Positions 1-64,000 of a DNA stretch of 64,000 nt are shown piece by piece. Source of the DNA: Anaerolineae bacterium (lineage in GTDB: Bacteria; Chloroflexota; Anaerolineae; Aggregatilineales; Phototrophicaceae). The position numbers and the translations under genes were made by a program. The notes beneath the pieces are model-generated. The model made no database searches. It saw only the letters and a program-made list of their open reading frames with translations, and was not told the origin of the DNA. Numbering within the stretch: position 1 is the stretch's first letter; each line of letters starts with the position of its first letter. The DNA lies in assembly GCA_022824365.1 (NCBI GenBank), contig JAJEAA010000020.1:124001-188000 (forward strand), given 5' to 3'.

Positions 1-1
1 C

Positions 2-37
2 GATCCGCGGCTGCGCGGCTCTGGGCAAGGCCTATAG
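2..37 (+). CDS. possible 3' end of an upstream gene
   Basis: One frame reads eleven codons into a TAG stop ten bases before the next start codon. The fragment (DPRLRGSGQGL) is too short to assign. It is listed only because the spacing to the following dehydrogenase would fit an operon whose earlier part lies outside the window. Confidence 0.2.
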   Translation, partial: DPRLRGSGQGL

Positions 38-46
38 GAGGGGCTT

Positions 47-781
47 ATGTTGCAGGGACAAGCGGCGATTGTCACGGGCGCGGCGCAGGGGCTGGGTTAC
101 GCCATCGCCAAAGCTTATGGGGCTGAGGGCATGCGAGTGGCGCTGCTGGATATCCGCGGCGATCTGCTGGCGGATGTCGCGGCTGAAATCAAGCAAATCG
201 GCGGCGATGCCTTGCCGATCACGGTGGACCTTTCCGATGCCGGCGAAACAGAGCGCGCGGTTGACGCGGCGTTGGCTCGTTTCGGGGCGCCACGCGTCTT
301 GGTGCATAACGCGGCGCTGTTGATCACACGCTCCATGCGCGAGATCACGCTGGCGGATTGGCAGAAAGAAATCAATATCATCTTGCAGGCGGCTTTCATC
401 TTGAGCAAGGCGGTCTGGGAGCCGATGATCGACGGCGGCGGCGGTAGCATCGTTTACCTCTCCTCCGGCTCCGGTTATCGTGGCTTCATCGAAGAGGTGG
501 CCTACAACCCCGGCAAGCATGGCATTGAAGGCTTGATGAAATGCCTGGCGCTGGAAGGCAAAGAATTCAATATCGCTGTCAACGCCGCCACGCCCGGCGC
601 GCCGATCAATACGCCGATGTCGGCGCAGAATTACACTGAGGCGCTGAAGCAGCGGTGGGTGGACCCGGCTTTGCTGGCGCCGGCATTTGTGTTTCTGGCG
701 CGGCAAGATGCCGGCGGGCTGACGGGGCATCGCGTCGCCGCCCGCAGCGATGGCAACTGGGATGCGATCAATCTGCTCTAG
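47..781 (+). CDS. SDR family NAD(P)-dependent oxidoreductase
   Basis: A 244-residue classical short-chain dehydrogenase that should catalyse NAD(P)-linked interconversion of an alcohol and a ketone in the cytoplasm. The cofactor motif TGAAQGLG lies at residues 10-17, the usual NNAG is replaced by HNAA near residue 88, and the catalytic residues are Asn110, Ser140, Tyr153 and Lys157 (YNPGK). Length is normal for the family. The ATG is preceded by AGGAGG six bases upstream, which fixes the start. It is followed 31 bases later by an acetamidase gene in the same direction, so the two are probably co-transcribed. The substrate cannot be named from sequence. Confidence 0.9.
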   Translation: MLQGQAAIVTGAAQGLGYAIAKAYGAEGMRVALLDIRGDLLADVAAEIKQIGGDALPITVDLSDAGETERAVDAALARFGAPRVLVHNAALLITRSMREITLADWQKEINIILQAAFILSKAVWEPMIDGGGGSIVYLSSGSGYRGFIEEVAYNPGKHGIEGLMKCLALEGKEFNIAVNAATPGAPINTPMSAQNYTEALKQRWVDPALLAPAFVFLARQDAGGLTGHRVAARSDGNWDAINLL

Positions 782-812
782 GCATAAGACGCAAACGAAA
801 GGACGAACAACG

Positions 813-1736
813 ATGGCTGAACATTATCTTGACGACAGTGTGACCCAACCCTTCTGGGATAACTCAGTCACACCGCGTCTCTACATTGATCCCGGTGACA
901 CAGTCGTCATCGAATGCGCCGAACCGGTCGGGCAACTCAGGCCTGATTCCAACGCCACTGACCTGGCGAATATCGACTTCAGCCTGGTCCACGCCTTGAC
1001 CGGCTCCATCTTTATCAACGACGCTGCCGTCGGCGATGCGCTGGAGGTGGAAATCCTCGATATGCGACACAAAGGTTGGGGCTGGACCGGGCATATCCCC
1101 AATTTCGGCTTGCTGGCTGAAGACTTTGATTATAGCTATATCCATCACTGGGCGCTGGAAGGCGATACCTGCCGCTTTGGGCTCAACGGCATCACGCTGC
1201 CCTTCGAGCCTTTTCCCGGCTGTGTCGGCGTCGCGCCAGCGGAAGCCGGCCGCTTGAACACGATCCCACCCCGCATCAACGGCGGTAATGTCGATGTTCG
1301 CGACCTGGTCGTCGGCTGCACATTCTGGCTGCCCGTGCTGGCGCCGGGCGCGCTCTTCTCCACCGGCGATTGCCACAGCGCCCAAGGCCAGGGCGAGGTC
1401 AGCGGCATCGCCCTCGAATCGCCGATGACCGTGACCATGCGCTTCAACCTGCGCAAAGACCTCGCGATCAAGGAATTGCAGATTCAGCGTCCCAGCCCGA
1501 TGACCGTAACCGACAGCGCCGGTTACTACATCACTACCGCCCACGGACCCGATCTGATGGAGAACGCCAAGAACGCTGTCCGCTACATGATCGACTGGCT
1601 TATGCAAAATCACAATTTGGACGCCAGCCAGGCTTACTGCCTTTGCAGCACCGCCGGCGACCTGAAGATCGCTGAAATTGTGGACGCGCCGAATTGGGTG
1701 GTCGCTTTCCACATGCCGCTGAGCATATTTGCCTAG
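813..1736 (+). CDS. acetamidase/formamidase family protein
   Basis: A 307-residue member of the FmdA/AmdA family, which hydrolyses short amides such as formamide or acetamide to ammonia and the acid. Family-like stretches include the N-terminal HYLDDSVTQPFWDNS, the central GDCHSAQGQGEVSG with His and Glu residues suited to metal binding, and a C-terminal DLKIAEIVDAPNWVV. An in-frame ATG exists 63 bases upstream but lies inside the preceding gene; the chosen ATG at 813 matches the start of the decayed paralogue at 4188-4467, which begins with the same MAEHYLDDSVTQPF. The substrate is inferred from the family only. Confidence 0.88.
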   Translation: MAEHYLDDSVTQPFWDNSVTPRLYIDPGDTVVIECAEPVGQLRPDSNATDLANIDFSLVHALTGSIFINDAAVGDALEVEILDMRHKGWGWTGHIPNFGLLAEDFDYSYIHHWALEGDTCRFGLNGITLPFEPFPGCVGVAPAEAGRLNTIPPRINGGNVDVRDLVVGCTFWLPVLAPGALFSTGDCHSAQGQGEVSGIALESPMTVTMRFNLRKDLAIKELQIQRPSPMTVTDSAGYYITTAHGPDLMENAKNAVRYMIDWLMQNHNLDASQAYCLCSTAGDLKIAEIVDAPNWVVAFHMPLSIFA

Positions 1737-1987
1737 CGCCTGAATCATTGCCGCATCGATCTACCGCCGATAGCGCGATCTCCTCTATACTTAATCAGGC
1801 TATCGCCCGGCGCTAGCGGAGTCCTTGTTCGTCCAGCGCTGAGAGCGAGTTCATCGTTAATACGCCGGCGCCTGAATTAGGCGCCACTGCTCTGGCCGGT
1901 AAAAGGTCAAGACTTGTGCCGGGCAGAATATTATGATAGTGTTAAGATAGTTAAAGTATGTTTAATTATATGAGGAACGCAGCGATC

Positions 1988-2437
1988 ATGGCAGGGAAGG
2001 CGCAGCATACAATAGACGAAATGAAGGCGGAGCGGAAACGCTTGGCGACCGCGCGGGGCCTGCTGACGCGAGAGCGCAATAAACTCGCTGCCGAACGCAA
2101 GCAGATGGAAGCGGCGCGGCTGGAAACGCAGGAGCGGCAAGCTGCCCTCGCTGCCGAGCGGCAGAAGCTGGATGCGCTCAAGGCGGATATTCATGCGCGC
2201 GAGGCGGAAGTGACTGCGCTGCGGACCGATCTGGAAGCATCAAAGGCGCAATTGGCGCAAGCGGAGGATGAGAATAGGACGCTGCGCAAGACAGCGATGA
2301 AGGCTATCCGGAAGAAGGCGAAGAAGTATGCCAGCAAGAAATCAAAGAAGAAACTCGCCAAGGCGCAAGCGAAGATCCAGAAATTGGAGAAAATCGCCCG
2401 GAAGAGTCAAACTATGGTCGAAGAGTTGCCGGCTTGA
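1988..2437 (+). CDS. coiled-coil protein with lysine-rich C-terminus
   Basis: About 149 residues, predicted almost wholly helical. Residues 5-95 are a charged Arg/Glu/Ala/Gln coiled coil (repeats such as AERKQMEAAR and AAERQKLDA), followed by a strongly basic segment with KKAKKYASKKSKKK and a short tail. No signal peptide or membrane segment is visible. In-frame ATGs also occur at 1958 and 1970; the one at 1988 is preferred because GAGGAA lies ten bases upstream. The basic tail could bind nucleic acid or membrane lipid, but no family is recognised. It stands alone, converging on the secreted protein gene at 2445. Confidence 0.6.
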   Translation: MAGKAQHTIDEMKAERKRLATARGLLTRERNKLAAERKQMEAARLETQERQAALAAERQKLDALKADIHAREAEVTALRTDLEASKAQLAQAEDENRTLRKTAMKAIRKKAKKYASKKSKKKLAKAQAKIQKLEKIARKSQTMVEELPA

Positions 2438-2444
2438 TGTTGGT

Positions 2445-4082
2445 TTAGGATTCTGATGACCCGGACACACCGTCTGCGCTGGGCGCGGCGGCGACTCCTT
2501 CAACGATAGCATACCAGCGCTCAATATGAGATTTCCCAATCGACTGCTGTTCTGGATAAGGATTGGCCTCATCGGAAACACCGGCAAGCGCTAGGGCAAT
2601 CCCTACGGCGTTGTCACTGATATACCAGTGTGCCCGCAAGAATGTCTCGAAACTTCCATAACAGAGCGGCAATTGCGAAAAGCCGACTTCGCGCCAGGCG
2701 ATTTGGCGCAAGATGAAATTCAGCAAATCGTCCGTGGTGTAGATGTCACCGTATTCTTTGAAAATGCTTAGGTGCGCAAATAGAATCGACTTGAGCGCGC
2801 CGAGTTCCTCTTCAGTGCAGGCTGGCAGCGGACCGATGTCGTCACGCTGCTCGTAGCTCTCGAGTAGTGACGGCAGCAGCCCTTCCCAGGTGTCGATGCC
2901 CGGCACGTTGCTCATCACCTGTTGAAATACCGGGCTCTCATCGACGGGGATGTCAATGAGCTTCAGACCGTGCATGATCGCCAAGTCGCCGATGTTTTCG
3001 CTGATCAGCCAGGCGATTTCCAGCACCTCGCCGCAACGCGCCAGCTTTGTCAGCAGGTTTTCGCGCCAGGCGATCTGCGTCTCGCTGTAGGCGGCCAGGT
3101 CGCCGAGCGTCTCGATGCCGGCAGCCATGTCTTCCAGCGATTGGTATGTGGGCAGCAGATTCTGTATCGTTTCCAACTCATCGATTGTACAGCGCCGCCA
3201 GTTGCCGCCGCTAGGATTTCCCAATTCACGCTCTATCGCCTGCCTCACTTCGACAGGCAGGTCGGCGGGGTCCGCTTCCGACTCCGGCGAACTGCGCAAT
3301 ATCGCGTCTAACTCACCCAAGCGTCTGGTCCCCTGACGTTCCGGCTCCGAATAGGGGATGTCGTCAACAGGCACGCCCACAAAATGGAAAGCGAAAAGCG
3401 CGGAGATGTCGCTAGCGGTTTGACTGGCCAGCCAGGCAATCTCGATCGATTCTGCGCAAGGCGGGTAGCTCGTTAGACTTATTTCGCGCCAATTAAGCAG
3501 CGCCTCAATGAAACCCAAGAAGTCGTCAAAGGTCTCCACAGCGTTTGCGATGTCCGTCAGGCTGTCGTACTCAGGCAGCAAGGTATCAAGCACTTCACCA
3601 CGTTCTGATTCCGTACATGCTCGTAACATTCTGGCGCTGCGCTCATTCGCTACCTTCTCATTCGTTTGGTCCGGCGGCGGCAGAGCGTTCCAAAGCGCCT
3701 CAAATCTTGCCGCGCCCTCAAATTGCCAGGCTTGATATGGGTTTACATCAGCGGATTCCTTGCGCGCGTTTACAAGAAGTGACGCTAGATAGTCTGTGGT
3801 AAGCTGGTTTGCCAGCAGCGCCATTTTGTAGGCTTCCGAACATGGTGGGGTAATTATCCAGAGTTGTCCTCGCCAAGTAATCTGCGCTTGGCCGTAAACC
3901 GTCAAGTCGTCCAAGGTGTGAACATCGGCAGCCATGCCAAATAGCTCCTCGATGCCAGGCATGATGCTGTGGATGCCCGCCAGCTCGGTCTCAGAACATG
4001 GCGGCAGGTCGCTGCCCTGAGCATGGCCAAGCGACATTGTTAACAGCAACACAATAAGCGTGATGATCAGAAGCTGTCGCAT
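2445..4082 (-). CDS. secreted four-repeat cysteine-pair protein
   Basis: A 545-residue exported protein of unrecognised family. The start at 4082 gives a clean signal peptide (MRQLLIITLIVLLLTMSLGHAQ); the longer upstream reading frame has no signal. After it come four repeats of about 130 residues. Each opens with a Cys followed by a Glu-Leu-rich helix (CSETEL, CTESER, CTIDEL, CTEEEL), then a Leu-Asp-Asp-Leu-like segment, a WR-containing segment and a second Cys (PPCSE, PPCAE, ARCGE, PLCYG), and usually closes with NPY or IPY. One disulphide per repeat is likely. The neighbouring gene at 4509 encodes a second protein of the same architecture, so this is a paralogous pair. Function unknown. 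Confidence 0.8.
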   Translation of the reverse strand: MRQLLIITLIVLLLTMSLGHAQGSDLPPCSETELAGIHSIMPGIEELFGMAADVHTLDDLTVYGQAQITWRGQLWIITPPCSEAYKMALLANQLTTDYLASLLVNARKESADVNPYQAWQFEGAARFEALWNALPPPDQTNEKVANERSARMLRACTESERGEVLDTLLPEYDSLTDIANAVETFDDFLGFIEALLNWREISLTSYPPCAESIEIAWLASQTASDISALFAFHFVGVPVDDIPYSEPERQGTRRLGELDAILRSSPESEADPADLPVEVRQAIERELGNPSGGNWRRCTIDELETIQNLLPTYQSLEDMAAGIETLGDLAAYSETQIAWRENLLTKLARCGEVLEIAWLISENIGDLAIMHGLKLIDIPVDESPVFQQVMSNVPGIDTWEGLLPSLLESYEQRDDIGPLPACTEEELGALKSILFAHLSIFKEYGDIYTTDDLLNFILRQIAWREVGFSQLPLCYGSFETFLRAHWYISDNAVGIALALAGVSDEANPYPEQQSIGKSHIERWYAIVEGVAAAPSADGVSGSSES

Positions 4083-4187
4083 GATGAACCCCAATTGCTT
4101 ACCTGTCACGTTGAATTCATGATAGCGTCGGATTGAAGCAGCGTGCCCGTTGCGGACAGGTTCACAGGGCAATCGTACAAATGCCTG

Positions 4188-4467
4188 TCAGCCGAATATG
4201 CTGCGCGGCATGTGAAAGGCGACAATCCAGTTGGGCGCGTCCACGATCTCGGCGATCTTCAGACCCCTGCAACACTGCAAATGCAGTAGGCTTGGTTCTC
4301 GTTCAAGCCATGATTCCCCACTAACCAATCGATCATATAACACACGGCGTTCCTGGCGTTTTCCATCAGGTCCGGTTCACATCGCCGGGATCAATCGTCA
4401 GGCGCGGACTTATCGAATTATCTCAGAAGGGTTGCGTCACGCTGTCATCGAGATAATGTTCAGCCAT
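4188..4467 (-). pseudogene. decayed acetamidase/formamidase (internal deletion)
   Basis: Reading the minus strand from an ATG at 4467 gives MAEHYLDDSVTQPF, then a stop where the intact gene at 813 has Trp, then DNS..PRL.IDPGD. It jumps directly to the C-terminal end of the same protein (PDLMEN.RNAV.YMIDWL, later LKIAEIVDAPNW.VAFHMP) with a frameshift in between, and ends in TGA. About 640 bases corresponding to the middle of the enzyme are missing. This is a remnant of a second acetamidase copy with a nonsense mutation, a large internal deletion and frame disruption. It lies between the two cysteine-repeat genes. Confidence 0.9.
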
Positions 4468-4508
4468 AATTTTCTCCAACAGACCTGCCGCGTAAACAAT
4501 AAGCTATT

Positions 4509-6257
4509 TTAGCCCGGCGGCGTCTGGCTCACCAGGAAGCTGGCGATGTAGCCGACTTGATTGTTCGGCAGATTCAGTTGATACCAGGCGCCGGAGTCAT
4601 CAGCCACATCAATCTTCTCCCCGTTCGCCAGGGTCGTGACGATGGCGCAGTCGGTGGAGCCGCAAGAACGGATATTGGCGCCTCGCCCGGCGCTGATGTA
4701 ATAAGACTTGCCGGATGAAACGGCGCTGGCGGAGCCGCTCCCTATTGCTTCCGCCCGGGCTGAAAGCCGGGTTATATCATCAACCACGGCTTGCGCCTGA
4801 GCGATGTCGTCGGGGGGCAAACCGGCGAGCTCCAGCCAAAGCATGGCGACGAAATCGGCCGCCACCCGCCGCATCAACAAGCCAAGCTCGATCGCCTCGG
4901 CGCAGCGCGGCAACTCGCCCCAGAGCAGGTCTCGGAGCGCCAACGATTGCTCGGTGAGCGCGACGGCATCGTCTGGGGTTTGGGCTGCAAAAGCCGCTTC
5001 GCCAAAGGCGTAAAATTCCGGCAGGATATAGACCTGCAAGAACAGGGATTCCACCGGACTGCAGGCTACCGCCGTCTCGATATGCGTTGCGTCGGGGGCG
5101 GGGCCCGCGCCTTCCAGCCGGCTGGCCATACCGTCGATCAAACGCGCGACGCGCGCGCTGCCCAAAGCCAGCCGATTGCTGAAGGGCTCGGCGGCGGAGC
5201 CCATCACCATGTCGCGGGCGGCGCTTGATAGCAGGTCGCCGAGCAGTTGCCGCACTTCCCAGGCGGCGGCGAATACTTCGGCGCAGGCGGGCAGGCGCGC
5301 CAGGTTTGTCCCGCGGTAATTGAAGTAAGCTCGGCTGAAATCTTGCAGGTCAGCGACGCTATTCAGTTGTTGTCCGCGATAAAACAGGTCGGTGTATTCC
5401 GGCATCAACTTGCCGTATGCCTGCGCCAACTCGGTGACGCTGCAGGCGGGCAAGGCGGTCTCAGCCGCTGATCCGTCGTCATAGCGGGCGCGTCGCTCGT
5501 TGAGTTGGATGCGCCATTCGCTCAGGCGATTTTTGTTATCGGCAAGCGAGTTTTGGTAAGGGTTGTCCGAGCCCGGCGCAACAAGGGCGACAGCTTCCGC
5601 GGCAGCGGCATCAGTAGCGGCGGCGCTCAGCAGCAGGGCAAGCTCAATGCCAACGCTGCACATTGGCGCTTGTGAGATATGTTCTCCACGCCAGCGCAAG
5701 CGGGCTTCAATCGCGGCGAGGGGTTCATCGGCGTCGCTGTCGAGCAGATCGAGGAAATTAGCCAGCAAGTTCACGAGCGCGGTCAACTGGTCGCTGGCGC
5801 ATTTGGGCGCGCTGCGTTCGGCCGGCGCCGGCGCCCCTGTCCGGTCGGCGCTCAACAGACTCGCGGCCAGGTCCTCGATTCGCGCCTGCTCGCTTGATAG
5901 CTGAAGGCGGTAGGGATTTTCCGCCGCTGGCACGTCGCTTAGATCAAGCGCAGTCCGACCGATGAAATCGCCCGTCACTTCGGCAGCTAGCCGCTGATAG
6001 TCGAATTCATCGGCGCAGAGCGGCGTGGTTTGCTCTCCCCGGGTTTCGAGTTTTGCGCGCGCGAATTCTAGCAGGCTGTCGACGTTGCTGATGGACGCGC
6101 CGAGCTCAAGCTGGACTTCCGCGATTTGGTCGAACAGGTCGCGAAATTCGGCGCGGGTGCAAGGCGGCAGGTCATAAGCCCGCGCTGGCATCGGCCTGGC
6201 GAGGACCAGGAATATCAATAGGGGTAACAGAGGTGCTGTGATCGCGAATCGGCGCAT
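4509..6257 (-). CDS. secreted cysteine-pair repeat protein with C-terminal SH3b domain
   Basis: A 582-residue exported protein. The start at 6257 yields the signal peptide MRRFAITAPLLPLLIFLVLA; the extension upstream is basic and non-signal-like. Four units resemble those of the neighbour at 2445: Cys plus acidic helix (PPCTRAEF, CASDQL, CSVTEL, CSPVES), a WR/YR segment, then a second Cys (PLCADE, PMCSVG, PACAEV, PRCAEA). From about residue 510 the C-terminus is a bacterial SH3-like domain with the typical ANIRSCGSTDCAIV start, GEKIDV and GYIASFLV end, a fold used to bind cell-wall or other peptides. The whole may be an envelope-associated binding protein. The repeat domain itself is not recognised. 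Confidence 0.82.
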   Translation of the reverse strand: MRRFAITAPLLPLLIFLVLARPMPARAYDLPPCTRAEFRDLFDQIAEVQLELGASISNVDSLLEFARAKLETRGEQTTPLCADEFDYQRLAAEVTGDFIGRTALDLSDVPAAENPYRLQLSSEQARIEDLAASLLSADRTGAPAPAERSAPKCASDQLTALVNLLANFLDLLDSDADEPLAAIEARLRWRGEHISQAPMCSVGIELALLLSAAATDAAAAEAVALVAPGSDNPYQNSLADNKNRLSEWRIQLNERRARYDDGSAAETALPACSVTELAQAYGKLMPEYTDLFYRGQQLNSVADLQDFSRAYFNYRGTNLARLPACAEVFAAAWEVRQLLGDLLSSAARDMVMGSAAEPFSNRLALGSARVARLIDGMASRLEGAGPAPDATHIETAVACSPVESLFLQVYILPEFYAFGEAAFAAQTPDDAVALTEQSLALRDLLWGELPRCAEAIELGLLMRRVAADFVAMLWLELAGLPPDDIAQAQAVVDDITRLSARAEAIGSGSASAVSSGKSYYISAGRGANIRSCGSTDCAIVTTLANGEKIDVADDSGAWYQLNLPNNQVGYIASFLVSQTPPG

Positions 6258-6384
6258 CGACTGGCCTTTCTGCCCGGTCCTTCTTCCGCGACGGCTATCA
6301 TACAGCAAGAACGTGGACGGCTGCAGTTGTCGTCGGGTAATCGTATTCGAGAAATAGTTTACTTATGCTGCGGCGCGCGGCAAG

Positions 6385-7386
6385 TTAGTCGCGGACGAAA
6401 CGCGGAATCACATGGCGTCCGATAGCGTCGATGGCGGCGAGGATATCCGGTCCCAGCGGCGGACCGAAGCTCAAGTGGCGCAGACCCAGCGCCGCCAGCT
6501 TATCCAGGCGCGCGTTCAAAGCGTCGGCCCCGCCGGCAATCCCGATTTGCAGCATCGTCGGGGTGACCAGCTTACGCGCCGCGTCGGCGTCATTTTCGGC
6601 ATGATAGGCTTGGCGGATCGGCTCGAAGTCCGCCCGCGTCAACCCCAACTGCCGCAAGATCATCGGGCTCATCGCATGACCATAATAAGCGATCTTGTCC
6701 GCCAGCTCCGCTTCCGCCGCCCCCCGATCGGCTGATATCGAACACCAGATGCAAGCCGCCAGATCGATGTCGTCCAGCGAGCGACCGGCGCGAGCCAAGC
6801 CTCGTTCGATATGGGGCAGGATGTTGGCGTAATGCTCGGGCGGGAAGAGCAGGGGCAGCCCGCCGTCGGCAATGGCGCCGATCTCCTCAAGCATCTTGGG
6901 GCTCATGGCGCCGAGATAAATCGGCACGCGCCGTTTTGATTCGAAGCGCAGCCAAGCCTCCTCCGACCATTGCAAGACCTGCCCAGCCATGGCGGCGTTC
7001 TGGTTGGATGTCAACTTGTTTATAGCGGCGACCGTCTCCACGACAAGGGTCCGCGGGTAGCGAAATTCCATGCCGAGCCAGTTGCTGATGAAATCCTCGG
7101 CGCCAGCCGACAAGCCGAGATTGAAGCGGCCGCCGGATAACTCGTCCAGCGTCGCGGCGACCATCGCCATCTCCGCCGGGTGAAGCGTGTAGGGATTGAG
7201 GATGCAAGTGCCGATCTCAATGCGCTCGGTCGCCAGCGCCACCGCCGACAATATCACCGGCGCGCTGCGCAGGAAGAGATCATCGCTGACCCAGAATTGA
7301 TCGAAGCCGGCCGCCTCCGCCGCTTTCGCGTAAGTGATGTAGTCGCTTACCGGCCGATCATTATTGAAGCGCAGGCTGAATTTCAT
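6385..7386 (-). CDS. LLM class flavin-dependent oxidoreductase
   Basis: A 333-residue luciferase-like (F420/FMN) TIM-barrel oxidoreductase, close in layout to methylene-H4MPT-reductase-like proteins. Supporting segments are the N-terminal FSLRFNNDRPVSDYITYAKAA, QFWVSDDLF, the conserved PYTLHPAEMAMVAATLDELS and GRFNLGLSAG, and a C-terminal HLSFGPPLG cofactor-side segment. Length is normal. It overlaps the upstream RidA gene by four bases (ATGA), so the two are translationally coupled. With RidA and the D-amino-acid oxidase it forms a three-gene run that suggests oxidation of an amine or amino acid. The exact substrate and cofactor are not evident. Confidence 0.87.
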   Translation of the reverse strand: MKFSLRFNNDRPVSDYITYAKAAEAAGFDQFWVSDDLFLRSAPVILSAVALATERIEIGTCILNPYTLHPAEMAMVAATLDELSGGRFNLGLSAGAEDFISNWLGMEFRYPRTLVVETVAAINKLTSNQNAAMAGQVLQWSEEAWLRFESKRRVPIYLGAMSPKMLEEIGAIADGGLPLLFPPEHYANILPHIERGLARAGRSLDDIDLAACIWCSISADRGAAEAELADKIAYYGHAMSPMILRQLGLTRADFEPIRQAYHAENDADAARKLVTPTMLQIGIAGGADALNARLDKLAALGLRHLSFGPPLGPDILAAIDAIGRHVIPRFVRD

Positions 7387-7781
7387 GAATCGTCCGCGGC
7401 GATGATCGCCTCCGCTTCCATCTCCACCAGATACTGCTCGCCCACCAAAGCCTGGATATAGAGCAGCGTATTCGCCGGCCGGATTTCGCCGAAGTACTGT
7501 CCATGCACGCGGCAGACCGCTTCCCAGTCGGCGCCCGGCGCCAGATAGATCCGCGTCCGCACGACGTCCGTCAGCGAGGCGCCCGCTTCACCCAGAGCCG
7601 CTTCGATCTTGCGGATGATGAAATCGGTCTGCGCCGCGCTATCGCCGACCCCGACGATCTTGTCCGCGCCGTCAGTGGCGGTCGTGCCGGAGACGTGGAC
7701 GACATTGCCCAGCCGCACCGCCCGCGAATAGCCGGCTAGTTTTTCGTATATCGTGCCCGATGAGATAAGCTGTCTGTCCAT
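7383..7781 (-). CDS. RidA family (reactive enamine/imine deaminase) protein
   Basis: A 132-residue YjgF/YER057c/UK114-family protein. RidA proteins hydrolyse reactive imine intermediates such as those released by amino-acid oxidases. Family features are GNVVHVSGTTATD near the N-terminus, the central DVVRTRIYLAPG, the IRPANTL segment supplying the substrate-carboxylate-binding Arg, and the final VEMEAEAI. It sits 28 bases downstream of a D-amino-acid oxidase gene, whose imino-acid product is exactly the type of substrate RidA handles, and overlaps the LLM oxidoreductase gene downstream. The link between the genes is inference from context. Confidence 0.9.
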   Translation of the reverse strand: MDRQLISSGTIYEKLAGYSRAVRLGNVVHVSGTTATDGADKIVGVGDSAAQTDFIIRKIEAALGEAGASLTDVVRTRIYLAPGADWEAVCRVHGQYFGEIRPANTLLYIQALVGEQYLVEMEAEAIIAADDS

Positions 7782-7809
7782 ATCGCCTCCAATTGCGTCC
7801 CAATGATGT

Positions 7810-8757
7810 TCACTTCAGCGTCCCAAGGTGTTCTTGCGCCAGCGCCAGCACCTCCTCGGCGCAGCCCCAGGACAAGGTATAACCGATGGCGGCATGGCCG
7901 TAATTGTGAATCACGGCGCAGCTTGGCGACAGCTTTTCCACTTCCAGGCGAACCTCATGCCGGCCCGGGCGCAAGCCGCTGAATTGCCGCAATATCTTCG
8001 GCGCGGCAAGCGATGGCTCGACTCTCGCGCATTTCTCCAGGAAGGCGGCGGCGATGGCTGGATCGATCGTCTGATCCCAGTCATGCGCCTTTTTGACGCC
8101 GCCCAGCAGGACGCCATCGGCCCGCGGAAAGATGTGGATGATATCGCCGCTGTACATGAAGCCTTCCCGGATCTGTGGCGCAGTCACCAGCATGGTTTGC
8201 CCGCGGATCGGATAGACTGCCTCGTCCCCCGCCAACTCGCGCGCGCCGACCCCGCTGCAATTCACGATCACCGGCGCTTCGTCCGCGACTTCATCCAGCG
8301 ATTGCAGCCTGCGCGTTTCGATGGTTCCGCCCGCGCTTTCAAACTGGCTTTGCAGGTAATCAAGATAAATCGGCGGCGCGACGATTGGCGCATCCATCAG
8401 GTAGCCGTCGCGCATGCCCCTTGGCAGGTCTGGTTCGTCGATGCGCTTGCAGAAGGGGATTTGATCATGATACCAGGGCGTCGGGGTGGGCTCGGCGTAG
8501 ACTTCGCGGAATCGCTGCAGGGTGACGCCGCTGCCCGCTACTTCCGTCAGCGGCAGGTAACGCCTCAGCGACGCCTCCGCCCAAGTCCGCAACTTGCCGT
8601 CCAACTGTGTGGCTGACCAAAGCGCGCCCGCCGCCATTGAGGTGGTGGACGGCGGCAGGTCGCGGGTGAGGATGCGTGTCGGATAACCGGCCGCCTGCAA
8701 GTTCAGCGCGGCGCTCAAGCCGATGACGCCGCTGCCGATGACGAGGATATCGGGCAT
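7810..8757 (-). CDS. D-amino-acid oxidase family FAD-dependent oxidoreductase
   Basis: A 315-residue DAAO-type flavoenzyme that oxidises D-amino acids to imino acids with O2. The dinucleotide motif VIGSGVIGLSAALNL is at the N-terminus, followed by TSMAAGALW. Near the C-terminus GLRPGRHEVRLE contains the Arg that binds the substrate carboxylate in DAAO, and HNYGHAAIGYTLSWGCA matches the DAAO signature, including the Tyr/His-Gly-x-x-Gly core. Length is slightly short of eukaryotic DAAO but usual for bacteria. It heads the operon with RidA and the LLM oxidoreductase and is divergent from the GntR regulator at 8931, which may control it. Confidence 0.9.
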   Translation of the reverse strand: MPDILVIGSGVIGLSAALNLQAAGYPTRILTRDLPPSTTSMAAGALWSATQLDGKLRTWAEASLRRYLPLTEVAGSGVTLQRFREVYAEPTPTPWYHDQIPFCKRIDEPDLPRGMRDGYLMDAPIVAPPIYLDYLQSQFESAGGTIETRRLQSLDEVADEAPVIVNCSGVGARELAGDEAVYPIRGQTMLVTAPQIREGFMYSGDIIHIFPRADGVLLGGVKKAHDWDQTIDPAIAAAFLEKCARVEPSLAAPKILRQFSGLRPGRHEVRLEVEKLSPSCAVIHNYGHAAIGYTLSWGCAEEVLALAQEHLGTLK

Positions 8758-8847
8758 GTCCGCCTCTCCTGAGAATTTCGCTGCATTCTAGCACAGAACA
8801 TGACGCGCTTGTGTATGGCGCATGCTCGGTCAGTTCCGACAGATAAG

Positions 8848-8876
8848 TTGACAGAAGATCAGAAATCTGATATTTT
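8848..8876 (+). promoter_or_regulatory. sigma70-type promoter with overlapping palindrome, upstream of gntR gene
   Basis: TTGACA (8848-8853) is separated by 17 bases from TATTTT (8871-8876). The spacer contains the perfect inverted repeat ATCAGAAATCTGAT at 8858-8871, which abuts the -10 box. Binding there would block RNA polymerase, so this is a likely operator, plausibly for the regulator encoded just downstream (autoregulation). Confidence 0.6.
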
Positions 8877-8930
8877 AGATATTAGATTTTCTTTGACGGG
8901 CTTTAGGACCCTTGGAATTGCGGCGAAACG

Positions 8931-9593
8931 ATGTTGGATACCACATCTCTAAGCGAGAAAATCGAGACGCAGCTCAAGCAAGAGATCATATCCGGCGATC
9001 TGAGTCCCGGGCAGCGTCTCACCATCGATGACATCGCCAGTCGCTTGCAGGTCAGCGCCATGCCGGTTCGTGATGCCGTGCGGCGTCTGGATGGCTTGGG
9101 CTTCTTGAAGGTGGAGCCCCGCCGCGGCGTCTATGTGGAGGACTTTGACCAGACGCGCTTCAAGCACACGATGGAGGTGAGGATCGCTCTGGAGTGCCTG
9201 GCGGTTGAGTTTGCCGCCGCGCGCATCCCGGACCAGGAAATTCAACGCGCCATGGGCCAGTATCGGAATGGTCATCAGCACTTCGTCCAAACAGGCGATT
9301 TGTCGATGCTCGCCGAGTGCGATAATCTCTTGCATGATCTGATTATCAGTTACGCCGAGAACCCTTTGCTGGTCAATATTATCCGGCAATTGCAGGATCT
9401 GATCATCTGGGCGCATCACATCGTGGCGAAGGTGCGTCCTGATGCGCTGATCGACGCGCTTCCCGAGCATCTGGAGATTCTCGATTGCTTGCTGAAGCGC
9501 GATGTCCCAGCCACGCAATCCGCCTTGCGCAGTCATCTGCTCGGCACCATGCGCCGCACCCTGGACGCTTGGGACCGCAAGCTCGAATCATAG
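8931..9593 (+). CDS. GntR family transcriptional regulator (FadR/FCD type)
   Basis: A 220-residue regulator. Residues 5-75 form the winged helix: LKQEIISGDLSPGQRL, TIDDIASRLQVSAMPVRDAVRRL as helix-turn-helix, and the wing FLKVEPRRGVYVEDF. The rest is an all-helical FCD-type ligand domain with regularly spaced His/Asp/Glu residues (VRIALECLAVEFAA, ECDNLLHDLII). It is divergent from the D-amino-acid oxidase operon and precedes the sugar ABC importer, so either could be its target. A promoter with a palindromic operator lies 55 bases upstream. Such regulators usually repress and respond to small carboxylates or sugar acids; the ligand is unknown. Confidence 0.9.
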   Translation: MLDTTSLSEKIETQLKQEIISGDLSPGQRLTIDDIASRLQVSAMPVRDAVRRLDGLGFLKVEPRRGVYVEDFDQTRFKHTMEVRIALECLAVEFAAARIPDQEIQRAMGQYRNGHQHFVQTGDLSMLAECDNLLHDLIISYAENPLLVNIIRQLQDLIIWAHHIVAKVRPDALIDALPEHLEILDCLLKRDVPATQSALRSHLLGTMRRTLDAWDRKLES

Positions 9594-9664
9594 CGCTTTA
9601 CGCTTTTCGCCAAATGCCAGGAAGAGAGAGGGGGGATATATTGAAACAACGTCAGGAGCGGGAT

Positions 9665-9682
9665 TATCTGCCCGGGCAGATA
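9665..9682. promoter_or_regulatory. 18-bp perfect palindrome upstream of sugar importer
   Basis: TATCTGCCC is directly followed by its reverse complement GGGCAGATA, with no loop and no T-run, so it is more likely a protein-binding site than a terminator. It lies 50 bases before the start of the binding-protein gene and may be an operator for that operon. Confidence 0.45.
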
Positions 9683-9732
9683 GTTGACGCGCAGGTCCGA
9701 TTGTTCCGACAAGTATCATGGAGAACCAAAAA

Positions 9733-11048
9733 ATGAGTAAGAAAATCAACATGAGCCGGCGTGATTTCCTCCGTATGGCCGGCATGAGTTCGCTGGCGTC
9801 GGCTCGGTGCTCGCCCAGGACGACCAGGAAGTCACCATCTTTTTCTGGGATGGTCCGCCATTGATCGGCATCCGCGAGAAGGCGCTGGCGCCCTTTGACG
9901 ATGCCTATCCGGGTTGCAAGCTCAATTTCACTTCGGTGCCGGGCGGTCCTAATCAGGGCTACAACGACAAGCTTTTCACCAGCCTGGCCGCCGGCATCCC
10001 GCCCGATGTCTTCATCATCGAGATCGGCTTGCTGCCGCAGTTTTTGAAGGACGATCTGCTGCTTGACCTCAAGCCCTACGTGGACGCCGATGACTACGAC
10101 CTGAGCCAATTCCCCGATCTCGCCATTGAAGCCTACACGCATGAGGGCGGCATCTATGGCATGCCCGACAACGTCGCTTCGATCGCCATCTATTACAATC
10201 AGGATATGTTCGAAGAAGCCGGCGCCATGCCGCCGACCGCGCAATGGGACGACGAAAGCTGGACGGTCGACGACTTCTTCAACTCTTGCGAGAAGTTGAC
10301 CAAGGTCGATGCCAACGGCAATACGACGCAGTGGGCTTGTGATGTCACCGGCTGGGACAAGGTCTGGCAGACCTGGGTGCGCATCTTCGGCGGGCAGTTG
10401 GTCGATGATCCCTTCTTCCCCACCGAGTGCACGCTGAACGAGCCGGGCGCTGTCGAGGGCTTGCAGTTCTACGCTGACCTGCGCTGGGAGTACGGCTTCG
10501 CGCCACGTCCGGAAGCCATGGCGGAGATGGGCACCAATGCCCTGATGCAGACGGGCCGCCTGGGTATGTTCTATAGCGGCAGTTGGAGCTTCCCCAGCTA
10601 TCGTGAGACGGACTTCAACATTGCGCTTGGTCACTATCCGTCCGGTCCTGGCGGGCGCGCGAATTACGTCTATTACTACCCGTTGGTGGTGCCAAAGACG
10701 ACGCAAGTGCCGGAGTGCGCCTGGAATCTGCTGAAATTCTTCAATGGTCCGGCGATGGAAACGATCATCCGTGAAGGCGGCTTGCAAGGCACGTCCTTCG
10801 CCGAGCAGGAGAAGTGGTTCGTCACCGATCCGCTGCCGCCAGCCAACAAGCATGTCATGCTGGACGCGGCCCGGCATTTCGTCGCGCCCGACCCCCTGTT
10901 GACGAACTTCGGCGAGATCACGCAGATCATGCAGGCGCAAATTGACCTGTTGCTGATCGGCGAAGAGCGCGATGCCAAGGTTGTCTGCGACGAGATCGTG
11001 CGCCAGGTCAATCCGCTGATAGCTGAAGGTCAATGGCGGACGGGCTAG
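9733..11048 (+). CDS. sugar ABC transporter substrate-binding protein, frameshifted in the signal peptide
   Basis: An extracellular solute-binding protein (family 1), about 435 residues if the frame is restored. From the ATG at 9733 the sequence begins with a twin-arginine-like MSKKINMSRRDFLRMAGMSSL. At about 9795 the frame is lost: one extra G would give SLGVGSVLAQDDQ, joining the main frame, which is then open to 11048 (VTIFFWDGPP..., YGMPDNVASIAIYYNQDMF, QTGRLGMFYSGSW). Without the missing base the only in-frame start is a GTG at 9807, which would make a cytoplasmic protein with no signal. This is either a sequencing error at the G run or a real inactivating mutation. The two permease genes follow. 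Confidence 0.85.
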
Positions 11049-11073
11049 ACTGGAACTTTCCGCGTAATTCTGT

Positions 11074-11097
11074 AGGGGCGATCCATCGGGTCGCCCT
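11074..11097. repeat. REP-like hairpin between binding-protein and permease genes
   Basis: GTAGGGGCGA...TCGCCCT: a short GC-rich inverted repeat (GGGCGA/TCGCCC) of the family dispersed throughout this window. It lies 25 bases after the binding-protein stop and 25 before the permease start. It could act as an mRNA stabiliser or attenuator. Confidence 0.7.
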
Positions 11098-11121
11098 CAA
11101 TCTGGAGTCACCGCTAGACCA

Positions 11122-12069
11122 ATGAGCCTCGCGCAATTCGTCAAAAACCAAGGCGGGTTCGTCAACGTCAACATCGGCTACAAGCGCGGCGAAACCGTGC
11201 TGGCTTGGGCGATGATTTCCCCATGGGTAGCCGGCTTCCTGCTCTTGACTGCCTTCCCCATGATCGCTTCGCTGGCGCTTTCCTTCTACAAGTGGAATAT
11301 CATTTCAGCGCCGGTTTATGTCGGCTTGGCGAATTATCACAAGCTGTTTTTCACCGACCCGCTGCCGATGCACTCGCTGAAGATCACGGTGATTTTCTCG
11401 CTGGCCTCCATCCCGTTGAATATCGTCTTCGGTCTCGTGATCGCGATGCTGCTGAACACGAATATCCGGGGCCTGGCCGTCTTCCGCACCATCTACTACC
11501 TGCCGGCGATTCTGTCTGGCGTGGCGGTGGCCATCCTCTGGCAGTGGATCTTCTCCTCGGATTTTGGCTTGCTCAATACGGCGCTGCGCGTCTTCGGCAT
11601 TGAAGGTCCGGCTTGGCTGGGCAGCAAGATCTGGGTGCTGCCCGCTTTTGTCATCATGCGGCTTTGGAGCGTCGGCGGCGGCATGATCATTTATCTGGCG
11701 GGCTTGCAGGCCATACCGACCGACCTGTATGAGGCCGCCGAGATCGATGGCGCGAACTGGTATCAGCGCATCTTCCGCATCACTCTGCCCATGTTGAGCC
11801 CGACCATCTTCTTCCAACTCATCACCGGCGTCATCTTCACTATGCAGATTTTCACCGAGACCTTCATCATGACCAATGGCGGGCCCGCCAATGCCTCGCT
11901 CTTTTATTTGCTTTACCTCTATCGCCAAGCTTTCCAGAACTTCAAGATGGGTTATGCCTCGGCGCTGGCTTGGGTCTTTTTCATCGCCATTTTGCTGCTG
12001 ACGCTGATCCTCTTCGCGACCGCCAAGTTCTGGGTCTATTACGAAGGAGAATCGGAGGGGGACGACTGA
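11122..12069 (+). CDS. sugar ABC transporter permease (MalF/UgpA type)
   Basis: A 315-residue inner-membrane permease with six predicted membrane helices (first WAMISPWVAGFLLLTAFPMI, last ALAWVFFIAILLLTLILF). The cytoplasmic EAA loop that contacts the ATPase is EAAEIDGANWYQRIFRITLPML. It is the first of two permeases of a carbohydrate importer. The stop codon overlaps the next start (TGATG), so the pair is translationally coupled. No cognate ATPase gene is present nearby, so a shared ATPase of the MsmK/UgpC type elsewhere in the genome is likely. Confidence 0.93.
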   Translation: MSLAQFVKNQGGFVNVNIGYKRGETVLAWAMISPWVAGFLLLTAFPMIASLALSFYKWNIISAPVYVGLANYHKLFFTDPLPMHSLKITVIFSLASIPLNIVFGLVIAMLLNTNIRGLAVFRTIYYLPAILSGVAVAILWQWIFSSDFGLLNTALRVFGIEGPAWLGSKIWVLPAFVIMRLWSVGGGMIIYLAGLQAIPTDLYEAAEIDGANWYQRIFRITLPMLSPTIFFQLITGVIFTMQIFTETFIMTNGGPANASLFYLLYLYRQAFQNFKMGYASALAWVFFIAILLLTLILFATAKFWVYYEGESEGDD

Positions 12070-12917
12070 TGAGCAGCAAGGGCGTCGGCTTGAGCGCGCG
12101 GCAGATCATCAGCAAGCTCTTTGTCTATTTGATTCTGGCTCTTGGCTCTATCGTGGTTCTGCTGCCCCTGCAGTGGATGATCTCGACCTCGCTGAAGCCG
12201 CTCTCGCATGTTTTCCGTTTCCCGCCCGAGTTCTGGCCGCAGAAAATCGTCTGGGAGAATTACCCCAACGCGCTGACGCAATTGCCTTTTGATCTCTATT
12301 TCTTCAATACGATGTTTATTGTCATTCTCTGCCTGCTCGGCGAGTTGATCGTCTCGTCCCTCGTCGCCTACGCCTTTTCCCGTTTGCGCTGGCGTGGGCG
12401 GAACGCGCTCTTCATCGTGGTGCTGGCGACTATGATGCTGCCGCGGCAAGTCACGCTGATTCCCGAATTTATCGTCTTCAGACACCTGGGCATGATCGAT
12501 ACCTTTTGGCCTCTGATTTTGCCCTCCTGGTTCGGCAATCCCTTCTATATCTTCTTGCTGCGGCAATACTTCCTGACGCATTCGCGGGAACTGGACCAAG
12601 CGGCGGTGATTGACGGCTGCTCGCGCTTCGGCGTCTTTTGGCGCATCACGCTGCCAATGTCCAAGCCGGTGCTGGGCGCAGTGGCGATTTTCTCTTTCCA
12701 GTTTCATTGGAATGATTTTTTCCGTCCGCTCATCTTCCTGCTGGATCAGGACAAATATACGCTTGCCTTGGGCTTGCGCTTCTTCCAAGGTACCTACGGC
12801 ACCGAATGGAATTCGCTGATGGCGGTATCGCTGGTGGTGATGCTGCCGCTGATCATCGTCTTCTTCTTCGCGCAGAAGCACTTCATTCAGGGCGTCGTTT
12901 TCACCGGTTACAAATAG
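12069..12917 (+). CDS. carbohydrate ABC transporter permease (MalG/UgpE type)
   Basis: A 282-residue second permease of the importer. Six hydrophobic helices begin with LFVYLILALGSIVVLLPL. The EAA loop is present in the slightly altered form DQAAVIDGCSRFGVFWRITLPM, and the typical KPVLGAVAIFSFQFHWNDFF and C-terminal FIQGVVFTGYK are visible. The ATG at 12069 overlaps the previous stop and has GGAGGGGG about seven bases upstream; a longer reading frame from 11970 lies within the first permease and lacks membrane character, so it was trimmed. Confidence 0.92.
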   Translation: MSSKGVGLSARQIISKLFVYLILALGSIVVLLPLQWMISTSLKPLSHVFRFPPEFWPQKIVWENYPNALTQLPFDLYFFNTMFIVILCLLGELIVSSLVAYAFSRLRWRGRNALFIVVLATMMLPRQVTLIPEFIVFRHLGMIDTFWPLILPSWFGNPFYIFLLRQYFLTHSRELDQAAVIDGCSRFGVFWRITLPMSKPVLGAVAIFSFQFHWNDFFRPLIFLLDQDKYTLALGLRFFQGTYGTEWNSLMAVSLVVMLPLIIVFFFAQKHFIQGVVFTGYK

Positions 12918-13000
12918 CGGACTAAAGCTTCATAGTTCCGCTAGAAACGGAGGGGAAAGTTTCAATGTATCGAATGCGCGCGTCAAGAGACCGGCGCGGA

Positions 13001-13159
13001 CTAATCCAATTTCTTGCGCTTTTTATCGCCTTTGCTCGGCTTGGAGTCGTCTTTTGGTTTTTTGCCGGGGATCGTGGTGCGTATGTGGCGGATGCCTTTG
13101 GAACTCACTTCATACTCTACGATGGGCGTATTAGAAGTGATCGTATAGTTTCGCTTCAT
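13001..13159 (-). CDS. small basic protein, second gene of the DUF6941-like cassette (copy A)
   Basis: A 52-residue ORF on the minus strand with an excellent ribosome-binding site (AAAGGAG eleven bases before the ATG). It starts MKRNYTITSNTPIVEYEV and ends in a highly charged Lys-rich tail (KKPKDDSKPSKGDKKRKK). It lies 24 bases downstream of the nonsense-mutated DUF6941-like gene, the same arrangement as the 62-residue gene at 18164 behind the intact copy. Similarity between the two small proteins is weak, mostly size, position and a hydrophilic C-terminus. Function unknown. An overlapping plus-strand ORF was rejected. Confidence 0.55.
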   Translation of the reverse strand: MKRNYTITSNTPIVEYEVSSKGIRHIRTTIPGKKPKDDSKPSKGDKKRKKLD

Positions 13160-13183
13160 GGCAAGGACTCCTTTCTCTCGTTT

Positions 13184-13606
13184 CTATTGTACAGTTTTGC
13201 GCAAGAAGATGGTATTCCGCGATACTAAACTCCACTCGCCAAATTCTTGAACATCTATATGTACTTCGTACAGACCGTCTCCAACAAATGTCAGGTCAAC
13301 GAGATGAAAAATAGTCAGACTGCTCGTCGAGCCAAGGAGATCAACTGCAAAGTGCCATTCCGCCAAGATATGATTGTCTCCGGGCGCAAGTACGCGCAAT
13401 ACAGCAGGATATCGACTCTGATCCATCTTCGATTCAGAGAATCAATAAGAAACAAGGGTCACCGGGGGATTCAATGTCACCTGGACGGGAGGAGGACTCG
13501 CTATTTGTATTCCCAGAGCAGTGTCCATAAATACGCGCTCAAGCGTAACCGTACCATCATCATGCCTTTCAAGATCATTGCAGAGGACTGACCATCCAAG
13601 TCTCAT
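13184..13606 (-). pseudogene. DUF6941-like gene interrupted by an in-frame TGA (copy A)
   Basis: From an ATG at 13606 the frame encodes MRLGWSVLCNDLERHDDG..., collinear with the intact paralogue at 17727 (MRHDWTLLCADAQTQDSG...). At codon 55 (13442-13444) TGA stands where the paralogue has Trp (VSY-stop versus VSHW). The same frame then continues uninterrupted for 85 codons with clear similarity (VLRVLAPG..., LTFVGDGLYEVHI versus LQFVGEGTYEYHV). A single TGG to TGA change therefore truncates an otherwise full-length gene of about 140 codons. It is probably a recent pseudogene; readthrough or a sequencing error is possible. Confidence 0.85.
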
Positions 13607-13736
13607 TTAGCCTCGCTTTCAGTCGAGAGTCTTAACAGTTAAGTTTTGCGCGCAAGCATATCTAGCCCAAGGGGGCTAATCAATTGCGAATACTCCGATA
13701 CCGGTGGAGTCTAGTAGAAAGGGTCACAGAGACGCC

Positions 13737-15668
13737 ATGCAAACCAAGCCGAAGTATCAAAAACTATACCCGCTCGCGCATGATGCCGTCAGTTGGAATG
13801 ACGGCTTCTGGGGCAGGCTCCATCAGCTCTGCCGCGATACCGTGCTGCCGAGCATGCGCCGGGCGCTTGACGAGCCGGATAACGGCGCTGTCTTCAGCAA
13901 CTTCTATGTTGCCGCCGGCTTGCAGGCGGGCGAGCGCAAAGGCACGATGTGGAGCGATGGCGATTGCTACAAATGGATGGAGGCGATGTCCCACATGTAC
14001 GGCGCCGCCAAAGAGGCTGCCATCATCGACGAATTGGACGAGCTCATTGATGTGATCGCCCAGGCGCAAGAAGACGATGGTTATATCAGCACGGCGATGC
14101 AACTGAGCGATGACAAGGAGTACTGGACCAATCACCGCGATCATGAACTCTACAATATGGGGCACTTGCTGACGGCCGCCTCGGTCCATCATCGCATCAC
14201 GGGCAAAGACAACTTCCTCCAAATCGCCATCAAGCAAGCCGATTATCTCTACGATCTCTTCATGCCGCGCCCGCCGGAACTGGCGCATTTCGGCTTTAAT
14301 CCTTCCAATACCATGGGCGCGATCGATCTCTATCGCGCCACCGGTGATGCCCGCTATCTCGAACTGGCTGCTTGCTTCGTCGACATGCGCGGCTCGCAGC
14401 CCGGCGGCGGCGATCAAAATCAGGCGATGGTGCCCTTGCGCGAGGAGACGCGGGCGGTCGGCCATGCGGTGACAGCCGGCTATCTCTACTGCGGCGCGAC
14501 CGATGTCGTGGCCGAGACGGGCGATGAAGAACTGCTGGCGGGCTTGCTGCGCATCTGGGACAACGCCATCCACAGCAAGATGTACATCACCGGCGGCACC
14601 TCAGCCCAGCATCATGGCGCTTCCGAGCGGCCCGAGTTCGGCGGCAGCGCCACGGACGTGCACGAAGCCTTTGGCTATGAGTATTCTCTGCCCAACGCCA
14701 CCGCCTACAACGAAACCTGCGCCAATATCGCCAATGCCATGTGGAATTGGCGCCTGCTCAACTTGTCTGGCGATGCTAAATATACGGATATCGTCGAGCT
14801 TGTGCTCTACAACAGCATGCTCTCGTCGATGAGCTTGGACGGCATCACCTTCTGCTATACCAATCCGCTGCGCTGGTATGGCGCGGATCATCCTCTGCTC
14901 AGCCAGGATGCCTACGAACGCTGGTATATCTCGCGCTGTTATTGCTGCCCGACCAATACCGCGCGCGCCATCGCCCTGTTGCACAACTGGTTCTACAGCG
15001 CGTCGGACAAGGGTTTGTGGATACACCTTTACGGCAGCAACAGCGTCAATACCGCGCTGCCCGACGGCTCAGCTATCACGCTGACGCAGCAAACGGACTA
15101 CCCCTGGGACGACGCGATTCGCATCACCATTGGCGCGGCGCCGGCGAAGGAAGTGTCTTTAATGCTGCGAATCCCCGGCTGGGCGGACGCTGCGTCCTTG
15201 CGCATCAACGGCGAAGCGAGCGACCTGCCGCTAACCCCGGGGACTTACGCGGAAGTGAGGCGGGCTTGGCGGGCCGGAGACGTGATCGAGCTGCGCCTGC
15301 CGCTGCGTCCCCGCGTCATCAAGGCCCACCCCAAAGCGGAGGAGATTCGCAATCATGTCGCCATCATGCGCGGGCCCATCGTATATTGTCTGGAAGGGGT
15401 TGACCTGCCGGAAGGCGTTTCGATTCTCGATGTTTACGCGCCGGATGGCATGCGCCTGGAAGCGAGCATGGAGAGCGAGTTGCTGGGCGGCGTGATGACG
15501 ATCAAGGCGGCCGCGCTCCGCCGCTACGAGGCGAACGGCTCCACAGCGCTCTACCAGGAAGCGGGCAATGAGAGAGAAGAGCCGCTCGATATCAGGCTCG
15601 TCCCGTATTATGCCTGGAACAATCGCGGCATCAGCGAGATGACCGTCTGGCTGCCGCGCCGCTTCTAG
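13737..15668 (+). CDS. glycoside hydrolase family 127 (beta-L-arabinofuranosidase-like)
   Basis: A 643-residue (alpha/alpha)6-barrel glycosidase. The zinc-thiolate active site of GH127 is recognisable: YNETCANIANAMWNW supplies the Glu and first Cys, and RCYCCPTNTARA supplies the paired cysteines, one of which is the nucleophile in the characterised beta-L-arabinofuranosidase HypBA1. The N-terminal DGFWGRL and HELYNMGHLL are also typical. No signal peptide is seen, so it acts in the cytoplasm, probably on oligosaccharides brought in by the sugar ABC importer upstream. The start at 13737 is preferred over 13704 because homologues begin near there; the ribosome-binding site is weak. Confidence 0.9.
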   Translation: MQTKPKYQKLYPLAHDAVSWNDGFWGRLHQLCRDTVLPSMRRALDEPDNGAVFSNFYVAAGLQAGERKGTMWSDGDCYKWMEAMSHMYGAAKEAAIIDELDELIDVIAQAQEDDGYISTAMQLSDDKEYWTNHRDHELYNMGHLLTAASVHHRITGKDNFLQIAIKQADYLYDLFMPRPPELAHFGFNPSNTMGAIDLYRATGDARYLELAACFVDMRGSQPGGGDQNQAMVPLREETRAVGHAVTAGYLYCGATDVVAETGDEELLAGLLRIWDNAIHSKMYITGGTSAQHHGASERPEFGGSATDVHEAFGYEYSLPNATAYNETCANIANAMWNWRLLNLSGDAKYTDIVELVLYNSMLSSMSLDGITFCYTNPLRWYGADHPLLSQDAYERWYISRCYCCPTNTARAIALLHNWFYSASDKGLWIHLYGSNSVNTALPDGSAITLTQQTDYPWDDAIRITIGAAPAKEVSLMLRIPGWADAASLRINGEASDLPLTPGTYAEVRRAWRAGDVIELRLPLRPRVIKAHPKAEEIRNHVAIMRGPIVYCLEGVDLPEGVSILDVYAPDGMRLEASMESELLGGVMTIKAAALRRYEANGSTALYQEAGNEREEPLDIRLVPYYAWNNRGISEMTVWLPRRF

Positions 15669-15685
15669 TCCAGAAGTTTGGAATT

Positions 15686-15710
15686 GTAGGGGCGATGCTT
15701 GTGTCGCCCG
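15686..15710. repeat. REP-like hairpin after GH127 gene
   Basis: TTGTAGGGGCGA...TCGCCCG, the same dispersed inverted repeat as at 11074 and 25357, with a degenerate loop. It lies 18 bases past the GH127 stop and could assist 3'-end formation. There is no U-tract of a canonical terminator. Confidence 0.65.
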
Positions 15711-15858
15711 CCCGCATATTTCATAAGACACAGCCGCCAGCCTCCGCGCGTTGGATTATCCAGACCAAATGGGGCTTTTACGCTTGCCGCAAAGTCAGTA
15801 TGGTAAATAAGGAGTCTCGAAATTAGCAAAGGAGAGCGTCGCTTCATTCGTCCCGCTT

Positions 15859-17628
15859 ATGGCAAAAATCGCGCTAGACAGTTCTCTTTTTAAGAATGCT
15901 GCGCCAAAAAGCTCCATCCTGCGCAGTTTTACCTTTCTCTACAAATATCGTCATATCGCCCTCAGCGCTTACGTGCTCGCCATGCTCACCAACAGCTTGG
16001 CGGTGCTCATCCCGCAGACCATCCGCTGGATCGTCGATGCCGGCATTGTCCAGCAGGACATGCAAATCCTGCTGGCTTCGCTGCTCGGGTTGCTGCTGCT
16101 TAGCCTGGTCAAAGGACCCATCGACTTCTTGCTGGGCCGCTGGTCCGAAGTCGCTTCTCAAGGCGTCGCCTACGATATCCGCAACGCCATCTACGACAAG
16201 CTGAGTTCGCTTTCCTTCTCCTACCATGACCGCGCCCAAACCGGTCAGTTGCTGGCGCGCTCAATCTCCGATGTGGAGCGGATCCGCTTCTTGACCGGCC
16301 GCGCCATCCTCCGCCTCTTCCAGCATTCGACCCTGATGCTGCTGACCTTTGTCGCGCTCCTGTTGATGAATTCGCGCCTGGCGCTGCTTTCGATGCTGCT
16401 TGTGCCGCTTATGGGCTACGTCGCCTTTCGTCTCGGAAGCATCTATCGCCCCTTGTCGCTGGACTTGCAGCATCAACTGGCGGAGATGACAACTGTGTTG
16501 GAGCAAAATCTCCGCGGCGCCAAGATCGTCAAAGCCTTCGCCCAGGAAGAGGCCGAGGTCGAGCGCTTTGACGCGCAAAACGGCAAGTGGTTCAACCTGG
16601 CGGAAACGCAGGTCAAAGTGACGACGCAGCATATCCCGCTGCTCGACTTCATCGCCAGCTTGAGCACGGTCGTCATTATCTGGCTGGGCGGACGCTTCGT
16701 GATCGAAAACAGCTTGACCATCGGCGAACTGGTCGCCTTCACCACCTACCTCGGCCAATTGATTTCGCCGGTGCGCCGCCTGGGTGTGATCATCCCGGCG
16801 GTGGCCATGGCTTCGGCCGCCGGCGAGCGCGTCTACACCATCCTCGACGCCCAATCGGAAGTGACAGACGCGCCGGGCGCTTTCGAACTGCCGCCGATAC
16901 AGGGGCGCGTGCGCTTCGAAGATGTCTCCTTCTCCTACTTTGGGCAACGCCAGGTTTTGAATCAGCTCAGCTTCGAGGCCGAAGTTGGCGAGGTGATCGC
17001 CCTGCTGGGCGCGACCGGCTCCGGCAAATCCACCATCATCAACTTGATCCCGCGTTTTTACGATGTTACGGGCGGGCGCATCTTTGTCGATGGCTACGAC
17101 CTGCGCGATGTGACGCTCAATTCCCTGCGCGACCAGATTGGCATTGTCTTGCAGGAGACTGTGCTATTCGCCGCCAGCATTCGCGAGAATATTGCTTTCG
17201 GCTTGGAAGCGGTCAGCGATGCTGAGGTCATCGAGGCGGCGAAAGCGGCGCAGGCGCATGATTTCATCATGGAGATGCCGGCTGGCTACGACACCGAAGT
17301 TGGCGAACGCGGCGTCACCCTCTCCGGCGGACAGAAGCAGCGCATCGCCATCGCCCGCGCCTTGCTGAAAGACCCGCGCATTCTGCTGCTGGATGACGCC
17401 ACCTCGAGCGTCGATACCGAAACCGAGCGGCTGATACAGTTGGCGCTGGAACGGCTGATGGTCGGGCGGACCTCCTTCATCATCGCGCAGCGCCTGAGCA
17501 CCGTGCGTATGGCGGACAAGGTGCTTGTCCTGCAAGGCGGACGCATCGCCGCGGCCGGCACGCACGACGAGTTGCTGCGTTCCTCCGGGCTCTACGCCGA
17601 AATCTACTATCGAAACCTGCGGGAGTAA
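15859..17628 (+). CDS. ABC exporter half-transporter with degenerate ATP site (partner 1)
   Basis: A 589-residue membrane-ATPase fusion: six membrane helices in residues 30-310, then a nucleotide-binding domain. Walker A is GATGSGKS (residues 384-391) and the signature LSGGQKQRIAIARA is canonical. The Walker B catalytic Glu is replaced by Asp (LLLDDATSS) and the H-loop His by Gln (IIAQRLS). These changes mark the degenerate half of heterodimeric exporters such as TM287/288 or BmrCD. The other half is the gene at 18507. No good ribosome-binding site is seen: AAAGGAG is 22 bases upstream. Likely exports drugs, lipids or peptides. Confidence 0.92.
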   Translation: MAKIALDSSLFKNAAPKSSILRSFTFLYKYRHIALSAYVLAMLTNSLAVLIPQTIRWIVDAGIVQQDMQILLASLLGLLLLSLVKGPIDFLLGRWSEVASQGVAYDIRNAIYDKLSSLSFSYHDRAQTGQLLARSISDVERIRFLTGRAILRLFQHSTLMLLTFVALLLMNSRLALLSMLLVPLMGYVAFRLGSIYRPLSLDLQHQLAEMTTVLEQNLRGAKIVKAFAQEEAEVERFDAQNGKWFNLAETQVKVTTQHIPLLDFIASLSTVVIIWLGGRFVIENSLTIGELVAFTTYLGQLISPVRRLGVIIPAVAMASAAGERVYTILDAQSEVTDAPGAFELPPIQGRVRFEDVSFSYFGQRQVLNQLSFEAEVGEVIALLGATGSGKSTIINLIPRFYDVTGGRIFVDGYDLRDVTLNSLRDQIGIVLQETVLFAASIRENIAFGLEAVSDAEVIEAAKAAQAHDFIMEMPAGYDTEVGERGVTLSGGQKQRIAIARALLKDPRILLLDDATSSVDTETERLIQLALERLMVGRTSFIIAQRLSTVRMADKVLVLQGGRIAAAGTHDELLRSSGLYAEIYYRNLRE

Positions 17629-17726
17629 GATTCTAATGTGCGATATCGCGGTCCGCCTGGCGCGACAACCACTTGCCAAGATAAAATATACGTTATCGAA
17701 AGCAAAGCCTATATGGTCAAATGCTC

Positions 17727-18140
17727 ATGCGCCACGACTGGACATTGCTTTGCGCCGATGCGCAAACTCAAGACTCAGGCGCGATAGGATTGGGCAATGT
17801 GTTTTCCACCCTAGAGGTCTACAGCCCTTTTGGCGCGCTGGAGCAGGCGGAAACTGTGATCTTTGACCCGCCGGCTTTGTTGGTGTCTCATTGGACGGCT
17901 GAGTTTGACGCCGACCGCCGTGTACATTCCGCTACCGTACAGATGTTAGCGCCTGGCGGTGAGCAAGTCTTGTGGAGCAAGGATGTTGAGTTAGACTTTC
18001 GGCAGCAATCATCCCATCTTATGGTGCTTATCATGCAGGACTTGCAGTTTGTTGGCGAAGGAACCTATGAGTATCATGTCGTAATAGAAGAGTTTGCCGC
18101 AATCGGTGAATGGGGGCGAGCCTGTCTCACCATCAGCTGA
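17727..18140 (+). CDS. DUF6941-like protein (copy B, intact)
   Basis: About 137 residues, soluble, mostly predicted beta-strand, with no signal or membrane segment. The ATG at 17727 is chosen over 17721 by alignment with copy A at 13606, which starts at the same residue. Shared blocks include the N-terminal W..LC.D, PPALLVSHW, VQMLAPGG and LQFVGEGTYEYHV. The layout resembles DUF6941 proteins, which have no known function; the assignment is from memory of the family and is tentative. It sits between the two halves of an ABC exporter, followed by a small gene 23 bases on. Confidence 0.65.
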   Translation: MRHDWTLLCADAQTQDSGAIGLGNVFSTLEVYSPFGALEQAETVIFDPPALLVSHWTAEFDADRRVHSATVQMLAPGGEQVLWSKDVELDFRQQSSHLMVLIMQDLQFVGEGTYEYHVVIEEFAAIGEWGRACLTIS

Positions 18141-18163
18141 TTGGGGGGAGGAGCCAAGATATC

Positions 18164-18352
18164 ATGTCGGAACTACGCCTAAAGATTGTTCAGGATGTGA
18201 AAGTCAGCGTATTCCACCTTACGCAAGATCGGGTCAGCTACCCCAAAGACAAGGGATCGCCAATGCTCAAGCGGCTCGCGCCTCGGCGACCGCCACTGAA
18301 TCCCGCGCCGCCTGAGAAGGACGATAATGCCGCGCCCGCAAGCCAAGACTAA
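18164..18352 (+). CDS. small hydrophilic protein, second gene of the DUF6941-like cassette (copy B)
   Basis: A 62-residue ORF starting MSELRLKIVQDVKVSVFHL and ending in a proline- and charge-rich tail (RRPPLNPAPPEKDDNAAPASQD). A strong ribosome-binding site (GGGGGGAGGAG) precedes the ATG at 18164. It lies immediately downstream of the DUF6941-like gene, matching the position of the 52-residue ORF at 13001 behind copy A. Together they look like a two-gene unit present twice. No function can be given. Confidence 0.55.
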   Translation: MSELRLKIVQDVKVSVFHLTQDRVSYPKDKGSPMLKRLAPRRPPLNPAPPEKDDNAAPASQD

Positions 18353-18494
18353 TCTCGTCTAGCGATACGCGAGCATGTCGAAATTCCCTGTGATGACTTT
18401 TCGTGGCGCAAAGAGTGCAGTTAGCGCCCGTCCCCTAATCAAGTCAGCGATCCCCGAGACACGGACTCGCCGCGCTTAGGCAGCGCGAAAATAA

Positions 18495-18501
18495 TAGGAG
18501 G
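18495..18501 (+). promoter_or_regulatory. Shine-Dalgarno TAGGAGG before an ATC codon
   Basis: A perfect ribosome-binding site lies five bases before ATC at 18507, which begins an open frame coding for a plausible N-terminus of the second half-exporter. An in-frame TAG at 18495-18497 rules out any start further upstream. Confidence 0.6.
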
Positions 18502-18506
18502 CAACC

Positions 18507-20333
18507 ATCGGCTTCTCAATAGGCACAACCGGCTTATCCCGGGGCGGACCGCGCGGCACGCTGGAAGGCTTCGCCGAAAAAGTTGACGGCCATTCTTTCA
18601 ATTTGCGCGTACTCTGGTACCTGCTGGTCTTCGTTCGCCCCTACGCCCTGCGCATGATCGGCGCCTTTCTGGCAATGCTGGCGGTCACCGGCTTGACGCT
18701 CTACGCGCCCTTCCTGGTCAAAGAGGCGATTGACGGACCGATCGCCACAGGCGATATCCCGGCGCTGAACGAGATCGTCTTGCTCATGTTGCTCGCCTTT
18801 GTGGGCTTGTACCTCGCTTCGATGGCGCAGCGCTACTTGCTCAGTTGGGTCGGGCAGAAAGTATTGGCCGATCTGCGCTCCGCCCTCTTCCGTCATTTGC
18901 AAGAATTGCCCCTGGCTTACCATGACCAGCACATCATCGGCGTCACCATCTCGCGCGTGATCAGCGATGTCGGCGTCATCAATCAGTTGCTGTCGCAGGG
19001 TTTGATCACGTTGCTCGGCGATTCGCTGCTGCTGGGCGGCATCATCCTCGTGATGCTCTCGCTTAATGCCCAACTAGCGCTGGTGACCTTCTCCATCATT
19101 CCTGTTATTGTGCTGGCGACGATGGTCTTCGCCCGCCGCGCCAAAGTGGCTTTCCGCAACACCCGCGCCCGCAACGCCCACATGATCGGCGACCTGGCGG
19201 AAAACCTGAGCGGCATCCGCGTCATTCAAGCCTTCGCCAACGAGGGCAGCACCTCGGAGAAATTCGATGAGGTTAACCAAGCCAATCGCGATGCTCATGT
19301 CGAGGCGATGTCGCTGTCCTTCATCTTCTTGCCGACGGTCGAGTTCCTCAGCATAGTCGCCACCGGCATCGTCCTGCTCTTCGGCGGCTTGAGCGTCGCC
19401 CAGGGCAACTTGACACTGGGCACGGTCATCGCCTTCCTGGCCTACGTCAATCGCTTTTTCCTGCCGGTGCAAGAGCTCAGTCAACTCTACGCCACCATGC
19501 AAACGGCGATGGCGGGCGGCGAGCGCGTCATCAACCTGCTCAACACCGAGCCGGAAATCCGGGACCGTCCCGATGCGGCCGACATGCCCCCGGTACAGGG
19601 GCGCATCGAATTTCAGGATGTGCAGTTCGGTTATCGCGAGAATCTGCCCGTCCTGCGGGATATCAATTTGGATATCCCGGCTGGCACGATGGTGGCTCTC
19701 GTCGGACCAACCGGCGCTGGCAAGACCTCGATCGCTAACTTGATCGCGCGCTTCTACGATGTTAGCGATGGCGCGCTGCTGGTCGACGGCATTGACATCC
19801 GCGCGGTCAAGCAGCGTTCCTTGCGCCGACAGATGGCCCTCGTCTCGCAGGATCCTTTCATCTTCGCCGGGACCATCGCCGATAACATCCGCTTTGGCAA
19901 GCCGGAGGCGACGATGGACGAAGTTGTCGCCGCCGGTGAATTGGCCAATGTGGCGGAATTCGTGCGCGATCTGCCCCTGGGCTACGAGACTGAAATCTAT
20001 GAGGACGGCGCCAATCTGTCTGTCGGGCAGCGCCAGCTTATCTCCATCGCCCGCGCCATCCTGGCTGACCCGCGTATCCTGATCATGGACGAGGCCACCT
20101 CCAGCGTCGACATGGTCACTGAAGCGTTGATACAAGATGCTCTGGCCAAGCTGCTCTCCGAGCGCAGCGCCATCGTCATCGCCCACCGGTTGAGCACCAT
20201 CGTCAGCGCCGATATGATCTGCGTTGTCGACGACGGGCGCATCCGCGAAATGGGCAAACACGCCGAATTGCTGGCGCGGCGCGGGATTTACGCCGAGCTT
20301 TACGAGCGTCAATTCGTCGAGATGGCTGACTAG
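18507..20333 (+). CDS. ABC exporter half-transporter (partner 2), apparent ATC start
   Basis: About 608 residues. The first usual start codon in frame is TTG at 18603, with no ribosome-binding site. Upstream the frame stays open and encodes a GTTGLSRGGPRGTLEGF-type leader, starting at ATC (18507) five bases after TAGGAGG. ATC is either a rare start or a mutated ATG. The nucleotide-binding domain has Walker A GPTGAGKTS, a canonical Walker B Glu (LIMDEATSS) and H-loop His (VIAHRLS), but an altered signature LSVGQRQ. This is the exact complement of the gene at 15859, so together they would have one consensus and one degenerate ATP site. Confidence 0.9.
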   Translation: MGFSIGTTGLSRGGPRGTLEGFAEKVDGHSFNLRVLWYLLVFVRPYALRMIGAFLAMLAVTGLTLYAPFLVKEAIDGPIATGDIPALNEIVLLMLLAFVGLYLASMAQRYLLSWVGQKVLADLRSALFRHLQELPLAYHDQHIIGVTISRVISDVGVINQLLSQGLITLLGDSLLLGGIILVMLSLNAQLALVTFSIIPVIVLATMVFARRAKVAFRNTRARNAHMIGDLAENLSGIRVIQAFANEGSTSEKFDEVNQANRDAHVEAMSLSFIFLPTVEFLSIVATGIVLLFGGLSVAQGNLTLGTVIAFLAYVNRFFLPVQELSQLYATMQTAMAGGERVINLLNTEPEIRDRPDAADMPPVQGRIEFQDVQFGYRENLPVLRDINLDIPAGTMVALVGPTGAGKTSIANLIARFYDVSDGALLVDGIDIRAVKQRSLRRQMALVSQDPFIFAGTIADNIRFGKPEATMDEVVAAGELANVAEFVRDLPLGYETEIYEDGANLSVGQRQLISIARAILADPRILIMDEATSSVDMVTEALIQDALAKLLSERSAIVIAHRLSTIVSADMICVVDDGRIREMGKHAELLARRGIYAELYERQFVEMAD

Positions 20334-20394
20334 CGCAAGCTTCTTTTCCCCGATGCCGCTTCACTTTCTCAGCGGTTGAGTATCGTTCAGTCAT

Positions 20395-20425
20395 TTGCTT
20401 CAACCCGCGCAATTGATGGTAGAAT
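20395..20425 (+). promoter_or_regulatory. possible promoter of the toxin-antitoxin pair
   Basis: An extended -10 element TGGTAGAAT (20417-20425) lies 24 bases before the antitoxin start. TTGCTT (20395-20400) at a 19-base spacing is a weak -35 candidate. Confidence 0.35.
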
Positions 20426-20448
20426 AGTCTTGGGCGGAGGATACGATT

Positions 20449-20745
20449 ATGCTGCTTGAAATCCCGGAAGATGTCGCGGAGCGCCTCAAAGCGCTAGCGA
20501 AGCAAAAAGACGCTGATGTCGGCAAATTGCTGCGTGAGATCCTTAATCGTTACGAATCCGAAAATGGCGCTAAGCAAAAGCAGGTGGCGACACTTGCCGA
20601 TATGGGGCGCAATGCCGAAGAATTCGCGAAAGCTATCCAGCGCCAAAATACTGGAGACAATCAGCAACCTAGGAATACGGCTGCTAACAGCCGGGAAATT
20701 CTAAAAGAAATCTATGCGGAAAAGTTTGGCCCACCCAATAGATGA
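20449..20745 (+). CDS. putative antitoxin of a VapBC-like pair
   Basis: A 98-residue protein. The N-terminus MLLEIPEDVAERLKALAKQ, followed by a helix ending LLREILNRYESENG, fits a ribbon-helix-helix DNA-binding domain. The remaining Gln/Asn-rich tail, with ILKEIYAEKFGPP at the end, could wrap the toxin. GGCGGAGG lies eight bases before the ATG. Its stop overlaps the start of the PIN-domain gene (ATGA), the usual arrangement of type II toxin-antitoxin operons. Antitoxins of this type normally bind and autorepress their own promoter. Confidence 0.75.
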   Translation: MLLEIPEDVAERLKALAKQKDADVGKLLREILNRYESENGAKQKQVATLADMGRNAEEFAKAIQRQNTGDNQQPRNTAANSREILKEIYAEKFGPPNR

Positions 20746-21155
20746 CCCTTATCGCTGACAGCAGCTTTGTCTACGCGCTCTATAGCCCCCGTGACTCGTC
20801 GCATCAAGGCGCTATGAGCTTTGTGTCTCAAAATACTGAAACATTGCTGGTTCCAAACGTAGTCTTGCCCGAAGTCTGCTACTTAATTACGCGCGATATG
20901 GGATATAGAAGTATCAGGACCTTTCTGGAGTGTTTGGCGCAATTGGGCGCGCCATTTGAGCCCATCGAGTTTAGTGATCTGGGCAAAATACAGGACATCG
21001 TTACCACTTATGCTGATGCCGAATTCGATATTGTCGACTGCTGCATCATGGCAATTGCTGAGCGCCTGAACGTGACACGCATCGCCACCTTCGACCGGCG
21101 CGATTTTAGTCTGTTTCGACCGCGCCACTGCGACTTTCTCGAACTCTTGCCTTAA
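20742..21155 (+). CDS. PIN-domain ribonuclease toxin (VapC-like)
   Basis: A 137-residue PIN-domain protein. The acidic residues expected for metal-dependent RNase activity are visible: Asp6 (IADSSFVYALY), Glu in LPEVCYLI, the pair in EFDIVDCCIMAIAERL, and TFDRRDF near the C-terminus. It overlaps the antitoxin by four bases. VapC toxins cleave tRNA or rRNA to halt growth; the target here is unknown. The gene is intact. Confidence 0.85.
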   Translation: MTLIADSSFVYALYSPRDSSHQGAMSFVSQNTETLLVPNVVLPEVCYLITRDMGYRSIRTFLECLAQLGAPFEPIEFSDLGKIQDIVTTYADAEFDIVDCCIMAIAERLNVTRIATFDRRDFSLFRPRHCDFLELLP

Positions 21156-21241
21156 TCAATTCCGCCCCGTCTTGTCAGGGTGGCGACGGTGCTTGCAGGA
21201 ATACGCCGGATCATGCCTGTGCTTGGCGGCGACTCCACAAG

Positions 21242-22222
21242 TCACTCCAGACTGACCCGCGGATTGAGCAACGCGTAAGCCATATCGGCGAAGAGATTCG
21301 AGAAGAGAATAATCGTCACTGTGACCATCACAATCGCTTGCACGAGCAGCAGATCTCGGCGTTCGATGGCGGCGATGAGCAGGCTGCCCAAACCGGGGAA
21401 GCCGAAGACAAACTCGATCACCACCAGGCCGCTGATCATCCAACTGATGCTGATGGCGATGACGGTGATCGTGGGCAGCAGGGCGTTGCGCAGGACGTGG
21501 CGCCAGATGACCGCCCGCCAGGCGATGCCCTTGAGCGCCGCCGTGCGCACATAATCCCGCTTGAGTTCTTCGATGACGCCGGCCCGGGTCAAGCGGGAAA
21601 TGTAAGCCAGCATCACCAGCGTCGCGGCGAAGGCGGGCAGCCAGAGCGCCGGCAGCATCTCGCTGAAGGAGGCCGTCGCCGGTACAGCCGAACTGGCGGG
21701 GAACCACCAGCCTAGCGATTCCGCCAGCGCGCTACGTCCCCAGCGCAGCGCCACGATGTTGACCAGGAACAAGCCGGTGACGAATTCCGGCAGGCTGACG
21801 ACAGACAGAGTCAGCAAAGAGATGATCACATCAGGCAGTTTGTTCTCGCTCAGGCCCGCGATGACGCCCAGCGCCAGCGATGTCGGCACGGAAAGCAGCA
21901 GCGCTACCGCCGCCAGTCGGGCGGAATTGCGCGTGCGCTCCAGGATAAGATCGCGATTGTCTGCCCCGCGGAAGGCGATCGTCTCGCCCCAATCGCCGCG
22001 CAGGAAGTCGCTGACCCAAGTGAGATATTGCTCGGGCAGGGACGCGTTCAAGCCTAGTTTCTCGCGGATTTCGCTGACTTGTTCTTCGGTGGCTTCGCGA
22101 CCGCCGGCGATGACCCGGGCTGGATCCCCCGGCAAAACGCGCAAGAGGAAGAAAATCGTCAGAGAGCTGATTAGGTAGGTGAAGAAGAAGAAAAGAAAGC
22201 GCCGGCGCAGGAAGCGTAACAT
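21242..22222 (-). CDS. dppB: peptide ABC transporter permease (DppB type)
   Basis: A 326-residue permease with an N-terminal helix LFFFFTYLISSLTIFFLLRVLPGDP, the hallmark of DppB/OppB, then five more helices and the ATPase-contacting loop EELKRDYVRTAALKGIAWRAVIWRHVLRNAL. It is the last gene of a minus-strand operon, five bases downstream of the fused ATPase. Placing DppB after the ATPase rather than before DppC is unusual. Substrate specificity cannot be read from a permease. Confidence 0.92.
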   Translation of the reverse strand: MLRFLRRRFLFFFFTYLISSLTIFFLLRVLPGDPARVIAGGREATEEQVSEIREKLGLNASLPEQYLTWVSDFLRGDWGETIAFRGADNRDLILERTRNSARLAAVALLLSVPTSLALGVIAGLSENKLPDVIISLLTLSVVSLPEFVTGLFLVNIVALRWGRSALAESLGWWFPASSAVPATASFSEMLPALWLPAFAATLVMLAYISRLTRAGVIEELKRDYVRTAALKGIAWRAVIWRHVLRNALLPTITVIAISISWMISGLVVIEFVFGFPGLGSLLIAAIERRDLLLVQAIVMVTVTIILFSNLFADMAYALLNPRVSLE

Positions 22223-22227
22223 GCTGC

Positions 22228-24345
22228 TTACTCATCCCCTTTCGTCAAAACCGGATCGCGCTGCATGATCTCCAACTCGTCCAGCGGAATATGGCAACGT
22301 ATCTGATGTCCCGCTTCGTCTTCGCGCCAGGGCGGGGCGTCCGTCTCGCAGATCTCGCCGATCTTCCGCGGACAGCGGGTGTGGAAGCGGCAGCCGCTCG
22401 GCAGGTTCTGCGCGCTGGGCAGGTTGTCGCTGAGCAGGATACGCTCGGTTTTATGCTTGGGATCCGCCACCGGAATGGCGGACACCAGCGCCTCGGTATA
22501 GGGGTGGTAAGGCGGCTGGAACAGGTCGCGCGCCGCGCCTACTTCGAATAGCTGGCCCAGGTACATCACAGCGATGGTATCGGCCAGGTAACCGACCACC
22601 GAGAGATTATGCGATATGAAGAGATAAGCGCTGTCATGCTCTTCTTGCAGTTGCGCCAGCAAGTTCAAAACGGCGGCTTGCACGGAGACATCAAGGGCGG
22701 AGACCGGCTCGTCGCAGATGATCAGATCCGGCTCGGAGGCGAAGGCGCGGGCGATGGCGACGCGCTGCTTCTCGCCCCCGCTCAACTCATCGGGGTAGCG
22801 TTCAGCGTATTCGGCGCGCAGATTGACACGGTCCAGCAGCTTGAGCGCTTCTGCATCAGCGTCGTCCGGCGTCAAGCCCCTCAGTTTGATCAAGGGGCGG
22901 CGTATCGCCTGGCGCGCCGAAAGATAAGGGTTGAGCGAATTCTGCGGGTTCTGAAAGACCATTTGCAGCTTGGAGAGCACATCTTCGCTGCGTTCGCGGA
23001 CGCTGTTGCGCACGTCCAGCCCGAGCAGCTCGAGTTTGCCGCCGCTGCGCTCCTGCAAGCCAATGATGACCCGCGCCAGCGTCGTCTTGCCGCTTCCGCT
23101 CTCCCCAACCAAGCCCAGCGTTTGACCAGCGCGGAGTTGCAGGTCGACGCCGTCGACAGCGCGAATGGGACTCGGCTCTATACCTTGCACTGCCTCGCGC
23201 AAGGTCGGCGCGACCGGGAAGCGCTTGCTCAGATCGGTCACGCGCATGAGGGTGGCGGCGCCCCCATCCCCCGGCCCCTTCTCCCATGAAGAGGGAAGGG
23301 GAGTATTAGCGCCTTGAAGTTCCTCCCTCTTTATGGGAGAGGGATTTAGGGTGGGGGCCGCCTCCTCCCAACGGTGGCAGCGGACGAGGCGGTCCCCGGG
23401 CAGGGATTCAAGCGGCGGTTTGTCGCTGCGGCAAATATCTACTGCCAGCGGACAGCGATCGGCATAGACGCAGCCGCCGGGCAGGCGCGTCAGGCTGGGC
23501 GGATTGCCCGATATCGATTGCAGGCGCAGGCCGTGTTTGCTATCGCCCGGCTTGGGCACGCTGCCGATCAACCCGAGCGTGTAAGGATGGCGCGGCTGCT
23601 CAAAAAGGTCGTGGACTTCCGCCTCTTCCATGATTTCGCCGGCGTATAGAACGACGACGCGCTGGCACAATTGGGCGACGACGCCGAGATTGTGGCTGAT
23701 ATAGATGACGCCGGTATCGCGCTGGGCGATCAACTCGCGGACAAGCTCGAGGATGACAGCTTCGGTGGTGACATCTAAGCCCGTGGTCGGCTCGTCCATG
23801 ATGAGAAGTTCGGGATTGCTGATCAGCGCCATGGCGATGGCGACGCGCTGCTGCATGCCGCCGCTGAGTTCGTGCGGATAACGCTCGGCGACCCGCTCCG
23901 GATCGACCAGGTTGACCTGGTGAAACATATCGATCATGGATTCATAAGCGACCGCGCCCTCAGCGCCGTCCGCGGCTTGGAGCGCCTCAAGGACTTGTCG
24001 CCCGATTCTGATCGACGGGTTGAGCGCGGCCGCGGCGTTCTGCGGCACAAACTTGATGCGCTTTGCCCAGAGGCGGCGCATATCGGCATTCGATTTCGCC
24101 AGCAGATCTTCGCCGGCGAAGTGGAGCGCGCCCCCGCTTTCGACCCGGCCATTGCTGGCGAGGTAGTGCATCAGCGCCAAGGCGACTGTGGACTTGCCGC
24201 AGCCCGATTCGCCGACCAAGCCGATGATCTCGCCCGCCTTCAGTTGCAGGCGGAAATCGCGGACGGCCCGCAGCCAGCGTTTCCCGACGCGGTAGCTGAT
24301 GGTCAGCTTGTCCACATCGAGCAGGTAGGGCGCTTTCGCTGGCAT
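22228..24345 (-). CDS. fused peptide ABC transporter ATPase (DppD-DppF)
   Basis: A 705-residue protein with two complete nucleotide-binding domains. Domain 1: GESGCGKST, LSGGMQQRVAIAMA, LLIMDEPTTGLD and the OppD/DppD-type PRHPYTLGLIGSVP tail with a Cys-rich C-terminal cluster. Domain 2 from about residue 380: GESGSGKTT (about 415), LSGGEKQRVAIARA, IICDEPVSALD and PYHPYTEALVSAIP. The linker, residues about 329-363, is encoded by an inserted hairpin repeat (23259-23358). The ATG at 24345 is chosen because AAGGGG precedes it and homology begins there; it is two bases after the dppC stop. Powers peptide or oligosaccharide uptake. Confidence 0.93.
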   Translation of the reverse strand: MPAKAPYLLDVDKLTISYRVGKRWLRAVRDFRLQLKAGEIIGLVGESGCGKSTVALALMHYLASNGRVESGGALHFAGEDLLAKSNADMRRLWAKRIKFVPQNAAAALNPSIRIGRQVLEALQAADGAEGAVAYESMIDMFHQVNLVDPERVAERYPHELSGGMQQRVAIAMALISNPELLIMDEPTTGLDVTTEAVILELVRELIAQRDTGVIYISHNLGVVAQLCQRVVVLYAGEIMEEAEVHDLFEQPRHPYTLGLIGSVPKPGDSKHGLRLQSISGNPPSLTRLPGGCVYADRCPLAVDICRSDKPPLESLPGDRLVRCHRWEEAAPTLNPSPIKREELQGANTPLPSSWEKGPGDGGAATLMRVTDLSKRFPVAPTLREAVQGIEPSPIRAVDGVDLQLRAGQTLGLVGESGSGKTTLARVIIGLQERSGGKLELLGLDVRNSVRERSEDVLSKLQMVFQNPQNSLNPYLSARQAIRRPLIKLRGLTPDDADAEALKLLDRVNLRAEYAERYPDELSGGEKQRVAIARAFASEPDLIICDEPVSALDVSVQAAVLNLLAQLQEEHDSAYLFISHNLSVVGYLADTIAVMYLGQLFEVGAARDLFQPPYHPYTEALVSAIPVADPKHKTERILLSDNLPSAQNLPSGCRFHTRCPRKIGEICETDAPPWREDEAGHQIRCHIPLDELEIMQRDPVLTKGDE
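23259..23358. repeat. dispersed hairpin repeat inserted in-frame in the DppDF linker
   Basis: The two ends, CCCCCATCCCCCGGCCCC and its inexact inverted counterpart GGGATTTAGGGTGGGGG, with inner CTCCCATGAAGAGG / CCTCTTTATGGGAG arms, form a large stem. The same class of element occurs in an intergenic repeat at 40476-40541. Read on the minus strand it codes for APTLNPSPIKREE and LPSSWEKGPGDGG-type sequence without stops. Confidence 0.8.
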
Positions 24346-24347
24346 GG

Positions 24348-25262
24348 CTAGGACCCCTTCTGCACGGCGCGGCGGATGCCGTCCGACATGAGATTGACGG
24401 CGATGACGAGCAGGGCGATAGCGACGGCGGGGAACTCCAGCGCCCAGGGCGTCAGTTGATAGAAGCCGCCGCGATTCTCGTTGACCATCAGCCCCCAATC
24501 AGGCGAGGGCGGGCGCGCGCCAAAGCCGAGGAAACCCAGCGACGCGACCAGGAAGATGGCGTAGGAGAAGCGCAGCGAGGCTTCGACGACCAGCGATGGG
24601 ATGACAGAAGGCAGGATCTCGCGGAAGATGATATAGGCTTGGCTTTCGCCGCGGATCTCCGCCGCCGCCACAAATTCCCGCGTCTTGATATCGAGGGTGG
24701 TGCTGCGGGCGACGCGGGCGACGATAGGGATGTAAAGCACTGAGATGACCAGCAGCACAACATTGTCGGCCAAGCCGGCTTGCCAACTGCCCGCTTCAAA
24801 ATCGAGATTGCGGATGATGCCCACCAGCACCAGCGCCAGCAATAGCGCCGGAATCGCCAGCAGCGCGTCGATGATCCGGCCCAGGATTTCATCAACCCAG
24901 CCGCCGTGGTAGCCCATGAAGAGACCGAGCGCTGAGCCGAGTATGACGCTGATAAGCGTGCCCAAGCCGGCGATGCGGAAGATACTGTTGGCGCCGAGGA
25001 TGACGCGGCTGTAGACATCGCGCCCCAGGCGATCCGTGCCGAAGGGATGCTCGCCAAGTTGCAGCCGGGCTAGATCCAAAGTAGGGCTTAGGCGAACATC
25101 GTGGCTTTGATCGTTGGGATTGGGATAGGGCGCAAGCTGGGCGCCGAAAAGGGCGAGCGCGAAGAAAAACAGGACCAGGATTGTGCCCAGGGCGGATTGC
25201 GGCTGACGCAGCAACGTCCGGAACAGACTGACGAAACTGCGGGTGATCTGGCTTGACCTCAT
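24348..25262 (-). CDS. dppC: peptide ABC transporter permease (DppC type)
   Basis: A 304-residue permease. The N-terminal ALGTILVLFFFALALFGAQLAPYPN and the extracytoplasmic HPFGTDRLGRDVYSRVI are classical for DppC/OppC. The ATPase-contacting loop is REFVAAAEIRGESQAYIIFREILPSV, and the DWGLMVNE near the C-terminus is typical. It follows the binding-protein gene at 25404 after 141 bases that contain a REP-like hairpin. The fused ATPase gene starts two bases after its stop. Confidence 0.93.
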   Translation of the reverse strand: MRSSQITRSFVSLFRTLLRQPQSALGTILVLFFFALALFGAQLAPYPNPNDQSHDVRLSPTLDLARLQLGEHPFGTDRLGRDVYSRVILGANSIFRIAGLGTLISVILGSALGLFMGYHGGWVDEILGRIIDALLAIPALLLALVLVGIIRNLDFEAGSWQAGLADNVVLLVISVLYIPIVARVARSTTLDIKTREFVAAAEIRGESQAYIIFREILPSVIPSLVVEASLRFSYAIFLVASLGFLGFGARPPSPDWGLMVNENRGGFYQLTPWALEFPAVAIALLVIAVNLMSDGIRRAVQKGS

Positions 25263-25356
25263 CTTTCCCAGGCCGCAGAATCAAATAGTTGCTCGCTGGT
25301 CCCACCCCGGCTCACAAAAAACATTGATAACAACTTTCCAGTTCGCCGTCGATGTA

Positions 25357-25377
25357 GGGGCGACCCTTGGGTCGCCC
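25357..25377. repeat. perfect REP-like hairpin between binding-protein and permease genes
   Basis: GGGCGACCC-TT-GGGTCGCCC (25358-25377) is a nine-base-pair perfect stem with a two-base loop, preceded by GTAG. It lies 27 bases past the stop of the binding-protein gene, the same position as the hairpin in the sugar importer. Confidence 0.8.
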
Positions 25378-25403
25378 ACAATAGTATCGTTCAGCCGGTT
25401 CAA

Positions 25404-26948
25404 CTACCCAACCACCGCCGTGTTGAAGTTGGTGCGGCCCGCGAAGGGCTGCAATTCCACGCCCGATACGCCGCTCGCCAGCACCATGAACTGGGCGAAG
25501 AAATAGGGCACGACCACCGGACCTTCGTCCAGCAAGATCTGCTGAATCTCGTGATAAGCGGCGACGCGCTCGTCCTCATCCAGCGAACTGCGCGCGAAGT
25601 CGATCAACTCGTCAACGCGGGCATTGCTATAGCGCGATTCGTTCCAGATCGCGCCAGTTCTATACGCGAGATCGAGGAAAAGCTGCGGAATCGCCCGCGC
25701 TCCCCAACCCGTTATACCGACATCAACTACGTCCCAGTGCTCGTTGTAGTAGACGTTTTCGGCTTCGAGCTGGATTTCGACGCGAATTCCGGCTTCTTCC
25801 CATTGGGCGGCGAGGGCTTGCGCCAGATCGGGAAAATTGCTACTGTTCGGACCATGCAAGATCATATCCAAGCCATCGGGATAGCCGGCTTCGGCCAGCA
25901 GCGCGGCGGCCGCTTCCGGATCGCGGGCGGGTACTTCAGCGTCCGCCAGGAAATATTGCCCGAAGGCTGGACCAATTGGCGAATCCTTGCCGACAGCGCC
26001 AAAACCGAGCTGCACGCGCTCCCAGATGGCATCGCGGTCGGTCGCGAGCTTGAAGGCTTTGCGGACGCGGACATCGGAACCCGGTTCGCGATCGGAGCGC
26101 AGCCGCGTCAGATGGTGCCCGCTGGTGGGGATGTCGGTACTGTGGAAGTTCATATCGCCGGAAAAGCCGAGGAAGCTGGAGTTGTCCAGGCGCATGATGC
26201 CATCAACCGTGCCGCCTTGCACCGCAGCGATGCCAGCCTGTTGATCATCGAAGTAGATGAACTCGAGCCGGTCGATGCTGGGCGCGCCGCGCCAGTAATT
26301 CTCGTTGGCGCTCAGGATGGCGCGGTCCCCCGGGATGATCTCGTCCAGGACGAAAGGACCGGAACCGTTGAACTCAACACCGACATTTTCCGCGCCGCTC
26401 TTGAGAATGACAAACTTGTTGTCCGTCAGGTTGTAGAGAAAATCAGGGTTCGACTCGCTGAGGCTGATAGCGATTTGATTGTCGCCGGCCGCTTCGAAGG
26501 TCGCTGAGGCGATCAAGCCGGCGAGCGTGGTCTCGGCTTCTTGATGCCACTGTACGGTCCAGAGGACATCATCGACTGTGACCGGGCTGCCGTCATGCCA
26601 GGCCGCGTCATCGCGGAGCTGCAGCGTATAAACCAAGCCATCCTCGCTGACATCCCAGGAGGAGGCCAGGCGCGGCGCCAGGTTGGAGGCCGCATCGGTC
26701 TCGATCAGGTAATCGTAGACGGCGTTCAAGACGGCGATTTCGCTATCGCCGGAGGCCGAACGCGGATCGAAAGTGGCTGGCGTCAGCCAGGCCATGCGCA
26801 GCGTGCTGCTGTCTTGCGCGCTGGCGATATTGCCCAGGGGCGCGAGCGCGACCGTGCCGACGGCTGCGGTTGCGCCAGCAGCAAAGATATTCAGGAATTC
26901 GCGCCGGGAAACTGCTGTTGCCGGAGCTTTTGTGTTGTTCTTCACGAT
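25404..26948 (-). CDS. peptide ABC transporter substrate-binding protein (family 5), proximal copy
   Basis: A 514-residue SBP_bac_5 protein. The signal has a twin-arginine-like SRREFLNIFAAGATAAVG followed by a hydrophobic stretch and a cleavage-like ASAQD. Family motifs include the HDGSPVTVDDVLWTVQW region and a typical C-terminal VVVPYFFAQFMVLASGV. GTG at 26948 is preferred as start because AAAGGA lies about ten bases upstream; a longer frame from 26993 adds 15 non-signal residues. It is closely similar along its whole length to the protein at 27221 and precedes dppC, so it is likely the main receptor of the importer. Confidence 0.92.
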   Translation of the reverse strand: MVKNNTKAPATAVSRREFLNIFAAGATAAVGTVALAPLGNIASAQDSSTLRMAWLTPATFDPRSASGDSEIAVLNAVYDYLIETDAASNLAPRLASSWDVSEDGLVYTLQLRDDAAWHDGSPVTVDDVLWTVQWHQEAETTLAGLIASATFEAAGDNQIAISLSESNPDFLYNLTDNKFVILKSGAENVGVEFNGSGPFVLDEIIPGDRAILSANENYWRGAPSIDRLEFIYFDDQQAGIAAVQGGTVDGIMRLDNSSFLGFSGDMNFHSTDIPTSGHHLTRLRSDREPGSDVRVRKAFKLATDRDAIWERVQLGFGAVGKDSPIGPAFGQYFLADAEVPARDPEAAAALLAEAGYPDGLDMILHGPNSSNFPDLAQALAAQWEEAGIRVEIQLEAENVYYNEHWDVVDVGITGWGARAIPQLFLDLAYRTGAIWNESRYSNARVDELIDFARSSLDEDERVAAYHEIQQILLDEGPVVVPYFFAQFMVLASGVSGVELQPFAGRTNFNTAVVG

Positions 26949-27034
26949 GGGCTTGTCCTTTCTGCTCGTGAATAAACTGCGGTTCTGCGGCATTGCTGAG
27001 AGGATGGCAAGCGACCAACGTCGAAGCGCAAGAC

Positions 27035-27097
27035 TTAGCGCGGCGGCGCCAACGACCGTTCGCGACGTTTGCGGATAAGCTCGCGGCTGGTAGACAT
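27035..27097 (-). CDS. possible 20-codon leader ORF
   Basis: In the gap between the two binding-protein genes an ATG at 27097 with GAGAGGAA five bases upstream opens a 20-residue, Arg-rich frame (MSTSRELIRKRRERSLAPPR). It may be a leader peptide, a remnant or chance. Confidence 0.2.
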   Translation of the reverse strand: MSTSRELIRKRRERSLAPPR

Positions 27098-27220
27098 CGC
27101 CGTTCCTCTCGGGCGGACCCTTAGCCTAGTGACTGCGGGATTCGGCGGCATTATGGCAAAGATTGCGCTGTATGGCAACGGAGAGGTGCAAGATGGTGGC
27201 TGGCGTCTTGCTTGAATGGC

Positions 27221-28768
27221 TCAGTTGACGACAGCGGTGTGGAAGTGCGTCCGCCCGGAGAATGGATGCAGCACGACGCCGGAAACATGGCTCGCCATCA
27301 CCATGAATGACGCATAGAAGTAGGGCACTATGATTGGTCCTTCGTCGAGGAAGAGCCGTTGAATCTCCTTATAAGCGGCGGCGCGTTCCGCTTCATCTAA
27401 TGCCGAACGCGTGAAATCAATCAGGTTATCCAGCCGCTCATCCTGCCAGTGCGACTCATTCCAGGTCGCATCGGAGCGATAGGCGAGATCGAGATAGATC
27501 TGCGGGCTTACTCGGTCGCCCCACCAGGTGACGCCCAGATCAACTTCGAGCCATTTGCTGACCCAATAGTTGTTCTCCTCCTCCAGTTGAATATCAACGC
27601 GAATCCCGGCTTCTTCCCACTGCGCGGCCATGGCTTGCGCTAAATCCGGATACGCGCCGCTATTGGGCACGTGCAGGGTCATATCCAAGCCATCGGGATA
27701 GCCCGCCTCGGCCAGCAAAGCGGCGGCCGCGGCCGGGTCCCGCGCTGGCGGCTCGATATCATCAAGGAAATACTGAGCGAAGGAAGGACCGATGGGCGAA
27801 TCTTTGCCCACCGCGCCGAAGCCAAGCTGCACCCGTTCCCAGACGGCGCGCCGGTCGGTCGCCAATTTGAAAGCTTTGCGAACGCGCCGGTCATTCCCTG
27901 GCGGACGATCGGCACGGATGCGTGTCATGTCATGCCCGTTGGTGGGAATGTCGACTGTGTTGAAGCGGAAGTCGCCGGTGAAGTTGAGGAAGCTGAAATT
28001 ATCCAGCCGCAAGATGCCATCGGCAGTGCCGCCTTGCACCGCCGCGATAGCCGCTTGCTGGTCATCGAAGAAGAGAAATTCCAGCGTCTCGATGGTCGGC
28101 GCGCCCCGCCAGTAGTTCTTGTTGGCGCGCATGATCGCGCGGTCGCCCGGGATTAGTTCCTGCATGATGAAGGGTCCGGTGCCATTGAACTCGACGCCTG
28201 TGTTTTGCGCCCCGGCTTTGAGCATGACGACCTTGTACTCAGTGAGGCGGTAGAGAAAATCGGGGTCGGGCGCGTTGAGTTGGAAGACTACCGTGTGATC
28301 GCCGACCGCCTCGACGGATTCGACGGCGGCGAGGATATCGGCAATGGTGCCGCCGGCGTCAAGCTGCCATCGAATCGACCAGACGACATCGCTTGCCGTC
28401 AATAGACTGCCGTCGTGAAAAGCGGCAGTCTCCACAAGATGAAGCGTGTAGCGGGCGCCGTCTTCGCTCCGTTCCCAGGACGAGGCGAGGACCGGAACCA
28501 GGTTGGACCCGGCATCGGTCTCAAAGAGATAGTCGTACAGCGCGTTCAGGATGGCGATTTCGCTCATGCCGGAGACGCTGCGCGGGTCAAGTTGGGCCGG
28601 CGTCAGCCAGGCGATGCGTAGCGTATCGTCACTTTGGGCGCTGACAACATTGCTCAATGGCGCCAGCGTGATGGTCCCGACAGCGGCCGATGCGCCCGCG
28701 GCGAAGATCTGCAGGACCTCGCGGCGGCTGGGTTGAGACGGTCGAATGCTGGATGGGCTTCTTGTCAT
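27221..28768 (-). CDS. peptide ABC transporter substrate-binding protein (family 5), distal copy
   Basis: A 515-residue SBP_bac_5 protein, first in the minus-strand transporter operon. The N-terminus contains PSRREVLQIFAAGASAAVG and a VVSAQ-like cleavage region. It is a diverged tandem duplicate of the protein at 25404, sharing long stretches such as RIAWLTPAQLDPRSVSGMSE against RMAWLTPATFDPRSASGDSE, GFGAVGKDSPIGP and LLAEAGYPDGLDM. Differences are concentrated in ligand-facing loops in the second half, which would suit two ligands feeding one permease. An inverted repeat lies 12 bases upstream of the start. Confidence 0.92.
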   Translation of the reverse strand: MTRSPSSIRPSQPSRREVLQIFAAGASAAVGTITLAPLSNVVSAQSDDTLRIAWLTPAQLDPRSVSGMSEIAILNALYDYLFETDAGSNLVPVLASSWERSEDGARYTLHLVETAAFHDGSLLTASDVVWSIRWQLDAGGTIADILAAVESVEAVGDHTVVFQLNAPDPDFLYRLTEYKVVMLKAGAQNTGVEFNGTGPFIMQELIPGDRAIMRANKNYWRGAPTIETLEFLFFDDQQAAIAAVQGGTADGILRLDNFSFLNFTGDFRFNTVDIPTNGHDMTRIRADRPPGNDRRVRKAFKLATDRRAVWERVQLGFGAVGKDSPIGPSFAQYFLDDIEPPARDPAAAAALLAEAGYPDGLDMTLHVPNSGAYPDLAQAMAAQWEEAGIRVDIQLEEENNYWVSKWLEVDLGVTWWGDRVSPQIYLDLAYRSDATWNESHWQDERLDNLIDFTRSALDEAERAAAYKEIQRLFLDEGPIIVPYFYASFMVMASHVSGVVLHPFSGRTHFHTAVVN

Positions 28769-28780
28769 GGCATGCTCTCG

Positions 28781-28815
28781 AAACTGTATCTCTTTCTTTC
28801 ATTGTAATACAGTTT
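28781..28815. promoter_or_regulatory. inverted repeat upstream of the peptide importer operon
   Basis: AAACTGTAT (28781-28789) and ATACAGTTT (28807-28815) are perfect nine-base arms separated by 17 bases, immediately 5' of the first binding-protein gene on the minus strand. On that strand TACAAT occurs inside as a -10 candidate. A two-site operator for a dimeric regulator is plausible. Confidence 0.5.
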
Positions 28816-29000
28816 TGCGCCGATTGTCTGAAAAGGCATATCTGTGTGCGGGTTTGCTCGGAAATTGGCTTGGCTCTGGCAATTGGCGCATGCTGTATTG
28901 AATTAGAGGGCGAAGTCTTATTTTGACGCGTCCGCCACTATTGGCTATTCTCGGCGTCATCGAATGCTGACGAGCCCGCGTTTCGCCGGAGGCAGAGCTT

Positions 29001-30011
29001 ATGACCGTGCGACTACACAAGCTGATAAACCGCCCCGAAGACCTGGTCGATGAGATGCTGCAAGGCTTCTGCGCCGCTTATGCCGATATCGCGCGCTGTG
29101 GCGACAATCGACTGGTCATGCGCGCCCGGCCGAAAGCAAGGGGCAAAGTCGGCTTGGTTATGGGCAGCGGCAGCGGCCATGAACCGGCCATGCTCGGCTG
29201 GGTGGGCGAGGGGCTGTTTGATGTGGTCGTCGCCGGAGAGGTCTTCGCCGCGCCGGGACCGGAAAATATGCTGGCTGGCATCCGCGCGGCCGATCGCGGC
29301 GGCGGGGTGCTCGTCTGCGTTTCGCATCACGCCGGCGACCTGCTCAACGCCGAGCTGGCGCTGGAGCTATGCGAATTAGAGGGCATCGACAATGTGGAAA
29401 TGGTCTTGCTCTATGATGACATATCCAGCGCGCCCAAGGGACGGGAAGCGGAGCGGCGTGGCACGGCGGGCTTATTCTTTGTCTGGAAGCTGCTGGGCGC
29501 CTATTGCGAAGGCGATGTCAGTCTGGCCGCAGCCAAAGCGCTGGCGGAAAAAGTGCGCGACAATACGCGCAGCCTGGCGGTTTCCCTCAGTTCCTGCGCC
29601 AGCCCCGTTACCGGGCAAGCCATGTTCGAGATGGGTGCCGACGAGATGGAGATCGGCATGGGCTTGCACGGCGAGAAAGGCTTGGGCCGGCAAAAGGCGC
29701 TCAGCGCGGACGAGACCATTGATCTGATGCTGCCGCCCCTGCTGGAGGACTTGCCCTATCGCGCCGGCGATGAAGTCCTCGTCCTGCTTAACAATAGCGG
29801 CAGCTTGACCTTGATGGAGCTATTCATTCTCTATCGCCATGCCGCCGCCCGGCTGGCGGAAGCGGGCATCGATGTCTATCGCTGTTGGATTGGTCCCTAC
29901 GCCACCTCATTTGAAATGGCCGGCTTCGCCCTGGCGCTTTGTCGCGTCGACGCGCAGTTGAAAGCGCTATGGGACGCGCCCGCCAATGGCGCTTACATGA
30001 AGCAGCTATGA
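29001..30011 (+). CDS. dhaK: dihydroxyacetone kinase subunit DhaK family protein
   Basis: A 336-residue DhaK-fold substrate-binding subunit, which holds a short ketose such as dihydroxyacetone covalently on a His while DhaL phosphorylates it. Visible are HKLINRPEDLVDEMLQGF, the substrate loop GSGSGHEPAMLG, and MEIGMGLHGEKG with the His expected to form the hemiaminal. GGAGG ten bases upstream sets the start. dhaL overlaps by four bases. No dhaM phosphotransferase gene follows, so ATP may be the donor as in the Citrobacter-type enzymes, or the substrate may be another C3-C4 ketose. Starts 232 bases after the divergent importer operon. Confidence 0.9.
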   Translation: MTVRLHKLINRPEDLVDEMLQGFCAAYADIARCGDNRLVMRARPKARGKVGLVMGSGSGHEPAMLGWVGEGLFDVVVAGEVFAAPGPENMLAGIRAADRGGGVLVCVSHHAGDLLNAELALELCELEGIDNVEMVLLYDDISSAPKGREAERRGTAGLFFVWKLLGAYCEGDVSLAAAKALAEKVRDNTRSLAVSLSSCASPVTGQAMFEMGADEMEIGMGLHGEKGLGRQKALSADETIDLMLPPLLEDLPYRAGDEVLVLLNNSGSLTLMELFILYRHAAARLAEAGIDVYRCWIGPYATSFEMAGFALALCRVDAQLKALWDAPANGAYMKQL

Positions 30012-30643
30012 CCAGAATCGGCGCGACCGAACTACAAGAACTGATCGCGGCGCTGGCGGCCCGCGTTGGCGCCGAGCGCGACCGGCTCAATCGACTGGAC
30101 GCGGCGCTGGGTGATGGCGACCACGGCACGAGCATCAGCACCGCTTTCGAAGTGGCGGTCATCGACATCGCCGCGTTGGATGAGCCAAGCTTGAGCGCGA
30201 TCTGGCTGGCGACAGCCAAGGCGCTGATGAACCGCATGGGCGGCGCTTCGGGCGCGATCTTCGGCATCTTCTTTCTGCGTGGCGCATCGCTATTGCGCGA
30301 GCGCGACAGCCTGGATAAAGCTGAGATGGCGGCTCTGCTGGCAGCGGGGCTGGCTGGCGTTAAAGCCCGCGGCAAAGCGCAGGTCGGCGACAAGACGATG
30401 GTGGACGCCCTGGAGCCAGCGGTGACGGCATTTGCCAGGGCTGATGACTTCAGCGCTGCCTGGTCGGCTGCCGCGGAGGCGGCGCGCGCCGGCGCGGAAT
30501 CGACCCGGGACTTGGTGGCGCGGCAGGGACGGGCGAAATTCCTCGGCGAGCGAGCCATCGGCTACATTGATCCCGGCGCTATGACTGTCGCCTTGATGTT
30601 CGCGGCGGTCCATGAATGGTGGCGGCTTACGCGCCATCAGTGA
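30008..30643 (+). CDS. dhaL: dihydroxyacetone kinase subunit DhaL
   Basis: A 211-residue all-helical nucleotide-binding subunit. The Asp cluster that chelates Mg-ADP/ATP is in LGDGDHGTSI; GGASGAIFGIFF, GDKTMVDAL and the C-terminal IDPGAMTVAL are family signatures. The ATG at 30008 overlaps the dhaK stop, and the longer frame from 29939 lies inside dhaK. With dhaK it forms a minimal two-gene sugar-ketone kinase. The genes upstream are transporters, so it may phosphorylate an imported or catabolic ketose. Confidence 0.92.
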   Translation: MTRIGATELQELIAALAARVGAERDRLNRLDAALGDGDHGTSISTAFEVAVIDIAALDEPSLSAIWLATAKALMNRMGGASGAIFGIFFLRGASLLRERDSLDKAEMAALLAAGLAGVKARGKAQVGDKTMVDALEPAVTAFARADDFSAAWSAAAEAARAGAESTRDLVARQGRAKFLGERAIGYIDPGAMTVALMFAAVHEWWRLTRHQ

Positions 30644-30671
30644 TAGCGAAATTCCTGGCGCGCGGGCTCTG

Positions 30672-30700
30672 TTGGCAAGGGCATTCCCAATGGATATAAT
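30672..30700 (+). promoter_or_regulatory. strong sigma70-type promoter of the formate dehydrogenase locus
   Basis: TTGGCA (30672-30677), a 17-base spacer and a perfect TATAAT (30695-30700) lie 32 bases before the fdhA start. This is the closest match to a consensus promoter seen in the window. Confidence 0.7.
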
Positions 30701-30732
30701 GAAAATGAGGAAGCGCTAACCGAGAGGCGATC

Positions 30733-32874
30733 ATGAGCCTGATGCAGCCCGATTCCACCATCCGCACGACCTGCCCCTACTGCGGCGTTGGCTGTCAGAT
30801 GGACTTGCGCATCAAAGACGAGCAGATTTACCGCGTCGAAGCTCCCTTCGACAGCGCGCCCAATTATGGCAACCTCTGTGTCAAGGGACGCTTCGGCCTG
30901 GATTTCGCCACCCATCCGCGCCGCTTGAAGAAGCCCCTGATCCGCGCTGGCGAACGTGGCAACTTCCGCGAGGCGACTTGGGACGAGGCTCTGGATTTCG
31001 TCAGCGAGCGACTCTCGGCTATTGTCCGCGAGTATGGCGGCGACAGCATCGCTGCGTACGCCTGCGCCAAAGCCACCAACGAAGATAACTACGTCTTCCA
31101 GAAATGGGTGCGCGCGGTCATGCAAACCAACAACATCGATCACTGCGCCCGGCTTTGCCACGCCGGCAGCGTGACCGGCTTGCAACTCGCCATCGGCTCA
31201 AGCGCGATGAGCAACAGCATCGGCGAAATGGAAGACCTGGATACTTTCATCGTCACCGGCAGCAATACCACCGAGACGCATCCGGTCATCAGCCTCTTCC
31301 TGAAAAAGGCGGTGCGCGCCAATGGCGCCAAAATGATCGTCATTGATCCGCGACAGATTGAACTGACGGACTTCGCGGCGCTCTGGCTGCGGCAGAAGCC
31401 GGGCACTGATGTCGCGGTCTTTCAGGCGATGGCCAATGTCATCGTCAACGAGAATCTCTTCAATCCCGAATTCATCGAGGCGCGCACCGAAGGCTTCGAG
31501 GACTATATTGAATCGCTGGAACATTGTACGCCCGAGTGGGCGGAAACCATAAGCGGTGTGCCGGCCGATGATATCCGGCAGGCAGCGCGCATGTATGCCA
31601 CCGCCGAGCGCGCCGCCTTCTACTGGGGCATGGGCATCAGCCAAAGCACCCATGGCACCGACAACGCCCTGTCGCTGACCAACCTGGCGCTGATGTGCGG
31701 GCACGCCGGCAAACCGGGCACGGGACTCAATCCCCTGCGCGGACAGAACAACGTGCAAGGCTGCTCCGATAGCGGCGGCTTGCCCAATGTTTACACCGCC
31801 TACCAATCGGTGGCCGATCCGGCGATACGCCAGAAATTCGAGACGACCTGGCGCGCGAGCCTCAATCCCGAGCCCGGCTTGACCGTCACCGAGATGGTCG
31901 ATGGCGCGCTCGCCGGGCAGATCAAAGCCATGATCGTCATGGGCGAGAATCCCATGATGAGCGAGCCGAATTTGTCCCATGCCCAGCACGCTCTGGAAGA
32001 ACTCGATCTGCTGGTCTGCATCGATATCTTCATGAACGAAACAGGCGAGATGGCTGATATCATCTTGCCTTCGGCGAGCTTCGCCGAGAAAGACGGCACC
32101 TTCACCAATAGCGACCGGCGGGTGCAGCGGGTGCGGCAAGCTCTGCCCGCGGTCGGCGAGTCACTGCCGGATTGGGAGATCGTCTGTGCCCTGGCGCGGC
32201 GGATGGAAGCGCAGCTTGGCGTCCAGATCAGCGCCGGCTTCGATTATGCCGACCCCGAGGCGATCTGGGAAGAGATGCGGGCGCTGACGCCGGATTTCCA
32301 AGGTATTACCTATGCGCGGCTGGAAGCCGAAGGCGGCGTGCATTGGCCCTGCCCGGCCGCTGATCATCCCGGCACGCCTTATCTTTTCGAAGACGACTTC
32401 CCGCGCGGCAAAGGCAAATTCTGGGAACTGGAATATGGCACCGAGAGTGAGCTGCCGGACGAAGAGTATCCCTACCATCTGACCACCGGGCGCGTGCTCT
32501 TCCACTGGCACGGCGGCACCATGACCCGCAGTTCGCGGCTGGAGGAAGCCTTCCCTGTGCCCATCGTCGAGATGCACCCGGCCGATGCCGGCGCGCTCCA
32601 ACTGGTCTCGGGCGATTGGCTCCGCATCACTTCGCGGCGCGGTTCGGTCGAGTGCCAAGTTATGGTGACGGGCCGCTCGCCGGCTGGCACGCTCTTCCTG
32701 CCCTTCCATTTCGTCGAAGCGGCGGCGAATCTGCTGACGCTGGACAAGATCGACCCGCGCGCGAAGATTCCCGATTTCAAGATGGCGGCGGTCAAGCTGG
32801 AGAAGGTGGAGCGAGAAGCAACATCGCTGGAGGAGCAAGGGGCGATCAAAGACCCCGTGCGCTATGTGCATTGA
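30733..32874 (+). CDS. fdhA: formate dehydrogenase alpha subunit (molybdopterin oxidoreductase), Cys type
   Basis: A 713-residue molybdo/tungsto-bis-MGD enzyme that oxidises formate to CO2. Cys14, Cys17, Cys21 and Cys49 bind a 4Fe-4S cluster (CPYCGVGC ... GNLCVKGR). The active-site motif is CARLCHAGSVTGL, with Cys142 (TGC codon) where E. coli FdhF has selenocysteine, followed by the invariant His. SNTTETHPV and GMGISQSTHGTDN are typical cofactor-binding segments. No Tat signal, so it is cytoplasmic. With the NuoE/F-like and Fe-S subunits encoded downstream it would form an NAD-reducing complex. The locus also holds mobA, fdhD and moeA for cofactor maturation. Confidence 0.92.
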   Translation: MSLMQPDSTIRTTCPYCGVGCQMDLRIKDEQIYRVEAPFDSAPNYGNLCVKGRFGLDFATHPRRLKKPLIRAGERGNFREATWDEALDFVSERLSAIVREYGGDSIAAYACAKATNEDNYVFQKWVRAVMQTNNIDHCARLCHAGSVTGLQLAIGSSAMSNSIGEMEDLDTFIVTGSNTTETHPVISLFLKKAVRANGAKMIVIDPRQIELTDFAALWLRQKPGTDVAVFQAMANVIVNENLFNPEFIEARTEGFEDYIESLEHCTPEWAETISGVPADDIRQAARMYATAERAAFYWGMGISQSTHGTDNALSLTNLALMCGHAGKPGTGLNPLRGQNNVQGCSDSGGLPNVYTAYQSVADPAIRQKFETTWRASLNPEPGLTVTEMVDGALAGQIKAMIVMGENPMMSEPNLSHAQHALEELDLLVCIDIFMNETGEMADIILPSASFAEKDGTFTNSDRRVQRVRQALPAVGESLPDWEIVCALARRMEAQLGVQISAGFDYADPEAIWEEMRALTPDFQGITYARLEAEGGVHWPCPAADHPGTPYLFEDDFPRGKGKFWELEYGTESELPDEEYPYHLTTGRVLFHWHGGTMTRSSRLEEAFPVPIVEMHPADAGALQLVSGDWLRITSRRGSVECQVMVTGRSPAGTLFLPFHFVEAAANLLTLDKIDPRAKIPDFKMAAVKLEKVEREATSLEEQGAIKDPVRYVH

Positions 32875-32943
32875 GCCAACTCTGCGTTAGAATGGCTAGG
32901 ATCTGGTTTTGCTAGCGTGCAAATTTGATATTCAGGGAAGAGC

Positions 32944-33261
32944 ATGAGCGAGATAACTGCCGTCGCCTTGCCGGTCGAAGAAATAGGCGCCTACTGCCAG
33001 ACGCAGTCGATTGAGCGCTTGTCTTTGTTTGGACCAGGCTTTGATGCTTGGTTGCGATCAGATAAAGAAATTGGAGTGCTGGTAGAGTATCTTCCTGAAG
33101 CGTCCGTATCTTATATTGATATGGCGCGGCAAGAACGCGTATTGAGCGAGATTATGAGCGGCGCAGTTGACTTGCGTACGCCAAACGAGCTTGAACCAAC
33201 TAGCAAGCAGCAGATCCTTGCCGGAGCGACGCTTGTCTTTGCCGAAGACGCTGGCGAATGA
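32944..33261 (+). CDS. nucleotidyltransferase-fold (MNT) protein with lost catalytic residues
   Basis: A 105-residue protein clearly homologous to the MNT proteins at 33619 and 34098 (IERLSLFG ... VLVEYLPEA ... VDLRTPNEL). The catalytic motif is destroyed: GSAVRNE becomes GPGFDAW and the metal-binding SDIDLL becomes KEIGVL, so the Gly-Ser and both Asp residues are gone. The third Asp (AVDLRTP) remains. The frame is open and has a ribosome-binding site, so this looks like a retained pseudoenzyme rather than a broken gene. It overlaps the HEPN gene at 33239. Base composition is lower in GC than the flanking fdh genes. Confidence 0.8.
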   Translation: MSEITAVALPVEEIGAYCQTQSIERLSLFGPGFDAWLRSDKEIGVLVEYLPEASVSYIDMARQERVLSEIMSGAVDLRTPNELEPTSKQQILAGATLVFAEDAGE

Positions 33262-33592
33262 TCCGACCCGTCTGCGTCACATGTTGGATTGGGCGCAAAC
33301 CCCGGAGCGTATTGCCGCCCGGGAAACACGCCAATCCCTCGACGAAAATGTACTTCTGAGTTTGGCGTTGACCAGGACGCTGCAAGTCATTGGCGAAGCG
33401 GCGAACAATGTCACGTCGGAATCACGACGAGCATACCCCGCCATTCCATGGGCTGATATTATCGGCATGCGACACAAATTAGTTCATGTCTATTATGCTG
33501 TAGATTTGAATGTAGTCTGGACTACCGTCTCTGAATATGTGCCGCCGCTGCTTGCCGAATTGCAGCGCATACTTGAAGATGAGTGGCGCTGA
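33239..33592 (+). CDS. HEPN-domain (DUF86-type) RNase toxin candidate
   Basis: A 117-residue helical HEPN protein. The RNase/AMP-acceptor motif Rx4HxY is intact (RHKLVHVY). No ATG fits the expected length: TTG at 33239, inside the end of the MNT gene, gives LPKTLANDPTRLRHMLDWAQ, comparable to family N-termini; ATG at 33282 would truncate the first helix. In characterised HEPN-MNT pairs the MNT antitoxin AMPylates the Tyr of this motif and silences the RNase. Its own upstream MNT is catalytically dead, but an intact MNT follows 26 bases downstream. Confidence 0.82.
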   Translation: MPKTLANDPTRLRHMLDWAQTPERIAARETRQSLDENVLLSLALTRTLQVIGEAANNVTSESRRAYPAIPWADIIGMRHKLVHVYYAVDLNVVWTTVSEYVPPLLAELQRILEDEWR

Positions 33593-33618
33593 TACAAGTG
33601 ATTGGAGAATCTGCAACC

Positions 33619-33927
33619 ATGAGCGAGTCCGTCGCTATTGACCTCCCGCTTGAGGCGATTCGAGCCTATTGCGAAACGCAGCCGATTGAACGCTTGTCTT
33701 TGTTTGGCTCCGCTGTACGGAATGAATTGACGCCCGAGAGTGATATTGATCTGCTGGTTGAGTACTTGCCGGAGGCGCGAATCACTCTGTTCGATATGGG
33801 TGGGCACCTGATGGATCTAAGCGAAATCGTCGGACGCAAAGTAGATCTGGTCACGCCGAAAGGTTTGTGCCCTTACATCCGTGACGAAGTGCTGGACGTC
33901 GCGAGGCTCATTTATAATGTCAAGTAG
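33619..33927 (+). CDS. MNT nucleotidyltransferase (intact, no HEPN gene of its own)
   Basis: A 102-residue minimal nucleotidyltransferase. The active site is complete: LFGSAVRNELTPESDIDLLVEYL supplies the Gly-Ser and Asp-x-Asp, and RKVDLVTP the third Asp. GGAGAAT precedes the ATG at 33619; a GTG-started extension from 33583 is less likely. No HEPN gene follows: 170 bases of apparently non-coding sequence separate it from the next MNT. Its position directly after HEPN1 suggests it could supply the activity the first MNT lacks. Confidence 0.85.
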   Translation: MSESVAIDLPLEAIRAYCETQPIERLSLFGSAVRNELTPESDIDLLVEYLPEARITLFDMGGHLMDLSEIVGRKVDLVTPKGLCPYIRDEVLDVARLIYNVK

Positions 33928-34044
33928 CGGTGAAGACTGTCTGCAGTAGAAACATGACTGGCCGATGTTGAACTCAAACATAGGTTTGCATTGATAGTCA
34001 GACACTCTGTATCTGAGCATGTTTAATTCAAGATTCCAATACTT

Positions 34045-34072
34045 TTGAAATTGCGCTTAGACATGGTATGAT
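34045..34072 (+). promoter_or_regulatory. promoter candidate for the second MNT-HEPN pair
   Basis: TTGAAA (34045-34050), a 16-base spacer and TATGAT (34067-34072) lie 25 bases before the ATG of the third MNT gene, which also has a strong AGGAGGAGG ribosome-binding site. This pair could be transcribed independently of fdhA and could also drive mobA and the downstream genes. Confidence 0.5.
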
Positions 34073-34097
34073 TGGACTAGGAGGAGGAGAAAACGCT

Positions 34098-34415
34098 ATG
34101 AGCGAGATTGTTTGCGTAGATCTTCCGAAAGACAGAATCCGTCAATACTGCGTCGGAAAGCCGATAAAGCGCCTATCACTGTTTGGCTCAGCCGTACGCA
34201 ATGAATTAAGGTCGGATAGCGACATTGATTTGCTAGTCGAGTATTTGCTAGACGCTCCCGTGGGATATTTCACGATGGCGCAGCACATGCTGGACTTTAG
34301 CGAGATCTTTGGTCGTCGTGTTGACTTGGCGACGCCAGATTCCTTGAGTCCATATATCCGGCAGGCAGTACTTGATAGTGCCGAGCTCCTATATGCGCAA
34401 GATCAGGGAGAATGA
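34098..34415 (+). CDS. MNT nucleotidyltransferase antitoxin candidate
   Basis: A 105-residue MNT protein with an intact active site (LFGSAVRNELRSDSDIDLLVEYL and RRVDLATP). Close in sequence to the protein at 33619, including the C-terminal LSPYIRQAVLDSAELLYA. The ATG at 34098 is set by AGGAGGAGG ten bases upstream. It overlaps the following HEPN gene by 23 bases, the usual antitoxin-toxin arrangement. Expected to AMPylate its HEPN partner. Confidence 0.88.
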   Translation: MSEIVCVDLPKDRIRQYCVGKPIKRLSLFGSAVRNELRSDSDIDLLVEYLLDAPVGYFTMAQHMLDFSEIFGRRVDLATPDSLSPYIRQAVLDSAELLYAQDQGE

Positions 34416-34752
34416 CTGGCTTCGTCTACAACACATGTATGATGAGGCTAGAGTCGCGCGCAAGTTTGTCAAAGGAAAGTCTAGGCGCGATTTAGATACA
34501 AATGAACAATTTCAATACGCTTTGGCCCGAGCAGTCGAAATTGTTTGTGAAGCCGCCTGCAATATCACGGACGAATTTCAAGCCGAAAACGATCAGATTG
34601 AATGGCGTCAAATTACTGGCATGCGTCAATGGTTGGCGCATGCCTACTTCAAAATAGACCTTAATATCCTGTGGAAGACTGTGCAGCAGGATCTACCGCC
34701 ACTGATCGCCCAGCTTGAAGCCATTTTCTCCACCGAAGATGCATCGGAATGA
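34393..34752 (+). CDS. HEPN-domain toxin candidate (partner of MNT at 34098)
   Basis: A 119-residue HEPN protein with the Rx4HxY motif (RQWLAHAY) and the typical helix EQFQYALARAVEIVCEAACNI. The ATG at 34393 lies inside the end of the MNT gene. Its stop overlaps the mobA start (ATGA), so this toxin is translationally coupled to a molybdenum-cofactor gene, an odd partnership. It differs considerably from HEPN1, suggesting separate acquisition or long divergence. Confidence 0.87.
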   Translation: MRKIRENDWLRLQHMYDEARVARKFVKGKSRRDLDTNEQFQYALARAVEIVCEAACNITDEFQAENDQIEWRQITGMRQWLAHAYFKIDLNILWKTVQQDLPPLIAQLEAIFSTEDASE

Positions 34753-35372
34753 CTGACGGGAACGAAGCTAGCGCTCCTGTCTCCCTCGCCATCATCGCCG
34801 GCGGCAAAAGCCAGCGCATGGGCCGCGACAAAGCCTTCGTCGACCTCGGCGGCAAAACCCTGATTGAACATGTCATCAATCGCAGCGCCGCCCTAGGACA
34901 AGCCGAGACCATCCTCATCACCAACAAACCGGCTGATTATGTGCATCTCGGCCTGCCGATGTTCCGCGACGCCCTGCCGGGCAAAGGCTCGCTGGGCGGG
35001 ATCTACACCGCCCTGCTCCAGGCGAGAAGCGACTTTGTGCTCGTCCTGGCTTGCGATATGCCCTTCATCAGCGCCGACCTCCTGCGCTTCATGACCGAAC
35101 AGATCAACGATGACATCGATATTATCGCCCCCCGCGTCGACGGCTATCCGCAAGGCTTGCACGCCATCTATCGCAAGACTTGCATCGAGCCGATTCGCGA
35201 ACAGTTGACGGCAAACCGGCTCAAGATCATCCGCTTCTACGATCGTATGCGCCTGCGTTACCTGGATGAGCCGGAATACGCGCCCTACGACCCCGACGGG
35301 CGCTGCTTCGCCAATCTCAACACGCCGGAAGAACTGGTGGAAGCGCGGCGGCTGCTCGGCGGGACCGGCTGA
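34749..35372 (+). CDS. mobA: molybdenum cofactor guanylyltransferase MobA
   Basis: A 207-residue enzyme that attaches GMP to molybdopterin, the form of cofactor used by formate dehydrogenases. The nucleotide-binding start IIAGGKSQRMGRDKAFVDLGG is diagnostic, with LACDMPFIS as the metal-binding Asp segment and FANLNTPEEL at the C-terminus. Length is normal. It overlaps the preceding HEPN gene by four bases, and the diaphorase gene starts 40 bases after its stop. Its location among the fdh genes fits maturation of the bis-MGD cofactor of FdhA. Confidence 0.93.
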   Translation: MTDGNEASAPVSLAIIAGGKSQRMGRDKAFVDLGGKTLIEHVINRSAALGQAETILITNKPADYVHLGLPMFRDALPGKGSLGGIYTALLQARSDFVLVLACDMPFISADLLRFMTEQINDDIDIIAPRVDGYPQGLHAIYRKTCIEPIREQLTANRLKIIRFYDRMRLRYLDEPEYAPYDPDGRCFANLNTPEELVEARRLLGGTG

Positions 35373-35412
35373 ACTAGCCAAAACGCGCGCCACAATCTGT
35401 TACAATGTAGCT

Positions 35413-37134
35413 ATGAGCGAAGAACGCGACATCAATACGATCCTTGCCAAATACCGCGGTCGAGGTCAAGAGGCGCTGCTGCCCCTGCTATGGGATATGC
35501 AAAGCGCTTTCGGCCACATCAGCCCCGAGCGTACGCGCCTCATTTCCCATGTCCTTCGCGTGCCGGAAGCGGACATCTTCGGCGTCATCGGCTTCTATAC
35601 GCTTTTCCACGATGAACCCACCGGCCGCCGCATCATCCGTGTCTGTACCGATCCGACTTGCGCGCTGGCCCGCGCTGACGCGGTCCTGCATGAGCTTTGC
35701 GAGAAACTTGGCATCGACGAGGGCGGAACGACAGAAGACGGCGAATACACCGTCGAGCATTCGCCTTGCCTCGGCTTATGCGATTATGCGCCAGCGGCTT
35801 TGCTGAGCGCCCGCGGCGAAGCGGATATTTCACTCCCCCGCGCCACGGTCGAGTCGCTGTTGGGCGATTGGAAAGCGGACTACTTCAGTCCCGCCGGTGA
35901 TGCCGACTCAGCCATGCTTGACCCGACGTTGACCTCAGCCCCGCAGACGCTGGCGGCTTATGGCGATTATGCCGCCCTGCGGAAGGCGCTTGCCGAGATG
36001 AGCCCCGAAGATGTCATCGCCGAGGTGGAAGCTTCGGGCTTGATCGGCCGCGGTGGCGCCGCTTTCCCCACCGGCTTGAAGTGGAAGTTCACCCGCGCCG
36101 CCGACGGCGATGAGAAGTTCATCGTCTGCAACGCCGATGAGAGCGAGCCCGGCACCTTCAAAGATCGCGTGCTGCTGGAACATCGTCCCCACTTGCTGCT
36201 GGAGGGCATCGCCCTGGCGGCTTATGCCGTGGGCTCAAGCAAAGCCTACATCTTCATCCGCGGCGAATACCCCAAAGCGACCGCCATTCTGGCCGATGCG
36301 ATCCAAGCGGCGGAGGCGCAGGGGCTGCTCGGCGATGACATCATGGGCGGCGACTTCTCGCTTGATATCGAGATTCGGCGCGGCGCCGGCGCTTATATCT
36401 GCGGCGAAGAGACCGCGCTCTTCGAAGCCATCGAGGGCAAGCGCGGCTTCCCCCGCATGAAACCGCCTTATCCCACCACCTTTGGCTTATTCGGACTGCC
36501 GACAGCGGTGAACAATGTTGAAACGATCGGCGCCGCCCCCCTGATTATCTCCCGCGGCGCCGAGTGGTTCAGGCGTCTAGGAACAGACGGCAGCGCCGGT
36601 CCCAAGCTGGTTTCGGTCAGCGGGCATGTCGGCGCGCCCGGCGTTTACGAGATTGAGCCGGGCATGACGCTGAGGCATTTTCTCGACGAGGTCTGCGGCG
36701 CTGTGATTGGCGATCTGGCTGCGGTGCTGATGGGCGGAGCGGCCGGGACATTCCTGCTGCCCGACGAAATCGATGTTCGCCTGACCTTTGAAGACCTGCG
36801 CGAAGCCGGCAGTACCTTCGGCTCCGGCGCTGTCATGGTCTTCAACACGACGACGGATTTGCGCGACCTGCTTCGACGAATCGGGCGCTTCTTCCAGCAT
36901 GAAAGCTGCGGCAAGTGCTTCCCCTGCCAATTGGGCACACAGCGCCAGGTCGAGATCCTGGACCGGCTGGACGCGCCGCAAACGGGCGATCGCGAGCGCC
37001 TGCTCGATGTCGGCATGACGATGACCGAAGCCTCAATCTGCGGCTTGGGCCATACCGCCGGCCTGGCGGTCATGAGCGCGATTGAGAAGTTTCCTGCGCT
37101 ATTTATTGACACTAACGAGTTGGAGCGTGAGTAA
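35413..37134 (+). CDS. fused NuoE-NuoF-type NADH diaphorase subunit
   Basis: A 573-residue fusion. Residues 1-150 are a NuoE-like thioredoxin-fold domain with a 2Fe-2S site (VCTDPTC ... SPCLGLC). Residues about 195-573 are NuoF-like, with GRGGAAFPTGLKW and NADESEPGTFKDR for FMN/NAD, GAGAYICGEETAL, and a 4Fe-4S site in ESCGKCFPC plus a distal Cys (ICGLGH). This module passes electrons between formate oxidation and NAD+, as in FdsB/HoxF-type enzymes. The ATG at 35413 is chosen because homology starts there; the longer frame lies in mobA. Its stop overlaps the DUF262-HNH start (TAATG). Confidence 0.93.
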   Translation: MSEERDINTILAKYRGRGQEALLPLLWDMQSAFGHISPERTRLISHVLRVPEADIFGVIGFYTLFHDEPTGRRIIRVCTDPTCALARADAVLHELCEKLGIDEGGTTEDGEYTVEHSPCLGLCDYAPAALLSARGEADISLPRATVESLLGDWKADYFSPAGDADSAMLDPTLTSAPQTLAAYGDYAALRKALAEMSPEDVIAEVEASGLIGRGGAAFPTGLKWKFTRAADGDEKFIVCNADESEPGTFKDRVLLEHRPHLLLEGIALAAYAVGSSKAYIFIRGEYPKATAILADAIQAAEAQGLLGDDIMGGDFSLDIEIRRGAGAYICGEETALFEAIEGKRGFPRMKPPYPTTFGLFGLPTAVNNVETIGAAPLIISRGAEWFRRLGTDGSAGPKLVSVSGHVGAPGVYEIEPGMTLRHFLDEVCGAVIGDLAAVLMGGAAGTFLLPDEIDVRLTFEDLREAGSTFGSGAVMVFNTTTDLRDLLRRIGRFFQHESCGKCFPCQLGTQRQVEILDRLDAPQTGDRERLLDVGMTMTEASICGLGHTAGLAVMSAIEKFPALFIDTNELERE

Positions 37135-38540
37135 TGGCGTTTAATCCACGTACGGAATACGATATTCAAAGGACAAACATTCGCATACGCGATTTTGATG
37201 ACTACGCAGATGACTATGAGACTCGTCCACCGTATCAGCGCAAAGTAGTTTGGGACAAAAAGAAGCAGCAGGCATTGCTGGATAGTTTGTTTCGTCGCTT
37301 CTACATTCCTAGCATAGTTCTTCGCATTGTACGCCTCGATGAATCGCAGACCAAATATGAAGTTGTCGATGGGCAGCAGCGAATCAACACTGTGCAGGCC
37401 TTCTTCCGTGACGAATTGCCATTACCAGACACGCTTACTGACATTAGTCTTAGCTTGTCGGACTCAACTTATTCTGATTTGCCTTCAGAAATTAAGAAAT
37501 TCATCCACAAGGAACTCAAGTTTGATGTCGATATTATCAAGAATATTAGCGACCCGTTTGATCCCAAGCACCAAGAGGCAGCAACGGAGATATTTTGGCG
37601 GCTACAGCAAGGTGAATCCCTGAACAATATGGAAACCGCGCATGCTAGGCTTTCAAGTCTGGTAAGGAACTTTTTGGTGAAATATGCCGATGACTATGAT
37701 TTTGACTTCAAAGCATATGAGACGATTGACGACAATCAACATAAACTGGCGTTCTTTACCGAAACCAGAGCGAGAACCAATAGCAGAATGCAACATCTGA
37801 CGCTTTTGGGGCGCTTCTTGCTTATTGAGATTGCGGATGGCGCAACTGACCTTGGCGATCGCAATATCGTTTCCTTGATTGACGAGACTATTCAACAAGA
37901 CGGCATCGGCAATCGAAGCTATGAAAACGGAAATCCAGCAAAGGCAGTTGTCCAAAATCTTAAGCGGTTTCGTGAAGTCTTTCACGATGACCCTTTCCTA
38001 GATACCAACGGCACGGGAATTTTAGCGCTTCGCTACGAGTATTTTACGATCTCTTGTTACATGCTGCTGCGCCATCTTCGAAAGTACTATGTGTATGATG
38101 AGGCAGTACGCCAATGCTTTAGAGAATTCGTATGGGACTTTTACAAACGCATCCAGGGAGTTAGCCGAACAACAAACCAGGTGATCCGGTTTGTTGAGAA
38201 TCGCCAGCAGAACGTACGGGCCGTGCGTAGCCGAGAACAAATTATCCGCTTCGAATTCTTCAAATTCGCAAGAGACAAGAGCCAGATTATCCTTGTCGAA
38301 AAAGACCAGCAACGCGCTTTCAACGAAGACCAACGTATTGAAATCTACTTGAAAGACAATGGAATATGTCAAGAGTGTCTGGCTGAGGGTTTGTCCGAAA
38401 ACGAGGCTCGCATTCCCTGGTCAGAGTTTGAGGCTGACCACATTATCCCTTGGATCCAAGGCGGGAGAACTAAACATTGGAATGGCCAGGTACTATGCGA
38501 ACCACATAATCTAGCCAAAGGCGCAAGCTATGACGGATGA
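37134..38540 (+). CDS. DUF262 (ParB-like) and HNH endonuclease domain protein
   Basis: A 468-residue protein. The N-terminal DUF262 domain has the YQRKVVWDKKKQQALLDSLFR and VVDGQQRI motifs of the ParB/Srx-like nucleotide-hydrolysing fold. A helical middle follows, and the C-terminus is an HNH nuclease (CQECLAEGLSENE ... FEADHIIPW ... NGQVLCEPHNLAKG). This architecture is shared with GmrS/GmrD-like and other anti-phage nucleases. Base composition is visibly lower in GC than its neighbours, suggesting transfer. It overlaps the diaphorase stop by one base and the Fe-S subunit start by 11, so it is embedded within the enzyme operon with coupling preserved. Confidence 0.88.
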   Translation: MAFNPRTEYDIQRTNIRIRDFDDYADDYETRPPYQRKVVWDKKKQQALLDSLFRRFYIPSIVLRIVRLDESQTKYEVVDGQQRINTVQAFFRDELPLPDTLTDISLSLSDSTYSDLPSEIKKFIHKELKFDVDIIKNISDPFDPKHQEAATEIFWRLQQGESLNNMETAHARLSSLVRNFLVKYADDYDFDFKAYETIDDNQHKLAFFTETRARTNSRMQHLTLLGRFLLIEIADGATDLGDRNIVSLIDETIQQDGIGNRSYENGNPAKAVVQNLKRFREVFHDDPFLDTNGTGILALRYEYFTISCYMLLRHLRKYYVYDEAVRQCFREFVWDFYKRIQGVSRTTNQVIRFVENRQQNVRAVRSREQIIRFEFFKFARDKSQIILVEKDQQRAFNEDQRIEIYLKDNGICQECLAEGLSENEARIPWSEFEADHIIPWIQGGRTKHWNGQVLCEPHNLAKGASYDG

Positions 38541-39243
38541 CAGCATCACCCTCACCATCGACGGGCGCGAAGTCTCCGCTCCCAAAGGCGCCACCCTCCT
38601 CGACGCCGCTTCCCAAGCCGGCATCGACATCCCCGTCATCTGCTATCACGAAGCCACCACCCCCAACGGCCTCTGCCGCATCTGCGTCGTCGATGTCGAC
38701 GCTGGCCGCGTCCTGCAGCCGGCCTGCGTCGCCGAATGCCAATCCGATTCCAAAGTCGAGACTCGCAACGACCGCGTCCTGCGCAGCCGCCGCACCATCC
38801 TCGAAATGCTGAACGCCTCGGTCAATCTCGAGCAAGCGCCCGAGATTCAGACGATGATGACCGACTACGACGCCGACCAAGCGCGCTTCCCCGACGCCCG
38901 CCTGCGCGAAGCCGAAGTCATCGACGACAACCCCTTCTACATCCGCGATTACGAGCAATGCGTGCTCTGCTGGCGCTGCGTGCAGGTCTGCGCCGAAGAC
39001 GCCCAATTCACCTTCGCCCTGACCCTCAAACAACGCGGCCACGAGACCTCGGTCGCCACCGCCTTTGATATCGGCATGACCGAGTCGCCCTGCGTCTTCT
39101 GCGGGCAATGCGTCGGCGTCTGCCCGACCGGCGCCCTCAAGCCGAAAGTCGAATGGGGCATGGAACAGGGTTGGACCGCGGACGATCTGCGCCGCAATAC
39201 GCGCCGCGCGAGAAAACGTGAAGGCGGCGGCGATGGCGACTAA
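38530..39243 (+). CDS. 2Fe-2S/4Fe-4S electron-transfer subunit of formate dehydrogenase (NuoG-N/HoxU-like)
   Basis: A 237-residue iron-sulfur protein. Residues 1-80 are a plant-type 2Fe-2S ferredoxin domain (CYHEATTPNGLCRICVV ... PACVAEC). A His-containing NuoG-type segment should follow but is not clear. Two 4Fe-4S motifs are present (CVLCWRCVQVC and CVFCGQCVGVC followed by PTGAL). It would relay electrons between FdhA and the NuoE/F-like diaphorase. It starts inside the end of the DUF262-HNH gene and overlaps fdhD by 11 bases. Confidence 0.9.
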   Translation: MTDDSITLTIDGREVSAPKGATLLDAASQAGIDIPVICYHEATTPNGLCRICVVDVDAGRVLQPACVAECQSDSKVETRNDRVLRSRRTILEMLNASVNLEQAPEIQTMMTDYDADQARFPDARLREAEVIDDNPFYIRDYEQCVLCWRCVQVCAEDAQFTFALTLKQRGHETSVATAFDIGMTESPCVFCGQCVGVCPTGALKPKVEWGMEQGWTADDLRRNTRRARKREGGGDGD

Positions 39244-40030
39244 GCCGCGAGAGATGCTCACCGGCGCCTTGCCCTTCACCTATCAGGTCATCGAGGGCGA
39301 GAAGGTCCGGCGGGTCGAAGGCGGCGTCATTGACGAAGGCCTGCTCTCGATCTACGTCAACGGCGAATCGCTGGCGACCATGATGTGCAGCCCCCTGCAA
39401 CTCGAAGCGCTGACCGTCGGCTTCCTCTACAACGAAGGCATCATCGACTCTGTCCACGAAATCGGCCACTTGCAACTCAACTTGACCAAGAGCGTCGCCG
39501 ATGTCATCTTGACCCGCGACGAAGTGGTGCTGCCGCGGCGCATGATTCTCACCACTGGCTGTGGCGGCGGCCTCACCGGGCAACTGCTGTCGGAAAGTTA
39601 CCCGGCGCTGGAATCCGACTACTGTGCCCGGCCGGCCCTCATCTCCCGTTTGATGCGGCAATTGAGCGGCGCGGCGCGCCTCTATAACGCCGTGCGCGGT
39701 GTGCATACCGCCGTGCTCGGCGCGGAAGCCGGTTTGCTTGTCAGCGCGGAAGATGTCGGGCGACACAACGCCGTCGACAAGGTGGCCGGTCAAGCGCTGC
39801 TGGACGAAATTGAAACCCGTGACCGGGTGCTTTTGACCAGCGGGCGCATCAGCTCGGAGATGCTGGGCAAAGCGCGGCGTATGTCCCTGCCCATCGTCGC
39901 CAGCCGCACCGCGCCAACCAGCATCACGGTCGAACTGGCGGAAGCCTGGAATATCTGCGTCATCGGCTATGTCCGGGCTGGCGGCATGCGCGTCTACACG
40001 CATGGCTGGCGCCTCGGTCTGGACGGCTAG
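39233..40030 (+). CDS. fdhD: formate dehydrogenase accessory sulfurtransferase FdhD
   Basis: A 265-residue protein that delivers sulfur to the molybdenum cofactor of FdhA and is required for activity. The family core TTGCGGG near residue 110 retains the first, catalytic Cys, but the second Cys of the common CxxC form is Gly. SAEDVGRHNAVDK, LLTSGRISSEML and the C-terminal IGYVRAGGMRVYT are strongly conserved. ATG at 39233 is used; a GTG at 39218 is an alternative. It overlaps the Fe-S subunit gene by 11 bases and is the last gene before a repeat-filled gap. Confidence 0.93.
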   Translation: MATKPREMLTGALPFTYQVIEGEKVRRVEGGVIDEGLLSIYVNGESLATMMCSPLQLEALTVGFLYNEGIIDSVHEIGHLQLNLTKSVADVILTRDEVVLPRRMILTTGCGGGLTGQLLSESYPALESDYCARPALISRLMRQLSGAARLYNAVRGVHTAVLGAEAGLLVSAEDVGRHNAVDKVAGQALLDEIETRDRVLLTSGRISSEMLGKARRMSLPIVASRTAPTSITVELAEAWNICVIGYVRAGGMRVYTHGWRLGLDG

Positions 40031-40056
40031 AATCTCACCCCTAAGAACCCTTGTAG

Positions 40057-40076
40057 GGGCGACCCTTGGGTCGCCC
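40057..40076. repeat. perfect REP-like hairpin after fdhD
   Basis: GGGCGACCC-TT-GGGTCGCCC, identical to the hairpin at 25358, preceded by TTGTAG. It sits 27 bases after the fdhD stop. Confidence 0.8.
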
Positions 40077-40084
40077 GCAAATCC

Positions 40085-40688
40085 CGCACATTTGTTCTTT
40101 CCTTCGACTCAAAATCATGATACACTCCCCCTATGGATCAATGTTCGCAGGCTCTCAATCGCGGCGCGCAGCCGATGCCCTCCGCCGAAAACTCGCTCTC
40201 TATCCCGGCCCTGTCGCCAGACTCCCCCGCGCCGACATACCAAAATCATACCGGCAGCCGCCTGCCTTTTGTCCGTTTCGCCTGGAAAACCGCGTCTTCT
40301 GTCCGAAAAGCATTTTCCCGTGTCCGACTTTGTCCGTTTCGGGCAATAAACATACCGAAAACAAATACTCTCTGGGAGCGGCTCTATGCTGACTGTCTGG
40401 TAACCTCACTGACAAATATAAAACTCAGTAGTTCCAGGTTAGCCATGAGAAAAACAACTCCTCTAGGAGCGCTCCCCTTCCCTGGCTTGCTGGATGCCCG
40501 CCATAGAGATGGCGGGAGAGGGGCCGGGGGATGGGGTAGAAAACATGCCCCCCACCCCCTCGATGCTATATACATACTGTATCCATACAGCGGCGAATTT
40601 TCCGGCGTTTTCCGGGGTTTTAGCGGCGCTTTAAGGTAGATGGCTGCGGGCTGTTTCCGCCATTATTGACGAAGTCGAAGGGGCGCCA
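40085..40688 (+). repeat. dispersed composite repeat R1, copy A
   Basis: This gap between fdhD and moeA holds no gene. Positions 40085-40420 match 60840-61177 in inverse orientation at high identity, and 40546-40688 match 53950-54100 and 60665-60800. The first module contains four TGTCCG hexamers at 40270, 40300, 40321 and 40331. A hairpin element of the kind inserted in the DppDF gene interrupts it at 40476-40541, and a short C-rich tract precedes the last module. ORFs across it change by amino-acid-altering substitutions between copies, so it is not coding. Confidence 0.85.
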
Positions 40689-40766
40689 ATCCGCCTGATT
40701 TTCTCTGCGATCTCTGTAGTCAGCTTTTGCTGCGCGACTTGCTTTGGCTCTACTTCTGCGTCTCTG

Positions 40767-40775
40767 TGGTAAAAT
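40767..40775 (+). promoter_or_regulatory. extended -10 candidate for moeA
   Basis: TGGTAAAAT lies 34 bases before the moeA start, without a good -35. The surrounding ACTTCTGCGTCTCTGTGGT recurs in similar form at 54767-54785 upstream of the M20 peptidase, so it may be part of a repeat. Confidence 0.3.
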
Positions 40776-40809
40776 TTCCCCTGAACAAACCACGCCGATG
40801 CAAGGAATT

Positions 40810-42048
40810 ATGCCCTCTCCCGAATTCTTCCAGGTCATGCCCGTCAGCGATGCCCTCGCTCTGATCGAGGCGCATTGGCAGCCGCAGCCGCGAGCCGAGA
40901 CGGTAGCGACCGCCGACGCCCTCGATCGCATCCTGGCGGCCGACCTTCATTCGCCGGAGGAAGTCCCTGCCTTTCGAAAAAGTACGGTTGATGGCTACGT
41001 CGTCCGCGCCGCCGATACCTTCGGCGCCAGTCAAGCACTGCCGGCCTTCTTGACCGTCCGCGGCGAGCTCAAGATGGGCGAAGCGCCGCAACTGACAGTC
41101 GGCGCGGGCGAAGCGCTGCTGATCCACACCGGCGGCATGTTGCCCGAAGGCGCTGACGCCGTGCTAATGGTGGAACAGGCGCAGGTCGTGGATGACGAGG
41201 AGATTGAAGTCTTGCGCGCGGTCGCGCCAGGCGAGAATGTGATTCAAGCCGGTGAAGATGTGGCGGCGGACGCGCTGGTGCTGGCGGGCGGAAAACGCCT
41301 GCGCCCACAAGATATTGGCGGTCTGCTGGCGGTGGGCGTCAGCCGGGTGGATGTTCTGCGTCCGCCACGGGTCGGCATTTTGAGCTGTGGCGATGAACTG
41401 CTGCCGCCGGAAGCGGACCTGGCGCCGGGGCAGATCCGCGATATCAACGCCTATACCTTGAGCGCGCTGGCGGCTAAACATGGCGCGCAACCGCTTCGCC
41501 TGGGCATCGTCAGCGATGATTTCAGCGAGTATCAGCGCCGGGCAAAAGCGGGCTTCGAGGCTTGCGATATCTTGCTCTTGAGCGCGGGCAGCTCGGTCTC
41601 CGCGCGCGATTACACCCGCGATGTCATCAATCGGCTGGGCGCGCCCGGCGTCTTGCAGCATGGCTTGGCGACCAAACCGGGCAAACCAACTATCCTCGCC
41701 GTCTGCGAGGACAAGCCGGTCATCGGCTTACCGGGCAATCCGGTCTCGGCGCTGCTGGTGGCGCGGCAATTGCTTCCGCCCTTGATCGCCCGCTTTCTGG
41801 GCCAACCGCTTGAACCGCCCCGCAAGGTTCGAGCGCGCTTGAGTCAGCGGGTCGCCTCAGCCGCGGGGCGCGAAGACTGGCTGCCGGTCCGCCTCGCCCA
41901 AAGCCCTGAGGGCGAACGCCTGGCACAGCCTATCCTGGGCAAGTCGAATCTGATTTTCACGCTTGTCGGCGCTGATGGCCTGCTGCGCCTGCCGCTCAAT
42001 ATCGGCGGCTATGACGCCGGCAGCCTGGTTGATATCCTGCTGTTCTGA
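40810..42048 (+). CDS. moeA: molybdopterin molybdenumtransferase MoeA
   Basis: A 412-residue enzyme that inserts molybdate into molybdopterin-AMP. Domain order is standard: N-terminal VSDALALIEAHW and AADLHSPEEVPAFRKSTVDGYVV (MDGYA site with Thr-Val in place of Met), the substrate domain with GILSCGDELLPPE, DILLLSAGSSVS, and GLPGNPVSALLVARQ. The ATG at 40810 follows AAGGA; an ATG at 40798 is also possible. It is followed by a second, longer moeA-like gene. Both probably serve the formate dehydrogenase upstream and other molybdoenzymes. Confidence 0.92.
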   Translation: MPSPEFFQVMPVSDALALIEAHWQPQPRAETVATADALDRILAADLHSPEEVPAFRKSTVDGYVVRAADTFGASQALPAFLTVRGELKMGEAPQLTVGAGEALLIHTGGMLPEGADAVLMVEQAQVVDDEEIEVLRAVAPGENVIQAGEDVAADALVLAGGKRLRPQDIGGLLAVGVSRVDVLRPPRVGILSCGDELLPPEADLAPGQIRDINAYTLSALAAKHGAQPLRLGIVSDDFSEYQRRAKAGFEACDILLLSAGSSVSARDYTRDVINRLGAPGVLQHGLATKPGKPTILAVCEDKPVIGLPGNPVSALLVARQLLPPLIARFLGQPLEPPRKVRARLSQRVASAAGREDWLPVRLAQSPEGERLAQPILGKSNLIFTLVGADGLLRLPLNIGGYDAGSLVDILLF

Positions 42049-42112
42049 ACTTGATTGAAAGATATAGATAGTTTCGCCGCAGCCGCTCACACGTAACGGC
42101 TTGAATCACACA

Positions 42113-42248
42113 AGTAGAACCAATAAAGTAATGAGAAAAATATTGCAAGGTAAAGAGAATGACAAAAACCGAAATCATTGTAGGGGCGACTCTGTGAGTC
42201 GCCCGCTTACAACATCCACTACATTTCATTTGTCGCATGACTAACTTG
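42113..42248. repeat. dispersed repeat R2, copy 1
   Basis: The 347-base gap between the two moeA genes contains no gene. From AGTAGAACCAATAAAGTAATG to GCATGACTAACTTG it is nearly identical to 53573-53730. A REP-like hairpin is nested inside (42178-42206), and a degenerate one follows at about 42290-42315. Copy 2 carries 22 extra bases within that nested hairpin. Confidence 0.85.
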
Positions 42249-42395
42249 GTGTTACTCAGAAAAACGAATCCATGAAAACGAGAATTTCTAGGGGCGACCC
42301 ACTGGATCCCCCGAAACAGAATAGCGAATCGGAGGGGCGCCGAGATCATATTACGCATGTTGGTATGTCTTGGGCAACCTTGCTGGGATAGTTGA

Positions 42396-44312
42396 ATGAC
42401 AAAACGAAACATCTACCTCGAAGACATTCCGCTGGACGAGGCGCGAGCCAAATTGAACGCGGCGCTGGCGCTGGCTGGCAAGTCCGATGCGCTGCCGGGC
42501 GAGCGGCTGCCCTTGACCGAGGCGCTGGGCCGCGTGACAGCCGAGCCCGTGCGCGCGGCCCGTTCGTCGCCGCATTTTCATTGCGCCGCCATGGATGGCT
42601 ACGCCGTCGAAGCGGCCCGCACGGCATCGGCGCGGGAGACGCGGGCTCTCCCCTTGCGCCTGGGCGTCGACGCTTTCCCCGTCAATACGGGCGATCCGCT
42701 GCCGGATAATACCAACGCCGTCATCATGATCGAGCAAGTCAATCAATCCGATGAGACGACGCTGCTGATTTACGCCTCGGTCGCGCCCTGGCAGCACGTT
42801 CGGCTGATGGGCGAGGACATGGTGACAACCGAGACAGTGTTGCAAGTCAACTGCAAACTGCGCCCCGTCGACCTCGGCGCGCTGGCGGGCTGCGGAAACG
42901 ATAGCGTCCTGGTTCGGCGAAAACCCCGCGTCCACATCATCCCGACCGGCAGTGAGCTTCTGCCCCACGATCAGGAACCGGCCCGGGGCCAGCTCACCGA
43001 ATACAACAGCTTGATCCTCAGCGGACAGCTGCGTGAGGCCGGCGGTGAAGCGCAGGTGAGCGACATCATCGGCGATGACGAGGCGCTTCTGCGCGCGGCG
43101 CTGACGGAGGCTCTCGCCGAGAAGCCCGATCTGATCCTGACGCTTTCGGGCTCGTCGGCCGGCGCGCATGACTTCACCGCGGCGGCGATTGGGGCGCTGG
43201 GCGAAGTGCTCGTTCATGGCATCGCCGTGCGCCCGGGCCATCCCGTCATCATCGGCATGGCGGCAGGCATCCCCATCATTGGCGTCCCCGGTTATCCGGT
43301 CAGCGCGGCTCTCACCGGCGAATTGCTCGTGCTGCCGCTGATTCGTCGCTGGCTGGGCTTGGCCGAGCCGGCGGCGGCAACGCTGGAAGCCTTCTCGACG
43401 CGCAAGATCAGTTCGCCGATCGGCGATGATGATTTTGTCCGCGTGGCGCTGGCGGAGATTGACGGGCGCCTCCGAGCGACGCCCTTGCAGCGCGGCGCCG
43501 GCGTGATCACTTCGCTGATTAGAGCTGACGGCTTGGCGCATATACCGCGCTTCCACGAAGGCGTCGATCGCGGTGGCGTCCTCAAGGTCGCGCCCTATCT
43601 GCCGCTCTCGGCGATACTGGAGACGGTGATGATCATGGGCAGCCACGACCCGATGCTGGACCTGCTGGCGACGCATCTGCGCCTGCGCTCGGCGGCGGGG
43701 CGGCTGGTCTCGGTCAATGTCGGTTCCATCGGCGGTTTGATCGCTTTGCGTCGTGGCGAGGCGCATGTGGCCGGCTGTCACCTCTTCGAGCCCGATAGCG
43801 GGACCTACAACCTGGCGCATCTGCGGACTTACCTGCGCGATGAGCCAACGCTGCTGGTGACCTTCGCCCAGCGCGAGCAGGGTCTGATGCTGCCGGCGGG
43901 CAACCCGCTGGGCATCGCGTCCATCGCCGATCTGTCGCGGGCGACTTATGTCAATCGGCAGCGCGGCGCGGGTACGCGCGTCCTCTTCGATTACCTGCTC
44001 GCCCAGCATGACATCTCGCCCGATGATATCGCTGGCTATGAGCGCGAGGAGTTCACGCATCTGGCGGTGGCGGCGGCGGTGGTGGATGGCATTGGCGATT
44101 GCGGCATGGGCTTGCGGAGCGCGGCCGAGGCCATGGGTTTAGACTTCATCGGTTTGACCTGGGAGCGCTTCGATCTGGCGATTCCGAGGCGCCACCTGGA
44201 GAATGCCGGTATTCGGGCATTGCTGGAAGTGCTGCGCAGCGAGGCCTTCAAGCGCGAACTGGGGACGCAAAGCGGCTACCGCAGCGACGAGACCGGCAAT
44301 GTCGTAGCTTAA
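42396..44312 (+). CDS. MoeA fused to a periplasmic-binding-like (LysR substrate-type) domain
   Basis: A 638-residue protein. Residues 1-400 are a MoeA molybdotransferase (HCAAMDGYAVEAA, IPTGSELLPHDQE, LSGSSAGAHDFT, GVPGYPVSAA). Residues about 405-638 are a type 2 periplasmic-binding-like domain of the kind that binds molybdate or related ligands (IMGSHDPMLDLL, GSIGGLIALRRGEAHVAGCHLF, RQRGAGTRVLFDYLL, GDCGMGLRSAAEAMGLDF). No signal peptide, so the binding domain is cytoplasmic and may sense or channel substrate. This fusion is known in bacteria and archaea. It lies 348 bases after the ordinary moeA. Confidence 0.92.
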   Translation: MTKRNIYLEDIPLDEARAKLNAALALAGKSDALPGERLPLTEALGRVTAEPVRAARSSPHFHCAAMDGYAVEAARTASARETRALPLRLGVDAFPVNTGDPLPDNTNAVIMIEQVNQSDETTLLIYASVAPWQHVRLMGEDMVTTETVLQVNCKLRPVDLGALAGCGNDSVLVRRKPRVHIIPTGSELLPHDQEPARGQLTEYNSLILSGQLREAGGEAQVSDIIGDDEALLRAALTEALAEKPDLILTLSGSSAGAHDFTAAAIGALGEVLVHGIAVRPGHPVIIGMAAGIPIIGVPGYPVSAALTGELLVLPLIRRWLGLAEPAAATLEAFSTRKISSPIGDDDFVRVALAEIDGRLRATPLQRGAGVITSLIRADGLAHIPRFHEGVDRGGVLKVAPYLPLSAILETVMIMGSHDPMLDLLATHLRLRSAAGRLVSVNVGSIGGLIALRRGEAHVAGCHLFEPDSGTYNLAHLRTYLRDEPTLLVTFAQREQGLMLPAGNPLGIASIADLSRATYVNRQRGAGTRVLFDYLLAQHDISPDDIAGYEREEFTHLAVAAAVVDGIGDCGMGLRSAAEAMGLDFIGLTWERFDLAIPRRHLENAGIRALLEVLRSEAFKRELGTQSGYRSDETGNVVA

Positions 44313-44361
44313 TCTCCAAGTGCGCGCAGCCGGATTCTTAGGACTCTGTGGTCAAATCAAA

Positions 44362-45159
44362 CTATCCAGTCCAGTCGCTGAAATCGTGGCGAAAGTCCAC
44401 CGACGGCGTCCGCAACTGCGCGTCCATGCCGCCATCGACGAAGATGCGACTGCCGGTGATGTAAGCGGCATCGTCCGAGGCGAGGAAAGCGACCGCGGCC
44501 GCGATGTCTTCCGGTCCCCCCTGGCGCCCAAGCGGGATGACATCCGCCGGCGGTATCGGATTATCGCCAACAAAACTGCCATGATCGACCCGCGTACTGC
44601 CCGGCACGACCGTGTTGACGCGAATGTTGAGTTCCGCCAGGTCCAGCGCCATGACCCGCGTCGCCGCCTCAATGCCGCCCTTGCTCGCGTCGTAGCCGAA
44701 CATGTGACGATGCGCGCGGGAAGCGCCGCCGCTGCTGACATTGATGATGACGCCGCCCTCGCCTCGTTTCGCCATCAAACGCGCTGCCGTCTGCGAACAG
44801 TAAAACATGCCGCTGAGGTTGACGCCGAGCGTGCGCTGCCAGGAATCTTCGCTGTAATCGAGAAAATTGGCGATCACGCCCGGCTTATGCACGAAGGCGG
44901 CGTTGTTGACCAGGATGTCGACCGCGCCGAAGGCATCCACTGCCGCCTCGAAGAGCGCCTCGACCGAGTCCCGCCGCGAGACATCCGTGCCTATGTACAG
45001 CGAGGCATCGCCCAGTTCAGCGGCCAGCGCCTGTCCGCCGGCGTCATCAATATCGGCGATGACGACATTGGCGCCCTCCGACGCAAGACGGCGGACGCAA
45101 CCAGCGCCGATGCCGTTGGCGCCGCCGGTGATGATGGCTGTTTTACTTGATAATCGCAT
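44362..45159 (-). CDS. SDR family oxidoreductase
   Basis: A 265-residue classical SDR. The cofactor site TGGANGIG is at residues 11-18, DILVNNAA follows, SSGG supplies the catalytic Ser, and the Tyr-Lys pair is in FGYDASKGG. The terminal ITGSRIFVDGGMDAQL is typical of the glucose-dehydrogenase-like subgroup. An Asp after the second strand (IADIDD) suggests NAD+ rather than NADP+. It is the last gene of a minus-strand run with a sarcosine-oxidase-like gene and hyuB/hyuA, 109 bases after the former. Substrate unknown. Confidence 0.92.
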   Translation of the reverse strand: MRLSSKTAIITGGANGIGAGCVRRLASEGANVVIADIDDAGGQALAAELGDASLYIGTDVSRRDSVEALFEAAVDAFGAVDILVNNAAFVHKPGVIANFLDYSEDSWQRTLGVNLSGMFYCSQTAARLMAKRGEGGVIINVSSGGASRAHRHMFGYDASKGGIEAATRVMALDLAELNIRVNTVVPGSTRVDHGSFVGDNPIPPADVIPLGRQGGPEDIAAAVAFLASDDAAYITGSRIFVDGGMDAQLRTPSVDFRHDFSDWTG

Positions 45160-45243
45160 GGGTTTTTACCTCTCGCCAGTCCCTCCCCAAGGTATTGGAG
45201 AAAGGAGATAATTGAGCGTTATTTGTCAATCGTATCGGCAAAG

Positions 45244-45267
45244 TCTCCCCCATTGCAATGGGGGAGA
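45244..45267. repeat. 24-bp perfect palindrome at the end of the sarcosine-oxidase-like gene
   Basis: TCTCCCCCATTG at 45244-45255 is immediately followed by its reverse complement, one base before the TAA stop of the upstream minus-strand gene. The adjacent AGAGGGGGTTGAA belongs to the same dispersed element and encodes the last residues of that protein. It may serve as a terminator or stabiliser. Confidence 0.7.
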
Positions 45268-45268
45268 T

Positions 45269-46447
45269 TTAGAGGGGGTTGAAAAGGCGCGCCAGACTGA
45301 AGGCGGAGATATCGAATTCGCTGCCGGCGTCCAGAGCGAGCTGAACCAGCGTTTCGCCGATGGCGGCCGAGTGCTTGAAACCGTGACCCGAGCAAGGCGA
45401 CGCGACGACGACCCGCTGCGAGGCGGGATGGAAGTCGATGAGAAAATGCTCGTCGGCCGTCAGAGTGTAGAGGCAGACATCGGCCCCCAATTGATTCTCG
45501 CGCAGGCTCTTGAGACGCGGCACGGTCAGGCGATGATACATGTCGGCCGCTTCTTCCTCCGTCACGACGCGGCTGACCGCATCGGGCGCGGTGCTGGTGT
45601 GATACTGCTCGGTGACGAGCTTGACGCCCGCCATGCCATCGCTGGGCGCGGGGAAGACCGACCAGAAGTCCTCCAGCGTATCGCCGATCCAGATGACAAA
45701 GGGAAAGCGATCGGGATGAAAGCAATCCCGGTCTTCCGCCTCGAACCAGTGGATCAACTGACGATTGACGCGGATGCCAGCGCGATGCGTCTCGGGCAGG
45801 AAGTCAGCGATCCAGGCGCCCGCCGAGAGAATGAGCTTGTCCGCGCTGTAACTCCTTTTCTCTGTGTTGACTGTCACAGCGCTCGCGCTGATCTCGTAGC
45901 CGGTCACTTTTTCGCCGGTGTGGATGGTCGCGCCGGCGCCCCGCGCCAGGTCGAGTTGGGTTTGGATGCAGCGTTCCGGGCGCAGGACGCCGGCCTCGGG
46001 CTCATAATAAGCGCGGTCGCCCTCGCGCGGGGTTAGCAGCGGAAAACGCTTTCGCAACTCGTCGGCGCTGAGTATCTCGTAAGCGATGCCGAACTTGTCG
46101 GCGATGCGGGCGGAGGCATCAACGAAGTCGCCTTGGTAGTGAAAAGCAACGGCGTTCTCCCCGCCGATGATGAGACCGCCGCTCTGATGAAAGAGCGTGC
46201 TGCCCGTGGCCGCCTCCAACTCGCCCCAGATCTCGTTGGAGCGTTTGATGAAGGGCATATACATCTCGCCTTCGCCGATGGCTTTGCGGGTGATGCGGGT
46301 ATCGCCATGGCTTGAGCCCTTCGTATGCGGCGGCGAGAAGCGGTCGATGCCGATGGCTTTGACGCCGCGTTTCGATGCTTGGTAGAGGGCGGCCGAACCC
46401 ATCGCGCCCAAGCCAACCACGATCAAGTCGTAATGCTTTGCCGTCAT
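45269..46447 (-). CDS. monomeric sarcosine oxidase / N-methyltryptophan oxidase family protein
   Basis: A 392-residue FAD enzyme that would oxidatively demethylate an N-methyl amino acid or related secondary amine. The FAD motif VGLGAMGSAALYQASKRG and the RGV..IDRFSPPHTKGSSHGDTRITR segment are classical for MSOX/SolA. Near the C-terminus CLYTLTADEHFLID supplies the Cys to which FAD is covalently attached in MSOX, and SPCSGHGFKHSAAIGE completes the site. It overlaps hyuB by four bases. The final RLFNPL and stop derive from an inserted repeat, so the natural C-terminus may have been trimmed. Confidence 0.92.
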   Translation of the reverse strand: MTAKHYDLIVVGLGAMGSAALYQASKRGVKAIGIDRFSPPHTKGSSHGDTRITRKAIGEGEMYMPFIKRSNEIWGELEAATGSTLFHQSGGLIIGGENAVAFHYQGDFVDASARIADKFGIAYEILSADELRKRFPLLTPREGDRAYYEPEAGVLRPERCIQTQLDLARGAGATIHTGEKVTGYEISASAVTVNTEKRSYSADKLILSAGAWIADFLPETHRAGIRVNRQLIHWFEAEDRDCFHPDRFPFVIWIGDTLEDFWSVFPAPSDGMAGVKLVTEQYHTSTAPDAVSRVVTEEEAADMYHRLTVPRLKSLRENQLGADVCLYTLTADEHFLIDFHPASQRVVVASPCSGHGFKHSAAIGETLVQLALDAGSEFDISAFSLARLFNPL

Positions 46448-48141
46448 CCGCCACGCTCCTTCCTTAGCGCTGCTGTCGCTGCTTCATCCACCCTCATGGT
46501 AGCGGCGTCGATGACAACCGCGTAGTCCTTTTCCGCCGCTTCGAGGGAGATATAACCCTGCCGCGCATCGGCCAGGACGCGCTGCGGATCGCGCTCGCGT
46601 GGCTCCCCGTAGCCTCCGCCCCCCGGCAGCGACAGGACGACGCGCTGGCCCGGCTGCAAAACGTAGTGGCTCTTGGGATGCGGGCGGCCCCCATCGGATA
46701 AGCGCGCCTGGCCCGATGCGCCCGGTTTCCCGCCGAGCAGGCCCTGCGCCGGGTTGCCGGTCCGGTCGTACATGCAGGAGTGGTTGGCGGGCGCGCCGGT
46801 GATGATTTCCAATTCCATCACTTGGCCCATACCGCCGCGGTAGCGCCCGGGTCCGCCGGAATCGGGTCTCAACTCCCGCCGGTGCATGAGTAGTGGCGCG
46901 GCCGTCTCGATCGCTTCGACCGGTACGCCCATGATGCCGCTGGGGAAGGCGGTCGCCGATAAGCCATCGCGATCGTGGGCGGCGCCCATCCCGCCGGCGG
47001 AGAAGAAGATATAGGCGAATTCTTCGCCATTTTCGTTCATCCCGTCCATCATGGTATTCCACAAGCCCGCCGAGCCGTTGGCGATGACGCGCTCGGGCAG
47101 GACGTCGGCCAGCGCGGTCAACAGCGGCTGACTGACGAAATGACCGATCAGATGACGAGCGCTGACTGGCGCGGGACGTCTGCAATTGAGGATGGAGCCG
47201 TCGGGCGCGCGCACATCGATGGGGCGGAAAGCGCCCTCGTTGTTGGGAATGCCCGGCGCCAGGACCGCCATCAACGTATAGGTGGTATAAGCGTGCGTGT
47301 AATTCAAGACGACATTGATGCCGCGGTCAACCTGCGGCGAGGAGCCGGCGTAATCGACGCGCAGGCTGTCGTCCGCGACTTCAATGGCGCAGGCGATAGT
47401 CAAGGGCGCGTCGAAGCCGTCGATGCTGATGGTATTCCTGTAGACGCCATCAGGCAGAGCGCGGATGGCCTCCCGCAGCGCCGCCTCGGTGCGGTCGAGT
47501 ATGAGCGCGGAGACCGCCTCGATATCGGGCAGGTCGTATTCATCAAGCATTTCCAGCAGCTTGCGCGCGCCGACTTGGTTGCCGACTTCTTGGGCGTAGA
47601 TATCGCCGATGACTTGATCGGGCACACGAACGTTGGCGCGGATGATATCGAAGAGTTCGTGGTTGGGCTCGCCGGCTTTGAAGAGCTTCATCAGCGGGAT
47701 GGCCAAGCCCTCTTCATAGAGCGAGCGGGCATCGCCGCCCATGGTTGCGCCGCCGATATCGACGGCGTGGCAGGTGCTAGCGAACCAGGCGACGCCGCGC
47801 CCGCGATAAAAGACCGGCGAGACGATGGTCAGGTCGAAGAGATGGCCCGATGCTTCCCAAGGATCGTTGGTGATGAGGGTGTCACCGGGCTTGAGGCTGT
47901 CGATGGGGTGATTGGGCACGACATAGCGGCGCACGCAATTCGCCATCGTGTTGATATGACCCGGCGTGCCGGTGACGGATTGCGCGATCATATTGCCTTC
48001 GCGGTCGAAGACGCCGGCGGAGAGATCGCCCGCTTCCCGCACGACGGTGGTGAAAGAAGAATGAATCAGCGCGGCTGCCTGCTCATCGACGATGGAGATG
48101 AGGCGGCTCCAGATAACTTCGAGTGTGATTGGGTCGATCAT
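46444..48141 (-). CDS. hyuB: hydantoinase B / 5-oxoprolinase family subunit
   Basis: A 565-residue HyuB-type subunit. It carries the family start DPITLEVIWSRLISIVDEQAA, the block SFTTVVREAGDLSAGVFD, GDTLITNDPWEASGHLFDL, and glycine-rich segments near the end (LRPDSGGPGRYRGGMG and LSLPGGGGYGEP). With HyuA it performs ATP-dependent opening of cyclic imides or lactams such as hydantoins or 5-oxoproline. It overlaps the sarcosine-oxidase-like gene. N-methylhydantoin to N-carbamoylsarcosine to sarcosine is a known route that would link these genes, though no carbamoylsarcosine amidase is seen here. Confidence 0.92.
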   Translation of the reverse strand: MIDPITLEVIWSRLISIVDEQAAALIHSSFTTVVREAGDLSAGVFDREGNMIAQSVTGTPGHINTMANCVRRYVVPNHPIDSLKPGDTLITNDPWEASGHLFDLTIVSPVFYRGRGVAWFASTCHAVDIGGATMGGDARSLYEEGLAIPLMKLFKAGEPNHELFDIIRANVRVPDQVIGDIYAQEVGNQVGARKLLEMLDEYDLPDIEAVSALILDRTEAALREAIRALPDGVYRNTISIDGFDAPLTIACAIEVADDSLRVDYAGSSPQVDRGINVVLNYTHAYTTYTLMAVLAPGIPNNEGAFRPIDVRAPDGSILNCRRPAPVSARHLIGHFVSQPLLTALADVLPERVIANGSAGLWNTMMDGMNENGEEFAYIFFSAGGMGAAHDRDGLSATAFPSGIMGVPVEAIETAAPLLMHRRELRPDSGGPGRYRGGMGQVMELEIITGAPANHSCMYDRTGNPAQGLLGGKPGASGQARLSDGGRPHPKSHYVLQPGQRVVLSLPGGGGYGEPRERDPQRVLADARQGYISLEAAEKDYAVVIDAATMRVDEAATAALRKERGG

Positions 48142-48199
48142 GGGCAGGTCTCCTTATTCAAGCGCACTCATCCGTGGCAGTCGACAAGGGGCTAACATT

Positions 48200-48688
48200 T
48201 CATTTCTGAAACGTGTCATATGGGCAGTTATTCTGCGCGTAAATAGCCTCGATTTGAGGTTTAATGTGATTCCAAAAAGCAGTAGGCGCCACCCATACCA
48301 ACTTTCCTTCTCGTTCTATGGGTTCTGGAATTGGTTGCCCATGCAATGAATCAAGCAGGCCAACTCCTCTACGTATGAAAGAATTGTGCTTAAGTCCGTT
48401 GGTCAGCTTGCTGCCAAGCTCGGGAGCTCCGGGGTACTGCTTTTTGGGAAAGAATTCTTCAATTATGCGCGATGCCCTGGGAAATTGGCTGTGATTCTTG
48501 GGATGTAGCGGCAAATTCTTCTTGCAAAGAAATGCCAATTCCATGCATGCTACCATGCTCAATAATGCTGCCGCGTGGTCATCGGGACGCTTGAGCAGCC
48601 TTTCGATCTGGTCTCTCCAATGCCTTTCATATACCTCGCGGCAAGTCTTTGGAAAATAGTTGGATGCTGCGAGTCTTCCGGTGGTCAT
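48200..48688 (-). CDS. hypothetical protein between hyuA and hyuB
   Basis: A 162-residue soluble protein starting MTTGRLAASNYFPKTCREVYE; a longer frame with a GTG start at 48748 is possible. Predicted helical N-terminal half (ERHWRDQIERLLKRPDDHAAALLSMVACMELAFL), then NGLKHNSFIRRG and WVAPTAFWNHIKPQIEAIY. It is lower in GC than hyuA and hyuB and splits what is usually an adjacent gene pair, so it is probably an insertion. A HEPN-like helical fold is conceivable from the KHNSF segment but cannot be supported further. Function unknown. Confidence 0.6.
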   Translation of the reverse strand: MTTGRLAASNYFPKTCREVYERHWRDQIERLLKRPDDHAAALLSMVACMELAFLCKKNLPLHPKNHSQFPRASRIIEEFFPKKQYPGAPELGSKLTNGLKHNSFIRRGVGLLDSLHGQPIPEPIEREGKLVWVAPTAFWNHIKPQIEAIYAQNNCPYDTFQK

Positions 48689-48756
48689 GTTGACAATTTC
48701 TCTCGATTCGTGGTAGATTCTAGATAGGTGTGTGGTGAGATCCAACACTAACCTCT

Positions 48757-48862
48757 AGACCGCTCTGGACAGACGGGGTTAGGGGAAGACGAGGGAACTC
48801 CTTTGGGATTCCCGCGGCTCCAAGGGGCTTGCGACTTATACGGCGAGCCCTTTGGCTTTTGT
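48757..48862. repeat. possible dispersed repeat upstream of the hypothetical gene
   Basis: A GC-rich stretch whose minus-strand translation contains NPVCPERSRG, a phrase typical of translated intergenic repeats in several bacterial groups. No second copy is seen in the window, so the call is tentative. Confidence 0.3.
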
Positions 48863-48916
48863 ACAGTATCACACTTATGCAGTTTAGACTCCAAGTGCTG
48901 AGGTTTCTGAGCATAG

Positions 48917-51034
48917 TCACGACACGGTTGGCTCCGACGCATCTCTTTCGCTCATACGCGTCAGCAGCAAACAACCCCCCGCCGCGACCCGCGCCGACCA
49001 GTCCGGCAGGACGATCGTTGTTGAAGCGGCCTCCTCAATGACACAGGGTCCGGCCGCGCTCCAGGAATTGCCTAGCCCCTCGCGGCGATAGATCGGCGTC
49101 TTCACCGGCGCGCCCTCGGGCGAGAAGCGCAAATGGCGCTCGGTGATGGGCTGATCGCAGGCATCAGCAGAATCAGCAAAGGTCGCCTGGTCGATCTGCG
49201 GCTGCGGCCCGCTGATGAGGACGCGCCAATTCACCGCTTCAATGGGAACGCCCTGCGCCAGTTGACCGTAAAAGGCGCGGTACTCCGCTTCAAAGACGCG
49301 CTGCATCTCAGCGATGTGACCGGCGTTCAGCGCTTGCATGGGGAAGGGCACGCGCACCTCATAACCCTGCCCGACATAACGCATGTCGATGCTGAGGCTC
49401 ACATTGATTTCCGCCGAGGATACGCCAGCCGCTTGGACGATGCGGCGACCGTCATTTTCTAGGTCGGTCAAGATGCGATTCAGTTCATCCAGGTCCAGCG
49501 CGTCGAGGCGGGCGACGTAGCTGCGCGTGAAGTCGAAGGCAATTGGCGCGCTGAGGAAGCCGAAGGCGGAACCCACCCCGGCCAGCGGCGGGATGATGAT
49601 GCGGCTGATGCCCAGCCCTTGCGCCACCCCGCAGGCGTGGACCGGTCCAGCGCCGCCAGTGGCGACCATGCAATAACGCCGGATCTCCAGCCCGCGCTCG
49701 GCCGCATGGACGCGCGCCGCCGCCGCCATGTTCTCGTTCACCAGTTGATGCAAGCCCCAGGCGGTCCGCTCCAACGGCAACTCCAGCGCTGCGGACAACT
49801 CGGCAAAGGAATCGCGCGCCGCCCTGACATCGAGCCGAATGTCCCCGCCAGCGAAGTAATCGGGATTGAGATAACCGAGCAGCAGATCGGCATCGGTAAC
49901 GGTGGGCTTCTTCCCGCCCTTGCCGTAAGATGCGGGACCAGGCGCGGAGCCGGCGCTTTCCGGTCCGACCGCTGGCAGGCCCAGGGCGTTGAGATGAGCG
50001 ATGCTGCCGCCGCCAGCGCCGATCTCGATCATCTCGATCATCGGCGCCATCAAGGGCAAGCCGCTGCCGCGCTTGAAGCGATGCACATGGGCGACTTCCG
50101 ATTGGTGGCTGATGGCGAGTTCTCCCGCGCGGGTCAAGGCTGCTTTGGCGGTCGTGCCGCCCATATCAAAAGCGAGCACATCCCTTTCGCCGAGGCGGCG
50201 CCCCCAATGCAGGCCCGCCAGCGCGCCGCCGGCCGGCCCGCTTTCGACCAGGCGGATGGGAAAGGCGCGGGCCGCCGCGACTGTTGTTGTGCCGCCGCTG
50301 CTGAGCATGATGTTTAGCGGGGCGTCAATGCCGCCGGCTCGCATGCCCTTTTCCAGCCGCGCCAGGTAACCGTCGGTGATCGGCTGGACATAAGCGTTGG
50401 CGCTGGTGGTGGAGGCTCGCGGATACTCCCGCATGCCCGGCGCGACCTGATGCGATGCCGAAAGCGCCACGCCCGGCAACAATTCGCGCAGGGCAGTCAG
50501 CGCTGTCAATTCGTGGTCCGGGTTGGTATAGGCGTGCAGGAAACAGATGGCGACCGCTTCGACCGCTTCCGCGCGCAATTTGGCGGCGAGCTCGCGCAGG
50601 CAAGCTTCATCGAGAGGCCGCCAGACGCGGCCATCGGCGAGCATGCGTTCCGGCACGTCAAAGCGCAAACGACGCTCGACCAGTGGCGCCGGTTTCTTCA
50701 GCGCCAGATCATACATATCGTAGCGGCCTTCGTTGCCGATCTCGACCGCATCGCGAAAGCCGGCGGTAGCCAGCAGGGCGGTCTTGGCGCCTTTGCGCTC
50801 GATCAAGGTGTTGGTGATGAGGGTCGTGCCATGCACGACGTAGCGAATTGATGCCGGCGGGATGTCAGCCCGTTCCAGCAGATCGCGCAGGCCATTGAGC
50901 ACAGCCAGCGAGGGATCGGGATAAGTCGTCAGGAGCTTCTCAACGGCGATGCGACCGTTGCTTACGTTTAAGGCGACTAAGTCGGTGAAGGTGCCGCCGA
51001 TATCGACAGCCAGCAGAACGGAAGGCGCGGTCAT
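48917..51034 (-). CDS. hyuA: hydantoinase A / 5-oxoprolinase family subunit
   Basis: A 705-residue ATP-binding subunit partnering HyuB. The N-terminal VLLAVDIGGTFTDLVALN is the phosphate-binding loop of the actin-like ATPase fold. VHGTTLITNTLIERKGAKTALLATAGFRD, DMGGTTAKAAL, GAGGGSIAHLN and GAGPVHACGVAQGLG are conserved family blocks. The ATG at 51034 is chosen because GAGGAG precedes it and homology starts there; the frame is open to 51169. It heads the minus-strand catabolic run. Substrate could be a hydantoin, 5-oxoproline or similar lactam. Confidence 0.93.
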   Translation of the reverse strand: MTAPSVLLAVDIGGTFTDLVALNVSNGRIAVEKLLTTYPDPSLAVLNGLRDLLERADIPPASIRYVVHGTTLITNTLIERKGAKTALLATAGFRDAVEIGNEGRYDMYDLALKKPAPLVERRLRFDVPERMLADGRVWRPLDEACLRELAAKLRAEAVEAVAICFLHAYTNPDHELTALTALRELLPGVALSASHQVAPGMREYPRASTTSANAYVQPITDGYLARLEKGMRAGGIDAPLNIMLSSGGTTTVAAARAFPIRLVESGPAGGALAGLHWGRRLGERDVLAFDMGGTTAKAALTRAGELAISHQSEVAHVHRFKRGSGLPLMAPMIEMIEIGAGGGSIAHLNALGLPAVGPESAGSAPGPASYGKGGKKPTVTDADLLLGYLNPDYFAGGDIRLDVRAARDSFAELSAALELPLERTAWGLHQLVNENMAAAARVHAAERGLEIRRYCMVATGGAGPVHACGVAQGLGISRIIIPPLAGVGSAFGFLSAPIAFDFTRSYVARLDALDLDELNRILTDLENDGRRIVQAAGVSSAEINVSLSIDMRYVGQGYEVRVPFPMQALNAGHIAEMQRVFEAEYRAFYGQLAQGVPIEAVNWRVLISGPQPQIDQATFADSADACDQPITERHLRFSPEGAPVKTPIYRREGLGNSWSAAGPCVIEEAASTTIVLPDWSARVAAGGCLLLTRMSERDASEPTVS

Positions 51035-51212
51035 AAGCGCAAGCTCCTCAAGGACAAAATTGCGCTCCATCATACGGACTGTGGTATTGGCTGTCAAGCA
51101 GGCGGGCGCGCTACCGTGATGTAACAGCGTATATAATGCCATCGCGTCAGTTTGCTCTATACTGCTCAAATGCTTGACTTAACGGCAGTCACAGTACATA
51201 CTATCTCAAGAT

Positions 51213-51464
51213 ATGTTGATAACTTCAGACATGGAAGCGTTGGGCATGGCCGCGGAATCGAGGCTGGAAAGTAATTTGGCGTTGGAAACGGCAACTCGCA
51301 ATTCAGAGCGTATCGCCAGGGTGGAAGCTGTTTTGCCAACACTCGCGACAAAGGAAGATATAGAGAAGTTGCGCGCGGATCTGACCTGGCGCATCGTCAT
51401 CGCAATGAGCATCTTGACCGCGATATTCGTCGGGGTCGTGCAGCTAATGTTGAACGGCGGATAG
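51213..51464 (+). CDS. small coiled-coil membrane protein
   Basis: An 83-residue protein: helix to about residue 58 with heptad-like spacing (ATRNSERIARVEAVLPTLATKEDIEKLRADL), then one C-terminal membrane segment (IVIAMSILTAIFVGVVQLML). The ATKEDIEKLRADLTWRI motif recalls small DUF1640-like anchored coiled-coil proteins. Isolated and divergent from hyuA. An in-frame ATG at 51231 is an alternative start. Function unknown. Confidence 0.6.
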   Translation: MLITSDMEALGMAAESRLESNLALETATRNSERIARVEAVLPTLATKEDIEKLRADLTWRIVIAMSILTAIFVGVVQLMLNGG

Positions 51465-51534
51465 GCCAGGTGGAGAGGGTATCGCGTCGGCTCGCCCCTA
51501 CACAAATATCCGCGGGAAACTCAATCGGATTGGC

Positions 51535-52080
51535 TTAGAAAACCGCCTCGGCATACCAATGATTAGGCAGCGCCTCGCGTTCAGCCGCCAGCAATTCCCG
51601 CATTATGGCATCGGCATCGGCGATGGAGTTGGTCAGCGGGTCGGTCATCAGCGCCCGGCGCAGCAAACCGTAATCTGCCTTGACGATGGCTTCCGCGGTC
51701 AGTTCATGCGTATCCAGCACCAGCTCGTTTAATCCGCGCAAGCCGCGCGGCATCTCGCCCACCGGGCGCGGACGCGGTCCCCGCATGTCAACATCACAGA
51801 GCAGCTCCAAAAAGGCGTCCTCCGCCATATTCGATAACGCGCCGGGCAGGGCATCCTTCCAGTCGGTCCCGACCTCGATCCTCAAGCGGACGCCGGTTTC
51901 CGCCACAACCTTTTCCGCCAGCAGCCCCATCTTTTCCATGCGCGCCGGGTCTTTGTCCACCAAGGCAAGCGCACCCTGGTTGAGATGCGGCGAATGCGCC
52001 ATCTGCCAGATGGCTTGCCGGCCAAAGAACAGGCTGCCCGAGCCAATGACAACGACCTTTGGCTGCTGAATAGAGCTCAT
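51535..52080 (-). pseudogene. glycoside hydrolase family 4 remnant with in-frame internal deletion
   Basis: A 181-codon open frame that joins the N-terminal Rossmann part of a GH4 enzyme (VVVIGSGSLFFGRQAIWQMA ... LALVDKDPARMEKM) directly to the C-terminal part (NMAEDAFLELLCDVDMRGPRP, then LNELVLDTHELTAEAIVKADYG and ALMTDPLTNSIADADAI). GH4 proteins are normally 430-480 residues, so about 250-300 residues, including the catalytic and metal-binding centre, are missing between residues about 78 and 82. The frame is preserved, but the product cannot be an active glycosidase. Confidence 0.85.
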
Positions 52081-52184
52081 GAATTGCTCCTGGTCAGAAC
52101 CGCTGCTTTCGCTGTGCAGTGATTGTACCCACTAGCGGCTTTGCGCGCAGGAATAATGCCGGCTTTGGGGATCCAGGGGTTGAC

Positions 52185-53435
52185 TTACGCCGGTCGTGCT
52201 TGTCGGCTCCTGCGCGGACGCCGGGAACGGCGGCGGTTTTGGTTCGCTGGCTTGCGCGCGCCGTTTTGACGCGGCTTGCTGACGCCGTTCTGACGCTTGG
52301 GCGCGGGCGTCGCTGAGATGAAGGGATGCTCGCTGACCACTTCAATCGGCTCTTGAATCAGCGCTTCGATTTCGCGCAGATACTTGCGTTCATCGACATC
52401 GCAGAAGGAATACGCGATGCCCGAAGCGCCAGCGCGCGCCGTGCGGCCGATGCGATGCACATAACTCTCCGCGATATTCGGCAGATCAAAATTGATGACG
52501 TGCGTCACATCGCTGATATCCAAGCCTCGCGCGGCAATATCGGTCGCCACCAGGACGGAAGTATGCCCGGACTTGAACTTCGCCAGCGCGTTTGTCCGCG
52601 CGCTTTGAGACTTGTTGCCATGAATCGCCTCGGCGTGTATCGCGGCGCGATTTAGTTGCTTCGCTAGATTGTTGGCGCGATGTTTCGTTCGGGTGAAAAC
52701 GAGAACCCGCTCGGCGGCGGCATCCCGCAATATGAACTTGAGCAGCGCGCGCTTGTCCCCGCTTTCGACAAAATAAATCGACTGGGCGATGCTCCTGACC
52801 GTGCTGGATTGCGGGTTCGCGTCGACCTGGACCGGATCCGTCAGAATGCTCTTGCTCAAGTCCCGAATGGATTGCGGCATGGTCGCCGAAAATAGCAGCG
52901 TTTGGCGTCTTTTCGGCAGTGTTTTCACGATGCGTTTGACATCGTTGATGAAGCCCATATCCAGCATACGATCCGCTTCATCCAATACCAGGAATTCAAC
53001 CTGATCCAATTTAACGAACCTTTGATTCATAAGATCTTGCAGACGCCCCGGCGTGGCGACTACGATATCGACGCCGCGACGCAAAGCTTTGACTTGAGGC
53101 TGCTGGCTGACTCCGCCGAATATCGCGACCCGCTTCAAAGCCGAGTTCCTGGTAAACCTGCCGAATTCTTCGTCAATTTGCGCGGCCAACTCCCGCGTTG
53201 GCGCCAATACAAGAACGCGAATCCGCCGCTTGTCGCCGCTCTCGCCCAGCAATTGCGCGATGGGCAATACAAAGGCGGCTGTCTTGCCGCTGCCTGTTTG
53301 CGCGCAGCCAACGAGGTCCCGTCCCTTGAGGATCTGTGGGATGGCGCGGGCTTGTATCGGTGTTGGCTTCGTGTAGCCTGCCTGCTCGACGACGCGCAAC
53401 ATTGCGCTATTTAGTTCTAGCTCATGGAAGGTCAT
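52185..53435 (-). CDS. DEAD-box ATP-dependent RNA helicase (RhlE-like)
   Basis: A 416-residue RNA helicase. All core motifs are present in order: Q motif YTKPTPIQARAIP, AQTGSGKTAAF, PTRELAAQI, DEAD, SAT, ARGLDI and HRIGRTARAG. After residue about 370 comes a basic tail (ISATPAPKRQNGVSKPRQNG then Arg-rich) that probably binds RNA. It would unwind structured RNA during ribosome assembly or decay. Single gene, followed on its upstream side by 1.5 kb of repeats. Confidence 0.95.
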   Translation of the reverse strand: MTFHELELNSAMLRVVEQAGYTKPTPIQARAIPQILKGRDLVGCAQTGSGKTAAFVLPIAQLLGESGDKRRIRVLVLAPTRELAAQIDEEFGRFTRNSALKRVAIFGGVSQQPQVKALRRGVDIVVATPGRLQDLMNQRFVKLDQVEFLVLDEADRMLDMGFINDVKRIVKTLPKRRQTLLFSATMPQSIRDLSKSILTDPVQVDANPQSSTVRSIAQSIYFVESGDKRALLKFILRDAAAERVLVFTRTKHRANNLAKQLNRAAIHAEAIHGNKSQSARTNALAKFKSGHTSVLVATDIAARGLDISDVTHVINFDLPNIAESYVHRIGRTARAGASGIAYSFCDVDERKYLREIEALIQEPIEVVSEHPFISATPAPKRQNGVSKPRQNGARKPANQNRRRSRRPRRSRQARPA

Positions 53436-53572
53436 GGATTTGAATTTTCACAATCTTGTTAGGGGGCAAGTTTCTAGTATGTATCAGTTCCGCCGAAATT
53501 ACTAGATCGGCAATCCAGAGGAGTGCCTTCGCTTCGCTGACTTGTCGACTTCACTTGATTTAGAAAAATCTC

Positions 53573-53730
53573 AGTAGAACCAATAAAGTAATGAGAAAAA
53601 TATTGCAAGGTGAAGAGAATGGCAAAAACCGAAATCATTGTAGGGGCGACTGACGGGCTGTGTCTACGCGCCCCTGTGAGTCGCCCGCTTACAACATCCA
53701 CTACATTTCATTTGTCGCATGACTAACTTG
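53573..53730. repeat. dispersed repeat R2, copy 2 (with nested insertion)
   Basis: Nearly identical to 42113-42248, but with about 22 extra bases (GACGGGCTGTGTCTACGCGC...) inside the nested REP-like hairpin. ACTTGATTT occurs at 53553-53561 and again at 53726-53734, bracketing this copy like a short direct repeat. Confidence 0.85.
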
Positions 53731-53867
53731 ATTTTACTTCTGTACCCTCAGTAAGCGCAAGTAAGTCATGCGAAATCTGTAAGGCTTGTCCGCTACTGGA
53801 AATCCTGTGTCAAGTCCGCTTTCCAGTCTCGCTTCAACCTGCGAACATTTGATCGCCTATGCCATGC

Positions 53868-54215
53868 CTGTTTGTGCTACACTGACTGTCATGAACGCCA
53901 TTTCGCCAATAGAGCATCTATTCCTCAAGCCTGCCATGTCGCTCAAGTACAAGCACCCCCCCCCCCCCCCTGTATACATACTGTATCTATATACTAGAGA
54001 ATTTTCCGGCGTTTTCGGGATATTCTCAGGGGTTTTAGCGGCGCTTTAGGCTAGATGACTGCGGGCTGTTTCCCCCCATTATTGGCGAAGTCGAAAGAGC
54101 CCGACGGGAGCCGGCGAGTGACAAGGAATGAAGGCTTTGACCGAGTACCGGACAAGCCTTGTAGGGACGATCGGCGGGCTGTGCCTACGCGCCTCTTGGG
54201 TCGCCCGCAACATCT
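53868..54215 (+). repeat. dispersed composite repeat R1, copy C (lacks the TGTCCG module)
   Basis: 53868-53935 matches the complement of 61240-61305, and 53950-54170 matches the complement of 60580-60800 and part of 40546-40688. The TGTCCG-rich module found between them in copy B is absent. A run of 15 C at 53956-53970 stands where copy B has 11 G on the same side of the module. A REP-like hairpin carrying a GCGGGCTGTGCCTACGCGCC insertion follows at 54160-54210. No gene is present. Confidence 0.8.
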
Positions 54216-54907
54216 CCTCTACACGATTCTTCGGAATGTCGGATGACTTTCGCCGCGCCTCAAAAGCCCCGCCTTCACCCCCTTCCATTTCAGAACACCC
54301 GTGCTATAATGATTGCAAACCCAAGCAGCTGAGAATCGCCATGCTCAATACCAGTAACTTCTCAGACCGTGAAAACGCCAGGCCAGGAACCTGCTCGATA
54401 TCCATGACGACTTCAACTCCGTCCGCCTGCTTACAGGCCTGCCCGTCCCCGCTGACGCAAAATGCTGCCCCGCCGTCAAAACGCGACTTTGTCCGAAAAA
54501 AGTTTTTCTTTGTCCGACAAACGGACAATGTCGGACAATGCTCTAACCAATCAATAACAATCTGGTAATCTCATGCTTACTCTCGCCCCCTCCATTCACC
54601 GCCGCCAGCCACACCACCCTGCCCGTAGGGGCGAGCCTTGGCTCACCCGCCAACAAACCCCAACCCCGCTCAAAACGTCACCCCCTCTCGGAGTGCTGTG
54701 TCGGCGGCCTAGTGATTGTCTACGCGACCTGCGCGCTTACACATTCTCATTACTTTCTTGGAACTACTTCTGTGCCTCTGCGGTGAATTATCCTTTGTTC
54801 GCTAAGGGAGCATTTCCAACACCGCCCAATCCAGCGGATACACAGGGAGGCGCGCGCGGTGTATTATGCCGTCCCATGCAAACAAATGTAATCTTGGGGA
54901 CCAAGAC
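54216..54907. other. repeat-rich non-coding stretch before the M20 peptidase
   Basis: No credible gene. It contains TGTCCG at 54490 and 54511 and the complement CGGACA at 54522 and 54532, resembling the hexamer array of R1. A degenerate REP-like hairpin lies at 54626-54652 (GTAGGGGCGAGCC...GGCTCACCC), and an ACTTCTGTGCCTCTGCGGT segment at 54767-54785 recurs before moeA. An ORF spanning 54128-54568 is composed of these repeats. Confidence 0.6.
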
Positions 54908-56293
54908 ATGAGCAATCCATACGACTATGCCAAGACAAATCAAGAACGATTCCTCGAAGAATATCAGGAACTGCTGCGCATCCGCACGATCAGCACACAG
55001 CCGCAACACGCTGACGACGTGGCCGCGGCCGCCGAATGGCTGCGCGCGATGATGCTGCGCATCGGTATGGAGCGCGCCGAAGTGATCTTGCTGCCGGAAG
55101 GCCGCTGCCCGTTGGTCCTCGGCGAGTGGCATGGCGCCGGCGAAGACGCGCCCACGATCCTCATCTACTGTCACTATGATGTGCAGCCGGCCGAGGTCGC
55201 CGATGGCTGGCATACCGAACCCTTCGAGCCGACCATTAAGGAGGACCGGCTCTACTGTCGCGGCGCCGTCGATAGCAAGCTGCACGTGATGTCGAACCTC
55301 AAGGCGGTCGAAGCCTGGCTGGCGGCGGACGAGAAGCCCAAGGTCAATATCAAAGTGGTGCTGGAAGGCGAAGAAGAATCCGGCTCGGAAAATATCAACG
55401 CCTTCGTCGCCCAGCAGCCGGAACGGTTAGCGGCCAATATCGCCATGGTCTCCGATGGCGCGATCCTGGCGCCCGACCAACCCAGCCTCACCTACGGCTT
55501 GCGCGGGATCGCCGCCCTCGAATTGCACGTCAGCGCGCCGGTCAGCGACCTCCACAGCGGCCACTGGGGCGGCTCAGTGCATAATCCGATTCAGGCGCTG
55601 ACGGAAATCCTGGCGCAACTGCACGATGAGAACGGGGCGGTCACTGTGCCCGGCTTCTACGACGATGTCGTGCCGGTGACGGCGACAGACCGCGCCCTGC
55701 TAGAACAGGTCGAACCCTTCCTGCAAGCCGAATGGGACGATGTCGTAGGCGCGCCGGCGGTCTGGGGCGAAGCCGAATATATCTTGCCCGAACGCCTCGG
55801 CGCCCGCCCCACGCTGGAGATCAACGGCATCCACGGCGGCTACACCGGCGCCGGCATGAAGACGGTGCTGCCCGCCCGCGCCTTCGCCAAGATCACCTGC
55901 CGCCTCGTGCCGCGCCAGAAGCCGGCACAGATCATTCAATCCGTGGTCGATCATATCCGCAGCATCGCGCCGGAAACAGTCGCGGTGGATATCCGCCCCA
56001 GCGAGCCGGGCGCGGAAGCGGTCCTGCTGGATGTGGAGAGCCTGGCGATGACTGCGGCGGCGGAAGCCTACACCCATGCCTGGGGCGTCGAGCCGGTCTT
56101 CGAGCGCTCCGGCGGCAGCGTGCCCATCTGCTTCGAGTGCATGAAGGTGGCGGATGAGGTCGTGATCATGAGCTACGGGCTGAAAAGCGGCCGCGCGCAT
56201 GGACCGAATGAAAACATCTACCTGCAGAATTTCTACAACGGGATTCAAGCGACCATCAAGTTTATAGAGGTGGTTGGCAGCCGCGGCAACTAG
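54908..56293 (+). CDS. M20 family dipeptidase/metallopeptidase
   Basis: A 461-residue zinc peptidase of the ArgE/DapE/CNDP type. Metal ligands and catalytic acids are in YCHYDVQPAE, RGAVDSKLHV (Asp retained, though Ser-Lys replaces the usual Asp-Lys-Gly), EGEEESGSE and, at the C-terminus, GRAHGPNEN with the last His. A dimerisation domain sits in the middle (SDLHSGHWGGSVHNP). The ATG at 54908 agrees with homologous starts; the longer frame begins in the repeat region. Cytoplasmic; probably hydrolyses dipeptides taken up by the cell. Confidence 0.93.
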   Translation: MSNPYDYAKTNQERFLEEYQELLRIRTISTQPQHADDVAAAAEWLRAMMLRIGMERAEVILLPEGRCPLVLGEWHGAGEDAPTILIYCHYDVQPAEVADGWHTEPFEPTIKEDRLYCRGAVDSKLHVMSNLKAVEAWLAADEKPKVNIKVVLEGEEESGSENINAFVAQQPERLAANIAMVSDGAILAPDQPSLTYGLRGIAALELHVSAPVSDLHSGHWGGSVHNPIQALTEILAQLHDENGAVTVPGFYDDVVPVTATDRALLEQVEPFLQAEWDDVVGAPAVWGEAEYILPERLGARPTLEINGIHGGYTGAGMKTVLPARAFAKITCRLVPRQKPAQIIQSVVDHIRSIAPETVAVDIRPSEPGAEAVLLDVESLAMTAAAEAYTHAWGVEPVFERSGGSVPICFECMKVADEVVIMSYGLKSGRAHGPNENIYLQNFYNGIQATIKFIEVVGSRGN

Positions 56294-56511
56294 CAAGCGC
56301 ATGATCGTCATCGAGTCTTGATACTGCTTGTAAGACAGCAGAGTAGATTGTTGTCTGGTTGAGCCCGGTTTAGCTAACGTCCCGCTTTACAGTCCTTTTA
56401 CACACAGTTTTCACCCACATGAAACATTTCCCGCGCCCCTCCTTTAGACTGCGGGTGAATTGCGGGCGAAATCTCTCGCCCCTAGTCATAACGCAAAGGA
56501 GAATTGCCAAA

Positions 56512-57252
56512 ATGACTGTCAAACGATTTGCACTGGTTCTCGCCTTGCTCGCCTTGTTGACGGCGGGCGTCAGCGCCCATGACGACTCGGGCTTGCCGGG
56601 GACCAAGCCGATGCGCGGTTTCGGCCTGCCATTCTCGGACGAAACCCTGCTCGAAGCGACCGGCTTGGACGCCGAGGCTCTGCGCGCGGCGCTGGCGGAA
56701 GGCTCGACCATCGCCGAACTGATCGAAGCCAATGAGGGCGATGTCGCCGCCGTGATTGCCGCTGTGGTTAGCCAGATGACGGAAGCCATCAACACGAACG
56801 CGGCCGAAGTCGTCGAGGGGCTTGACGAGCTGGTCAGCGAAGAGCTGAATGCCAGCCATTCCCGCCGCGGTCCCTGGGGACGGCGTTGGCGTCGCTGGCC
56901 GCGCATGTTCGCTTACGCCGGTGTAAGCGATGCGATCACAGAGGCGACTGGCTTGGACGCGGCTGGCCTGCGCGGGGCGCTGGCGGGCGATTCAACCATC
57001 GCCGAACTGATCGAAGCTAACGATGGCGATGTCGAAAGCATCGCGGCGGAGATTGTTGCCGTTATCACTGATGAAATCAACGCTGCTGCGGCTGAGCGTG
57101 TGGAAAGCCTGGAGGAAAACATCACAGAGATCTTCAACAGCGACTTGGCTGACCGCTGGCGTCGGGGTCGTCGAGGTCCTGTAAGACCGCGCTTTTTCTT
57201 CGGCTTCTGGACTATGTCAGGGGCGCCGGCCAGCGAGCAGCCCGTAGGCTAG
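56512..57252 (+). CDS. secreted protein with two tandem helical repeats (DUF2680-like)
   Basis: A 246-residue protein. A signal peptide (VKRFALVLALLALLTAGVSA) follows an ATG with AAAGGAG nine bases upstream. Two units of about 75 residues each begin LLEATGLDAEALRAALAEG / ITEATGLDAAGLRGALAGD, continue STIAELIEAN.GDV, and end in a long amphipathic helix. This resembles DUF2680-type repeats, which is a tentative match. Between and after the units are Arg/Trp/Pro-rich segments (RRGPWGRRWRRWPR; WRRGRRGPVRPR) that could bind acidic polymers or membranes. Function unknown. Confidence 0.75.
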   Translation: MTVKRFALVLALLALLTAGVSAHDDSGLPGTKPMRGFGLPFSDETLLEATGLDAEALRAALAEGSTIAELIEANEGDVAAVIAAVVSQMTEAINTNAAEVVEGLDELVSEELNASHSRRGPWGRRWRRWPRMFAYAGVSDAITEATGLDAAGLRGALAGDSTIAELIEANDGDVESIAAEIVAVITDEINAAAAERVESLEENITEIFNSDLADRWRRGRRGPVRPRFFFGFWTMSGAPASEQPVG

Positions 57253-57329
57253 GTCGGTTAGGCAATTCGCCCTCTCAATTTTGGAAGCGTGGGGGGAACC
57301 CCGCGCTTTTCATTTTCCGGGCGAAGCGC

Positions 57330-57719
57330 TCAGACTTCCCAGCAGCCCGCCCCCAGCGTGACCGCCTCATCTTCGCCGGGCCAGGGCGGCGTCGTCGCGA
57401 TGATAAATTCCAGCGGCGCCTCCCCCGTGTTGCGGAACTGGAAATCCGTGCCCAGCGGTATCGTCAAGCTCATGCCCGGCCTCACATCCAGCGCCTGCTC
57501 GCGTTGTCCCTGCTTCCGCCAGACTTGCCCCTTCCCCGCCAAAAAGTACCAGATCTCTTCCACTGTCCGGTGCCGCACGGGGATCGTCACCGCGCCGACG
57601 GGCAGCCGGCAATGCACGACGCTGACGCCGCCGATCTGATGCAGCAGCCGAATTTCCGAGCCATCCGGCGCCAGCGCATCGTAACTGTCTGAAACGTGAC
57701 TGCTTTCAAATGGTGGCAT
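57330..57719 (-). CDS. cupin domain protein
   Basis: A 129-residue single-domain cupin. Motif 1 is degenerate: VTIPVRHRTVEEIWYFLAGKGQVWRK provides one His and a Glu of the usual metal site. Motif 2 is IPLGTDFQFRNTGEAPLEFIIA, in which the expected His is Thr or Phe. It may therefore bind a small ligand rather than act as a dioxygenase. ATG at 57719 is used; the extension to 57731 would need TTG. Single gene on the minus strand. Confidence 0.82.
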   Translation of the reverse strand: MPPFESSHVSDSYDALAPDGSEIRLLHQIGGVSVVHCRLPVGAVTIPVRHRTVEEIWYFLAGKGQVWRKQGQREQALDVRPGMSLTIPLGTDFQFRNTGEAPLEFIIATTPPWPGEDEAVTLGAGCWEV

Positions 57720-57854
57720 TTCCACTTTCAATGTCCGACTATTCTGATCATTCCATTGACTGTGGGCTCTGTGCTATATATGCCACACATAGCCGCAAAC
57801 TGATTAAGAGCAATGCTAGAGAATGAGTTGTTGACGCTGGAACTTACCTGGTCA

Positions 57855-58097
57855 TTACAACCGCAGCTTGCGCACACCAGACAGCTGTTTGAGGCTGTCT
57901 TTTAGGTCTTTCTCTGCTCTGGCCGCGCTAAGCAGCTCATTGATAACCTTTCGGTTCTGCGTAACTGTATTTTGTGTCGATTCTAGCAGCGCATTAGCTT
58001 TCTGCTTAAACGTCGCTTCACTCATTTTGCCAGTTCGCAATTGCATATAAAGTTCGATTACGCTTTCATTCAATTCATCCGCTGGTTTTTTCGGCAT
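57855..58097 (-). CDS. small hypothetical protein, second of a pair
   Basis: An 80-residue, highly charged, probably helical protein (MPKKPADELNESVIELYMQLRTGKMSEATFKQKANALLES). No signal or membrane segment. It starts four bases after the stop of the 114-residue gene at 58102, so the two are co-transcribed. Both are lower in GC than the surrounding genes. No family recognised. Confidence 0.55.
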   Translation of the reverse strand: MPKKPADELNESVIELYMQLRTGKMSEATFKQKANALLESTQNTVTQNRKVINELLSAARAEKDLKDSLKQLSGVRKLRL

Positions 58098-58101
58098 CGT
58101 T

Positions 58102-58446
58102 CTAGCTCAGTTCTGTCAAAAATTGTCTGGCCCGCTCGGCTGTCCAACTTCCGTTCTTTAGCATTGTTCTTGCATGTCCGAGTTTATTCTGCCATTCCTC
58201 ATTCGTTAATGCGTCAGGCTTGCCCAATGCAGAGAAAGCCATATCTAACACTCTAGATCTAGACGAATAATCCTGCACTTGTGTTTCATGGTCACTGCTC
58301 GGTTGCTGCAACACTGCGGTCAGATAGTCCACAAGCGTCTGAATTACTTCGCGCTTTTCTTCCTGTGACTTTGACTCCGTCCGCACTACGCATATCGCGT
58401 CGAGCAACCTGCTAGTGATTTCATGCCAGTTTGGTTGTTTGCTCAT
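58102..58446 (-). CDS. small hypothetical protein, first of a pair
   Basis: A 114-residue soluble helical protein (MSKQPNWHEITSRLLDAICVV ... EEKREVIQTLVDYLTAVLQQP ... ARTMLKNGSWTAERARQFLTEL). GAGAGGTAG precedes the ATG. It is followed at four bases by an 80-residue gene. The two-gene layout and AT-richer composition suggest a small acquired module such as a toxin-antitoxin or phage-derived pair, but no motif supports either. Function unknown. Confidence 0.55.
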   Translation of the reverse strand: MSKQPNWHEITSRLLDAICVVRTESKSQEEKREVIQTLVDYLTAVLQQPSSDHETQVQDYSSRSRVLDMAFSALGKPDALTNEEWQNKLGHARTMLKNGSWTAERARQFLTELS

Positions 58447-58640
58447 TCATCTACCTCTCGTTGCTATAGACAACCTATTTTTATTATACCATGACGTTGC
58501 GCAATTCTCACCAGATGTTCGGAACACATGGCCATCGGACGCTCTATCGGGTTGTCATAGTAGTTTGTTCGCGCAATCCAGCCGTCTTTTCAACTGGACA
58601 TGAGATCCACTCTCCAACATATTGGGAATGGAGTTGCCCT

Positions 58641-59645
58641 TTATTTGTGTAGAGCTTCCCAACGCGCGCGCGTCGCCTCCCACACTTCCGGATTCAGCAG
58701 ATGCGGCGGACGCTCCCCGCGCAGAACTTGCAGCGCCTGCTCCAGCGCATGAACCACCAGACGCCGCCGCCCCACCACCGTCGCGCTGGCCACATGCGGC
58801 GTGATCACCACATTGTCCCGCCCCAGCAGCGGATTGCCCGCCAACGGCGGTTCCGGATCGGTCACATCCAAGCCCGCGCCGAAGAGATGACCGCTATCCA
58901 GCGCCGCGGTCAACGCTCCTTCATCGACATGCCCGCCGCGCGACACATTGATGAAAACCGCTCCCGCCTTCATCTGGGCGAAGCGCTCGGCATTCATCAG
59001 CTTGTAGGTCTCGTCATTCAGCGGCAAATGCAGCGAAACGAAGTCCGAACCGCTCAGCAGTTCTTCCAGCGAATCCGCCTTATGGACGCCCAGTTCATCA
59101 AAGCGCTCATCGGCGATGTAAGGATCATAAGCGACCGCCTTCATGCCGATAGCGCGGGCGATGCCGCTGACGTGCCCGCCGATGCGCCCCAAACCCACCA
59201 GCCCCAACTGCTTGCTGTGCATCTCCAGCGCCACGTATTCGCCCCAGATATTCTTCCGCGCGCCAGAATCCAACATGCGGTTGAGCTCGTTCTCCACTCG
59301 CTTGATGCTGCGCGCCACCGTCATCATCAGCGTGACCGCTTGCTCGGCGGTGGAGACGGTCGGCGCGTCAGGCGCGTTGACCACAGCGATATTCCGCGCG
59401 CTGGCGGCGGCCACATCCACCTTGTCGTAACCGACCCCGGTGCGGGCGATGAGCAGCAGCTTCGGCGCCCGATCCATCGCCGCGGCGTCATAGGTCAACC
59501 CGCCCGCCATGACGGCATGCGCCTCTTCCAAACGATGATAGCGATCGGTCTTCACCTGCTCGCCGGGACTGATGCCTTCGGCCAGCGCTTCAAACATATG
59601 CCGATATTCCTCCGGCACTGTGCTTTCGAACCAGATTTTCTGCAT
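58641..59645 (-). CDS. D-isomer-specific 2-hydroxyacid dehydrogenase (SerA-like)
   Basis: A 334-residue NAD-dependent dehydrogenase. The nucleotide-binding motif is GLVGLGRIGGHVSGIARAIG, followed by Asp (AYDPY) for NAD. The catalytic Arg is in INVSRGGHVDEGAL, the Glu in DVTDPEPPLAGNPLL and the His in VVITPHVASAT. Length and order match phosphoglycerate or hydroxypyruvate reductase-like enzymes. It lies 27 bases downstream of an HpcH/HpaI aldolase gene in the same direction. An aldolase that releases a 2-oxo or 2-hydroxy acid, together with this reductase, suggests a small sugar-acid pathway. Confidence 0.92.
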   Translation of the reverse strand: MQKIWFESTVPEEYRHMFEALAEGISPGEQVKTDRYHRLEEAHAVMAGGLTYDAAAMDRAPKLLLIARTGVGYDKVDVAAASARNIAVVNAPDAPTVSTAEQAVTLMMTVARSIKRVENELNRMLDSGARKNIWGEYVALEMHSKQLGLVGLGRIGGHVSGIARAIGMKAVAYDPYIADERFDELGVHKADSLEELLSGSDFVSLHLPLNDETYKLMNAERFAQMKAGAVFINVSRGGHVDEGALTAALDSGHLFGAGLDVTDPEPPLAGNPLLGRDNVVITPHVASATVVGRRRLVVHALEQALQVLRGERPPHLLNPEVWEATRARWEALHK

Positions 59646-59672
59646 CTCTGCTAAGTCCTCGTTTGGCCATAT

Positions 59673-60482
59673 TTAGAAGTGTACGTTCTCGTCGACGATC
59701 TGCCCGGCATCGTCCGTCGCTTCGCGGATCTGCTTGAACTCCGCCGTCAGCGCCCGATTGAAGGCCGAAATATCCGAACTGTGCATGACCAGGTTGGCCC
59801 CCGCTTTCACCCATTCGATCTCGTGATGGGCGAAGTTGTGATGGATGCCGATGCCAACGCCGGCCCCGCGCGACTTGCTGATAATCGTCCGAATCGCCGC
59901 CTGGAAATCGGGATGGTCATATTGCTCCGGAAAGCCCAGGCTGCACGAGAGATCATGCGGTCCTACCAGGACGCAATCAATATAAGGCAAGCTGAGGATG
60001 GCATCGAGATTTTCCAGCGCCGGAACGCTTTCGATATTGATGAAGAGCGCCTTGTTCTCATTGCGCCGCGCCAGATACTCCGCCAGTTCGGGCTCAAGTT
60101 CAGCCTCGCCGTCCAGCGCCGCCCGCAGCCGCTCTCCCTTGAGTGGACCGAATTTGACTGCGCCGCCCAATGCCTTGACTTGCTTCGGCGATTCGACATA
60201 AGGGGCGATAATGCCATGCGCGCCGCCATCCAGCGTCATCTGCGCCAGATAAGGATCGGGCTCCGGAATCCGGACCACCGGCGCCAAACCCAGCGCGGCG
60301 AAAGCATTGCACATCCAGGAAATCATGTTGCGGTCCTGCGGCGTGTGCTCGGTATCGATGAAGACCATATCGAGGTCGAGGTTCGTCACCACGCGGGGCC
60401 ATATCGGCGAAGGCGAATAGATCGCCGTGCCATAAACGCGCCGCCCGCCCCTTAGCGCTTGTATCAGTTCTTTCCCCTGCAT
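59673..60482 (-). CDS. HpcH/HpaI family aldolase
   Basis: A 269-residue class II (metal-dependent) TIM-barrel aldolase that cleaves 4-hydroxy-2-oxo acids to pyruvate and an aldehyde. DMVFIDTEHTPQD contains the Glu-His pair; APVVRIPEPDP carries the pyruvate-binding Arg; GAHGIIAPYVESPKQ and INIESVPALENLDAILSLP (metal-binding Glu) and VLVGPHDLSCSLGFP are also canonical. The ATG at 60482 gives the normal length; the ORF extends to 60542 with no homology. Operon with the hydroxyacid dehydrogenase downstream. Confidence 0.92.
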   Translation of the reverse strand: MQGKELIQALRGGRRVYGTAIYSPSPIWPRVVTNLDLDMVFIDTEHTPQDRNMISWMCNAFAALGLAPVVRIPEPDPYLAQMTLDGGAHGIIAPYVESPKQVKALGGAVKFGPLKGERLRAALDGEAELEPELAEYLARRNENKALFINIESVPALENLDAILSLPYIDCVLVGPHDLSCSLGFPEQYDHPDFQAAIRTIISKSRGAGVGIGIHHNFAHHEIEWVKAGANLVMHSSDISAFNRALTAEFKQIREATDDAGQIVDENVHF

Positions 60483-60579
60483 CCCGTCTTCTCTTTTCTT
60501 AGCTGGCAAGTCAAGAGGGGATATTAGCCCCAGCCGCGCCATAAGTCAAAACGAGCTTCGCAACCCACACATAAGCATC

Positions 60580-61310
60580 GCAAAAGAATAGCCTTGCAAG
60601 GCTTGTCCGGTACCCGGTCAAAGCCATCGTTCGCGTCACTCGTCAGCTTCCGTCGGGCAGTTTGGCGCCCCTTCGACTTCGTCAATAATGGCGGGAACAA
60701 CTCGCAGTCATCTACCCTAAAGCACCGTTAAAACCCCGGAAAACGCCGGAAAATTCGCCGGTGTATAGATACAGTATGTATATAGCATCGGGGGGGGGGG
60801 TGGGTGGGGGGCAGGGTCTTCATATTTGCCAGCGAGATTATCAGGCAGTCAGCATAGAGCCGCTCCCAGAGAGTATTTGTTTTCAGTTTGTTTCTTGCCC
60901 GAAACGGACAAAGTCGGACACGGTAAAATGCTTTTCGGACAAGAGAGGCGGTTTTCCAGGCGAAGCGGACAAAAGGCGGGCGGCGGTCGGTATGATTTTG
61001 GTATGCCGGCGTGGCGGGGCAACTGCCTGCATCGCGGGAGTCTGGCGACAGGGCCGGGATAGAGAGCGAGTATTCGGCGGAGGGCATCGGTTGCGCGCCG
61101 CGATTGAGAGCCTGCGGTGATTGATCCATAGGGGGAGTGTATCATGATTTTGAGCCGAAGGAAAGAACAAATGTGCGAGATTGAGTTAGAATGCTGTCTT
61201 CGCGGCGGATGTCAATTTTGATGCGATTGCCCTGGGGGAATAGATGCTTGATTGGCGAAATGGCGTTCATGACAATCAGTGCGGCACAAACAGGCATGGC
61301 ACAGGCGACA
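60580..61310 (-). repeat. dispersed composite repeat R1, copy B (most complete)
   Basis: Minus-strand order: 61310-61240 (shared with 53868-53935), 61177-60840 (shared with 40085-40420) and 60800-60580 (shared with copies A and C). CGGACA hexamers occur at 60905, 60915, 60936 and 60966 with the same 10, 21 and 30 base spacing as in copy A. A G tract (60790-60800, then TGGGTGGGGGG) separates the modules. This 900-base gap holds no gene; a 133-codon ORF over it is shared only as a repeat. Confidence 0.85.
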
Positions 61311-61404
61311 AATGTTCGCGTACGGACTTTGGCAGCCAAGGAATGGCGGGCTGGCATGAACGAGCCAGAAACGCGTATCCTTTTCATAAAGCAGATGGGA
61401 GGGC

Positions 61405-61794
61405 ATGATGGATAAGTTTATGGTGATGGCGATTGAAGAAGCGAAAGCCACAAAAGTGGAAGGCGGCAGCCCATTCGGCGCGGTATTGGCGCGCGGCGAG
61501 GAGGTCATCGGCCGTGGCCGGAACCTGATGATCCAGAACAACGATCCGCTCAGCCATGGCGAGATGGAAGCGATCAAGGCGGCTGGTTTGCAGGAGAGCT
61601 ACGCCGATACCGTGCTATATACGACCGCTTTTCCGTGCTTGATGTGCGCCGGCGCTATCGTGCGCTATCAGATTCCCAAGGTGATTATCGGCGCGAGTTG
61701 GGAGCATAACGCGCCATCGCGGGAGTTCATGGAGTCGCATGGCATCGAGTTGGTCGAGTGGCGGCTGGAGGAGTGTTACGCCTTGGTGGAATGA
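61405..61794 (+). CDS. nucleoside/cytosine deaminase family protein
   Basis: A 129-residue zinc deaminase. The zinc and catalytic residues are in SHGEMEAIKAAG (His, Glu) and PCLMCAGAIVRYQIPKVIIG (two Cys). The HGE form with a C-terminal GIELVEWRLEECYALV resembles yeast-type cytosine deaminase and related guanine deaminases more than tRNA adenosine deaminases, which use HAE. Two ATGs at 61405 and 61408 follow GGGAGGG. Likely pyrimidine or purine salvage. Stands alone after repeat R1. Confidence 0.87.
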   Translation: MMDKFMVMAIEEAKATKVEGGSPFGAVLARGEEVIGRGRNLMIQNNDPLSHGEMEAIKAAGLQESYADTVLYTTAFPCLMCAGAIVRYQIPKVIIGASWEHNAPSREFMESHGIELVEWRLEECYALVE

Positions 61795-61816
61795 CTCAGG
61801 ATTGTCGGCCGATTGT

Positions 61817-62254
61817 TCAGCTTCCTGACTTGTCTTTTTTGCCTAGGACTGTACGCAAGCCCGCGCCCACCGCGGCGCCAATGCCGACGGTAAGCGCCCA
61901 GGTGATGCTGGAGCCGCTGTCCAGGGCGGTTTCCAGGATCTCCTTGACGATTTCGCTAATGCCTTCCACGATTCCGCTGATGGCTGAGGTAATGATGAAG
62001 ACGATGACACCGGCGACAACGGCGAATATGATCGCCATCGCCAACATATTGCTGTCCTCCTCGTTACCGCTGCGATACCGCCGCGAGGCGATAGCGCCTG
62101 CCAGCACACCTAGACCCAGGAAAAAACCCATCACAACGCCAAAGAGCAAACCATTCCCAACCAACAACCCAAAGAAGACGCCGATGAGAACGCCGACTCC
62201 GGTCACAAGTCCTGTTTTTTCGTACCAACTTTTGTCATTCGCTCCGCTGCTCAT
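61817..62254 (-). CDS. small multi-helix membrane protein
   Basis: A 145-residue protein with about four hydrophobic segments: GLVTGVGVLIGVFFGLLVG, LLFGVVMGFFLGLGVLAGAI, AMAIIFAVVAGVIVFIITSAI and TWALTVGIGAAVGAGL. Start ATG at 62254 has GGAGG six bases upstream; the extra two residues would need TTG. The segment after the third helix (SGIVEGISEIVKEILE) resembles the IAGIAEELGDL region of the next protein, at 62383, so the two may be distantly related or work together. Function unknown. Confidence 0.65.
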   Translation of the reverse strand: MSSGANDKSWYEKTGLVTGVGVLIGVFFGLLVGNGLLFGVVMGFFLGLGVLAGAIASRRYRSGNEEDSNMLAMAIIFAVVAGVIVFIITSAISGIVEGISEIVKEILETALDSGSSITWALTVGIGAAVGAGLRTVLGKKDKSGS

Positions 62255-62382
62255 GCCCAACCTCCGATGGTTTTAATAACTTGTACACAGCAAAATACAC
62301 AGCTTCAATTTGATTATAACGGATATTCAAGGTGTTGCGGAACAGAATTGAGAATCACAGCGGGGCAAGCGCATTAACTATT

Positions 62383-63126
62383 TCAGCGAGCGGGGGATTG
62401 CCTGAGCCTGTGATATGCGCCCGTGAAAAGGCTCTTGCCACCGGTCATCCAGCGCCGCGCCGCCGCCGCCAGGATTGTCGTCAGGCATGTGCCGGCGAAT
62501 GGAAGGACGACCCCAATTATCAGGCCGGCGATGCCCCCCTGCGCGGCCCCTATTTTTATCGCGACCAGCAGAGCGACAACAATGCCGATGACGATGACGA
62601 CGGCGCAGCCAATTTTCTCTTTGCCGCTGATACCGATTAACATGCCGGCGACGAAGCTGACAAAGGCCACAGCCAGCGCCAGGGCAACGGCTCTAACCAG
62701 GTCTCCTAATTCTTCAGCTATCCCGGCGATAGCGTTGATAATTCCGTCGCCAACCCAGCCTACAGTTCGGGCGACGATTTGATTGATGGAGTTGTGTATC
62801 TCTTGGCTGATTTGGTCGCCCGCTTCCGCCAATCCAACTCGGATCGGCGCGGCGACGTCAAGGCCGCCGGCAGCCCGCTCGCCAAGCTCGGCTACAGTCT
62901 CTACGCCGCTGGCAACCCGCTCGCCAAGCTCGGATACGGTCTCCACGCCGCTCTGGACTTGCTCGCCAAGTTCGGATACGGTTTCGGCGCCCGCCTGGAC
63001 TGCAGTTTGTACTCGATCGACAACCCCAGCGCCGGTTTCAGCCTGGTCTCCATTGTCGTCCTGGGCAACAACCGCAACTGCGAGCAATGCCAGTAGAACA
63101 GCAATGGCGATTCTTATCGTTTTCAT
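62383..63126 (-). CDS. exported/membrane protein with 14-residue repeats
   Basis: A 247-residue protein. A signal peptide (KTIRIAIAVLLALLAVAVVAQ) starts at the ATG at 63126. Residues about 45-88 carry three 14-residue repeats of the form V.SGVETVSELGER. Three membrane helices follow in the C-terminal half (ALALAVAFVSFVAGMLIGI, CAVVIVIGIVVALLVAIKIGA, GLIIGVVLPFAGTCLTTILAA). The amphipathic repeats probably lie outside the cytoplasm. It is upstream of and in line with the small membrane protein at 61817. No family recognised. Confidence 0.65.
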   Translation of the reverse strand: MKTIRIAIAVLLALLAVAVVAQDDNGDQAETGAGVVDRVQTAVQAGAETVSELGEQVQSGVETVSELGERVASGVETVAELGERAAGGLDVAAPIRVGLAEAGDQISQEIHNSINQIVARTVGWVGDGIINAIAGIAEELGDLVRAVALALAVAFVSFVAGMLIGISGKEKIGCAVVIVIGIVVALLVAIKIGAAQGGIAGLIIGVVLPFAGTCLTTILAAAARRWMTGGKSLFTGAYHRLRQSPAR

Positions 63127-63208
63127 GTCGAACTCCACCACAGTTGATTCGAGTTTAGTGGGGTGTGTGACAAAGATGAGAGCGCCAATTTAAGTATACT
63201 GCGCGGCT

Positions 63209-63838
63209 TTATGCTTGGCAATCTCTGCCGGTCTCGGGGCCGACTGTAATCTCGGCATAGGCGTGTTGGAAGGCGGTTTCGCTGTCCAGGTCAAGCGCGT
63301 CGTTGAATTTGTTCCAGGCGGAACAGAGAGCGAAGCGCATGGTCATGTCGACGATCTGCCGGTTGTCAAAGTGCTGCCGAAGTTCGGCGAAGAAGGCGTC
63401 CGTGATTTTGTAGGGCGCGCGGGTCATCATTTCGGCGTAGCGGATTATCAGCCATTCTTGCTCGGACCATAGTTGGGGACTATCGCGCCAGTCGGCGGCG
63501 GCGATGCAGCGCAGTTGCTCGGGGCTCAAGCCCGATGCACCCGCCAGGGGCGTATGATGCCGCAGACAGTAGTCGCAGGCGTTGACCCGCGAGCAGATCA
63601 GGATGCCGAGTTCGATGAGTTTGCGCTCGACCGTGGGCGCGGCGGCGAAGGCTTCGTAGACGGCCATGAGGGCTTTCAGCAATTCGGGATGATGCGCCAG
63701 GGCGCGGACTTGATTGCCGAAGAGCGTTGGTCCCGGCAGTTGCTCGTCAGTCAGGGCGGCGTCGGCGCGGTCGTAGATGTCGCGCAGAGCGGCGGGCGCT
63801 TCGTCTTTGGGGATGAGGCGGATGCGTTGGTCTGTCAT
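63209..63838 (-). CDS. carboxymuconolactone decarboxylase (AhpD-like) family protein
   Basis: A 209-residue helical protein. The AhpD-type redox/proton-relay motif is ICSRVNACDYCLRHH, with two Cys and His in the CxxCxxH arrangement. The N-terminal RIRLIPKDEAPAALRDIYD and the C-terminal NRQIVDMTMRFALCSAWNKFNDAL are typical of the longer CMD-family members. Could act in peroxide reduction or as a lactone decarboxylase; the Cys pair favours a redox role. Single gene with a REP-like hairpin just upstream. Confidence 0.9.
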   Translation of the reverse strand: MTDQRIRLIPKDEAPAALRDIYDRADAALTDEQLPGPTLFGNQVRALAHHPELLKALMAVYEAFAAAPTVERKLIELGILICSRVNACDYCLRHHTPLAGASGLSPEQLRCIAAADWRDSPQLWSEQEWLIIRYAEMMTRAPYKITDAFFAELRQHFDNRQIVDMTMRFALCSAWNKFNDALDLDSETAFQHAYAEITVGPETGRDCQA

Positions 63839-63847
63839 GGTTTATCT

Positions 63848-63884
63848 CGGGTGGTTTCGGGCGACCTGATAGCTCGCCCCTACA
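63848..63884. repeat. REP-like element upstream of the AhpD-like gene
   Basis: GGGCGACCTGATAGCTCGCCCCTACA is the dispersed hairpin in inverse orientation with an imperfect right arm. Confidence 0.6.
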
Positions 63885-63912
63885 TCATGACGCGTCTGCT
63901 TGATTTGCAATT

Positions 63913-64000
63913 CTATGTTGGGACGACTTGCGTCGGGTCGTTGATGCCGACGCGTTTGAGCAGCCAAGTGATTTCGGCTTCTGTGCCGGCGTCGATGGGA
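63913..64000 (-). CDS. 3' end of a gene running in from beyond the window
   Basis: The minus strand is open from the window edge to a TAG at 63913, encoding at least 28 residues (PIDAGTEAEITWLLKRVGIND then PTQVVPT). Too short to assign. It would be transcribed toward the AhpD-like gene, with about 75 bases between the two. Confidence 0.5.
   Translation of the reverse strand, partial: PIDAGTEAEITWLLKRVGINDPTQVVPT

Follow-up and report, generated by a model that had tools for sequence, protein, structure and literature searches.

The window, by which we mean the whole stretch of 64,000 nucleotides that was analysed, belongs to a genome of 4.18 Mb in 37 contigs (labelled G000). It contains an array of five small genes on the + strand, bounded on one side by a formate dehydrogenase alpha subunit gene (30733..32874, +; TIGR01591, 787.9 bits, above cut-off) and on the other by a gene for a MobA-like protein (34749..35372, +), for which the best NCBIfam models were MobA at scores below their cut-offs. 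The first gene of the array, MNT1 (32944..33261, 105 aa), encodes a homologue of minimal nucleotidyltransferases (MNTs) with a dead catalytic motif. It is followed by HEPN1 (33239..33592), which encodes a HepT-like putative RNase toxin with the sequence RHKLVHVY (Pfam PF01934, 71.3 bits), and by MNT2 (33619..33927), an orphan MNT with a live motif. The stop codon of HEPN1 ends at 33592 and MNT2 starts with ATG at 33619, leaving 26 bases between them, as the initial annotation had described when it called MNT2 active-looking and without a HEPN of its own. The last two genes form an adjoining pair outside the span of that annotation and are part of the same array: MNT3 (34098..34415), with a live motif, and its HepT-like partner HEPN2 (34393..34752; RQWLAHAY; PF01934, 87.4 bits). 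A scan for promoters and terminators found 2 and 1 sites, while 1.9 and 1.7 were expected from shuffled sequences, so that there was no excess. PADLOC models named PDC-S09 were matched by MNT1 (32944-33258; 5.5e-08) and MNT2 (33619-33924; 3.8e-24). The loci of the named collection closest to HEPN1 were from Chloroflexi, Chloroflexota or Anaerolineae MAGs.

The motif of MNT1 reads LSLFGPGFDAWLRSDKEIGVLVEY, whereas that of MNT2 reads LSLFGSAVRNELTPESDIDLLVEY. In MNT1 the motif Ser is replaced by Pro and the two motif Asp by Glu and Gly, and the third acidic residue is still present (D76, in AVDLRT); this set (GP, E, G; third Asp kept) is referred to as type A below. The reading agrees with the initial annotation, which had noted GP for GS, EIG for DID and the loss of both motif Asp residues but had left D76 unmentioned. 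MNT2 has GS, DID and the third Asp. MNT1 scored 17.1 bits against Pfam Polbeta, under the cut-off of 26.9. The cut-off of 60 of the NCBIfam MntA_antitoxin and HepT_toxin models was not reached by MNT1 (no match), HEPN1 (25.5 bits) or MNT2 (43.8 bits). Since MNT2 also fell below it in spite of its live motif, these models miss this lineage in general, and antitoxins like MNT1 are overlooked by annotation. The AlphaFold model of MNT1 (pLDDT 80.7) has a predicted MNT-type fold. Its best matches were MntA chains from HepT/MntA crystals (7bxo_E, E 2.6e-05, TM 0.64 by query), and it also matched 6m6u_A, the D39E/D41E mutant of MntA. A resemblance of MNT1 to undecaprenyl pyrophosphate synthase (Pfam 13.5 bits against a cut-off of 27; PDB profile E 0.0041) was put down to chance, as it stayed under the cut-off and does not agree with the fold of the model.

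A profile search (A1, built from 11 rows) found MNT1 orthologues adjoining HEPN1 in 11 of the 34 same-genus genomes, with scores of at least 172.8 bits and the next match at 125.5. The initial annotation had considered the MNT1 frame intact and had counted its inactivation by frameshifts in close relatives as evidence against its proposal; the frame is open in the window and none of the 11 orthologues is interrupted by an internal stop. The median NG86 dN/dS of MNT1 was 0.27 (52/55 pairs usable), higher than that of HEPN1 (0.15, 42/55 pairs, with the HEPN1 of locus L043 entered from beyond its stop) and of MNT2-like genes (0.16, 21/21 pairs). With dN/dS well below 1, MNT1 is under purifying selection, and on this and the unbroken frames we reject the reading of MNT1 as a pseudogene. 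In a large protein database, 4897 proteins matched the MNT1 profile. Among the best 120, which include the window's own protein, the second motif Asp was replaced in 58 (56 Gly, 2 Ala) and the full GS..DxD..D set was present in 62. The third Asp was kept in 54 of those 58 and replaced by Ser in 3, and one sequence was incomplete. Type-A sequences (n = 35; 36 of the 40 first-listed matches and MNT1, thinned at 85%) were compared with 61 live MNTs from the fetched loci. Gly occupied the position of the second Asp in 97% of type A, while the Ser of the motif and its first Asp were variable. R38, D59, R62, E64, R78, and E82 were invariant and R65 and N81 were kept at 94%, whereas all of these positions were variable in the live MNTs. 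V98 and F99 were invariant as well, but their conservation tells little about MNT1, because the HEPN1 start codon overlaps there. MNT1 belongs to a conserved dead subfamily with newly invariant residues; it is an antitoxin homologue that has been kept although catalytically dead, and its model has an MNT fold.

HEPN1 starts at the TTG at 33239, within the last codons of MNT1. This start codon was deduced from alignment and conservation, the same TTG being present in 10/10 loci inspected (the eleventh, L122, was not among them). The overlap of MNT1 with a HEPN gene carrying a complete Rx4HxY, as initially reported, was thereby upheld. The HEPN1 model had a pLDDT of 93.9, and its fold matches were weak by E-value (best 7ae8_B, E 0.036, TM 0.70). 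The acceptor Tyr (Y85) was kept in all 11 loci of the genus. It was present in 29/29 type-A HEPNs compared, together with V84 (29/29) and Y86 (28/29), and in the 120 best listed HEPN1 relatives without exception, a list that includes HEPNs of other modules. An equivalence of HepT R59 with HEPN1 residue 64 was discarded, since the 4-bit alignment was too weak and Arg at 63/64 was no clean group separator. At one locus (L043:4001-4351) there is an in-frame TAG near the HEPN1 start next to an intact MNT1; the MNT1-HEPN1 pair can therefore be lost.

The initial annotation had proposed MNT1, HEPN1 and MNT2 as a possible tripartite unit and had suggested searching related genomes for the same gene order. 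In 7 of the 11 loci (L036-L041, L043), HEPN1 is followed by an intact MNT with its own HEPN. Two loci, the window and L121, have an intact orphan MNT at this place, L042 has a broken MNT, and in L122 (genome G024) no MNT follows HEPN1. The nine intact MNTs fell into five groups of the MNT tree (window, L121, L037, and L038; L039 and L043; L036; L040; L041), on branches with SH-aLRT of 93 to 100 in a quick tree of few columns. The tripartite order is therefore not conserved and the MNT adjoining HEPN1 is exchangeable; with an orphan MNT at this place in only 2/11 MNT1 loci, a fixed unit is not supported.

The relatives indicate how MNT2 may have become an orphan. Close relatives of MNT2 in L037, L038, L113, and L168 have a HEPN next. 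At L111, the gap after an orphan MNT holds an 18-residue stretch that matches the N-terminus of this HEPN at 100% identity (tblastn 7.5e-10), and the L111 orphan is the survivor of a pair whose HEPN was deleted. The gap after the orphan can be aligned among the window, L118, and L121, the last with an insert of roughly 200 bases. A search of these gaps with 102 HEPN queries gave no convincing HEPN remnant (best E 0.27 in the window, 0.15 in L118, and 0.006 in L121, the last at 46.7% over 15 residues). A ten-codon ORF of the window (33917..33949, +) lies, as judged by eye, at the place and in the frame where relatives begin a HEPN; it is a possible remnant with a best tblastn E of 0.27 and no supporting match. 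Judging from the relatives, MNT2 probably lost its own HEPN and is likewise the survivor of a deleted pair. The three species with this gap (the window, L046/L118, and L016/L121) nevertheless all retain the MNT2 motif, at pairwise dN/dS values of 0.11, 0.17, and 0.26, so that MNT2 could still act in trans. An enrichment of orphan MNTs behind dead pairs was considered and dropped, as five cases (one broken, L110) against four elsewhere at the site are too few.

There were 32 mobA matches in 31 of the 34 genomes, and 30 loci were read. In 29 of these, MNT or HEPN genes lie directly upstream of mobA. The one exception (L256, genome G027), in which a formate dehydrogenase gene is followed by mobA with nothing between, represents a natural empty site. 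Since the contents of the array vary by species, the site is a slot in which HEPN-MNT modules accumulate and are lost. Genome G019 holds two copies of the locus (L042:3449-3643 and L124), owing to duplication or a mixed bin, and in one copy the 3' end of the formate dehydrogenase gene is found a second time, inside the array.

To place MNT1 among its homologues, we paired each MNT in 88 loci (8 of the named collection and 80 of other genomes, all with an MNT) with the HEPN after it and read the acceptor residue. The sample comprised 131 MNT domains, of which 4 fragments and 3 near-live variants are outside the following counts. The 105 MNTs with a live motif had 82 partners with a readable acceptor, namely Tyr in 81 and Asn in 1; 2 partners were unreadable and for 21 no HEPN was found. 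Ten of the 81 Tyr HEPNs were split by a stop or frameshift. The single Asn (RNQVIHAN) was found at L212 of genome G471. The 19 dead MNTs had partners with Tyr in 11 cases (the MNT1 type) and with Phe in 5, and the 3 dead MNTs with no partner after them stand after a HEPN and in frame with it. The third Asp was also lost in the dead MNT of 4/5 Phe pairs; the exception, L042:4745, keeps it and has a split HEPN. Phe was thus associated with dead MNTs (5/16 against 0/82; Fisher p = 6e-5, or 3e-4 if the one Asn is counted as a loss), in a test that is not phylogenetically independent as the Phe HEPNs sit in one region of the tree. Among 118 newly listed relatives of the Phe HEPNs, 29 had Phe and 89 had Tyr, and the RNase Arg and His were kept in 27 of these 29 database Phe HEPNs. 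The existence of a dead subfamily with Phe-acceptor HEPNs indicates that AMPylation can apparently be given up.

In the HEPN tree, a single starred group of 23 rows held the HEPNs of MNT1-type modules. Those with Phe fell in another group, some rows of which have Tyr, a grouping in keeping with Tyr having been lost later than catalysis. In the MNT tree with motif columns, a starred branch separated all 43 dead rows from 85 live or near-live ones; without the motif columns, 4 changes were needed, 1 of them forced by starred branches. It is likely from these trees that the dead MNT group has a single origin. Some of the database HEPNs and dead MNTs lie on contigs of equal length and may be partners, which we treat as a lead.

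Known systems resemble the MNT1-HEPN1 pair in part. HepT/MntA of Shewanella oneidensis (SO_3166/SO_3165, type VII) is alike in that an MNT gene lies upstream of and adjoins a HEPN gene with Rx4HxY, in the MNT fold of the MNT1 model and in the likeness, weak by E-value, of the HEPN1 model to HEPN toxins. It is unlike in that MNT1 lacks GSx10DxD, which is described as highly conserved and required for adenylylation in the consulted sections of PMC7641770; MNT1-HEPN1 is therefore not classed as type VII. In the same sections, an MntA with DxD changed to ExE was solved as a hetero-octamer with unmodified HepT and showed reduced neutralisation, and a change of the HepT Tyr also lowered neutralisation. 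The 2015 study, as excerpted (PMC4621449), describes an SO_3166 Tyr mutant that was as toxic and was still neutralised by SO_3165, and reports that SO_3165 binds and represses its own promoter. The HEPN-MNT system of Legionella pneumophila also has a small MNT and a HEPN with Rx4HxY, and its MNT structure (8xeo) was among the fold matches of MNT1. Unlike MNT1 with its dead motif, however, that MNT is an active poly-AMPylating enzyme whose motif mutants left the HEPN unmodified (PMC11586414, sections consulted). Clusters of several MNT and HEPN genes in crenarchaea (PMC3710099) and an MNT-HEPN module inserted in the lysine biosynthesis operon of Thermus thermophilus HB8 (PMC2701414) parallel the occurrence of several pairs together and of a module within a metabolic operon, but the available text of these two papers does not mention dead-antitoxin subfamilies. 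In the open-access literature covered, including the consulted part of PMC12839542, we found no account of an MNT antitoxin that is both conserved and catalytically dead; this result is no proof of novelty.

On balance, we lean towards the view that MNT1 is a non-enzymatic binding antitoxin and that MNT1-HEPN1 is a self-contained two-gene module under binding control. The module would be derived from HEPN-MNT systems, its antitoxin having turned into a pseudoenzyme that holds HEPN1 inactive by stoichiometric binding instead of AMPylating it. The proposed neutralisation by protein binding is analogous to that of type II toxin-antitoxin systems, which differ in that the putative antitoxin here is a dead nucleotidyltransferase homologue. 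MNT1-HEPN1 would then be one of the several modules gained and lost in the array inside the formate dehydrogenase gene cluster, and MNT2 would be the survivor of another, its HEPN deleted. We infer that HEPN1 acts as a toxin, that it is bound and neutralised by MNT1, and that AMPylation is dispensable. Since the pair with the dead antitoxin is intact in related species, it is probable that MNT1 restrains HEPN1 otherwise than by AMPylation. The published ExE and Tyr-mutant results imply that the known system could give rise to a binding-only antitoxin, and from the Phe-type modules it would seem that this has happened. The G024 locus, which has MNT1-HEPN1 and no live MNT, is consistent with control by binding, although this genome has a live-motif MNT elsewhere (L200). 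The reduced neutralisation that PMC7641770, in its consulted part, reports upon changes of DxD or Tyr speaks against it, as do the dN/dS of MNT1, higher than those of HEPN1 and the MNT2 group, and the interrupted HEPN1 of L043. The main result against stopping at binding is the strict conservation of the HEPN1 Tyr. A useless Tyr should drift somewhat, and the other dead subfamily has lost it.

For this reason, we tentatively keep as a possible alternative a division of labour looser than that of the initial annotation, which had the dead MNT as scaffold or sensor and MNT2 as the modifying enzyme acting in trans. In the looser form, MNT1 would scaffold HEPN1 and the HEPN1 Tyr would be AMPylated in trans by whichever live MNT the array or genome provides, with MNT2 as one such enzyme rather than a set partner. 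The kept Tyr makes modification in trans possible, whereas the other dead subfamily has Phe; the orphan MNT2 has retained its motif at the pairwise dN/dS given above, and a live-motif MNT is present in 11/11 MNT1-bearing genomes. This presence is uninformative, however, since live MNTs are common in the genus with or without MNT1. Moreover, different loci have different MNTs behind HEPN1, L042 has a broken one and L122 none, and at L118 the same orphan MNT type follows a Phe HEPN, to which AMP cannot be attached at that residue.

It is quite improbable that the dead MNT has taken up another task, such as operon repression or the binding of a nucleotide or RNA, and that this signal controls HEPN1. 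The new invariant charged residues and the promoter repression reported for SO_3165 (PMC4621449, as excerpted) would suit such a task, but the number of promoter sites in the scan did not exceed that in shuffled sequences. Decay, with MNT1 as a degenerating antitoxin that persists by chance or through its overlap with the HEPN1 start and HEPN1 harmless or uncontrolled, could account for the three changed motif positions (Ser and both Asp), for the broken HEPN1 in 1/11 loci and broken following MNT in 1, and for the free loss of modules at the site, but is very hard to reconcile with 0/11 broken MNT1 genes, their dN/dS, the Gly fixed at the second Asp, the new invariant residues, and the wide distribution of the subfamily.

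The array might even preserve stages of giving up AMPylation, as a cross-regulated network of few enzymes and several pseudo-antitoxins, an idea that we consider rather unlikely. Catalysis would have gone first, in the ancestor of the dead MNTs. In type A, the HEPN Tyr would be kept because it is still AMPylated in trans by live MNTs from the array or genome, with the dead MNT holding the toxin. In a second type (type B), in which Tyr has changed to Phe and mostly the third Asp is lost, control would be purely by binding and the HEPN immune to the AMPylating enzymes of its neighbours. Published reports differ on whether HEPN toxins are neutralised by AMPylation, binding or both, as the consulted sections of PMC4621449 (Tyr mutant neutralised) and PMC7641770 (neutralisation reduced) illustrate. 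The modules described here are natural ones that lack the enzyme motif and retain the RNase motif of the toxin, in two forms with the Tyr kept or lost, and they allow a direct test of the need for AMPylation.

In viral contigs, 30 stretches matched a search pattern and none was confirmed. Plasmids yielded 5 cyanobacterial matches with about 27-40% identity. HEPN-MNT has also been the subject of a study on Aphanizomenon. Fusion-like arrangements, with a dead MNT continuing in frame after a HEPN, were observed at L170 and L171 (genomes G016 and G032), where the HEPNs lack the RNase His and the Tyr (RHQLVRDF and RQQLVRGF), and at L036:4676-5338, where the HEPN keeps RHHLVHGY.
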